Positions 1 to 42,500 of a DNA stretch of 42,500 nt are shown in pieces (position 1 is the first letter of the stretch; every line of letters starts with the position of its first letter). Under the pieces are notes generated by a model. The model was not told the origin of the DNA. It saw only the letters and a program-made list of their open reading frames with translations, and made no database searches. Location: assembly GCA_002709695.1 (NCBI GenBank), contig PAQF01000025.1, forward strand, positions 231,418-273,917, given 5' to 3'. Origin of the DNA: Candidatus Poribacteria bacterium (GTDB lineage Bacteria > Poribacteria > WGA-4E > UBA9662). The position numbers were made by a program, and so were the translations under genes.

Positions 1-899
1 TCTTTTAGCAAATGATGTTCCCATAACTCGTGACAAGTAATGGCAGGTAATTGCGAGTGCGTCAAAACCGAGCCTAAATGCATAGCGTAAGCAGTAGTAA
101 TACCTGTACCTACCATTTGCAACCAAAAAGGTTTATCAAATGAGGCACACAAAGCACCAATCCGCCTAGTTCCCGAAGCTGCTCCACCAACCACAAAACC
201 ACCACACACCCGAGCGTGTAAACAATCCTCGTTAAAATGCTCAACAATAGGATTGGACACTGCTTTCTGTAACCGTCCAGCACCTTCCAAATCGGTACCA
301 AGGTAAAACGGACTTTCATAATAAGCAACATTAGGATGCTGATCCAATTCTTGCAAAACAGGTATAGCACCATCTACATTTCGTAAGAACCCGTTAAAAT
401 CAATATCAAACTTATAATTCTCTGGCACAACACTTCCAACTTTATGTATTTGATCAAAAATATCACGCCACGGACGTGCTTTCAGCTTAATCGATGTGTA
501 ACCACGACGAACCGACTCTTTGGCTTCCTCCATCCAGTCTTCCGGCGGCATATCAATATCCCACCAAGAAATTGGGCAACGATCACGAACTTTAGTTCCT
601 AACAACTGATAAATAGGAACCCCTAAAGATCTTCCAACAACATCAAAAAGCGACATTTGAATACCAACACCAATACTATCATCCTGTAAAATAGCCAACG
701 GATTCTGGCCGACAGCACGCTCTATATTACTGGACTCATCCGACAGATTTTCACCATAACCAACAATCCCATTTTCCAATTCAGTGCGGTAAACATATAC
801 ACGCTCGCTGTGCGTCAATGCTCGATGCATATGTTTGCTAACGCGATCACAATAAAAAGGAATATTTAATGTGTACATTTCAACTGTTTTAATCCTCAT
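1..899 (-). CDS. Enolase-superfamily (mandelate racemase/muconate lactonizing type) enzyme, 3' end missing
   Basis: The frame is open from the ATG at 899 to the left edge (299 codons plus 2 bases), so the C-terminus lies outside the window. A GGAGG at 910-914 sits 10 bases before the ATG and fixes the start. The family abstracts a proton alpha to a carboxylate, using Mg2+. Visible family marks are a KxK pair (K138, K140, in SIKLKA), an Asp in FDIDFNG (D167), a Glu in YYESPF (E195) and Glu residues near 220-224, in the expected order for the base and the three metal ligands. Expected full length is about 370-400 residues. The substrate cannot be told; sugar acids are common in the family. It probably acts in the cytoplasm because no signal peptide is seen. 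Its promoter should lie in the long gap to its right, divergent from the oxygenase gene. Confidence 0.85.
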   Translation of the reverse strand, partial: MRIKTVEMYTLNIPFYCDRVSKHMHRALTHSERVYVYRTELENGIVGYGENLSDESSNIERAVGQNPLAILQDDSIGVGIQMSLFDVVGRSLGVPIYQLLGTKVRDRCPISWWDIDMPPEDWMEEAKESVRRGYTSIKLKARPWRDIFDQIHKVGSVVPENYKFDIDFNGFLRNVDGAIPVLQELDQHPNVAYYESPFYLGTDLEGAGRLQKAVSNPIVEHFNEDCLHARVCGGFVVGGAASGTRRIGALCASFDKPFWLQMVGTGITTAYAMHLGSVLTHSQLPAITCHELWEHHLLK

Positions 900-1553
900 A
901 ATTGAAGAACCTCCGAATGATTTTATGAAAACCATTTAAATAACTGATTAAGACTAGATTTGACCTTGAGTTTTAATCATTCACACAAACCCAAAATGGT
1001 CTCAATGTCATGGAAGCCAACCAAATATTATTGGTTAGCACAACACATCTCACAGGAATAATTTCAAAGATTTCAGTCAAGACTAAAACACATATTGCAG
1101 CTATTAATCTCCCACCAAAAGACCAAATTCTCTACCAGACCTAATAGCAAAACAGAATACCATACCCCCCAACAAAGTCAATCTCAAGAATAGACATAAA
1201 ACGCCAAATCTAGTACCCCCAACACTACCCCCCCAAACTATATACAATACCACTCTTGCAAATACTCTTTGAATACAATTACAAAACGACTATCAAATTT
1301 TTAAAACAGGCAAAGCCCCGGACACAACTATAATTCATATCGCACCCGAAAGGAGTCTCCCTGAAACACACATAAACTCGAAGCATAAATGATCTAAAAC
1401 TTAGTTCTACATACTTGAAAACTAGATACCTAGCTGATATTCTGTATTGAGAAGAGAGGCAGCAAATAACACCTAGATTACACTGGGATAAAAAACTGCG
1501 TGACCTGATAACGAATATAGGAACTTTTACGACACATAAAAGGAGTGAGACTT
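900..1553. other. Divergent intergenic region with three C-runs
   Basis: About 650 bases between two divergent genes. I find no convincing gene or RNA. The only visible pattern is three cytosine runs of 5 to 7 bases between about 1165 and 1235 in otherwise AT-rich DNA. Both flanking genes must have their promoters here. I could not pick out a clear -35/-10 pair. Confidence 0.5.
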
Positions 1554-2405
1554 GTGGAGAAAACGCTCTTACCAGCAGCAAATGCTGACGGTTTAACCGT
1601 AGTCCCAATGAGTGACGAACAAAAGTATACCTTCGATTTAAAAGGCTGGATCACTTTACCCAAATTGTTAGACATAGAACAACTCAATGCGATTCGAACG
1701 CACCAGATGGAATTCCTTTATGAACGTAATTCATTACCATTAGAAGAACAAGATAATCATGGTGGTCCCTCCCAAATACTGCTGGACCATCCGGAGGTAG
1801 TAGGAGTATTGAACGAGATCCTTTCGCACCAAGGACTAGCAACTGAGGATTGTTACGGTTTTCGGTTCGACCATACCTATACCAGCCATCGAAAAGCGGG
1901 ACACGACGGCTTCAACCCTCATGGAGGAGGAGGTTATTTCAATTTCAGCGGGGACTCGCATATTTATCAAATGCAGATGGGTCGCATTCACGCCGGATTG
2001 ACACGTGTAGTATGGGAATTAAACGAAGTAAGGGAAGGTGATGGCGGAACTATGTTTTTATCAGGCAGCCATAAAAGCGCCTTTCCACGCCCTTCTGCAC
2101 TAAACAAACGGGAGAATCCACTGTGGGAATCGTATGCATGCCCAGCTGGATCGGCAGTAATCTTTACCGAAGCACTATGCCATACAGGAACACTATGGAC
2201 CAATGAAACATGGGATCGATTGTGCTTATTCACATGCTATAATACTATAAATGCAAAATGGGGTAAGGCGTGTCCATCGAAGACAGTAATTGAATCCTTC
2301 CCACTTAAGCGACAGACGTTATTTCGCGGTATATGGCATGGGATGGGCGAAGTTCCAGGAATCAACAAATACTACGACGATGTAAACACCGGTAGGTTTG
2401 GATAA
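1554..2405 (+). CDS. Phytanoyl-CoA dioxygenase (PhyH)-like Fe/2-oxoglutarate enzyme, HxG variant
   Basis: Predicted double-stranded beta-helix oxygenase of 283 residues. I chose GTG 1554 because AGGAG at 1541-1545 is 8 bases upstream; the GTG at 1545 overlaps that site, and ATG 1608 has no ribosome site. The C-terminal half has the PhyH landmarks: an SGSHKS turn, a distal His in LCHTGTLW (H210) and a following Arg in DRLCLF (R222) that would bind 2-oxoglutarate. The proximal metal motif reads NPHGG (H123-x-G125), not the canonical HxD, so the metal site may hold only two His ligands, as in Fe/2OG halogenases. A variant hydroxylase whose third ligand comes from elsewhere is equally possible. 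It stands alone, with 500 bases to the next gene. Substrate unknown. Confidence 0.8.
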   Translation: MEKTLLPAANADGLTVVPMSDEQKYTFDLKGWITLPKLLDIEQLNAIRTHQMEFLYERNSLPLEEQDNHGGPSQILLDHPEVVGVLNEILSHQGLATEDCYGFRFDHTYTSHRKAGHDGFNPHGGGGYFNFSGDSHIYQMQMGRIHAGLTRVVWELNEVREGDGGTMFLSGSHKSAFPRPSALNKRENPLWESYACPAGSAVIFTEALCHTGTLWTNETWDRLCLFTCYNTINAKWGKACPSKTVIESFPLKRQTLFRGIWHGMGEVPGINKYYDDVNTGRFG

Positions 2406-2909
2406 CATTTTATGAATCACATCCCATTTAAAAACCAACCAAGATAACCTTTATAAACCAAACAGAGAAAATTCCTAGCCGCTATCAGCAGAAAAGTGCA
2501 ATCAGACAAAGCCCTGTAAACCTACTAAATTACTAAGGAAACTGGAAACATAATCAAAATCGCCTGACTAAATCTATGGGATCGACATTGGATAATTTTT
2601 TCGCTTCGTTAATTCGCCCGCCAGACTCCAGTTTTGGCAATATTTAAACAACGAATAAGTATCCATGGTTATCAAACTTCTTACATCAAGTGTAATACAC
2701 ATCCCAAACACCAGCTGATAATCAACTAAATCCCATGGTATACGAACTGAACTTATGTTTCTTTGACTTAAACAAGTAGTCTATTGTATTCTATCTAAAG
2801 CTGATTTCCACTTTGACTTGTACAACGCCCCATTAAGTTATAAAGAACAGATGATTGAATACAATTCAAGCAAGGTCTGTGTCCTCTCTAGTACCAAGGA
2901 ATTTGAAGC
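2406..2909. other. Intergenic region, nothing recognised
   Basis: About 500 AT-rich bases between two genes on the same strand. I see no hairpin followed by a T-run, no RNA gene and no coding remnant. It should hold the promoter of the lipoprotein gene at 2910. Confidence 0.4.
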
Positions 2910-4385
2910 ATGAAGATAAAACCAATGATATGGCAAATTTTTGGTCTTTTCGCCCTAATAGGGCTGACAACCATAATTGGGTGCAACGATAGTAATGAGG
3001 AAGATGGACAATTAAGTGACCTGCTGGAACTAATCAATTTCCAGCAAGATCAAATAGCAGGTCTGAATACGCGTCTGAACTTACTGGAACCAACGGAGAA
3101 AGAGATTCTAAACCAATTGGGAACACTAGAGACTAAATTCATCGCGCTCGAAAAACTACAGGACAATATGCAAAATCAGCAGAAAGAGATTGGACAATTA
3201 AATGATAGAATCAACGAGCTAGCAAAAAGCACAACCCTTGACGAACTGATAGATGCTGTGCTTGAACAAAGAACACAAATCGGGAAACTCGACGACAGAA
3301 TTAACAATATAGAAAATAATACTCTGGATGAATTACTAAACACAATTTCTGTCCAGACTCAGAAACTTAACGATGTAGAAAACCTTATCGCTCAACTAGC
3401 AAAAAAACCTGATAACAAAAATCTAGTAGAGACTGTAAACCAACAAACAAAAGAAATCAACAACCTCCAAAATCAAATTAGAGAGTTGAAAAACACAACA
3501 GATACAAATAAGCTGACGGACGCGATTGAAGAGCAAGGGCTAATTCTAACGAATTTGGAAGCTCGTATTCAAGTAATAGAAGGGAAAAAAACAGCGGCAA
3601 CAACTCCAATCGAAGAGATAGAAACCGAAGAGATAGAACCATCGGACAGAGAAAAAAACATGGTATTTATCCGCTCAGGATTGTTCAAGATGGGAGACTC
3701 CTTCGGAGAGGGAGACCCTGACGAACAACCAACCAAGACAATCCATATTGAGGCTTTTTACATGGACAAACACGAAGTTACAGTCGGAGAGTACAAGAAT
3801 TTCATCGAAAAAACCGAAAATGAGGAATTAGATTGGGGAAAAATCAAGAAATATGCACCAACCGACAATCATCCAATTGTTTATGTCACTTGGTATGATG
3901 CCATGAACTATGCTTTATGGGCGGGAAAAAGACTACCAACAGAAGCCGAATGGGAATATGCTGCCCGCGGAGGGCTTATAAGTAAACGCTATCCATGGGG
4001 GGATGAAATATCGATTGAAAATGCTAACTACGGAGGCAAAGTCAAACGGACCTCACAAGTAGGCTCATACACACCAAACGGTTATGGACTTTACGATATG
4101 GTTGGAAACGCTTCCGAATGGTGTTTAGATGAGTATAACGAAACATTTTACACCACAGTTTTCAATAAAAACCCTTTTTCAGGTGGACACGTAAAACGAA
4201 TCATCTTTAATTTCGAGGGGATCCAGAGTTTCCGAGTCATTCGCGGTGGTTCTTGGTCTGGCAACAAAGCCGATCTGAGAGTCTCAAACCGGAATTCACG
4301 TCCCCCAAAAGACGCAGCTCGACTTTTTGGGTTTAGGTGCGTAAAATCAGTTAAAGCCCTAGATTTAATCAATTGGAACGGCTAA
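2910..4385 (+). CDS. Lipoprotein: coiled-coil repeats plus SUMF1-fold (FGE-sulfatase) domain
   Basis: 491 residues. The N-terminus is a signal peptide ending in the lipobox IIGC (C25), so the protein should be lipid-anchored outside the inner membrane. Residues 30-225 are a Gln/Asn/Leu-rich coiled coil with about 30-residue internal repeats. Residues 249-485 are a SUMF1/FGE-sulfatase fold: NMVFIRSG, HPIVYVTWYDAMNYALW, RLPTEAEWEYAARGG, YPWGDE, GLYDMVGNASEW, RVIRGGSW and GFRCVKS. True formylglycine-generating enzymes have a Cys pair just after RGGSW; here that stretch reads SGNKADL with no Cys, so it is unlikely to be a sulfatase maturase. A structural or ligand-binding role at the envelope is more likely. 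Start supported by AAGGAA about 9 bases upstream. It precedes a second SUMF1 lipoprotein on the same strand. Confidence 0.85.
   Translation: MKIKPMIWQIFGLFALIGLTTIIGCNDSNEEDGQLSDLLELINFQQDQIAGLNTRLNLLEPTEKEILNQLGTLETKFIALEKLQDNMQNQQKEIGQLNDRINELAKSTTLDELIDAVLEQRTQIGKLDDRINNIENNTLDELLNTISVQTQKLNDVENLIAQLAKKPDNKNLVETVNQQTKEINNLQNQIRELKNTTDTNKLTDAIEEQGLILTNLEARIQVIEGKKTAATTPIEEIETEEIEPSDREKNMVFIRSGLFKMGDSFGEGDPDEQPTKTIHIEAFYMDKHEVTVGEYKNFIEKTENEELDWGKIKKYAPTDNHPIVYVTWYDAMNYALWAGKRLPTEAEWEYAARGGLISKRYPWGDEISIENANYGGKVKRTSQVGSYTPNGYGLYDMVGNASEWCLDEYNETFYTTVFNKNPFSGGHVKRIIFNFEGIQSFRVIRGGSWSGNKADLRVSNRNSRPPKDAARLFGFRCVKSVKALDLINWNG
3180..3581 (+). repeat. Five coiled-coil repeats of about 30 residues inside the SUMF1 lipoprotein
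   Basis: The pattern Q-x-x-(I/L)-x-x-(L/V)-x-x-x-I-x-x-(L/I) recurs with the first hydrophobic residue at positions 94, 124, 153, 183 and 213 of the protein, so the unit is about 30 residues. The first two copies share IGxLxDRIN. The copies have diverged in DNA, so this is an old duplication. It probably forms a long helical stalk between the membrane anchor and the SUMF1 domain. Confidence 0.75.
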
Positions 4386-4872
4386 GCCTAGCGTCAACCT
4401 AACGTATACCACATCCGGGAACAATCATACTAGCTAAGATTGTTCGTAGTGCAATATCATGAGCTCAATGATTTCCACTTGCCAGAAACCTTTCGACTAA
4501 GGAAAAGCCCCCAAGCTGCTGTCAGAAACAATACAACACGCTTCCCGAAATCTTCAAAAAAGTTATCCTTCCAGCATCGCGCAGGTTCTTGGAATTACAG
4601 AGAAAAACTGACTGATGGAAAAGTAATTTGAAGGTTAGAATTTACGTTAAATACTCAATCTAATCATAATAAAACACCCAAGACATCAGTTTTCCCTCCA
4701 TATTACAATTATGTACTCAGTTAGGCAGCTACAAAATACTTATATAAAAACACATAAAGTTCATAAGAACAGCCAACACCACTAGCACACAAAAGTTCGG
4801 ACATTGCGATGAAACAGTCATCCTAAAACCGAAAATTTTCTTTATCCAATATTAGCGTGACACAGAACTAAA
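4386..4872. other. Intergenic region, nothing recognised
   Basis: About 490 bases between the two SUMF1 lipoprotein genes. A 63-codon frame at 4440-4631 has a TTG start, no ribosome site and no recognisable protein, so I do not call it. No terminator is evident. Confidence 0.4.
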
Positions 4873-6009
4873 TTGAAACCAATAATAAAAAACGTCTTTT
4901 ATTATTCTCTCTTTATAGCTCTTTGCTTGAGTTCTTTGACTTGTAAACGATCTCATAATATGAAACCAATTATTGAGGAATTTATAGTCCCTTCAACAAT
5001 TCAACCAGGAGAAACCGCGATCTTTAAGGTCATTGCGCTTGACCCAGACGGGGATCAATTGACTTACATTTGGATAATAAATGGAGAAACCTCATCTACC
5101 AAGCTATCAACAATGACCTGGGAAACACCTCAAGAACTAGCAGGCCAGCAAATAGATGTGGTGATATCTGTGAGCGATGACCACAACGAACCCGTTGTAA
5201 AAAAAATCCACCTCAAAATTCAAGCCTTTAACATAAAACATCCAAAGAACATGGTACTTATTCCTGCAGGAGAATTTGAAATGGGCACGGACGCAGATCA
5301 AATACCTGAACTTCTGAAGTCAGAAAAACGATATTTCCCTGAGGCAGAAGCAAGTTGGTTCGAAAATGAGACACCACGACACAAAATCCGTCTTGATGCT
5401 TTTTATATGGATATCTATGAAATATCCAATGTCCAATACAAGGAGTTTATTGAAAAAACAGGGTTTCATACTCCTTTATATTGGAACACATCTAACTTTG
5501 TCCCCAATCACCCGGTAGTCGGTGTTAGTTGGCATGATGCTATGGCCTATGCTAAGTGGGCAGGCAAACGACTACCAACGGAAGCCGAATGGGAATACGC
5601 AGCTCGCGGCGGACTAGCTAAAAAAAAATACCCATGGGGTGATGCTGAAGTTAATGGGAAACGAGCAAACTTTGCAGATAAAACTGCCAACCTAAACTGG
5701 TCAAATAAGAACGTTAGCGATGGACATGAATACACTGCTCCCGTTGGAGACTTCCCCCCTAATGGTTATGGATTATATGATATGGCGGGCAATGTTTTTG
5801 AATGGTGCTCTGACTGGTATGATGCCAGCTACTATGCAAAATCGCCAGAGTACAATCCAACGGGACCAATATCGGGAACTATGCGTGTCACACGTGGTAG
5901 TTCCTGGAGTTATCCTCCAAATCGCATGCAAGTTTCTCGTCGTATTGAAAAACACCCAACTAGCATGCTTGACTATGTCGGGTTCCGCTGTGCCAAAACC
6001 GAACCTTAA
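4873..6009 (+). CDS. Probable lipoprotein: Ig/PKD-like domain plus SUMF1-fold domain
   Basis: 378 residues from TTG 4873. No good ribosome site is seen, but this start keeps a complete signal peptide ending at SLTC (C24), an imperfect lipobox. Residues 35-125 look like a beta-sandwich of the PKD/cadherin type (DPDGDQLTYIWIING, then DVVISVSDDHNE). Residues 128-376 are a SUMF1/FGE-sulfatase fold with RLPTEAEWEYAARGG, YPWGDA, GLYDMAGNVFEWCSDWY and RVTRGSSW. The catalytic Cys pair of genuine formylglycine-generating enzymes is absent here too (SYPPNRMQV follows RGSSW). The SUMF1 part is clearly related to the preceding gene, but the linker domains differ: coiled coil there, beta-sandwich here. 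Probably an envelope-displayed binding or enzyme module of unknown target. Confidence 0.85.
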   Translation: MKPIIKNVFYYSLFIALCLSSLTCKRSHNMKPIIEEFIVPSTIQPGETAIFKVIALDPDGDQLTYIWIINGETSSTKLSTMTWETPQELAGQQIDVVISVSDDHNEPVVKKIHLKIQAFNIKHPKNMVLIPAGEFEMGTDADQIPELLKSEKRYFPEAEASWFENETPRHKIRLDAFYMDIYEISNVQYKEFIEKTGFHTPLYWNTSNFVPNHPVVGVSWHDAMAYAKWAGKRLPTEAEWEYAARGGLAKKKYPWGDAEVNGKRANFADKTANLNWSNKNVSDGHEYTAPVGDFPPNGYGLYDMAGNVFEWCSDWYDASYYAKSPEYNPTGPISGTMRVTRGSSWSYPPNRMQVSRRIEKHPTSMLDYVGFRCAKTEP

Positions 6010-6202
6010 GTACCTTGCCATTTCTGCTATTCACCTATTTGCTCGATTTGAACGCAAATTCATTTTAAAAAATCTAGCTCAATCAAATACCAGTTAAAAT
6101 TGCTTATTATCTGTGAATATTGTATGCTAATGTATGATTAGGATTCTAAAGGGTTGTTCACCTATTTTACCAAACAGACCATTTATAAAGGTTAAATTGT
6201 AC

Positions 6203-6742
6203 ATGGCAATTAAGAGTGCCATAAAACAGACACCAATCATCGGACTTCTCTTTGCGATTGTTTGGTTTATGGGTTGTCAAAGAAGTTCAAACAATCTTGG
6301 AGTTAGCAAAAACATGGAAAAAGACAAAACGGACGCAACAGAAAAAGTTGTATTAACAGATGAAGAATGGAAACGTAGATTGACACCTGAACAATATCAT
6401 ATACTGCGCCAGAAAGGCACAGAAAGGGCTTTTACCAATGAAATGAAAAACCTTGGTATAGGTTCATTTGTGTGCGCTGGATGTGAAAATGAGCTTTTCG
6501 TATCTGATACAAAATACGATTCCGGTTGCGGATGGCCTAGTTTCTACGACGCAGTCGATGACGACAATATCACCCAAGAACTTGATTATTCTTTCTCTAT
6601 GAAACGAATAGAAGTATTATGCAGCCGTTGCGATGGACATTTAGGCCATATCTTCAACGACGGTCCCCAACCCACTGGTTTACGTTATTGTATTAATGGT
6701 GGCGCCATTAAATTTCGTAAAGATGACGAAAACAAAAAATAA
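6203..6742 (+). CDS. msrB: Peptide-methionine (R)-S-oxide reductase MsrB, lipoprotein form
   Basis: 179 residues from ATG 6203; AAAGG at 6187-6191 is 11 bases upstream. The longer frame from 6134 would put extra residues before a good signal peptide. The N-terminus is a signal peptide with lipobox FMGC (C25), so this MsrB should act at the envelope, reducing methionine-R-sulfoxide in exported proteins. The SelR/MsrB domain spans about residues 50-174: zinc-binding CAGC (91-94) and CSRC (140-143), GCGWPSF (C109, possible resolving Cys), [10 protein letters not shown], and catalytic Cys in RYCING (C163), where many family members have RYCINS. The thiol donor is unknown. It follows two other lipoprotein genes on the same strand. 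Confidence 0.95.
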
Positions 6743-6880
6743 TCGAGATTCATCTAGCAAAAGCAAGAGGCAATTCCCTCCTGTAACACCGCACATCCAA
6801 GAGATTGGCAAAACTACATCAGCAAAAACACCAAGTTCCTCTCAACAAGAATTCCTTTTAATCTCACGGCCAACAGACAT

Positions 6881-8299
6881 TCAAATTTTCATATATTGAT
6901 AGGATCTTTCGATTAGCCGTCGCTCTTTTTGGCTTTGCCTTACCTGTTGTTCGATTTTCACTGGATCCCAATCAGACAAAAGTTGCTCTTGTAAGCCTTG
7001 AGTTACGGAACTATAATTGGTGTCTTGGGCAAGATCACGAAACTCATTGGGGTCCTGATTTAAGTCATATAGCTGTGGGGATTCCCCTAAGCTATAGTGC
7101 AGTTTGTAACGCCCACGCCGGAACATAGCTGTTGGCCGAGCAACTCCATGCGCACAATACTCTGAGAATGCACAGTCTTTCCATTCGCTTTTAGCTCCTT
7201 GCATCAAAGGTAAAAGACTACTACCATCCAATTTAATATCTCCTTCAGTTTCAGTTATTTCAGCGATAGTAGAAACCAGATCAACCAAAGAAACAACATG
7301 CTCCACACGTTTACCAGCAGGGAGTTGGCCCGGCCATGAGATTTGTAAGGGAACTCTGACGGATGCCTCGTAAAAGCTAGACTTCCTCCACATACCATGT
7401 TCACCATTCATCTCACCATGATCACTACAATAAATAACCAGTGTATTCTGGTACTGATCTGTTTCTTGCAACACCTCTAACAATCGACCAATCTTCTCAT
7501 CTAAATAGGTCACCAAACCGTAATATCCAGCTCTAGCACGAAGAATCAGTTCCTCAGGAAACTCGATACAACCAAACATTTGGCGCATCCTCTGATGTAC
7601 TGGGTGCTGGGTTTCCAAATGATTAGTTGGCATTTCCGGCAGGTCTACCTGATCTAATGGATAAAGATCCCAGAACCGTGATGGCACCACTAAGGGAAAA
7701 TGGGGAGCAATAAAAGACACATTGAGTACCCAAGGTTTGTCACTATCTTTGGCCTCCCACAGATAAGCGACTGCTTTTTCCTCAACCAAGTCATCAACCT
7801 GAATTTCTAATGTAGTCCCAGGACCAGCTTGTTGAAGACCATCCCAAGGTCGTTTAGCAACTGGAGTACCTCTTTCCCAATCTGGAACACCAACAGGAAC
7901 TCCATTTCGGGTCCAAACTTCGGCGTGAAGGTCACGAGCCAATTGTTGATGGAAACCATGAAGTTGATCCAACCCACAAAAGTGCTGCTTTCCCGCCAAA
8001 ACAACATCATACCCTTTAGCACCTAGCAGATGAGCCCAAGTCGGTTGATCTGATGCCAGTGGACTCGCATTATCCCAAACTCCAATATTATGGATATAAC
8101 GACCAGTCATAAATGACATCCTTGAAGGACAACAGAGCGGGGAGTTACAATAAGCATTATCAAACGTCACCCCCTCCTCTGCCAGTCGATTCATATTAGG
8201 AGTTTGGACTAGGGAATTTCCGTAAGTCCCGCTGTACATAGGAGCATGTTCATCCGACATAATCAACAAAATATTGGGTGGATTACTGTGATTTCCCAT
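6881..8299 (-). CDS. Cys-type sulfatase (alkaline phosphatase superfamily)
   Basis: 472 residues. The start ATG 8299 follows a GAGGGG. Family marks are NILLIMSDEH at the N-terminus (D16, metal), the sulfatase signature CCPSR at residues 56-60, where C56 would be converted to formylglycine, followed by MSFMTGR, then CSDHGEMNGEHGMW with the metal Asp and His, and a C-terminal LYDLNQDPNEF typical of choline-sulfatase/arylsulfatase-like members. Length is normal. No signal peptide is seen, so it may act in the cytoplasm on imported sulfate esters, perhaps sulfated sugars. It needs a maturase (FGE or anSME) encoded elsewhere, since the SUMF1 proteins next door lack the catalytic cysteines. Convergent with msrB. 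Confidence 0.92.
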   Translation of the reverse strand: MGNHSNPPNILLIMSDEHAPMYSGTYGNSLVQTPNMNRLAEEGVTFDNAYCNSPLCCPSRMSFMTGRYIHNIGVWDNASPLASDQPTWAHLLGAKGYDVVLAGKQHFCGLDQLHGFHQQLARDLHAEVWTRNGVPVGVPDWERGTPVAKRPWDGLQQAGPGTTLEIQVDDLVEEKAVAYLWEAKDSDKPWVLNVSFIAPHFPLVVPSRFWDLYPLDQVDLPEMPTNHLETQHPVHQRMRQMFGCIEFPEELILRARAGYYGLVTYLDEKIGRLLEVLQETDQYQNTLVIYCSDHGEMNGEHGMWRKSSFYEASVRVPLQISWPGQLPAGKRVEHVVSLVDLVSTIAEITETEGDIKLDGSSLLPLMQGAKSEWKDCAFSEYCAHGVARPTAMFRRGRYKLHYSLGESPQLYDLNQDPNEFRDLAQDTNYSSVTQGLQEQLLSDWDPVKIEQQVRQSQKERRLIERSYQYMKI

Positions 8300-9015
8300 A
8301 TAATTTACCCCTCTCTATTTTATTCGGTTGCAATGGTTTTAGTAACATAACACTTACGCACACCATTTAAAAACTTAAGCTTATATAATTTAGAATACCT
8401 CAAATTTCGGCTGACGCTCCCCGATTCAGATTGATATATTCAACAAATGAAGCCCTCGCCAGCCTATTTCTAGCAATTATAATCTTCTCACTCAATGAAA
8501 ATCCGAGTAAATGAAACTTAAAAACACCTAGCCAAAATGGACTAAGCCTACGCCTTGATCTCAGAGTGCATCCCGTATGAAGCTCTATTGCACTTGAGAG
8601 TGATTCCTCAATTATTAGCCAACTTTGTCTTGTACCAAATTCTAATTCTTGTTATTATCTAAGAATCTTACAAACAAGAGAAAACATAGCAAACAAAACG
8701 AAGCGACAACTTTCGATTCTCAATCTTTTGGTAACCTACGTGACACTTTCTTAGTTTGGGAGCGACAGCCAAGAAAAACACGCGGTCGTTCTTTAAAACT
8801 TCGAGACAAGCAGTGGAAAACATAGTTTAAAGATCCCTGAAACAGATAGTGAGGGCAAAAAGCTCCATTGGGGAGTGGTGAATTCAGGAAAGAGCTCATC
8901 TTTGATCGTAACGCTGTAGGAAAAATATCGTTGTCTCAGAAAATGAGAAAACAAATGCTATATGAATTAAAAAATTGATTCTGTACCTTAATCTTGCCAT
9001 GGAATTTCAGACCTG
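8300..9015. other. Long divergent intergenic region, nothing recognised
   Basis: About 715 bases between the divergent sulfatase and amidohydrolase genes. I see no tRNA-like fold, no coding frame of note and no terminator. Both genes should have promoters here, but I could not define a convincing -35/-10 pair. Confidence 0.4.
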
Positions 9016-9867
9016 ATGATCATCGACTGTCATACACATTTTTGGCGCTACCCGGGCGAACTAACCGATGAATTAGCAGACGAAACCTTCATCATGCGCA
9101 ACCAAAAAGTTGAACTAAATATTACAGAAGAACAACATACAAATGATACAATAAAAGCAGATCGAGTAATTGTGTTCGGATTACGAGCCCCTCTCACCGG
9201 TTTCCTGACTGTGAACGACACGGTGGCGAAATACATTCGGACCGATGCAAAAAGACTGATCGGGTTTGCTGCTATTTGCCCAACTGAAGACAATGCGTTA
9301 TCAGAAGTCGATCGTGCCGTCAATGAACTGGGACTTAGAGGACTAAAAATGAGCCCGATCTATGGTGGATGGGACCCGAAAGACCCACAAGCCATATCCA
9401 TATTTGCCAAAGCTGAGCAATATGGATTGCCCATTATGTTTCATCAAGGCACAACCTTTCCTCGAAAAGCCCCACTCAAGTACGCGAATCCTGTCTTGCT
9501 CGAAGATATTGCCCACCAATTTCCTGATCTAAAAATGATCATTGCTCATATGGGCCATCCTTGGGAAGCGGAAACAATCGTATTAATTCGAAAACAACCT
9601 AACATCTTCTCTGATATCTCCGCCCTATTTTATCGTCCTTGGCAATTCTACAATTCCCTTCGGTTAGCCGTCGAATACGGTGTAACCGACAAACTTCTTT
9701 TTGGAACCGACTACCCTATCGCAACCCTAGACGAAACTGTCGAAGGATTGCACAATATTGTCCATCTATCGAAAGAGATGCGATTACCACCTCTACCAGA
9801 CGACCTACCAGACCAAATCCTTTACCGTGACACGCTGCACCTGCTAGGCCTCGAAGACACGAACTAA
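9016..9867 (+). CDS. Amidohydrolase (Amidohydro_2, TIM-barrel metal hydrolase)
   Basis: 283 residues from ATG 9016, which directly begins the conserved first strand. Metal-site motifs appear in order: CHTHFW (H6, H8), MFHQGT (H143), IIAHMGHPW (H178) and LFGTDYP (D232). This is the Amidohydro_2 pattern, shared by 2-pyrone-4,6-dicarboxylate lactonase-like and decarboxylase-like enzymes. The reaction is therefore hydrolysis or decarboxylation of a small ring or carboxylate compound; the substrate cannot be told. Cytoplasmic. The nearest downstream gene is more than 500 bases away, so it is probably transcribed alone. Confidence 0.88.
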   Translation: MIIDCHTHFWRYPGELTDELADETFIMRNQKVELNITEEQHTNDTIKADRVIVFGLRAPLTGFLTVNDTVAKYIRTDAKRLIGFAAICPTEDNALSEVDRAVNELGLRGLKMSPIYGGWDPKDPQAISIFAKAEQYGLPIMFHQGTTFPRKAPLKYANPVLLEDIAHQFPDLKMIIAHMGHPWEAETIVLIRKQPNIFSDISALFYRPWQFYNSLRLAVEYGVTDKLLFGTDYPIATLDETVEGLHNIVHLSKEMRLPPLPDDLPDQILYRDTLHLLGLEDTN

Positions 9868-10023
9868 ACCCAAGCAATAATACGGAATCCTTAGGAATCA
9901 TATTCACAATCATAGTTATCCCGATGATAGGGTTTACGCCCCCAAAGCATGGAAGCTTCGTAAAAGTCTAACCCATAACCAAAAAGCGCACCAATACAAC
10001 TACTGATAAGAACTGGGATGCAA

Positions 10024-10053
10024 GGCCTTTCAGAAAAGGCCGATTTATTTTCC
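10024..10053 (+). terminator. Possible Rho-independent terminator
   Basis: A perfect 7-bp stem (GGCCTTT, loop CAGA, AAAGGCC) at 10024-10041 is followed by the T-rich GATTTATTTTCC. It lies about 155 bases after the amidohydrolase stop. The stem is short and the T-tract broken, so it is a candidate only. Confidence 0.4.
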
Positions 10054-10300
10054 TCAGTGCAATTGTGCCGCCTACCTAGCGACCAAAAATACTATTACCT
10101 GCACTAGCTTTCAAACTTCTATTGCCGATTTTGGTTGTGAACTGAGATATACTATAATAAGCACATTCAACAACAATCCACCCCCCTAAGACTGGTCACA
10201 GCCAACATAACTCACTGTTTATTTATTTTCCGTGCTTATCAAGTATCAAAACACAGGTTAGTATCCTTATTGCTTGATGCTATTATGGGAAAATTAACTA

Positions 10301-10329
10301 TTGACAACACACTACTTGTCTGCAAGAAT
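10301..10329 (+). promoter_or_regulatory. Candidate sigma-70 promoter for the Gfo/Idh/MocA gene
   Basis: A perfect TTGACA (10301-10306) is followed after 17 bases by AAGAAT (10324-10329), which matches 4 of 6 consensus bases. It would give a leader of roughly 95 bases to the ATG at 10431. Confidence 0.4.
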
Positions 10330-10430
10330 GGGGCATCTTTTAAAATGAGATAGAGACAGTTTTTTTGCATAAGCGCCATTTGAAATCATCTTAAATAATT
10401 CTTTAAACTAATAGTTAGGAGGAACACTCA

Positions 10431-11381
10431 ATGTTAAAAGCAGGATTCATTGGTGCTGGAGGTCGTAGCCAAGGCGCTCATTACCCAAGTGTCAATCGCC
10501 TTAAAGACAATGTAGAAATGGTCGCCGTATGCGAACTGGATGAAACTCGGTTAAATCAGGTCACTGAGAAATACGGGTTTTCACATAGTTTCACCGATCA
10601 CCGCGAAATGCTGGATAATGTAGACCTAGATATTGTTTACTGCGTAATGCGAGAGGAATGGATTTTACAGCCTGCGCTAGATTGTCTTAATGCGGGGAAA
10701 CATATTTTTATCGAAAAACCACCCGGCGCAAATAGTGACGAGACACAACAAATATTAGAGGCAGCAATCGCAAATGATCTATACGCTATGGTTGGATTCC
10801 AGCGTCGTTACGCTGCTGTAACGCGCGAAGCAATGCGCCGGGTTGCAGAGAAAGGACCTGTTTCCACAGCAATTACCACCTTTAACAAGCAAATGCTGGG
10901 TGTAAAAGAATTCACGACAACACTTTGGAATGACGTCTGCCATGTCGTTGACCTACTGAGATACATGGCAGGCGGTGAACCGGTGGAAGTCACTGCATAC
11001 CAAGATAAGTTTGGGGGTCAAAGCAGGAATTGTTATACCGGGCTAGTTCGTTTTGATAATGATGCAACGGGGGTAGTATTTGGCAACAGGGCGTCGGGTG
11101 GACGAGTTCTTCGCTCTGAACTCCACGGTGTGGGTATCGGATGCTATATGAAGATTCCTGGAGAAATCGAGATTCACGAAGACAACAAAAGCCATACAAT
11201 GGGCGGTTGGGAAGTTGACAACGTAGATCAAGGAGATGGACCTCGCTATGAAGGTGTCCTAACGATGCATGAGCACTTTATAGAATGTATACAGAGAAAA
11301 GAAATTCCGATTAGCGATCTACGCGATGTAATTCATTCCATTCATCTCGTTGACCAAATTGAGGGGACTTTGCCTGAATAA
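10431..11381 (+). CDS. Gfo/Idh/MocA-family NAD(P)-dependent oxidoreductase
   Basis: 316 residues, with a strong AGGAGG site just before ATG 10431. The N-terminal Rossmann domain has GFIGAGGRSQGAH (residues 5-17), and the family's EKP motif is intact (IFIEKPPGA, E95-K96-P97), K96 being the usual catalytic Lys. The C-terminal alpha/beta domain begins after about residue 125. These enzymes oxidise or reduce sugars, inositols and their derivatives in the cytoplasm; the sugar cannot be assigned. Its stop is 12 bases from the convergent Ldh_2-type dehydrogenase gene, so the two do not form an operon. Confidence 0.92.
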   Translation: MLKAGFIGAGGRSQGAHYPSVNRLKDNVEMVAVCELDETRLNQVTEKYGFSHSFTDHREMLDNVDLDIVYCVMREEWILQPALDCLNAGKHIFIEKPPGANSDETQQILEAAIANDLYAMVGFQRRYAAVTREAMRRVAEKGPVSTAITTFNKQMLGVKEFTTTLWNDVCHVVDLLRYMAGGEPVEVTAYQDKFGGQSRNCYTGLVRFDNDATGVVFGNRASGGRVLRSELHGVGIGCYMKIPGEIEIHEDNKSHTMGGWEVDNVDQGDGPRYEGVLTMHEHFIECIQRKEIPISDLRDVIHSIHLVDQIEGTLPE

Positions 11382-11393
11382 ATTACACCTGAT

Positions 11394-12452
11394 TCAATAT
11401 AACCATTGATCCGGATTCAGTCCAAACATCTTAGCCTCGTCGCAGATAGCTTTCCAAGTCGTTTCATCAACCTCAATACCTTCGTCTTGTTTCCTTTGGG
11501 CATAGCGAAACTCGGGCTCACCAGGAACCAAGATTTCCTCAAAACCTGAGGCTAATCGACTTGATTTGACATGTTGAATTAAAGCTTCTAATTCATTAAA
11601 ATAATCGTCAAGATCAACGAAGTGCTCGATATGATAAACGGTGAAGAGAACACCGTTGCTAACCATAGTGCGTTCACCAGCTGCACAACCCTGACCACTG
11701 AGAATCCCTCCCAAAAGTTCAACTACAAAGCTAAGACCGTAGCCTTTATGCGCTACCACACCTCCTAGCGGTAAAATAGCTCCAGGAGGATCTCCTTTAA
11801 ATTTATTTGGATCAGTAGTTGGATTACCGTCAGCATCGATAAGCCAACCCTCTGGGACATGTTTCTTCTGATTTAAAGCAAGTCGAACCTTACCCTCAGC
11901 CACCACAGACGTTGTCATGTCAACTAAGATTGGATTATCATCCCGGCGCGGGGCAGAAAAGGCAATAGGATTGGTACTAAGACGACCATCTATACCACCA
12001 AAAGGAGCAATTTGGTACCCGAGGTGGCCAGCATTGACAAAAGCAATACCTATCATCCCCGCTCGTGCAGCTAGCAAAGGATAAGCACCAACACGCCCCA
12101 CATGACTCGTATTCCGTAATGCGACTGTTCCAGTGCCATGCTGATTAGCTTTTTCAACTGCCAAGTTCATAGCAAAAGTTGCACCAACTTGTCCCAAGGC
12201 ACCACAAGCATCTACTACTGCAACACACGGGTTATTGATAATCACTTCAGGCACTGCCCGAGGCTGGAACCGACCTTCACGAATAGCTCGGGCGTATTCA
12301 TAGAAACGGATCGCACCGTGAGAATGATGTCCAAAGAGATCAGATTCAATCAAATGATCAACAACTGCCTGAGCACCCTCTAATGAACAACCAGCGGCTT
12401 CAAAGAGTTCGTAGCCACACTGTCTAAGTGTATTTTCTTGGATTGTAGGCAT
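11394..12452 (-). CDS. Malate/L-lactate dehydrogenase family (Ldh_2) oxidoreductase
   Basis: 352 residues from ATG 12452, which has AAGG 7 bases upstream; the longer frame to 12497 would add 15 residues across that ribosome site. This is the NAD(P)-dependent Ldh_2/YiaK-type fold, unrelated to classical LDH. Visible motifs include DLFGHHSHGAIRFYEYA with the conserved His residues, RNTSHVGRVGAYP, and a Gly-rich nucleotide region (GGVVAHKGYGLSFVVELLGG). Family members reduce or oxidise 2-oxoacids such as malate, ureidoglycolate, 2,3-diketogulonate or sulfolactate. With sugar and sugar-acid enzymes nearby, a 2-oxo sugar-acid substrate is plausible, but this is inference. Cytoplasmic. Confidence 0.93.
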   Translation of the reverse strand: MPTIQENTLRQCGYELFEAAGCSLEGAQAVVDHLIESDLFGHHSHGAIRFYEYARAIREGRFQPRAVPEVIINNPCVAVVDACGALGQVGATFAMNLAVEKANQHGTGTVALRNTSHVGRVGAYPLLAARAGMIGIAFVNAGHLGYQIAPFGGIDGRLSTNPIAFSAPRRDDNPILVDMTTSVVAEGKVRLALNQKKHVPEGWLIDADGNPTTDPNKFKGDPPGAILPLGGVVAHKGYGLSFVVELLGGILSGQGCAAGERTMVSNGVLFTVYHIEHFVDLDDYFNELEALIQHVKSSRLASGFEEILVPGEPEFRYAQRKQDEGIEVDETTWKAICDEAKMFGLNPDQWLY

Positions 12453-12629
12453 GATAATTCCTTTCAATTTTTCTGGCCTTGGGTTGTAGAATATCACATT
12501 TCATATTACCTAATAAACCAATATGTTCTGTATTCACTGTATCATTACAAAAAACACCTAACATTTCGAACTTTACCTTTTTATCATAAAACACAACCGA
12601 AAACCAAATTCCGAACTGTCTTTAAAAAG

Positions 12630-12949
12630 CAGGCAGCTCAGATTATCCAATTGGATGTAGGACATTATGGTGGAATTCTGGAGTCAAAGAAAATCGCAGG
12701 AATAGCTGAAGCACATTATGCTTCTATCCCTCCGCACATGTCTTGTGGCCCAATTGCAGCTGCAATTCAACTAGCAACCTGCAACCCAAATTTCCTGATT
12801 CAAGAATTCAATGTGTCTTCTCTCCACGCAAACATACTGAAAAACCCTATCAAATTGGAGGGAGGATATATCCCCCTCCAACTGAACCTGGATTGGGAGT
12901 AGAGCTGGATGAAGACATAGTTGCAACACAGTCCTACGAACCAATCTAA
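12630..12949 (+). pseudogene. Broken C-terminal fragment of an enolase-superfamily sugar-acid dehydratase
   Basis: In one frame (about 12630-12875) the DNA encodes AAQIIQLDVGHYGGILESKK, then PHMSCGPIAAAIQLATCNPN and a stretch ending in GGYIP. This matches the end of the barrel of galactonate/mannonate dehydratase-like enzymes, which typically read QPDxxHxGGI...APHNPLGP...PNFLIQE...GYIPVPTxPGLGVELDE. The ending PPPTEPGLGVELDE continues in the +2 frame to TAA 12947-12949. Loss of one C in the run 12872-12876 explains the shift. The N-terminal two-thirds are absent: upstream of 12630 I find only unrelated sequence. It is therefore a truncated and frameshifted remnant. About 220 bases of gap follow before the next gene. 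Confidence 0.85.
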
Positions 12950-13171
12950 ACACAAGTATAATCAATAAAATAACCGAGGATATCCGGGTACCAAGAATAC
13001 ACTATTCAACCACAAAATACTATCAATGAAGTTTGACGGCAACACACACTCAAACAAATCGTCCTATGATATACTCTTAAACAACAGAGAGTACTATATC
13101 ATCACAATAATCCAAGACTTCCACAAGTAGTACTATGCAAAATGAACACATGAAAACTTGAGGAGATATCA

Positions 13172-14182
13172 GTGAAAGCTAAACGTTTGGTCTTCCCCGG
13201 AAAATTACAGGTTGAAATCGAAGAATTCGATTTGCCTGAGAATTTGGGCCCTGAAGAAATTTTGATTAAAAACCTATGGGGATTGATCAGCCCAGGAACA
13301 GAATTAGCAATGTTCACAGAGAGCCACGTTGGGTTTCCAATTCCTGACTTTGGCTACGCTAAATTCCCATTTCGTCCTGGATACGCAACGGTCAGCCGTG
13401 TCATGGAGGTAGGAGAAAATATCAATGAATTACAAAATGGTGATTTACTCTTCACACGAATAGGACACACATCGCACGCGGTTTTGTCCACAGCAGACCG
13501 ACGACACTTTATACCAGATGATATACTAATTGAACACGTTCCTTTCACAGCTTTAGCACAGATTGCACTATCATCTATTCGGCTATCAAACATCAGGTTA
13601 GGCCACACCGTTGTAATCTTTGGGCAGGGATTGATTGGCAACCTGGCAGCACAACTAATGAAAACCGCAGGGGCAAGGAAAGTCATTGGAATTGACCCAA
13701 TTCCTCAACGACTTGAAATTTCTAGCCAATGTGGGATTGATTTGCAAATTAATCCTACAGAAGTAAATGTTATAGAAAGTATTGACCAAATCACTAGTGG
13801 AAAAGGTTGCCAAATTGTTGTTGAAGCAACTGGAAACCCAGAGGTCGCATCTCAAGCACTCCAAGTTGCTTCACAGATGGGACAGGTCATTCTCTTAGGA
13901 AGTCCCCGAGGCAGTGCAGAAATTGACCTTTATTTTGGGCTTCATAAAAAGGGAGTATCACTTATCGGCGCCCATGCTAGCCGCCAAGTAGATGCAACAC
14001 AATATGGTGACGATGATTCATATGAAATCATGTTGGAATTCATTGCTGATAAACGCTTAAAAGTAGATCCACTTCTAACTCATAAACTACCTACTTCACA
14101 GGCAAAACAAGGATACCAAGGCTTACTGAATTCACAACCAAATTACTTGGGTGTGTTGCTAGACCTACAAACTTGGAAGTAA
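13172..14182 (+). CDS. Medium-chain dehydrogenase/reductase (zinc-type alcohol dehydrogenase superfamily)
   Basis: 336 residues from GTG 13172, with GAGGAG 7 bases upstream. The catalytic half has LISPGTELAMF where classical zinc alcohol dehydrogenases have the Cys-Gly-Ser/Thr-Asp zinc motif, so the catalytic Cys is missing. The NAD(P)-binding half begins at VVIFGQGLIGNLAAQ (GxGxxG at 151-156), followed by an acidic residue (D175) that favours NAD. Members with the SPGTEL motif are often found among sugar-metabolism genes. The substrate is unknown. The nearest neighbours are a pseudogene upstream and the metal operon downstream, so it is probably transcribed alone. Confidence 0.88.
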   Translation: MKAKRLVFPGKLQVEIEEFDLPENLGPEEILIKNLWGLISPGTELAMFTESHVGFPIPDFGYAKFPFRPGYATVSRVMEVGENINELQNGDLLFTRIGHTSHAVLSTADRRHFIPDDILIEHVPFTALAQIALSSIRLSNIRLGHTVVIFGQGLIGNLAAQLMKTAGARKVIGIDPIPQRLEISSQCGIDLQINPTEVNVIESIDQITSGKGCQIVVEATGNPEVASQALQVASQMGQVILLGSPRGSAEIDLYFGLHKKGVSLIGAHASRQVDATQYGDDDSYEIMLEFIADKRLKVDPLLTHKLPTSQAKQGYQGLLNSQPNYLGVLLDLQTWK

Positions 14183-14292
14183 GATCCAATTCTTACGTAT
14201 TCCCCTAATCAAATCCAAACAAAAGTTTCTTGCCAATCATTCATTGATCCACCCTCAACTTTACAATTCCAACCTTCCACAAAGGAAAAGAC

Positions 14293-14321
14293 TTGACAGA
14301 CATTCCAACGCAAACTAAACT
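14293..14321 (+). promoter_or_regulatory. Promoter of the metal-uptake operon
   Basis: A perfect TTGACA (14293-14298), 17 bases, then TAAACT (14316-14321), 4 of 6 matches to TATAAT. The -10 lies inside the palindrome at 14312-14345, so repressor binding would block RNA polymerase. The start codon at 14377 is about 55 bases downstream. Confidence 0.65.
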
Positions 14322-14345
14322 TTAGGCGCACCTAAATTTTAGTTT
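14312..14345. promoter_or_regulatory. Operator: 15-4-15 palindrome, likely binding site of the MntR/DtxR-like repressor
   Basis: The left arm AAACTAAACTTTAGG (14312-14326) and the right arm CCTAAATTTTAGTTT (14331-14345) are inverted repeats with a single mismatch in 15, around the spacer CGCA. The core TTTAGG-N4-CCTAAA resembles the TTAGG...CCTAA core of DtxR-family operators. It overlaps the promoter and precedes a gene for a DtxR-family protein, so autoregulation of the whole operon by metal is the natural reading. Binding itself is inferred. Confidence 0.75.
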
Positions 14346-14376
14346 ATACCCACCAAACTTTATTATTGGAAACTGA

Positions 14377-15054
14377 ATGAACTCACAAGCTGTCGAAGAT
14401 TACCTAAAAGCCATTTATAAGTTGCAATCTTCCCAATCTATGGTGGTCACATCTGCTTTGGCGGATCATCTCAAGGTTAATCCAGCCTCCGCCACAGGCA
14501 TGATCAAAAAATTGGCTGACTCAAATCTTGTCAGTTATGAGCGATATCAAGGCGTTAAACTGACTCCCCCCGGCGAGAAAATTGCGCTCGAGGTTATACG
14601 GCACCATCGGCTGATAGAGCTTTATCTAGCAGAAGCACTGAACGTACCTTGGGATCAAGTACATGACGAGGCAGAAAAATGGGAACATATCTTGTCAGAA
14701 GACCTGGAAGACCGGATAGACAAAATCCTTGGCTATCCGACAACAGATCCGCACGGCGCACCAATCCCATCTCGAGACGGAAACATTGAGCAAAGAAACA
14801 CAAACTTACTCTCCGAACTAACACAGGGTGATAACGCGATCATCGTCGAAGTCAGCGATGACGATACTGACATGCTTCGTTACCTCGGCAAACTAGAACT
14901 CTACCCACAAACAAATATTCAGATTATATCAATTTCACCTTTTGATCAACTCATCACTATCCGCATCATACCAAATAAGGATAGTAATAACGATTTTGTA
15001 ATCGGCCAAAAAGTAGCTAGTTCAATTTTAGTATCCAAATTGGAGGAAGATTAG
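14377..15054 (+). CDS. mntR: MntR/DtxR-family metal-dependent repressor with FeoA-like C-terminus
   Basis: 225 residues; GGAA lies 5 bases before ATG 14377. Residues 1-65 are a winged helix (VEDYLKAIY, then SALADHLKVNPASATGMIKKL and a wing at YERYQGVKLT). Residues 66-135 form the dimerisation/metal domain, with H77, E100, E103 and H104 in RHHRLIELYL and AEKWEHILSEDLEDR. The residue matching the Cys of iron-sensing DtxR is Glu (E100), as in manganese-sensing MntR; K11 replaces the MntR Glu. Residues 145-222 look like a FeoA/SH3-like domain, as in DtxR and IdeR. It should repress the operon when metal is plentiful, through the palindrome upstream. One base separates its stop from the next start. 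Confidence 0.9.
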   Translation: MNSQAVEDYLKAIYKLQSSQSMVVTSALADHLKVNPASATGMIKKLADSNLVSYERYQGVKLTPPGEKIALEVIRHHRLIELYLAEALNVPWDQVHDEAEKWEHILSEDLEDRIDKILGYPTTDPHGAPIPSRDGNIEQRNTNLLSELTQGDNAIIVEVSDDDTDMLRYLGKLELYPQTNIQIISISPFDQLITIRIIPNKDSNNDFVIGQKVASSILVSKLEED

Positions 15055-15055
15055 C

Positions 15056-16024
15056 ATGAGGAAAATCATCGTCCTTGGACTATTTGGTATAACCGTACTA
15101 TTTAGTTGTACAGATCAGCAAAACGTTTCCCCATCTACCCAGAAACCACCTGAAAAACTAGAAATCCAAGGCCGACCCATACGCATTGTAACAACAATTG
15201 GTATGATCGCCGATTTGGCAAAGAATATCGGAGGTGAGATGGTTGAAGTAACGAGTTTAATGGGGACAGGAGTTGATCCTCATCTCTACAAAGCCAGTGC
15301 AGGTGACGTAACCCTTATCTCTGAGGCTGATCTTATCCTCTATAATGGTTTGCACCTAGAAGCAGGCATGAGCGGAGTTCTAGAACGTTTATCAGACAAA
15401 AAAACCAATCAAGTCTTAGCAGTAACAAAAAATATCGATCGATCAAAGCTAACTGCGCCACCAGAATTCGCAGGTGCTTATGATCCACATGTCTGGTTTG
15501 ATGTCACTCTATGGACAAACGTAGCAGAGACTATTCATAGTGCACTAGTCCTACTAATGCCGTCTGCAGAAGCACATTTTCAGAGTCTAGCTAAAAAGTA
15601 TATACTCCAGCTAGAAAATCTTCACATCTACGTACAAGAAAAAGCTGCACAAATAGAACCATCAAAACGAGTTCTTGTCACTGCACATGATGCTTTTGGT
15701 TACTTTGGTCAGGCCTACGAATTCGAGGTCCACGGCCTCCAAGGAATCAGCACTGCAACCGAAGCAGGAACCGCAGACGTTAGAAAACTCGCACAATTTA
15801 TCGCTGATCGAAAAATCCCAGCTATCTTCGTCGAGTCATCCGTACCCAGACAGAGTATCGAAGCAGTCCAAGCAGCAGTGCGAGCTCGTGGGTTTGAAGT
15901 ACAAATAGGTGGTGAACTGTTTTCAGATGCCATGGGTAACCCAAATACGAAAGAAGGAACTTACATAGGTATGGTACAACACAACATTGATACTATTTCT
16001 GATGGACTAACAAGGGATAATTAA
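15056..16024 (+). CDS. troA: Metal ABC transporter substrate-binding lipoprotein (TroA/ZnuA/MntA type)
   Basis: 322 residues. The signal peptide ends in VLFSC (C18), so it is a lipoprotein that captures metal outside the inner membrane and delivers it to the permease. The four expected metal ligands are visible: H76 in DPHLYKA, H145 in YDPHVWF, H211 in TAHDAFGYF and D291 in ELFSDAMG. His at the third position is the TroA/ZnuA pattern; strict manganese binders such as PsaA have Glu. [12 protein letters not shown] is also typical of TroA-like proteins. The metal could be Mn, Zn or Fe; the MntR-like regulator favours Mn. GGAGG just upstream lies inside the repressor gene, which points to coupled translation. 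Confidence 0.93.
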
Positions 16025-16812
16025 TGTCGATGAACCAAAGCTCATCAGCCATAGAAGTTACAGATTTAACTGTGGCCTACCAAGAAAAACCAGTTTTATG
16101 GGATATAGATATGAATGTACCCCCAGGCGTTTTAATGGCTATTGTAGGTCCTAATGGAGCGGGAAAGACAACACTGATCAAGGCAATTCTCGGACTAGTT
16201 CGTTCTGCCTCCGGTCAGATGCTAATCTATGGGAAACCATATCGCCAACAACGCCGCATCGTCAGTTATGTTCCACAGCGAGGCAGTGTAGACTGGGACT
16301 TTCCAACTACAGTTAAAGATGTTGTTATGATGGGACGCTATGGTGCATTAGGCTGGCTCCGCCGTCCGGGCCAACAAGAAAAAAAATTGGCCTCTGAAGC
16401 AATGGAGAAAGTTGGTATCCTCAACTTAGCAGATAGACAAATCAGCCAACTATCAGGGGGACAACAACAACGTGTTTTTCTAGCACGTGCATTAACTCAG
16501 GACGCTCAAGTCTACCTTATGGATGAGCCATTCCAAGGTGTTGATGCAACAACAGAAAGAGCAATCGTTTTGCTGTTACAACAATTTCGCGAAGAGGGAA
16601 AAACCGTGGTTGTCGTTCACCACGACTTACAAACCGTTTCTGATTATTTCGACTGGGTTACGCTGCTGAACGTACGCCGAATCGCAAGTGGCCCTGTCAA
16701 CACCATTTTTAACGAATCAAACCTCCGCCAGACCTATGGTGGCCGAATCGGCTTTTTGAAAACTGAGCAAGAAATGTCAAACCCTCAAGTACTCCCTGAA
16801 CCAACCTTATAA
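16024..16812 (+). CDS. troB: Metal ABC transporter ATP-binding protein
   Basis: 262 residues; its ATG shares a base with the stop of the binding-protein gene (TAATG), so translation is coupled. Complete ABC ATPase motifs are present: Walker [10 protein letters not shown] (residues 42-50), Q-loop Q85, signature LSGGQ (143-147), Walker B VYLMDEP (D167, E168) and the switch His near 199-200 (VVVHHDL). It powers uptake through the two permeases that follow. Length is normal for the Mn/Zn/Fe chelate subfamily. Confidence 0.96.
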
Positions 16813-16818
16813 AAGTCT

Positions 16819-17736
16819 TTGCCAACTGTGCAAATTTTCCTACACCTATTTTCCGATTACACACTTCGCACTGTCGCCATTGGCACTGCGATTCTAGGCA
16901 TCGTAAGTGGCGCATTAGGAAGTTACGCAGTCTTGCGTAAACAAAGCCTAGTTGGCGATGCTATCTCTCATGCAGCTCTACCAGGCATATGTCTCGCCTT
17001 TCTAATTACTGATAGTAAAACTCCTTTGGTCATGATAGTTGGAGCCTCACTGGCTGGTTGGCTTGGCATACTTGTGGTGACAGCGATTGTCCGTAACACT
17101 CGAATAAAAGAGGATGCAGCACTCGGAATTATTCTAGCTGTCTTTTTCGGGGTCGGCATTGTGTTACTAACGCTGATTCAAAAAATACCGAATGCTAATC
17201 AAGCGGGCTTAGATAAATTTCTATTTGGACAAGCAGCAGCTCTGTTAGAAAGGGACATCAAAACGATGGGGATAATTAGTATTATGGTTATCAGCTTAAC
17301 ATTCCTTTTCTGGAAAGAGTTTAAACTACTCTGCTTCGATCCTACCTTCGGCGCGAGCCTAGGTTTTCCAATGAAGATACTCGATATTCTTCTCATGACA
17401 TTAATTGTAATAGCAATTGTAATTGGTCTTCAAGCAGTCGGTGTTGTACTAATGAGCGCCATGGTGGTTGCACCTGCTTCCGCTGCTCGCCAGTGGACCA
17501 ACCGTTTGGCTATTATGGTCTGTTTAGCTGCTTTGTTCGGAGCAATAGCAGGCGTTACCGGTGCAATAATTAGCAGTACAACAGCCAAAATCCCTACTGG
17601 GCCGATGATTGTAGTATGTGCGAGCGTCATTTTCCTGTTCTCATTAGCTTTTGCGCCTAATCGAGGTTTGATTTGGCAATCGCTACTAAAGAAGACGAAA
17701 TTCAAACCGGAAATCAATGAAGTAGATCCCAAATAG
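16819..17736 (+). CDS. troC: Metal ABC transporter permease 1 (ABC-3 family)
   Basis: 305 residues from TTG 16819, six bases after the ATPase stop. A GTG at 16828 is an alternative start, and neither has a clear ribosome site, so coupling to the upstream gene is likely. The protein is almost entirely hydrophobic with about eight or nine predicted membrane helices. It carries the ABC-3 motif SLVGDAISHAALPG near the N-terminus and GVVLMSAMVVAPASAAR in the second half. It should form the membrane channel together with the next gene product. Confidence 0.93.
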   Translation: MPTVQIFLHLFSDYTLRTVAIGTAILGIVSGALGSYAVLRKQSLVGDAISHAALPGICLAFLITDSKTPLVMIVGASLAGWLGILVVTAIVRNTRIKEDAALGIILAVFFGVGIVLLTLIQKIPNANQAGLDKFLFGQAAALLERDIKTMGIISIMVISLTFLFWKEFKLLCFDPTFGASLGFPMKILDILLMTLIVIAIVIGLQAVGVVLMSAMVVAPASAARQWTNRLAIMVCLAALFGAIAGVTGAIISSTTAKIPTGPMIVVCASVIFLFSLAFAPNRGLIWQSLLKKTKFKPEINEVDPK

Positions 17737-17738
17737 AA

Positions 17739-18842
17739 ATGTCACCCCAAATCGAAATTCTATTGGTCGCTATTATTGTTTCTATCGCTTGCGCCTTACC
17801 AGGAGTTTTTCTGATCTTGCGCCGGATGGCATTAATGAGTGATGCAATTAGTCATTCCGTATTGCTTGGTATTGTGGTAGGCTTTTTCATCATTGGTCAG
17901 GTCGACTCACCCATCCTCCTTATCTTTGCCGCAGGAACCGGTGTTGCAACTGTCAGCCTGGTGGAACTGCTACACCGAACACAATTGGTAAAAGAGGATG
18001 CCGCCATAGGCATTGTATTCCCTGCATTGTTTAGCATCGGTGTCATTCTAGTAACAAGATACGCTAATAACGTCCATTTAGACCAAGATGTTGTCTTGTT
18101 GGGCGAAATTGCGCTCGCTCCATTTGACCGAGTTACGATACTAGGATTAAGCCTTCCACGTGGACTAGTAGTCATGACACTCATCTTAGTAACCAACCTA
18201 TCATGCATTGTCATTTTCTATAAAGAACTGAAGATATCAACTTTTGATGCAGGTTTGGCCACAGCTTTGGGTTTTTCACCCGTTTTTATCCACTATGGCC
18301 TCATGTCTCTAGTTTCAATCACCGCTGTTGGTGCATTCCACGCGGTTGGTGCTGTGCTAGTCGTCGCTCTGATGATCGTCCCCCCAGCCACAGCCTATTT
18401 ACTAACGAATCGGCTATCAATTATGCTAGCAATAAGCAGCTTAGTTGGCACAATCAGTGCCATTATGGGTTACTTTGTGGCGGCCAAGATGGATGCATCG
18501 GTGGCGGGATCAATGGCTAGCATGACAGGAATTTGTTTTCTTTTGACGTTTCTAATAGCACCCAAACGTGGTATTTTAGCCATCATCTACAGAAGGTTTC
18601 GACAAAAATGGGAATTTTCTCAAACGCTGCTATTGATCCACCTAGTAAACCATGAAGGGAAAGAAAACGAAGCTGAAGAATGCAACGTCAATCGAATCAA
18701 CCAACACCTCTCTTGGAATCAAACTTTCACACAAAACGTTATCTTATATGCCGAGAAAAAAGGATCAATACAAATCGAAGAACAGATTCTACGACTAACA
18801 AATCGAGGGCGCGAAATCGCTGATCAAGCCTTTGCCAGATAA
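17739..18842 (+). CDS. troD: Metal ABC transporter permease 2 with winged-helix-like C-terminal tail
   Basis: 367 residues; ATG 17739 is two bases after the preceding stop. Residues 1-285 are a normal ABC-3 permease (RMALMSDAISHSVLLG, VGAVLVVALMIVPPATAY, FLIAPKRG). Family members usually end near here. Residues 286-367 are an extra hydrophilic tail beginning RRFRQKWEF. It contains helix-rich sequence, then IQIEEQILRLTNRGREIAD, which resembles the wing and following helix of DtxR/MarR-type winged helices (LTxxGRxxA). In Chlamydia the YtgCR protein fuses such a permease to a DtxR-like repressor; this tail is shorter and a separate full repressor begins the operon. DNA binding by the tail is only a hypothesis. 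Last gene of the operon. Confidence 0.92.
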   Translation: MSPQIEILLVAIIVSIACALPGVFLILRRMALMSDAISHSVLLGIVVGFFIIGQVDSPILLIFAAGTGVATVSLVELLHRTQLVKEDAAIGIVFPALFSIGVILVTRYANNVHLDQDVVLLGEIALAPFDRVTILGLSLPRGLVVMTLILVTNLSCIVIFYKELKISTFDAGLATALGFSPVFIHYGLMSLVSITAVGAFHAVGAVLVVALMIVPPATAYLLTNRLSIMLAISSLVGTISAIMGYFVAAKMDASVAGSMASMTGICFLLTFLIAPKRGILAIIYRRFRQKWEFSQTLLLIHLVNHEGKENEAEECNVNRINQHLSWNQTFTQNVILYAEKKGSIQIEEQILRLTNRGREIADQAFAR

Positions 18843-18867
18843 CAATCATAAACCAATAGGAAACTCG

Positions 18868-18904
18868 AACTTAAGATAAGTAAGGAACACCAATCTTAAG
18901 TTCA
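18868..18904. other. Perfect 11-bp inverted repeat after the metal operon
   Basis: GAACTTAAGAT at 18868-18878 and ATCTTAAGTTC at 18894-18904 are perfect inverted repeats around a 15-base loop. They start 26 bases after the permease stop. No T-run follows, so it is not a classical terminator. It could be an RNA 3' hairpin protecting the operon message or a binding site ahead of the esterase gene. Confidence 0.55.
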
Positions 18905-18947
18905 CATCTAAACTTCCTACTGCTGATGGATATAGACAAAGCTAAAC

Positions 18948-19862
18948 ATGTCAGAAAATAGGGAATTAAGGAAGATTAGCAGATTTCTGCGCACAATTTT
19001 TGCTGCTCACATAACGATTCTCTGGATAGGCTGTGATCAAAACATCGTTACTAAATCAGACATTGTCTACCAAAGTATTGGTGATGTAGAGTTATCCCTC
19101 GATCTATATTTCTCAGAGCCACCAGCTGACACCCTCCAACCAGCAATCTTGCTAGTTCATGGAGGAGGTTGGAGAAAAGGTAACAAAAAGGACATGGAAC
19201 AAGTCGCTATGATGCTAGCTAAACGAGGTTATGTAGCAATTTCTGTCAATTACCGATTTGCTCCAGATTGGCCCTTCCCAGCTCAATTAGAGGACGTACA
19301 AACAGCGGTACGATGGGTGCGAACACACGCAGATGAATATAATATTGACACAACGAAAATCGGTGGTTTAGGAGTATCAGCAGGCGCTCATTTAGTATCG
19401 TTACTGGGCGTCGTTGATTCTACTAACTTGAAAGATCAAATTAGCAGCAAAATCCAGTGCGTAGTTGACCTAGCAGGCCCAACCGATCTCAGGTTGTCCA
19501 TTTGCCTTGATCAACTAGGTAATTCTCCACATTCAGAGCAAGCAGAAACTTGGCTACTTGACTTCATGGGAATACCATATAACAAATCTACTGAAAACCA
19601 ATGGAGAGACGCATCACCAAGATTTCATATTTCCGCTGATGATCCACCGTTTTTCATCATCCATGGTGCCGAAGATCAACTAGTCCCTATCCCTCAGTCA
19701 AAGGATTTCGCCCAAGCCCTAAGAAAGAAAGGGATTGAGGTTGATCTTAGAATCATTAAAGGTCTAGAACACAGTTTGGATACTAATTTCATAATCCTGT
19801 ATCGATTTTGGAGATCCGTTCGGGCATCATTCAGATTTTTAGACAAACACCTTAAAAGTTGA
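18948..19862 (+). CDS. Exported alpha/beta-hydrolase (esterase/lipase, BD-FAE-like), probable lipoprotein
   Basis: 304 residues. After a charged start (ENRELRKISRFLR) comes a hydrophobic stretch ending in WIGC (C29), a probable but imperfect lipobox. The catalytic domain has the oxyanion motif HGGGW (71-75), nucleophile elbow GVSAG (S144), D243 in GAEDQLVP and H275 in LEHSLD, in the order and spacing of BD-FAE/hormone-sensitive-lipase-like carboxylesterases. It would cleave acyl or feruloyl/acetyl esters, possibly from polysaccharides, at the cell surface. The ribosome site is poor. Adjacent to, but separated by an inverted repeat from, the metal operon. Confidence 0.88.
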   Translation: MSENRELRKISRFLRTIFAAHITILWIGCDQNIVTKSDIVYQSIGDVELSLDLYFSEPPADTLQPAILLVHGGGWRKGNKKDMEQVAMMLAKRGYVAISVNYRFAPDWPFPAQLEDVQTAVRWVRTHADEYNIDTTKIGGLGVSAGAHLVSLLGVVDSTNLKDQISSKIQCVVDLAGPTDLRLSICLDQLGNSPHSEQAETWLLDFMGIPYNKSTENQWRDASPRFHISADDPPFFIIHGAEDQLVPIPQSKDFAQALRKKGIEVDLRIIKGLEHSLDTNFIILYRFWRSVRASFRFLDKHLKS

Positions 19863-19970
19863 TATATTAGACATAATTTTCGATCATATTATGTGAATAA
19901 CTGGTTTGGGAAGATACAACATGCAAACAATCGAGCTAAATCCCACTCTTCTTAATCAATGGGGGTAACT

Positions 19971-20837
19971 ATGCGTTTTGGAATGTCAGGAGCGTTTCTA
20001 CCAAGTAACATGGATGATTTCACACCGGAGATTGCCAAGAAAGTCAAGGAACTTGGTTTCTCAGGTGTATTCACTCGTTTTAGAGATAATCACCCACTTG
20101 AGACATCACCAGCTAAATGCCACAGAGTCCGTGACCTTTTATCTGATCACGGACTGAAACTCTATCAAGCTACAGGTTACTGGCAACCTTTGACAGCCCA
20201 AAACGAAACAACACGACAAAAAGCAGTTCGAATACTCCAAGAAGCACTCAGAGTCGCTAGAGACCTCGGCGCTCGCGGCATTGATACTGGCCCGGGATCG
20301 TTGAACCCAACTGGGCCATGGAACCCTCACCCTGACAATTGGAATCTGGAAAGCCGCGAGTTGCTGATCAAAAGCCTAAAAGAATCTTCCAAAGCCGCTG
20401 CAGATAATCAAGTGTACTTAAGCTTAGAAGGGCATCAGTTTGTGGTACTCGAAAACGAGGAAGTTACCAGAGAAGTACTGGATGCAGTCGATTCACCATG
20501 GGTCAGATCAGATCTTGACCCAGCCAACTGGATTACGCTGCAGACCATCTTTAGAACTGGTGAAGCCATAGACCACATGTTTGACACTTTAGGCAAACAT
20601 ATTGTCAGTGGACATGCTAAGGACGTCACTATTACCAATGCCCACACCCTTCATTTGCCAACAACATCCTGTGGTAAAGGGATGCTAGATTTCAAAACTT
20701 ACATCAAAAGAATGGAAGACCTCAACCCGGAGTATCCACTGATTGTAGAAGGTAGTAGTGAATCCGAACTACCAGAGGCAAGCATGTTTCTACACCAAAC
20801 AGCAGAAGAACTTGGTATCCAAGTAATTGCAGAATAA
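19971..20837 (+). CDS. Sugar phosphate isomerase/epimerase (xylose-isomerase-like TIM barrel)
   Basis: 288 residues from ATG 19971, chosen because GGGGGT at 19961-19966 precedes it closely; an in-frame ATG at 19959 would overlap that site. The four metal-binding acids and His of the AP_endonuc_2 barrel are visible: E153 in SLEGHQ, D181 in VRSDLDP, H215 in SGHAKDV and E260 in IVEGSS. Relatives include inosose dehydratase, tagatose epimerase and hydroxypyruvate isomerase, so the exact reaction is unknown. It sits 18 bases before an NAD-dependent epimerase gene with a strong ribosome site, and the two probably act on the same sugar. Cytoplasmic. Confidence 0.9.
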   Translation: MRFGMSGAFLPSNMDDFTPEIAKKVKELGFSGVFTRFRDNHPLETSPAKCHRVRDLLSDHGLKLYQATGYWQPLTAQNETTRQKAVRILQEALRVARDLGARGIDTGPGSLNPTGPWNPHPDNWNLESRELLIKSLKESSKAAADNQVYLSLEGHQFVVLENEEVTREVLDAVDSPWVRSDLDPANWITLQTIFRTGEAIDHMFDTLGKHIVSGHAKDVTITNAHTLHLPTTSCGKGMLDFKTYIKRMEDLNPEYPLIVEGSSESELPEASMFLHQTAEELGIQVIAE

Positions 20838-20855
20838 CTAAAGGAGGACACTTCA

Positions 20856-21602
20856 GTGAAGGTACTACTTGTTGGAGGAGCAGGGCATGTAGGAACAATG
20901 ACGATTCCTTACATGAAGACTGACCATCAATTCCGAATTCTCGACCTCTCCCCACCAAGGGATTCATCTATCGACTATATAGAGGGATCTGTTACTGATC
21001 CAAACATAGTCCAGCAAGCCTTGAAAGGAATGGACACGTTTGTTTACATGGTCATGAGAAGACCCACCAGCGACAACACATCCGTAGCTAACTTCGATGA
21101 CATTATCGCTAACCATGAAGTCAACGTAATGGGACTTCATATACTACTACACGCAGCCAAAGCCGAAGGAATTCAGCACGGCGTATACACCAGCACTTTC
21201 ACCGTTCACGAACGTACACGCAACTATTTCCCTGCAGAGGAGAAAGTCCCACTAGATAACCCCGGTGTATATGGATTGTCCAAAGGATTTGGGGAGCAAG
21301 TCTGTCAATATTTCTGCCGTGAACACAAGATGTCAATTATTGCACTCCGAATCACCGGGCCATCGACCAGGCAACAGTGGTTAGAAAAACGAACTCAACC
21401 AAAATCTAATCCGGTACACATTTGGTGGACGGATGAAGAGGACTTGGCAAGAGCCTACCTTGCCGCCATTTCGATTTCACATACTGGCTTCAATGCTGTA
21501 TTTATTGCTGGTGATGAAGAACAAAAAGAAATTAACTTGTCTAAAGCCAAGCAAATTCTCGGTTGGGAACCCTTAACCCACACATCATTCTCTACAAAAT
21601 AA
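20856..21602 (+). CDS. NAD(P)-dependent epimerase/dehydratase (extended SDR)
   Basis: 248 residues from GTG 20856; AAGGAGG at 20841-20847 is 8 bases upstream and fixes this start. The Rossmann motif GGAGHVG is at residues 7-13, and the catalytic YxxxK is Y139-K143 (YGLSKGFGEQ). The first acidic residue after strand 2 (D30) favours NAD. It is somewhat short for the extended SDR family. Second gene of a two-gene unit with the sugar isomerase/epimerase. Likely oxidises or epimerises a sugar or sugar acid; the uronate dehydrogenase branch is one possibility. Convergent with the SelA-like gene. Confidence 0.88.
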   Translation: MKVLLVGGAGHVGTMTIPYMKTDHQFRILDLSPPRDSSIDYIEGSVTDPNIVQQALKGMDTFVYMVMRRPTSDNTSVANFDDIIANHEVNVMGLHILLHAAKAEGIQHGVYTSTFTVHERTRNYFPAEEKVPLDNPGVYGLSKGFGEQVCQYFCREHKMSIIALRITGPSTRQQWLEKRTQPKSNPVHIWWTDEEDLARAYLAAISISHTGFNAVFIAGDEEQKEINLSKAKQILGWEPLTHTSFSTK

Positions 21603-21652
21603 AGAGGCCCTCGCTGCCAAAGGTAAAACCTCCCAGCCAGAGATATCAATCA

Positions 21653-22771
21653 CTAATGTTTCAATTCAACGAGTTTATTCACTACAAATCGCAATCGATC
21701 AGCAACGATCTCAGCATCGCCTTCTTCCATCATATAAGGCATAACTGAAATACCGTTCTCACGGCTGTCTAACTCAATCCGTGGTACACCAGAAGATAAT
21801 TGCTCTCCAACTGCCGTACCAGTAATCCCAAGTTTTTCAACATCCCAACTTACTTCAAGTATCGGCGCTACATTGGACCTACCAGGTTGTCGAACAGATG
21901 TAGTAACAGAATCAAAATCCTCCATAACATTGCCAATTAGATCTAAACGCCTCTCCCACTCTTGCCATTCCGCTTGATGATCCCGTTTCACCCACTCTTC
22001 TACAGCTGCTAAAAGTCCCATAATCTCTTCTTTCCCAACTTTCATTGGTCGACCCAGTGAATGATGCGGTGCACCATGAAGGAAAGCAGCCTGCAACAGA
22101 TCTTTACGTCCTAGGATAAGACCAGAAGCCTGGGGGCCCCGCAAACACTTGCCACCACTATAAGCGACAGCATCCACACCTTGTTCTAGATACCAGTTTG
22201 GGATATCAGGCCGTTCAGCAGCAGCATCAACAAAAGTTGGAATTCCGTATTGCCGACCGACATCAGCCATCTCTTGCACAGTGATCTTTCCTCTTTCAGA
22301 AGCATCTCCAAATATCAGCAACATCGCAGTCAAGTCACCAATTGAAGCATGGAGATCTGCCATTGTCTCTACCTCGATTATCTGTACCCCAGCCATACGT
22401 ACAGCGTGATCATAAACATGTCGATGTGAGGGCTGAACGATAACCTCATTCTTCATCCCATCTGTATCAGGAAGCCGAATGATGCGTTGAGGATCGGTCC
22501 CAGCCACACAAGCCGCAGTAATTTGGCACAGAGCAGCAGCACAACCATTCGTAACCAAACCCCATTCACACTGCATTAATTCGGCAATTCGAGAGCCAAC
22601 CTTATCCATTAACTCCTCAAGATGTACATATTGCTGCGACGCTGAATACATTGCTTGACGAACTTCAGGCAAAATGATGGATCCACTAATGATAGTATAG
22701 GTTCCTCGACAGTTAATTAACGGCCGCACATCTATTGATTCATAAGTCGGATATGTGAGCAATTCTTCCAT
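21653..22771 (-). CDS. PLP-dependent SelA-like enzyme (D-glucosaminate-6-phosphate ammonia-lyase/selenocysteine synthase fold)
   Basis: 372 residues from ATG 22771; GAGGAG at 22776-22781 lies 4 bases upstream, and the adjacent ATG 22774 would be too close to it. The N-terminus has INCRGTYTIISGS, typical of the SelA/DgaE-like group, then VTNGCAAAL for phosphate binding, FVDAAAERPD with the PLP-contacting Asp, and YSGGKCLRGPQASG with the Schiff-base Lys (K208). Selenocysteine synthase itself is longer, and no selenocysteine genes are nearby, so a sugar-amine lyase or racemase-like role is more likely. Cytoplasmic. Confidence 0.88.
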   Translation of the reverse strand: MEELLTYPTYESIDVRPLINCRGTYTIISGSIILPEVRQAMYSASQQYVHLEELMDKVGSRIAELMQCEWGLVTNGCAAALCQITAACVAGTDPQRIIRLPDTDGMKNEVIVQPSHRHVYDHAVRMAGVQIIEVETMADLHASIGDLTAMLLIFGDASERGKITVQEMADVGRQYGIPTFVDAAAERPDIPNWYLEQGVDAVAYSGGKCLRGPQASGLILGRKDLLQAAFLHGAPHHSLGRPMKVGKEEIMGLLAAVEEWVKRDHQAEWQEWERRLDLIGNVMEDFDSVTTSVRQPGRSNVAPILEVSWDVEKLGITGTAVGEQLSSGVPRIELDSRENGISVMPYMMEEGDAEIVADRLRFVVNKLVELKH

Positions 22772-22945
22772 CATACTCCTCGATCGAAATAAGTTTTTAG
22801 ATCTCGATAATCTCTAACTTAACATAAACGAACAATTTACGAAACTGAATACTAAAACAAATTGACACTTGACATTTTGGTTGGTTTCACAGCCAGCAAC
22901 ATCGAAATTAGTTCATTTCAGCCTTCAGTCATTAATATAAAATCA

Positions 22946-22974
22946 TTAACATAACGAAAATGGTATTATATAAT
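22946..22974 (+). promoter_or_regulatory. Promoter of the first TPR gene
   Basis: TTAACA (22946-22951), a 17-base spacer, then a perfect TATAAT (22969-22974). Transcription would start near 22981, which rules out the in-frame ATG at 22960 and supports ATG 23035 as the real start. Confidence 0.65.
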
Positions 22975-23034
22975 GCGACCAAGACCATTTTCTTTCATCA
23001 CCACAACTCAAATCTCAGCTCCAAATACCTCACA

Positions 23035-24945
23035 ATGAACACTGAACAAAAATTAGAAGAAGGTATAGCCTTCCACCAAGCTAATCTGCTACATCAAGCG
23101 GAACAAGCATATCAAGAAATACTTCAAGTTCTCCCACAACAAGCAGATGCTCTCCACCTCCTAGGAGTCATAGCTTATCAAAAAAAAGAATATCAGATTG
23201 CTGCTGATTTAATCGCCCAAGCCATAAATATAAACTCGAGTCAGCATTCATTCTTTAATAACTTAGGTCTAGTCCTAAAAGAGCAGAAAAAATTAGATCG
23301 GGCAATCCAAGCATTTCACCAATCGATTGAAATTAACCCTCGGTTTACTGAAGGCCACAATAACCTAGGAATTGTCTTACAAAAACAGGAAAAGTACAAT
23401 GAGGCTATTAAGGCCTATCGTTCGGCGATTAAGCTTCAGCCTAATAATATGGAAGCTTGTAGTAATCTCGGCAAACTTCTTGAACAAAAAGGACAACTAG
23501 GCGAGGCAACTAAGATTTTTCGTCGGGCTATTAAACATCATCCAAACGACGCTGAGCTATATTACCATCTCGGTACTACTCTCTATAAGCGAGACAGATT
23601 TAAACAAGCGATTCAAGCATATCAGAAGACAATTGAACTTCAACCAAATCATACCGAAGCTCACTATAATCTAGGTTTAGCTCTACAAAAACAAGAACAG
23701 TTCGATTACGCCAGCCAAGCCTATCAACAAGCTATAACACTCGAACCTAACTTTGTTGCCCCCTACAATAACCTTGGTATCCTCCTAACAAAACAAAGAA
23801 AATTTGATCAAGCGATTAGAACCTATCAAAAAAGCATTCAAATCGACCCTAATAATGCCGAAATTTATAATAATCTTGGTGTCATCTTTCAAGAACTAGG
23901 GGAGTTTGAGAAATCCACTAAATCTTACCAACAAGCTATCAAAATGAATCCGAAGTTCGCTGAAGCACATAAAAACCTAGGTATATCACTACTTTTAAAA
24001 GGTGAGCTTTATCATGGTTGGAAACATTATGAATGGCGGCATAAATGTGACGACTTTCCAATTGGAAGTAGAACTTTCCCTCAACCGATTTGGGATGGTT
24101 CAAACATCAAAGGAAAATCTATTTTAGTTTGGGCAGAACAAGGGATTGGCGACCAAATTATGTTTGCCAGCATATTTGAAGATCTGCTAAAAACAGAAGT
24201 TGATACCATTGTCGAATGCGAACGGAGACTAATTCCTCTATTCCAACGCTCTTTTCCTCAAATTGACTTTTTACCTCGAGAAAACCTCATCCAACCACGA
24301 TTACTTGATAACAGCATCGATTATCAGATTCCAATAGCCGGATTAGGCCGGTGGTTCAGAACCGAGGAAAGGAATTTTTTGTCCACTAAAACCCGCTACT
24401 TGCATGCTTGCCCAAAGAAAAGTGCAAAAATAAGAAGTAAATACCAGCAGTTAGCTAATGGAAAAATGTTGGCAGGTATCTCTTGGAAAAGCACAGGTAT
24501 AGGCGACACAAGAGCAAAAATAAAGAGCATTATCTTGGAGAATTGGCACCCAATTCTATCAAGACAGAATTGTTTTTTTATTAATCTACAATATGGAAAT
24601 ATTAAACAAGAAATCGAAGAACATATTTCTAACAAACACGACATTTCGCTTTATCTAGACAATGACATAGACCCTTTAGAAAATTTGGATAATTTCGCCG
24701 CCCAAGTTGCAGCCCTAGACTTAGTCATATCAACATCCAATGCCACAGTACACATGGCTGGGGCATTAGGACAAACAGTCTGGACTCTATTACCTTATAT
24801 TCCAGACTGGCGCTGGATGTTGAAAAGAGAAGACACACCTTGGTACCCTTCAATGAAACTGTTTCGGCAAACACATATGAATGATTGGTCAAACGTACTC
24901 CAACAAGTCAATTTGGAATTGAATCAATACATATCAGACCACTAG
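23035..24945 (+). CDS. TPR protein with glycosyltransferase-like (GT9/heptosyltransferase-related) C-terminus, copy 1
   Basis: 636 residues from ATG 23035. I prefer this start because the paralogue downstream begins at the same point and the promoter lies over the earlier ATG. Residues 5-320 hold nine to ten TPR units of 34 residues (recurring NNLG and AIxxxP). Residues 330-636 match the domain often found after TPRs in cyanobacteria, planctomycetes and proteobacteria: GWKHYEWR, ILVWAEQGIGDQIMFAS, STSNATVHMAGALGQTVW, DWRWMLKREDTPWYPSMKLFRQ. It is distantly like ADP-heptose glycosyltransferases (GT9) and may be active or only a protein-protein platform. Cytoplasmic. Followed after 51 bases by a close paralogue. 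Confidence 0.9.
   Translation: MNTEQKLEEGIAFHQANLLHQAEQAYQEILQVLPQQADALHLLGVIAYQKKEYQIAADLIAQAININSSQHSFFNNLGLVLKEQKKLDRAIQAFHQSIEINPRFTEGHNNLGIVLQKQEKYNEAIKAYRSAIKLQPNNMEACSNLGKLLEQKGQLGEATKIFRRAIKHHPNDAELYYHLGTTLYKRDRFKQAIQAYQKTIELQPNHTEAHYNLGLALQKQEQFDYASQAYQQAITLEPNFVAPYNNLGILLTKQRKFDQAIRTYQKSIQIDPNNAEIYNNLGVIFQELGEFEKSTKSYQQAIKMNPKFAEAHKNLGISLLLKGELYHGWKHYEWRHKCDDFPIGSRTFPQPIWDGSNIKGKSILVWAEQGIGDQIMFASIFEDLLKTEVDTIVECERRLIPLFQRSFPQIDFLPRENLIQPRLLDNSIDYQIPIAGLGRWFRTEERNFLSTKTRYLHACPKKSAKIRSKYQQLANGKMLAGISWKSTGIGDTRAKIKSIILENWHPILSRQNCFFINLQYGNIKQEIEEHISNKHDISLYLDNDIDPLENLDNFAAQVAALDLVISTSNATVHMAGALGQTVWTLLPYIPDWRWMLKREDTPWYPSMKLFRQTHMNDWSNVLQQVNLELNQYISDH
24603..24784 (+). repeat. Gene-conversion-like tract shared with 26571-26752
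   Basis: By eye I count 8 differences in 182 aligned bases between this stretch and the same part of the second TPR gene, many of them silent. DNA on either side has diverged much more. It encodes the most conserved part of the C-terminal domain, so strong selection on protein is a competing explanation. Confidence 0.65.
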
Positions 24946-24996
24946 ACAAAAAATGTAGAACAGAAAATATAAACACCAGAAACCTAAGCGTACGGT

Positions 24997-26946
24997 ATGT
25001 CTTTATCTATAAACATCAAAGAAAAACTAGAAGAAGCCATTGCACTTCACCTAGATGGCCAAGTACGTCAAGCAGAACAAATATATAAACAAATACTTCG
25101 GATAAATTCGCAAGATGCTGAAGTTCTCCATCTCTTAGGTGTTGTTGCCCTTCAAGCAAAAAAGTACGAAGTTGCAGTTGAACTGATTAAACACGCCATA
25201 AAGATAGACTCACAACAATCATCATTCTTCAACAATCTAAGTCTTGCCTTAATCAAACAGGGAAAATTAGAAGAGGCTGTTCACGCTTGCCAGCAAGCTC
25301 TGAAACTAGAACCTGAGGATGCTGGAACTTACTACAACCTTGGTATTGCATTACAAAAATTGGAAAAGTTAGACGAAGCGCTTATAATTTACCAAAAGGC
25401 AATTAAGATTCAGCCCAATAACGCAGAAATCCATAACAACCTTGGCGCGATCTTATGGAAACAAGGAAAATTAGACGAATCCATTCAAGCCTATCAGAAC
25501 GCAATCAAAACTCAACCCAATTATGCTGAAGCCTATAACAACCTTGGTAATGCATTACAAGAACAAGGAAAATTAGACGAATCCATTCAAGCCTATCAGA
25601 ACGCAATCAAAACTCAACCCAATTACGCGGGATATTATAGTAATTTGGGCAACATCTTACAAGAACAAGGAAAATTAGACGAATCTATCCAAGCACATCG
25701 AAACGCAATCAAAATCCAACCCAATTATGCAGGCCCATATAATAATCTCGGCAATGTACTACATGAGCAAGGAAAATTAGACGAATCCATTCAAGCCTAT
25801 CAGAACGCAATCAAAATTCAACCCAATTACGCAGAACCACATAATAATCTCGGCAATGTACTACGTGAGCAAGGAAAATTAGACGAATCCATTCAAGCCT
25901 ATCAGAACGCAATCAAAATTCAACCCAATTACGCAGAACCACACAACAACCTAGGTCAGACACTATTACTAACAGGCAATCTACATCAAGGATGGAAAGA
26001 ATACGAATGGAGATGGGAATGCAAAGATTTTTCTTCGGAAATCAGGTACTTCCCACAAGTTTTGTGGGAGGGCTCAGACCTTAAAGACAAATCGATCCTA
26101 GTCTGGGCAGAACAAGGTGTTGGTGATCAAATCATGTTTGCTAGTATGCTCCATGATCTATCACACATGGAAGCCAACATTATTACTGATTGTGATATAC
26201 GGTTGATTCCCCTTTTTAAGCGCGCTTTTCCCAAGATCCAAATTTTTCCTCGTGACAACCCACCAGTTCAACAATTACTTGATACCAACATCGACTATCA
26301 AATTCCCATAGGTAGTTTAGGACGCTGGCTAAGGTCCACCACCAAAAATTTCAAAGTGAAAAATCAATCGTATCTTCAGGCCTGTCCAGAAAAAAGTGCA
26401 AAACTAAAGAAAAAATATAAAAAATTAGCAGGTAACAAGCCACTAATTGGCATTTCGTGGAAGAGCAGAAATCAAAACTTTGGTGAAGCCAAGAGCACTC
26501 CATTAAAATTTTGGATTCCCATTCTATCGAGACAAGATTGTTTTTTTATCAACCTACAATACGGAAATGTTAAACAAGAAATCGAAGAACATATTTCTAA
26601 CAAAAGCGACATTTCGCTTTATCTAGATAATGATATAGACCCTTTAGAAAATCTGGATGATTTCGCCGCCCAAGTTGCAGCCCTAGACTTAGTCATATCA
26701 ACATCTAATGCCACAGTACACATGGCTGGGGCATTAGGAAAAACAGTCTGGAATTTACTAAGATATATGCCCAGTTGGCGCTGGATGCTGAACAAACGAG
26801 ACACACTCTGGTATCCTTCGATGAAGTTGTTCCGACAAAATAAGATTAGAGATTGGTTAAGCACATTTACTGAAGTTGAACTAGCACTAGATCGACACTT
26901 ACATGATGCCCCCCAAAACAATAACCGAGCACTCATTTCAGCTTAA
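24997..26946 (+). CDS. TPR protein with glycosyltransferase-like C-terminus, copy 2
   Basis: 649 residues from ATG 24997, no clear ribosome site. Same architecture as the preceding gene: nine to ten TPR units (about residues 5-325), then a GT9-like domain (WAEQGVGDQIMFAS, STSNATVHMAGALGKTVW, SWRWMLNKRDTLWYPSMKLFRQ). The last five TPR units are nearly identical in DNA, showing recent tandem expansion. The pair arose by gene duplication, and the products may form related complexes. The 51-base spacing suggests they are transcribed together. Its last 9 bases overlap the convergent ThDP-enzyme gene. Confidence 0.9.
   Translation: MSLSINIKEKLEEAIALHLDGQVRQAEQIYKQILRINSQDAEVLHLLGVVALQAKKYEVAVELIKHAIKIDSQQSSFFNNLSLALIKQGKLEEAVHACQQALKLEPEDAGTYYNLGIALQKLEKLDEALIIYQKAIKIQPNNAEIHNNLGAILWKQGKLDESIQAYQNAIKTQPNYAEAYNNLGNALQEQGKLDESIQAYQNAIKTQPNYAGYYSNLGNILQEQGKLDESIQAHRNAIKIQPNYAGPYNNLGNVLHEQGKLDESIQAYQNAIKIQPNYAEPHNNLGNVLREQGKLDESIQAYQNAIKIQPNYAEPHNNLGQTLLLTGNLHQGWKEYEWRWECKDFSSEIRYFPQVLWEGSDLKDKSILVWAEQGVGDQIMFASMLHDLSHMEANIITDCDIRLIPLFKRAFPKIQIFPRDNPPVQQLLDTNIDYQIPIGSLGRWLRSTTKNFKVKNQSYLQACPEKSAKLKKKYKKLAGNKPLIGISWKSRNQNFGEAKSTPLKFWIPILSRQDCFFINLQYGNVKQEIEEHISNKSDISLYLDNDIDPLENLDDFAAQVAALDLVISTSNATVHMAGALGKTVWNLLRYMPSWRWMLNKRDTLWYPSMKLFRQNKIRDWLSTFTEVELALDRHLHDAPQNNNRALISA
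25459..25980 (+). repeat. Five near-identical 102-bp tandem repeats (TPR units)
   Basis: The sequence TTAGACGAATCCATTCAAGC, or a close variant, starts at 25471, 25573, 25675, 25777 and 25879, exactly 102 bases (34 codons, one TPR) apart. The last two copies are identical over about 90 bases. A more diverged unit precedes them at 25369. Such identity implies recent expansion, and the copy number may vary between strains. Confidence 0.95.
26571..26752 (+). repeat. Gene-conversion-like tract shared with 24603-24784
   Basis: Partner of the tract in the first TPR gene, 1968 bases away and in direct orientation. The two copies could also recombine to delete one gene, leaving a hybrid. Confidence 0.65.
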
Positions 26947-28584
26947 TTGAATAACCCCCTCGAGTTTTGTAGGCACATGGATCACGGTTACGGTCTCTGT
27001 TTTTAACCCATTTTCAATAGCCGGTGCGAGTTGGTTGGGATGCTCAATATAAACACCTTTCGCACCAAGTGCTTCAGCTACTTTATCAAATCGAATCTCA
27101 CCAAAAACAGTACCCATCCGGCGGCTAGGAGGACGAGAGTCAGCTTCAATTCCCCAAGCACTATCATGAGCAACAATAGCAACATATGGAGTATTAAAAC
27201 GTAAAGCCGTTTCGATTTCCGTAACGGTGAACCCCGCAGACCCATCACCACTCAAAAGCAAAACCGGTTCTTTTGGACGAGCCAGTTTTGCTGCAATAGC
27301 TCCAGGGATCCCCCAACCAACAACACCACTAGCTCCACACGTAAACCAATATTCCGGATGACGATTCCAAAGAACCAAGTTTGCCCACCGGCCAATGTTC
27401 CCACCATCAATCAAGAAAGTTATATCCTGATCTAAAAATGGCTGTATTTCCTGACAAATTCGCAGTGACGATAACGGATATTGATCCTTACAAACACGCC
27501 CATCCCATTTTTTCAATAATGTTTCTCGCATTCCACGTACTTTGTGTAGCCATGCTTGATGATTCCAAACATAATTTGTCGCAACCGTATTCAGTTGCTG
27601 AAGTGCAGATCTGGAATCAGCCACAATTCTTATCTTCGGTTCGACCGTTGTTGGGAATTGATTTGGATCGCTATTGACACTAATAAAACGTGTCGAATCA
27701 GAAAAAACTGAGGAACGGCCGTATTCCATACGATAATCAACTTGAACACCCAATAACAACACCACATCAGTCTCTGCTAGACAAGAGTATGCGCCGTTGG
27801 TCGGACCACTAAAAGTTGTACCAACATACTCAGGTATCGACCTTTCGATAGCTCCCCTAGACCACATACTTGAAAAAATAGGAATATTCGTTTTTTCGGC
27901 AAATTCAGCCAAAGGCTGCCAAGCAGCAGCATAGAATATACCATTTCCAACAATTATAGCGGGTCGATCTGCAGTTGCCAATTCCTCTACAGTTTCACAC
28001 ACTAAATCCCCATCCCCAACAGATATTGGGTTAACCTCATCAACAGAAGGTGGACTCAGTTGTAGTTGAGAGACGGCGAAATCTGGCATCACAGAATTCA
28101 ACACATCAACCGGAACAGTTAAATGCACAGGCCCAGGCCGACCAGAGACAGCTAATCTGAGTGCTTTGATAAATTCATGTTCCAGAGTTTCAGTACTGGT
28201 GATTAACCGAGCATACTTACAGACTGGTGTAGCCATTTCTACTTGATCAAGCTCCTGAAAATGCCCCATACCCCGAGTTTTCATACTTGCACAACCGCTA
28301 ATTAACAACATTGGCCCACCATCCCAAAAGGCATTAGCCAACCCAGTCAACGCATTTGTATGGCCAGGCCCAGCACTAACCACCACAACTCCAATCCGTT
28401 TGGTCAAACGTCCCCAAGTATCCGCCATATATGCGGCGGACTGCTCGTTCCTAACATCAATTACCTGCATCTGATGGTCGATGCAAGCATCCAAAAATGG
28501 CTTAAGGCCGTTCCCACAGAGCGCGAAGATTACATCCACCCCTCGCTGTTTTAACGTTCCAACTAACCACTGAGCACCATTCAT
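26938..28584 (-). CDS. Thiamine-diphosphate-dependent enzyme (acetolactate synthase large-subunit-like)
   Basis: 548 residues from ATG 28584, preceded by GAGAGG. Three-domain ThDP decarboxylase/carboligase fold: the catalytic Glu in DVRNEQSAAYMAD (E47), GPGHTNALTGLANA near residue 72, a central domain (IIVGNG, VGTTFSGPTNG) and the ThDP motif SGDGSAGFTVTEIETALRF (GDG at 446-448). The second half of that motif, usually NN, reads HDSAWG (H473, D474), a variant. ThDP enzymes of this type act on 2-oxoacids or oxalyl/sulfo-compounds; the substrate cannot be assigned, and no regulatory small subunit is nearby. Convergent with the TPR gene. Confidence 0.9.
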   Translation of the reverse strand: MNGAQWLVGTLKQRGVDVIFALCGNGLKPFLDACIDHQMQVIDVRNEQSAAYMADTWGRLTKRIGVVVVSAGPGHTNALTGLANAFWDGGPMLLISGCASMKTRGMGHFQELDQVEMATPVCKYARLITSTETLEHEFIKALRLAVSGRPGPVHLTVPVDVLNSVMPDFAVSQLQLSPPSVDEVNPISVGDGDLVCETVEELATADRPAIIVGNGIFYAAAWQPLAEFAEKTNIPIFSSMWSRGAIERSIPEYVGTTFSGPTNGAYSCLAETDVVLLLGVQVDYRMEYGRSSVFSDSTRFISVNSDPNQFPTTVEPKIRIVADSRSALQQLNTVATNYVWNHQAWLHKVRGMRETLLKKWDGRVCKDQYPLSSLRICQEIQPFLDQDITFLIDGGNIGRWANLVLWNRHPEYWFTCGASGVVGWGIPGAIAAKLARPKEPVLLLSGDGSAGFTVTEIETALRFNTPYVAIVAHDSAWGIEADSRPPSRRMGTVFGEIRFDKVAEALGAKGVYIEHPNQLAPAIENGLKTETVTVIHVPTKLEGVIQLS

Positions 28585-28909
28585 AAAAAGCCTCTCTTTT
28601 TGCTGAGGTAAATAAATCTATGATACGCCAGTTACGAACTTAAATAAAATGTTTCTTAAACTCTATAGCAAAAATAACAAATACCAGGTAATTTAAACAA
28701 TTCCTTGAAGCCCAAAATGAATTATAATGCGATGATGTAGAAAACTCCAAACACTAATTTGCAACTAAAAAATGGGTTATTTAGAACTAGAATAATATCA
28801 ATACCATCTACTTAAAAAATGTTTTTCAATTCAAAAAAAAATTAATATGAAATTATAATTGAATTTTGCTTTTAAGTATGATGTAATATAATTGACTTAG
28901 ATTAATATT
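28585..28909. other. AT-rich divergent region with TATAAT
   Basis: About 325 very AT-rich bases between the ThDP gene and a small unknown gene. A perfect TATAAT stands at 28887-28892, with TTGCTT (28866-28871) 15 bases upstream, a short spacing. It points rightwards to the small gene. Nothing else is recognised. Confidence 0.45.
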
Positions 28910-28939
28910 ATGCCCTTACGTAACAAAGGAAATTTCGAC

Positions 28940-29392
28940 TTGAAAAGGAATGAAATTATCGAGAAAGCCTGTTATTACTTAGAGGAATACTTACAACTGA
29001 AAGAAGATATCCACAACGAAAAAGTAATCATAGCTACAGCATGGCAGGATACAGTAAAAATCGCGCCAGAGGAAAACATCGGATCAATACCATACCCCAT
29101 TTCATTTCTCTATATAGATAAAAAAATTGAATCGCTACAAAAAGAAGTTACCCAGAAATTACCCTTATTTAACCAGCTAGAATCAAGTAAAAATACATGC
29201 ATTAAGGAAAACACCAGAAAAACCGTCAGCTACTTTTACTTTACTATCAAGCAAACTCTTAGGAAATTATTAGAGCTAATTGAAATAAGTCAATGGATGT
29301 TACAAGCCCTGAAAAATTTTAAAAAGAATGAATTCAGGGCAGCAATAACACGTAACGATGTAATACCCTTTATTTCACAAGTTCTTGGTTAG
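28940..29392 (+). CDS. Small hypothetical helical protein
   Basis: I do not recognise this protein. From TTG 28940 it has 150 residues; this start has AAAGGAA 8 bases upstream. ATG 28910 (160 residues) has no ribosome site and would lie about 11 bases after the predicted transcription start. The sequence is rich in Lys, Glu, Ile and Leu, appears mostly alpha-helical, and has no signal peptide or membrane segment. It begins KRNEIIEKACYYLEEYLQLK and has a hydrophobic helix-rich C-terminal half. It is more AT-rich than its neighbours and overlaps the convergent RraA-like gene by 23 bases, so it may be an acquired gene. Confidence 0.55.
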   Translation: MKRNEIIEKACYYLEEYLQLKEDIHNEKVIIATAWQDTVKIAPEENIGSIPYPISFLYIDKKIESLQKEVTQKLPLFNQLESSKNTCIKENTRKTVSYFYFTIKQTLRKLLELIEISQWMLQALKNFKKNEFRAAITRNDVIPFISQVLG

Positions 29393-30098
29393 CATTCTTA
29401 ATTTTCCATTCCTCATATTCTTCTATAATTTTTTCATCAGGCGGGTACACACCCACAATACTTTCACCAGCGCGTATCTTCTCCATCAGAAAATCTTCTT
29501 TCTCTTCCATGGCAATTGCCATCTCCGCAACTTGTTCCACCATTGATGCAGGAACAACGACAACCCCTTCACCATCTCCAACAATAATATCGTTTGGCAC
29601 TACAGCCACTCCTCCACATGCGATCGGAACTTGAATTTCACTCGGATGATGTATAGTCTTGTTGGTGTTTGCGTTCATGGCTACAGCATAAGCAGGAATA
29701 CCAATTTCAGCTATAACTGGACTATCACGAAAAGCTCCATCCGTAACAACACCAACAACCCCTCGCTGATAAATCCGTGTTGCGAGAATAGCCCCCATCG
29801 TTCCCGCTCGGGTATCTCCTCGGGCATCAATCACCAAGACTTGCCCCTGGTCAATCTCTTCAATTCCAATACGTTGTACATCCTGCAAATTATCAATTAC
29901 GCTAGTATCAAGATCTTGACGGCCAGGTATATATCTCAAGGTAAAGGCTGGGCCAGCCATCTTCATACCTGAACATAAAGGCTCAACCCGATGCATAAAA
30001 ACATTTGTTATACCTAATTCACGCATTACCGAGGTTAAAGTTGCAGTACTAGGTATCAGAAGAAGATCAATAATATCTTTCTCAATTCGGTCTGACAT
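29370..30098 (-). CDS. RraA-like family protein (HMG/CHA aldolase or oxaloacetate-decarboxylase type)
   Basis: 242 residues. The RraA/dimethylmenaquinone-methyltransferase-like fold is shown by MAGPAFTLRYIPG, VLVIDARGDTRAGTMGAILA and VVTDGAFRDSP, whose Arg124 and Asp125 are the substrate and metal residues of class II HMG/CHA aldolases, and by IIVGDGEGVVVVP near the end. It is longer than E. coli RraA (about 160 residues), as is usual for the aldolase-like members. It probably cleaves a 4-hydroxy-2-oxo-dicarboxylate or decarboxylates oxaloacetate. An RNase E inhibitor role is unlikely. Divergent from the PmoA-like gene. Confidence 0.9.
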   Translation of the reverse strand: MSDRIEKDIIDLLLIPSTATLTSVMRELGITNVFMHRVEPLCSGMKMAGPAFTLRYIPGRQDLDTSVIDNLQDVQRIGIEEIDQGQVLVIDARGDTRAGTMGAILATRIYQRGVVGVVTDGAFRDSPVIAEIGIPAYAVAMNANTNKTIHHPSEIQVPIACGGVAVVPNDIIVGDGEGVVVVPASMVEQVAEMAIAMEEKEDFLMEKIRAGESIVGVYPPDEKIIEEYEEWKIKNANQELVK

Positions 30099-30263
30099 TA
30101 CCTATTCCCTTCGTTTTAATCTATATGAAACTCTTCAGGTTCTGTTATTCTATAAACAAATAGTACCTGCTACGAACATCATTCTTAAATATATCACTTT
30201 TTTCACATCATGTACTATTATACTAGAATTCAATTTTCTATTTAGGTTCAAACAGGTCATAAT

Positions 30264-31415
30264 ATGGAACACTCTCAAAATGCTGTTATAGTAAAAATCA
30301 ATGCCGGTTCGGTAGCACGCCATAACGATTTAGTTCGCTTTACCTTCAAACCCCACGATCATTTCCCTGATTGGCAGGAAGGATTTTCCAAATTAATGGT
30401 CTCACAGATAACTCCAACAGGCCAACCTTTGGTGGAAGAAACTCCTTCTCAATTTGAACCATCCATCCGCCAACTTACCTGGCAAACGGAAAATCTACCC
30501 GCAGGGGAATCAGCCTGGTATGCTATTCGAACCCTTCAAGTACCTGAACACACCTCGGTGGCAGACCAACGCTGTCGAATTCAACACCTAACCTCACACC
30601 TGCTGATTACAATAGATGATCATATTTTCACTCGATATAATTTCCTAGGCGTATGGAAACCATACTTCTGGCCTTTAAATGGAAATTATGGATCCGTTGT
30701 AAGAGGAGCAGGAGGAGAAGACCATCCTCACCATACCGGATTGTATTTAGCCTATGGAGGACATGGGGAAGGCGGATCCGCCAACATCTGGTCCGATTGG
30801 GACGAACCCCCATATGGCCCATGTGGAAAGACATTACACCAACGGTTCATTAGGCTAACTGAAGGTCCTATTTATGCAGAATTCGTCGAAGACTTAATCC
30901 ATGTTAAAGGAAACGGAGATATCATTATGAACGAAACAAGGACGGTGCGGGCATGGTATGCTGACCCCAAAAAACGGTTCCTAGAAATTACCCACCAAAC
31001 TACACACCCTATTGACATCGGTGATCGACAGTTCCTTTTTGTGGCACGATTAAGTCCTTCTATGAAAATCCCCGATCAAGGACATGTTGAAAATTCAGAA
31101 GGCCAAATAGGCAGATCTGAAGTACATCACCAGCGGGCATCCTGGTGCGATTTAGCCGGAAATGTGGGCGATGGCGTCAACGGTTTAGCTTTATTCGATC
31201 ATCCGTCCAATCCAGAACACCCAGGTTTCTTCGGTGAAATCGCAGTTCCAGAACAAATGAGCATTCTTCACCACCCCCCTAATGAGCTGGACAGCGAGAC
31301 TTTGCGTCTCCAATTTTGCGCCTATGTTCATGAAGGTACTGCCCCCGAAGCAAAAGTAGGAAATTATTATCAACGTTATATTAATCCAGTTGAAATCGAA
31401 ATTATTGAAAACTAA
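30264..31415 (+). CDS. PmoA-like family protein (DUF6807)
   Basis: 383 residues from ATG 30264, weak ribosome site. The C-terminal two-thirds matches the family named PmoA/DUF6807 after an old annotation; it is not a methane monooxygenase subunit. Recognisable parts are KPYFWPLNGNYGSVVRGAGG, DHPHHTGLYLAYG and a beta-rich remainder with QFLFVARL and HPSNPEHPGFFG. Members occur in planctomycete- and Bacteroidetes-like genomes beside sugar dehydrogenases and sulfatases, so a carbohydrate-related role is likely. No signal peptide is seen. It is followed after 63 bases by the hydrolase fusion gene on the same strand. Confidence 0.85.
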   Translation: MEHSQNAVIVKINAGSVARHNDLVRFTFKPHDHFPDWQEGFSKLMVSQITPTGQPLVEETPSQFEPSIRQLTWQTENLPAGESAWYAIRTLQVPEHTSVADQRCRIQHLTSHLLITIDDHIFTRYNFLGVWKPYFWPLNGNYGSVVRGAGGEDHPHHTGLYLAYGGHGEGGSANIWSDWDEPPYGPCGKTLHQRFIRLTEGPIYAEFVEDLIHVKGNGDIIMNETRTVRAWYADPKKRFLEITHQTTHPIDIGDRQFLFVARLSPSMKIPDQGHVENSEGQIGRSEVHHQRASWCDLAGNVGDGVNGLALFDHPSNPEHPGFFGEIAVPEQMSILHHPPNELDSETLRLQFCAYVHEGTAPEAKVGNYYQRYINPVEIEIIEN

Positions 31416-31478
31416 AAGCTTATCTGAGTTTACTTTTCTAGATCGACTTCCACATCACGAGAAAAAGGAATCACGATT

Positions 31479-32972
31479 TTGGCGATACAACTTGACTTAC
31501 AACAACGTTCTCAAGAAAATCAACTTGTTCTTGAGACACAAACCTTTTCGATCAACCAAATTGGGGTGATGGTCATCGACACATGGAACTACCACTGGTG
31601 CATGACTGCGACAGAAAGATGTGGTTCGTTTGCCTTGCGAATGAACCATGCATTAAAAGCATTGAGATCATTGGGTATTCAAATCTTTTGGGGACCAACC
31701 GATGTTGCTGACCAATATGTCGGCACCCCACAACGAGAAAAATCGGTAGCAATCGAACCTCATCCACTACCAACACCACTAGATATCCAGTTTCCCTCGT
31801 TAAACTGCTATGGAGCTGGTGGCTGCATGTGTGGCCCAGGTATAGATTGTCATGTCAACTACGGGTGGAATAAGATAAATCCGACCTTAACAATAGACCG
31901 ACTAGACTTAATTGTCGAAGGTACACTAGAAGTTTATTCTTGGTGCAAAAAACTCGGCATAAATTGTCTCATCTTCTTAGGCTTTCACACGAACGTTTGT
32001 ACAACAGGAAAACCTGTTGGAATTGGTCCTATGATGCGCGTTGGCATCAAATCAATTCTAGCACGTGATATGACAGATGCAATATCGGGCTATAACCCAG
32101 CAAACGGTCAACATCCAGATCAAAACACTCAAAAAATCATCCAACAACTTGAATCGCTAATACCAACCATTCACTTGGAAAAGGAACTCCGAAAACTAGG
32201 AAAATGGAACGATGAGACCCTCGTTGATCCAGTACGCATCACACCTTGGGGAACTTCAGATAGGCCCTATCAGTTTGAAGAATCAACAGTGGTCTCATTA
32301 TCTGCTCCATTAAATCAGGATTGCCAGATCTACTACACACTCGATGGAACACAACCAGATAGAAAATCATTTTTCTATACCAATCCTTTATCTATCTACA
32401 AAACTCAAACAATCCGAACAATAGCTTATCAAGATCAACAACCAGTTTGCCTAGAAAGTAGTGCCAAGTTCGTTCGACTTCCACCGAAACCTCCACTCCC
32501 AAATATCCACTTATCAGATCTTAAACCAATTCGAGAAACAGTACATGGTTTCAATATCTATTCATCTAAAAGAAAACCTAGTTACGATCAATCTTATTCA
32601 CAACAACCATTAAAACTACGTAGAAAGAATTACCCAAAAGGAATAGGTGTGGAAGCACCTTCTCACCTATTGTATGACATAGAGTCAAAATACGATTGCC
32701 TAGTCGGTATTGCCGGCCTCGACGAAAGAATACTAGAGGATGAACTCGGACGCACCAGAGCCATGCATCCAAGTGTTATCCTAAAAATCTACATTAATGG
32801 CAACTTAGCAACTGAAAGTCCCATATTGCGGATCTCGCAGGAGCCGTGGCGATTCGAGGTAGAAATCCCAGTGGACAGCCAGACGATCAGCCTAATTGCC
32901 GTTCCAAGCCATGACAACAGTCATGACAACTTCGTTAATTGGGTTAATGTCGGCTTCTTAGTAAAACAATAG
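31479..32972 (+). CDS. Three-domain fusion: isochorismatase-like cysteine hydrolase, chitobiase-C-like and NPCBM-like domains
   Basis: 497 residues from TTG 31479, with AAAAAGGAA 8 bases upstream. Residues 25-235 are an isochorismatase-like hydrolase: IGVMVIDTWNYHW (D34), a Lys in the middle (probably K132) and GFHTNVCTTG (nucleophile C174) form the D-K-C triad. Residues 265-335 resemble the chitobiase/beta-hexosaminidase C-terminal beta-sandwich (IYYTLDGTQPD, then TIRTIAY). Residues 340-497 resemble an NPCBM carbohydrate-binding module (LKPIRETVHG, YPKGIGVEAPSHLLYDI, DCLVGIAGLDE, ILRISQEPWRFEVEIP). No signal peptide is seen. The hydrolase would cleave an amide or C-C bond next to a sugar-like ligand; this is inference. 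Confidence 0.85.
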   Translation: MAIQLDLQQRSQENQLVLETQTFSINQIGVMVIDTWNYHWCMTATERCGSFALRMNHALKALRSLGIQIFWGPTDVADQYVGTPQREKSVAIEPHPLPTPLDIQFPSLNCYGAGGCMCGPGIDCHVNYGWNKINPTLTIDRLDLIVEGTLEVYSWCKKLGINCLIFLGFHTNVCTTGKPVGIGPMMRVGIKSILARDMTDAISGYNPANGQHPDQNTQKIIQQLESLIPTIHLEKELRKLGKWNDETLVDPVRITPWGTSDRPYQFEESTVVSLSAPLNQDCQIYYTLDGTQPDRKSFFYTNPLSIYKTQTIRTIAYQDQQPVCLESSAKFVRLPPKPPLPNIHLSDLKPIRETVHGFNIYSSKRKPSYDQSYSQQPLKLRRKNYPKGIGVEAPSHLLYDIESKYDCLVGIAGLDERILEDELGRTRAMHPSVILKIYINGNLATESPILRISQEPWRFEVEIPVDSQTISLIAVPSHDNSHDNFVNWVNVGFLVKQ

Positions 32973-33050
32973 CAACCAGAGGCCTGAACATTTCACAGTC
33001 ACCACACTTCCATAATACCCACTACATGTTGACAACAAATGGAGCCTCAA

Positions 33051-34610
33051 CTAGTCCCAAATACATGTCATTTTCCAAGCGTCGAGGGACCTCAATACAG
33101 CATCACAACCCTGGGAACGAATTGAAACCCCTACACTGTCCTCACGTTCCGGATACACACGTAGTGCTAAGCATTGCCGATGGTTAGCAAAAACTTCAAC
33201 CACGCTTTTGTCAATAAAAACCTGCAACTTAAGTAACTCACCATCTCCAAGCTCAAACGGAGCGACTTCTGGCGGGCGTGACTTAACATCTGGTAGTAAC
33301 GATGAACGCGAGGTGTCAAGTACCAATGCGTCTTGATGTAGACTACGTCCATTTTGGTTAAAAGCAAAATGGCCATGGCGGTAGAATTTTATAGAAGTAT
33401 ACTCCTCACGATTTGGGGAACACAACACATCCACGGAAATCTCCCGTGCTCCCTGCGGATCAATCTCGAGATTCAATTCCACAACATTACCTTCAACACC
33501 TGCCAATCGAGTTTCTTGGTTGGCAACCAGAAGCGTTTCTCCAACTGATTGGTGACTAGAACGAAGGCCCTGAACAGCAGGCACAGGTTCTATCTTCAGC
33601 GTGTTGTCTGGGTTTAAGGATAACTGGCGAACCAAAGACATAATGTGATTCCAACCCTGAGTAGGTTTACCATCATTTATGTTATAAATTACATAGATAC
33701 CACCTCGACCATCGGGGGTAGCTGAAGGAGCGTGAACACCACCAGCACCAATCTGCCCAAAATTAAAGCGTCCGTGAGCCGAAGGTTTGAACCGATGATG
33801 AACCTTACCATAGTCGCCCAATAGATACTGAGCACCACGTTGGTGACTAGCAAAAATCAGAATATGCTTATCACCAATTGGCCAAAAATATGGAACCGCT
33901 CCATCTTCCCCTGGCGCAGTATAGATATCCCCTTCAATAAAAGGTCCCAGATAGGTCCAACACTCCAGATTTTGTGAGTAAAACAAATGCTGCACCATTC
34001 GGCAATCACCCATCATTACTCCATCCCAATGGTTACCAGAAAGTGCATAATAACCATCTTCTTCCCTCCAAATACAAGGATCATAAACACGGTAAGGTCT
34101 TCCATCTTCATCCGCTTCTATTTCTGGAATAACCGGACAACCAGAAATCTTCTCCCAATTAAGTAATAATGGATCATTAGAAATAGCAATCATACTACCA
34201 GCACTAGTCCCATGATACATAGCTATGACACGATCTTCTTCCACCAAAGTAGAACCACTAAAACAACAATTCTCAATCCCCGGATAAATAACTAAAGGCA
34301 AATCTTCCCAGTGTACTAAATCGTCACTAACAGCATGCCCCCAATGTTGACGTGTATCTTCCAAGGGATAAGCTTGATAAAACAGATGATATCGACCTTG
34401 CCAATAGCACAATCCATTAGGATCATTCAACCTTCCTTCTGGATTAACATAATGATAATCTGGACGATAAGGATCCGAAGATAGTTGTTGACGAGACTGT
34501 GCAAAACGTTGTGTTAACAAATCCGTTTTCAGCTCTTCTATCTGCTGATCTAGGATGGTCGAAAAAGTACGCTTTGGAACTTTGGAGGTAAAATCCGATT
34601 TTTCATGCAT
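33051..34610 (-). CDS. Glycoside hydrolase family 32 (beta-fructosidase-like)
   Basis: 519 residues from ATG 34610; GAGG about 10 bases upstream favours it over the GTG at 34625. The five-bladed propeller begins with HYVNPEGRLNDPNGLCYWQG, holding the nucleophile Asp of the NDPNG motif (D63). The transition-state Asp is in YRVYDPCIW (D177), where most members have RDP. The acid/base Glu is probably in GEDGAVPYF (E234), rather than the usual ECP motif. A C-terminal beta-sandwich follows, ending with LKLQVFIDKSVVEVFANH, typical of the family. It would act on fructosides such as sucrose or levan oligomers, but the substituted motifs could mean another sugar. No signal peptide. It lies 61 bases downstream of the metalloprotease gene and may share its transcript. 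Confidence 0.88.
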   Translation of the reverse strand: MHEKSDFTSKVPKRTFSTILDQQIEELKTDLLTQRFAQSRQQLSSDPYRPDYHYVNPEGRLNDPNGLCYWQGRYHLFYQAYPLEDTRQHWGHAVSDDLVHWEDLPLVIYPGIENCCFSGSTLVEEDRVIAMYHGTSAGSMIAISNDPLLLNWEKISGCPVIPEIEADEDGRPYRVYDPCIWREEDGYYALSGNHWDGVMMGDCRMVQHLFYSQNLECWTYLGPFIEGDIYTAPGEDGAVPYFWPIGDKHILIFASHQRGAQYLLGDYGKVHHRFKPSAHGRFNFGQIGAGGVHAPSATPDGRGGIYVIYNINDGKPTQGWNHIMSLVRQLSLNPDNTLKIEPVPAVQGLRSSHQSVGETLLVANQETRLAGVEGNVVELNLEIDPQGAREISVDVLCSPNREEYTSIKFYRHGHFAFNQNGRSLHQDALVLDTSRSSLLPDVKSRPPEVAPFELGDGELLKLQVFIDKSVVEVFANHRQCLALRVYPEREDSVGVSIRSQGCDAVLRSLDAWKMTCIWD

Positions 34611-34671
34611 ACAATTATTCCTCACTCTTAGTTTTGTAAAATTGCTACATGACCAACGATACGACTCATTA

Positions 34672-37311
34672 CTATCGACGTTCTATGTGGAAAGAAGCGT
34701 CTAAGGCTTTCTTAATCCTTGCCAGTGATTCTCCCAAATGGGCCGAAGTGTAATCATCCAGATTTTTTTTATCATCACGAATCTTTTGGTCAATTCTGCT
34801 ACTGATAAAAACCAGATCTCGCCAAGCCAATGAGCGAGCATCCTCTGGAGTACCACTATCAACTTCCAATACTAACTTAACCAGTATCTTGAGATGCTCA
34901 CGTTGTAACCCACGACGAAAACTGGAAATAAAAGAATCTGAATTCAGCCTCCGTTTTCCATCAAGTTTTCGCCCCAGCTCACTCCACACGGCATCAGTAA
35001 TCTCTGAAAAGAGTTCCGGCATAGTCAAAGCATCAGCCTTATCAAACTTCAATTCCGCATCTTGGATTCGTGCTAAGACATTTGGATAAAACAGACGTTC
35101 GAGAACCTGCCGTTGGTTGTTTAATATCGAGTGATGTAATGGATAATCCAAACGCTTTGGCGGCTTATTACGGATTCCCCAATGGCGCCAGTGATTAAAA
35201 GCCAAGCTATTCAAAAGTTCAGGAGGGAAGTCAAAAGCACAATCAGAAAGTGCATGCTCTTTGAGAAATCTGATCGCTTCACGTTGCTTATCTGCTGATA
35301 CAGGAACAAAAGGTAACCGCCCATTGGGATCACCACGATGATCTCGATGATGATATTGTCCACCAATATAACGAGTAACCAAAAACATAGCACGGCTATA
35401 CTCGTTCAACAACGTCCGAAAGGCACGTCTAACCCGCTGATACCCCATGCCGTCTTCAGTAACTTTATCGACCAGTTCTATCCAGAGTTCGCTAACGATC
35501 TCCATCCTTTGCCGGGCAAATGCCAGCGGATCGTTTCCAAGATCCCACCGGTTAACTAATGGATCCAAATCACGGTATCGATACCAAGAGACATCTCCAT
35601 CTGTGCCGTAAGCCAACTCAGGAGAAGACGCTCGAGCAGCAATTTCGGACAATTCTGGCAACTCATCTTCAGGAACTTTACTTTCAATCGGTTTGTAAGC
35701 GTACTCAATAGCCCAATAGTCCCAAGAACCAATAGTAGTAGTATAGTAATTTCCTTGTACTTCGCCCTTGGGAGAAATGTTAACTGGATCATAGTCCATC
35801 ACAGAACCAAGAAGTGCAGACCTAGCCTTATCGTTTAATTGATCTAAGGATACCGTAGAACTAGCCTTAAAATTGTGACGTAACCCCAAAGTATGACCTA
35901 CTTCGTGCATAATCAACGCCTTTAGTGCTTGTCCCAAATACTCTTCTGGTATCTCCCCATTGAGACCAACCAGTTCACGCACCGACATAGCAGTAGTCAT
36001 CAAGTTCATCTGATGACTCAAACCAGATGCCATATTACATTTGAAAGGTGAAGACTCTATCCAGTAATCACGTTCCTGCTGAACTTGATCAAAGAAAGTC
36101 GTATATTTCCGTTGCCAAGAACGAATAAAACCTTCATTTACTAAAATATCTGCATCCAAAATCTGTCCAGATAAGGGATTGACTCGGGACGGACCAATGG
36201 CAAAAGAGGCTCCAGCAACCCAACGGATGGTGTTGTATCTCGTATCTTCGGGATCCCAGCTCTCATCATCTCTTTGAACTCTGACTTCTAGAGCATCAAC
36301 AAAACCAATTTTCTCAAACGCCTTGTTCCATTCCAGAACACCCTGACGAATATATGAACGAAAACGATAAGGCACTGTTTTTTCAATATAGAAAATGATA
36401 GGTTCTTCGGGTCGTGAAACCTTAGCATTCATGTCCACCTTTTGCAAATGCCAGCGGTTGACATAACGGACGAAAGGCTCTTCATCAGTTTGAGAAGAAT
36501 AGTCCTTTATTACCGTTAGAAAATGCCCCAGCCGATCATCGGCCAAACGCGGACGATACTTTGTATCTGGCAAACCAACCAAACTGTAATGAACTTCTAA
36601 TTGCAAACCACGACTATCAGGTACAGTATCCATACTACCATTACCAGCATCAAAAACAATTGACACTTTTAGCTCTACATTTTCAGGAAAAGCTTTAATT
36701 TCTCCCCAACTACTGAGTTTTTTCTCGAACTCAACGGAAGACCCAACGGCAGCCTCAACCTTAGATTCTAAGTGCGGAAGATCCGAGATAAAGACGGGGG
36801 AAATATCTACCAACAGGCTGTTACGTATCGGATGAATACTTTTGATCTTAAGAGAAAAGAGAACAGAATCATTATAAGCGAGATCAACGGCCCGAGCTAT
36901 TGGGGTACCTCTCTTCGCCCGAAAACGAACATTCTGGCGAACCAGATGAAGATAATCCCCCACCCGTTTCCAAACCAACAACCATTCATCTAATGTCGTG
37001 CCAGCAGGCATTCTTGGCATACCAACCCCACGTGAAATACTCATCATACAAAGAAAAGGCAAATTCAACTGAGAAGGCAAAATTTCACAATACAAACTCG
37101 TTTTCTGAAGATAAAGACTGAAAAGACCTTTGTAGTTCTGGCTACCTTTGACAACCTGATCAAATTCTTTGAACTCACTCTTCTTCTCTTCAGCTAGTTT
37201 AACTAACTCAGATTTCTCCTCTTGGACAGTTTCATCAGACCAAACAAGCGTATTTGGATATTGGCTTACCAACCAAGTTAAACAGATCAAAACAATCAAA
37301 TTACGAAACAT
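34672..37311 (-). CDS. Secreted zinc metalloprotease (DUF5117/DUF4953-type metzincin)
   Basis: 879 residues from ATG 37311; AGAGGG lies 7 bases upstream and the signal peptide (MFRNLIVLICLTWLVSQYP) starts here, whereas the open frame from 37347 adds 12 residues. The N-terminal half fits the DUF5117/DUF5118-like region. The zinc site is HEVGHTLGLRH (H469, E470, H473, H479), followed by the Met-turn SVMDY, so it is a metzincin. A helical C-terminal domain completes the long form. It should be exported by Sec and degrade proteins or peptides outside the cytoplasm. GH32 follows on the same strand. Confidence 0.9.
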   Translation of the reverse strand: MFRNLIVLICLTWLVSQYPNTLVWSDETVQEEKSELVKLAEEKKSEFKEFDQVVKGSQNYKGLFSLYLQKTSLYCEILPSQLNLPFLCMMSISRGVGMPRMPAGTTLDEWLLVWKRVGDYLHLVRQNVRFRAKRGTPIARAVDLAYNDSVLFSLKIKSIHPIRNSLLVDISPVFISDLPHLESKVEAAVGSSVEFEKKLSSWGEIKAFPENVELKVSIVFDAGNGSMDTVPDSRGLQLEVHYSLVGLPDTKYRPRLADDRLGHFLTVIKDYSSQTDEEPFVRYVNRWHLQKVDMNAKVSRPEEPIIFYIEKTVPYRFRSYIRQGVLEWNKAFEKIGFVDALEVRVQRDDESWDPEDTRYNTIRWVAGASFAIGPSRVNPLSGQILDADILVNEGFIRSWQRKYTTFFDQVQQERDYWIESSPFKCNMASGLSHQMNLMTTAMSVRELVGLNGEIPEEYLGQALKALIMHEVGHTLGLRHNFKASSTVSLDQLNDKARSALLGSVMDYDPVNISPKGEVQGNYYTTTIGSWDYWAIEYAYKPIESKVPEDELPELSEIAARASSPELAYGTDGDVSWYRYRDLDPLVNRWDLGNDPLAFARQRMEIVSELWIELVDKVTEDGMGYQRVRRAFRTLLNEYSRAMFLVTRYIGGQYHHRDHRGDPNGRLPFVPVSADKQREAIRFLKEHALSDCAFDFPPELLNSLAFNHWRHWGIRNKPPKRLDYPLHHSILNNQRQVLERLFYPNVLARIQDAELKFDKADALTMPELFSEITDAVWSELGRKLDGKRRLNSDSFISSFRRGLQREHLKILVKLVLEVDSGTPEDARSLAWRDLVFISSRIDQKIRDDKKNLDDYTSAHLGESLARIKKALDASFHIERR

Positions 37312-37655
37312 TTTCTTACCCTCTAGAACTATTATGCCATGAAGCAAAAACTGGCTGTGTGGAACAAATCAAACTTCTCAGTATTCGTTGGGTAAACACC
37401 TGATTTTGGAAGCCTCAAATCACTGTTCTGGCTAATTGTTTTATGGTCTGAGTCACTCTTAAACGCAGCATGCCAGACATTATTGGTCAATTCCTACAAA
37501 GTAAAGTATAATAAGCTCATTATACAAATGGTAGGGTTTTCATACATAGGTATACTAGAAATCATCCTACCTAACCAACATCAAACAGCGCTAGAAGAAA
37601 AGACGAAACCTAGAAAATCCCAGAAATTGTTACTATATGAGATTAAAGGAAATTT
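37312..37655. other. Divergent intergenic region with candidate promoter
   Basis: About 340 bases between the divergent metalloprotease and aldo/keto reductase genes. TTGGTC (37483-37488) and a perfect TATAAT (37507-37512), 18 bases apart, could be the promoter of the reductase gene. A second TATACT is at 37551-37556. GGTAGG near 37530 and CCTACC near 37570 form a loose inverted repeat around it. No gene or terminator is recognised. Confidence 0.4.
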
Positions 37656-38600
37656 ATGTTGAATGCTCAAAGTGAGTTTAATGTACCCCGTCGCAGATGG
37701 GGAAAAAGTGAACTTGAAATCCCCGTAATACCTTATGGGACACAGGGTTTTGGCAACAACTTCGGCCCTGTATCAGATGAAGAAGCTTGTCAACTAATTC
37801 GACGAGCTGTGGATATAGGTATTAACCATTTTGATGCGGCACTCTGTTACGGAGACTCGCAACGAAAACTAGGTGTCGCCATTAAAAATGGTACTATTAA
37901 AAGAGAAGAAATTATCATCAGTATCAGGGTCTGTTGCGAACGCAATTATGAATGGAACGGTATAGATTATACAACTGTTGATGGAATCGACCACTCTGCT
38001 GATTACGCCATTGCCAATGTAGAAAAGCAATTAGAATTAGTTGGCACAGATTACTTTGATGTCGTATTTATTCACGACCCACGCGAAATAGATCCGACCT
38101 TGGCCAAAAATGGCACCTTTGCAGGATTATTAGAATTGAAGAACCGGGGATTAGCACGAAATGTTGGTTTTGCTATGAACCCACATGACTTCCACCTTCA
38201 GGCAATTGAAACAGGGGATGTGGATAACCTGCTGACCTTCAACGATTACAACCTGTTCGGCCAGTCAGCTGCGGAGAGCGTTCTGCCAGCAGCAGCAGAC
38301 CAAGATATTGGAATTTTGAACGGATGGTCTATTGCCCGTGGTTTACTAACAGGTATTGATTTATCCGAACGAGATCAGGAAAATTCAAACATCAAAAGAG
38401 CAACACAGATGGGTCAGTGGTGTCTCGATAAGGAAGTAAATCTACTGGCTGTAGCGCTACAATTCTGCTTGCGTGAGGAACGCATTCACGGCAATCCAAT
38501 TGGTAGTTTGAACATCGAGCAGTTGGAGATGAATGCCACCGCTGTAAGTCAACCATTACCAGATGAAATCATAGACGAATTTATCGAACAAAAATTCTAA
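37656..38600 (+). CDS. Aldo/keto reductase family protein
   Basis: 314 residues, AAAGGAA just before ATG 37656. The TIM-barrel AKR fold shows RRRWGKSELEIPVI, GINHFDAALCYGDSQRKLG (D60, Y65), VFIHDPREI (H140) and WSIARGLLTG. Of the Asp-Tyr-Lys-His tetrad the Lys, normally in the strand before the first long loop, reads Arg here (ISIRV, R91). That makes ordinary carbonyl reduction doubtful, though Arg variants may keep weak or altered activity. Cytoplasmic. Substrate unknown; sugar aldehydes are plausible given the neighbours. Confidence 0.88.
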   Translation: MLNAQSEFNVPRRRWGKSELEIPVIPYGTQGFGNNFGPVSDEEACQLIRRAVDIGINHFDAALCYGDSQRKLGVAIKNGTIKREEIIISIRVCCERNYEWNGIDYTTVDGIDHSADYAIANVEKQLELVGTDYFDVVFIHDPREIDPTLAKNGTFAGLLELKNRGLARNVGFAMNPHDFHLQAIETGDVDNLLTFNDYNLFGQSAAESVLPAAADQDIGILNGWSIARGLLTGIDLSERDQENSNIKRATQMGQWCLDKEVNLLAVALQFCLREERIHGNPIGSLNIEQLEMNATAVSQPLPDEIIDEFIEQKF

Positions 38601-38801
38601 TAGCTTAGTAGCTTCTGAACCACTTAGGTATGGCCTCTCCAAATTCCCGAAATAATATCAAAAGAGTAAAGTCAAATCCAGCCAAGATTAGTCTATCGGA
38701 GTTGCCTACAGTAGCGCTAGTTTTAGTTCATACATAATCTACCCTCAGTAATCACCCTTAACTTGATAACGGCGTTTGTCAGAAGGTACAAGCCTACTAG
38801 T

Positions 38802-39938
38802 TCATCTGTCTTTGGTTAAATTTCCCAAGCCAAGTTGACCTTCATCAATCTCGACACCAATACCCGGTTGGTTTGGAACTTCAATAGTCCCGTCTGCGTC
38901 AATCCAGATTGGTTTAGGTAGCAAGGCCTGCATCGTCTCGGGTATCAAAACAGGAGGATCGTAAGGAAATTCAACCATAGGACAATTATCAACTGTCGCC
39001 ATAGCTTGCAATGTAGCAGCTAGCATAATAAAAAAGTTCCCATTTCCAGTAACGTGTGGAATTACCAGTTTTCCAAAGAAATCAGCCACATTCGAGACTT
39101 TTCTCAACCCAATAATTCCAAAATTACCAGCCAATGTGATATCAGGCTGCAAAATGTCATAAGACCCCGCCAAGAGGTGTGACTTGAAATCGTCAACAGT
39201 TGGCGTATGTTCCCCTTCGGCAATAAACATATCAACTGACGCCGAAATCTCGGCCAGCCCTTCCACATCGTTTCTAGGCAAAGGTTCCTCCAAAAAATAA
39301 ACATTTAACAAATCTAATTCTCTAGCCACTTGTTTTGCGATTCGCCTCGACCAGAACTTGTAGCCTTTCGAGAAATTATTTTGATTCGCATCAACCAAAA
39401 GCTCAATAGTATCCCCAACTTCATTCCTGATAGCTTCTACCACTTCTACATCAGACCAAGGGTCAGGACGATGGAATCTCAATTTAAGGGCCTTAAAACC
39501 AAGATTGATCATTGATTTAACCTGCTCAATATGTTGGTTAATCTCAAGTAATCGACTGGTCGCGGCATACACGGGAATCTTCTGGCGACTAGCACCAAGC
39601 AATTGAAAAACCGGCTGTTGAGTTGCTTTACCAATGATATCCCAGAGTGCTATTTCAAGCCCCGCGGCTCTTTTCCCCGAATTCCCCGCTCGCCTGCCAC
39701 CCATATGATCAGACCAAAACTGCCCCACATGAAATGGATTCAGCCCACGAAGTAACTCAGGGTCACCACCCAATTTGGACCATAGCCGATAATTCCTTGA
39801 TCAGTATAAACCTTATATAGAGAAAGGCTAAAGTTAGTTGCATACTCACCGTCGGGCTCTCTCCAAGCTGGACGCCATGGTTCCGCTAAATAAATAGGTT
39901 CTCTGTTAGTTAATAATTCAAACTCTTGTTATCTTCAT
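38802..39938 (-). pseudogene. Enolase-superfamily (mandelate racemase type) gene with two frameshifts
   Basis: Read from ATG 39938 the frame gives MKITRV and then a stop. Shifting past an extra T near 39920 restores ELLTNREPIYLAEPWRP and runs to GIIGYGPN. A second shift near 39772-39776 (apparently one base lost from AAATTT) leads into GGDPELLRGLNPF and a 320-residue open frame to 38802. The total length (about 379 codons) is that of a complete family member. The remaining part has an intact metal site: DANQN, LEEPLP, IAEGEH, then a catalytic His in IPHVTGNG. The usual KxK reads KLR. With everything else intact the damage is recent, or the sequence has errors at short homopolymers. Confidence 0.85.
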
Positions 39939-40607
39939 TCAGGTCGTTCCATTCTTCCTTAACAAATTCAATTTCCATGCAATTAGAACCCAAAAACTGC
40001 GCGTAAACAGTTTTCATCCAACAAGTGCACATATTGAAGAATAATAATTTCCAAGTTTTCAATCCACATGGCTTGGCAAAATAGATATCAAACAAAGAAT
40101 CTCCGCTCTTGCTGGCGTCACCCCAATCCCTATCACAGTCTCCCACCAAGATGTGAAGTTTCCAAAATCAGCAGTAATTCAGACTCTTTGTTCTACGGGG
40201 GGTTCCCTTGTTAATCTACTGATCACCTGTCTAAAGGAAAATACTCACTCTAAACAAAGATCCAAACAAGTCAATGACATCATTTAACAACATAAATCGA
40301 CATTCAAAATCATGAAAAGCAAAAAACCAGAGAAAATAACTAGAAAAATCTTGTCAACATATGCGACGACACGACGACGATAAAAAAACAACTATGACTA
40401 AAATCAAAGCTCACACACAACAAAGGTGTTTCGCAATTTTAGGATTTGACATGATTATTAATTGATCCTACAATATACAAAGAAATAGAATAGATAATGC
40501 ATCCTATCCAAATCAACTAAAATATAATTACTTCTACACTTTATAATCAAAAGCATGAAATTCGTCAAGGCCCCCAAGTGCAACCAACCTTGGTTTAGGA
40601 GAAAAAG
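39939..40607. other. Intergenic region, nothing convincing
   Basis: About 670 bases between the broken enolase-superfamily gene and the PhyH gene. A 79-codon frame on the minus strand (39910-40149) overlaps the broken gene's start and resembles nothing I know. A short CGACGA/CACGACGACGA microrepeat lies near 40362-40381. No RNA gene or clear terminator. Confidence 0.4.
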
Positions 40608-41408
40608 ATGCCAAATAAGACTAATCCAACAACTTCTGAGCGTTTTTTTTTCGATAACAATGGCTACTTAGTCTTAGAAAATTTACTTAAAGAAAATCAT
40701 GTTGAGATATTACTCGATAAACTTCATCAGGTCATTGAGCAACGACGTAACGCTGAGAAAAATGGAACGACAAAAACTGGCATGACCAGCATTGATGGAG
40801 ACAACACGAGAATATTTTATATTTTAGACGATGATCCACTCTTCCTAGACATGATTGATCTGCCTGAAATATGGCCATATATAATAGGGTTTCTTAATGA
40901 AAAACCGCATCATCATGCATCCGACGCAATTGTTGAATATGCACCTAAAGGACGTAATATGGTGTGGCACATCGACGGACATGATGAAGGTTATCGTCGG
41001 CTAGGAACACCAATTCCTTTTTTGCAACTAAAAATCGGATATTACTTAACTGACATGACAGAGCCGGGGCAAGGAAATCTATGCGTCGTCCCAGGCAGCC
41101 ACAAAGCAGAATATAATCCAGATCCCGAAGATTTACAAAACATGGATTTATTCCCAGGAGCCATACAAATTTGTGCTCCTGCTGGTACTGCTATCTTATT
41201 TCACAACGCACTCTGGCACTCCAGTGGCCCTTGGACCAAAGATGACGGCAAGCGCATCATGCTATACTACGCCTACGAACATCCTTGGATGATTGCCTCA
41301 CAAGAACACTGGGGGTATAATCAGGAATTCTACAACGATTTACCATCCAAACGGCGCCAGCTATTTCACGGGTTTCTATTTAACCCTCCAGAACAACGTT
41401 GGGGTTGA
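40608..41408 (+). CDS. Phytanoyl-CoA dioxygenase (PhyH)-family Fe/2-oxoglutarate oxygenase
   Basis: 266 residues from ATG 40608, with AGGAG upstream. It has the complete facial triad: HxD in MVWHIDGHDEGY (H121, D123), and H204 in ALWHSSGPW; R216 in DGKRIMLYYAY would bind 2-oxoglutarate. The PhyH turn VVPGSHKAEYN is present. The substrate is unknown; family members hydroxylate small molecules such as ectoine, phytanoyl-CoA or natural products. Compared with the oxygenase at 1554, this one keeps the standard ligands. Codons 12-15 contain a run of nine T. Probably cytoplasmic and transcribed alone. Confidence 0.92.
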   Translation: MPNKTNPTTSERFFFDNNGYLVLENLLKENHVEILLDKLHQVIEQRRNAEKNGTTKTGMTSIDGDNTRIFYILDDDPLFLDMIDLPEIWPYIIGFLNEKPHHHASDAIVEYAPKGRNMVWHIDGHDEGYRRLGTPIPFLQLKIGYYLTDMTEPGQGNLCVVPGSHKAEYNPDPEDLQNMDLFPGAIQICAPAGTAILFHNALWHSSGPWTKDDGKRIMLYYAYEHPWMIASQEHWGYNQEFYNDLPSKRRQLFHGFLFNPPEQRWG

Positions 41409-41480
41409 AAGACTAAAGGGAATTTTCAATTTTTCAGAACAACGTCTGTTGATCAACTAAATGAGAATCTCTAACCCCCC

Positions 41481-42305
41481 CTACCATTTGGAGCCACCAG
41501 TATCAGGCAAAAAACCTCTAATCAGCTCAACATATTTTTCAAATTGTTCACGGCGGATATTGTGTCCTGCACCTTCAATATGTACCATTTGAAAGTTCAC
41601 ATTGGACACGACAACACTTTTCGCAACCTCCGGAGAAACAATAGCACCACGGTCAACATCAGCTGTAAGTAATAAAGATGAGCACTTAATCTTTTGTACA
41701 TCTTCTTGCCAAGAAGTCGTCTCTGAAAGAAATCCTAAGACATCAGGGTTGACCAGTTTTTTGCTATCAGCCCAAGGACCAAACTCAATCTCATCCCAAG
41801 TAGGATTGTGAATACGACCATACTCCATAATATCCTCTCGCGTTTTTTTACGAGTCTCAACGATATCCTGTCGCCAATTTGTGATTATGGTATTTTTCTC
41901 TTGGGTTGAGACACTGGAACTTGATCGCCAAGGAGGATCCTCCAAAATGATTTTATCGACTAGATCCGGATAATTACCTGCCAACACTGCGACATTTGAG
42001 CCACCCATAGAATGGCCAATCAAACTTGGTTTATCAAGTTTAAGAGTTTCAATTAATCCTGCCAAATCCGCCGCATGCTCCTGTTTCTGATACCCTTTCT
42101 CACATGTATCAGAATGTCCATGGCCACGAGCATCAATCATGATAATATCATATTCAGGTTCCAACGATTTGGCCAAACGTGTCCAACACAAACCATTATC
42201 GGTAATTCCATGAACCAAAATTAGAGGTTTACCTCCACCACTGGTGCGGTTAAAATGAATTTGGATTCCATTCGTATTTACAAATTCAGATGCCCACTTT
42301 GACAT
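41481..42305 (-). CDS. Alpha/beta-hydrolase
   Basis: 274 residues from ATG 42305, preceded by GAGG/AGGA. Standard hydrolase fold with oxyanion region LVHGITDNGLCW, DARGHGHSD, nucleophile elbow GHSMGG (S99), a probable acid in TADVDRG (D216 or D218) and H248 in EGAGHNIRR. Closest in pattern to the broad family of C-C hydrolases, lactonases and haloperoxidase-like esterases, so the substrate cannot be named. No signal peptide. Convergent with the PhyH gene, with about 70 bases between stops. Confidence 0.92.
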   Translation of the reverse strand: MSKWASEFVNTNGIQIHFNRTSGGGKPLILVHGITDNGLCWTRLAKSLEPEYDIIMIDARGHGHSDTCEKGYQKQEHAADLAGLIETLKLDKPSLIGHSMGGSNVAVLAGNYPDLVDKIILEDPPWRSSSSVSTQEKNTIITNWRQDIVETRKKTREDIMEYGRIHNPTWDEIEFGPWADSKKLVNPDVLGFLSETTSWQEDVQKIKCSSLLLTADVDRGAIVSPEVAKSVVVSNVNFQMVHIEGAGHNIRREQFEKYVELIRGFLPDTGGSKW

Positions 42306-42391
42306 ATCCTAACCTCATTTAAATCTAACTCCACCAAATTCTCTTCTGTCCATTGCTTAACCAGCTTTACTATCCATGCAGGAGTAAAAAG

Positions 42392-42475
42392 ATGCGAAAT
42401 ATCCGAAGAATCAACCCACTCTTGTTATGTCTGAATGCAGATGAACATGAATTCAGACCACTAAACAAAGTTTAG
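42392..42475 (+). CDS. Possible 27-codon small ORF
   Basis: ATG 42392 has AGGAG 8 bases upstream and runs to TAG 42473-42475, encoding a short basic peptide beginning MRNIRRINPLLL. It lies in the 195-base stretch between the alpha/beta-hydrolase start and the right edge. The good ribosome site is the only support; such sites occur by chance. No function is suggested. Confidence 0.2.
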   Translation: MRNIRRINPLLLCLNADEHEFRPLNKV

Positions 42476-42500
42476 AGCTAAACCAAACTCATATTGCACT

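Follow-up and report, generated by a model that had tools for sequence, protein, structure and literature searches.

A long palindrome lies in front of a set of metal-uptake genes in the stretch of Candidatus Poribacteria DNA analyzed here (42,500 nucleotides, referred to as the window), and the question is whether it represents a distinct class of operator or a familiar one with additional sequence around it. The initial annotation described a 15-4-15 bp inverted repeat with one mismatch covering the −10 of a TTGACA-17-TAAACT promoter, and this is confirmed by direct reading. The −35 element TTGACA is at positions 14293–14298 and the −10 element TAAACT is at 14316–14321, both on the + strand and separated by a 17-bp spacer. 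The −35 falls within a block conserved with the congener G001, where the −10, which the operator overlaps, reads TAAAAT. The inverted repeat proper, AAACTAAACTTTAGG-CGCA-CCTAAATTTTAGTTT, begins at 14312 and ends at 14345 and has a single mismatched pair; the start at 14293 given earlier takes in the −35. The core operator TTTAGG-CGCA-CCTAAA is at positions 14321–14336. The repeat is far beyond chance. Repeats of its size with a 4-bp gap were absent from 60 windows simulated by a Markov-1 model, and with any gap of 0–8 they had a mean of 0.017 per simulated window (n = 60). When the 194-bp intergenic region was shuffled 20,000 times, no shuffle contained the perfect core.

A DtxR/MntR-like repressor followed by a complete TroA-type ABC transporter had been placed directly downstream, and Pfam domains bear this out, with all genes on the + strand. 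The repressor gene (positions 14377–15054) encodes a 225 aa DtxR/MntR-type metal-dependent protein with PF01325, PF02742 and PF04023, including a FeoA (SH3-like) domain. It is followed by genes for a 322 aa TroA-type metal-binding lipoprotein (15056–16024, PF01297; E-value = 7e-90 with T. pallidum TroA), an ABC transporter ATPase (16024–16812, PF00005; nearest NCBIfam models Mn/Fe ATPases, below cut-off) and two ABC-3 permeases (16819–17736 and 17739–18842, PF00950 in each). This is a complete TroA/ZnuA-type importer set. The binding protein is closest to T. pallidum TroA and aligns with its ligands His/His/His/Asp, a ligand set that does not separate Mn from Zn. As to manganese as the transported metal, the top NCBIfam model is a zinc AztC model, below cut-off. 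Past its ABC-3 domain the second permease continues for approximately 90 residues at the C-terminus (18570–18842), a stretch with sub-threshold matches only, among them one to a winged-helix protein family. Other Poribacteria (family f3) carry a VIT1-family transporter gene between the repressor and the binding protein (L048, positions 5910–7049), and its product is a possible exporter sharing the operon.

The repressor displays an N-terminal wHTH and the metal-binding/dimerisation domain of the DtxR/MntR family, with both PF01325 and PF02742 exceeding their cut-offs. Its scores against the NCBIfam MntR equivalogs fall far short of the cut-offs, i.e. 194 bits vs 350 (NF047407) and 81 vs 138 (NF003025), and for this reason it is termed DtxR/MntR-type. 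The metal ligands D8, H77, E81, H96, E98, E103 and H104 are invariant in 11 relatives, and E100 is either Glu or Asp. D8 and E100 occupy the positions of Met10 and Cys102 in DtxR, which is the manganese-type arrangement. F189, which aligns with SloR F187, is likewise invariant among the 11 relatives. The nearest solved structure is 8pvt, that of DR2539, a protein that responds to both Mn and Fe (PMC3327659) and has the same K11 and H96.

The initial annotation proposed a search for the palindrome in the whole genome and in related genomes. Such a search finds that the core precedes the repressor orthologues, whereas the long-armed palindrome is found only in the window's own family. The core with one mismatch or fewer is located 5′ of the repressor in nearly all relatives of the order that were examined. 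With two mismatches or fewer it is present in 58 of 78 wider loci and missing from 20; the reversed control gives 0 of 78. These loci come from a named genome collection, are not all mutually independent, and are labelled Chloroflexi, Calditrichota, Dadabacteria, Rhodothermales, Gemmatimonadota, KSB1, Latescibacterota, Verrucomicrobia, Poribacteria and others. The extended exact form, AATTTAGG-N4-CCTAAATT, is found in 23 of 73 genomes with one copy in each (control 0), and a comparison of coordinates places all 23 directly 5′ of the repressor gene. The window's own genome has a relaxed extended core and is outside the 23. Genome scans for the operator used patterns, not a profile. In the 5.2-Mb genome the pattern scan gave a single perfect TTTAGG-N4-CCTAAA, with no additional perfect cores elsewhere, and about 0.6 occurrences are expected at the window's base composition. 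The extended core with three mismatches is found at three other genomic places vs one control match. The second-best operator profile match within the window is at positions 1064–1095 (about 9/12 core matches; about 0.03 expected by chance). It is a candidate only and sits 5′ of a gene whose product, judged by eye, is PhyH-type dioxygenase-like.

A convincing core was not found in family f7 relatives of the same class, where none matches within two mismatches, or in several archaeal and actinobacterial plasmid homologues, thus the operator motif is not universal. The Deinococcus homologues L195, L197 and L198 have TTTAG-type palindromes upstream. Plasmid-borne homologous regulators in Deinococcus, haloarchaea and Arthrobacter (L197, L201, L202 and L206) adjoin a metal transporter gene and one for a protein with a multicopper-oxidase domain. 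The comparison supports a conserved operator over the promoter of what appears to be an autoregulated DtxR/MntR-type metal-uptake operon. The core TTTAGG-N4-CCTAAA does not define an operator class of its own. A distinct class defined by long arms had been suggested; this is not supported, as the same core is present 5′ of orthologues in many phyla without the long arms.

The earlier description of the operator was correct as to the palindrome but left unmentioned a degenerate copy of the core in a 22-bp register. The putative satellite operator, TTTATA-CCCA-CCAAAC, is at positions 14343–14358, i.e. 22 bp downstream of the core, and matches it at 8/12 positions. When offsets around the core are scanned, +22 scores highest in the full locus set. 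It is also the best in 27 divergent loci, a set thinned to less than 65% protein identity, with 5.96/12 matches vs an average of 3.18 (Wilcoxon p = 4e-5). The shoulders +21 and +23 rank next in the 27 loci, and then −22. Two rows of the 27 (L038 and L157) are the same operator; counted once (26 loci), the +22 mean is unchanged. This register emerged from the data, and only afterwards was the match to SloR made. It is a strong statistical signal over many loci, and it is a more interesting lead than the long arms.

G002, a member of the window's family, differs from the window in both operator and repressor. The core of its ABC-operon promoter (L037, about 2479–2519) reads TTTAAC-CGCA-GTTAAA, changed from the TTTAGG type, and in the repressor of this operon (L037, 2541–3215) S37-A38 replaces A37-S38 in the recognition helix. 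In IdeR, Thr40 contacts the second cytosine of CCTAA (PMC8464063), and by our own alignment Thr40 corresponds to residue 38 here. The variant core has a 9/12 copy of itself at +23, for which the chance is 0.004 at +21 to +23 and 0.12 anywhere in 120 bp. The operator change and the helix swap may together be a natural specificity switch, as a single case. Second repressor copies with their own TTTAGG-type or degenerate operator are present in G001 (L036, 928–4302), where the copy precedes a heavy-metal P-type ATPase, and in G002 (L038, 6778–7511), where it looks frameshifted or misassembled near codon 65–71.

Other readings of the palindrome have to be weighed. That it works at the RNA level in the leader, as a hairpin or terminator, with no protein-binding site, is suggested by a strong inverted repeat that is partly downstream of the expected start. 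However the palindrome begins before the predicted transcription start and extends across the −10, its core letters and not its symmetry alone are conserved across phyla, and the core is always tied to the repressor gene; the hairpin reading is very remote. A less extreme but still improbable alternative is that the 15-bp arms are themselves read, e.g. by further dimers or added arm contacts, which would make a distinct operator class. Only the window's own family has the outer 9 bp of each arm, and four operators in this family display clearly longer symmetry, i.e. those of the window, G001, the second repressor copy of G001 and the second copy of G002. The chance of at least 8/9 symmetric outer pairs is about 0.004 per site, and arm symmetry is beyond chance in the window and G001. 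The arms of these two show one symmetric co-change, plus changes that break or mend a pair. Against this, 95 other distinct sites (including L074, which repeats the window's own site) have symmetry above composition at the first three flanking pairs and, modestly, at pair 6, with only small excess farther out. Long arms as a general feature are therefore rejected, since flanking symmetry beyond the first few pairs is near chance outside the window's family. The independent lineages are few, and the −10 lies within the left arm. The window was also searched for a further DtxR-like unit that overlaps the core at a 5-bp offset, as in a 19-bp box, and no second high-scoring unit was found. The presence of the arms in four operators of one family is suggestive only; the outer arms may be a local, lineage-specific elaboration, with at most a putative function.

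The 22-bp register has a rival of its own, namely that the +22 signal is a by-product, either of common descent or of conservation in the leader or ribosome-binding sequence, with no second operator. The satellite is close to the start codon in many loci, the copy is degenerate, and thinning leaves just 26–27 loci. Yet +22 is the top offset both with the start codon within 40 bp and with the start codon beyond, which argues against a ribosome-binding-site artefact, and −22 is also raised. None of 59 permuted palindromes reaches the +22 signal at any offset, although some come near at +22, and the best spacer for the +22 satellite is 4 bp. In G002 the altered core is accompanied by a copy that has the altered letters. 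Seven held-out loci, four from Poribacteria and three from Deinococcus, also rank −22 (p = 0.016) and +22 (p = 0.08) above every other offset. The by-product explanation is unlikely on this evidence, though less so than a reading of the arms. The fuller proposal is that, in several phyla, operators of this broad DtxR/MntR branch are more than single palindromes: a strong site would be flanked at ±22 bp (two helical turns) by degenerate satellites, and binding would be cooperative via FeoA/SH3 as in SloR, with G002 maybe a natural specificity switch that the satellite has followed. This is put forward tentatively, with somewhat less than an even chance of being right.

The preferred reading of the palindrome is that it very probably serves as an autoregulatory operator, through which a DtxR/MntR-type metal-activated repressor would control its own gene and the TroABCD-like importer. 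That it is an ordinary operator of this kind is well supported, and its long arms do not set it apart as a class. The sequences themselves show the anatomy of the site, the conservation of its core, the association of the core with the repressor gene and the 22-bp statistical signal; from them we infer repressor binding, the identity of the metal, exclusion of polymerase and cooperativity, as follows. With ample Mn(II) (or Fe(II)), the dimer would carry metal and bind TTTAGG-N4-CCTAAA, and a second, weaker dimer would probably occupy the degenerate copy 22 bp downstream and help the core dimer. The bound dimers would cover the −10 and the start site and exclude RNA polymerase. Under metal scarcity the repressor would release, and the repressor gene and importer would be expressed together. 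The operator is now fixed for a branch of metal-sensing repressors that is widespread and for the most part uncultivated, thus regulons should be predictable in that branch.

Among known systems, the DtxR/IdeR repressors are homologous to the window's repressor. In IdeR, a single dimer occupies a half site that contains two CCTAA motifs (PMC8464063). The actinobacterial DtxR/IdeR box, TTAGGTTAGCCTAACCTAA, shares TTAGG/CCTAA half-sites at 4-bp spacing with the window, which is the one-dimer unit (PMC8464063, PMC7762939), and TTAGG-N4-CCTAA is present at positions 14322–14335. The initial annotation had already likened the core to DtxR-family sites; the core equals the half of the box that one dimer reads. 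However the 19-bp box has two overlapping units and accommodates two dimers, whereas the window has a single unit whose A/T flanks are longer, and its degenerate copy is 22 bp away. The nearest solved relative, DR2539 of Deinococcus, shares K11 and the ancillary His with the window's repressor and, with either Mn or Fe, recognizes an inverted repeat (PMC3327659). The Deinococcus homologues L195, L197 and L198 are linked to Nramp genes, whereas the window's repressor is linked to an ABC importer.

The tro operon of Treponema, like that of the window, combines a repressor and an ABC importer, and TroA of T. pallidum is the closest to the window's binding protein. The T. pallidum TroR operator also overlaps the promoter (PMC2628430). 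However troABCDR lists the TroR gene last, whereas the window has the repressor gene first, and the TroR operator letters differ (oligonucleotide with TTTGATGCATCAAAA). SloR of Streptococcus mutans is a FeoA-domain relative of DtxR, as is the window's repressor. Its sites are 18 bp (6-6-6) with 4 bp between them, which gives a 22-bp repeat with cooperative binding over the promoter, and F187 of the FeoA domain is implicated in this cooperativity (PMC12096823). The half-sites differ, i.e. AATTAA with a 6-bp spacer in SloR and TTTAGG with a 4-bp spacer and weak putative satellites in the window. The window's 8/12 copy, if it acts as a satellite, would be in the 22-bp register of the SloR tandem sites. 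If the 22-bp satellites are bound, the SloR-like cooperative arrangement would be a general feature and not a streptococcal one alone.
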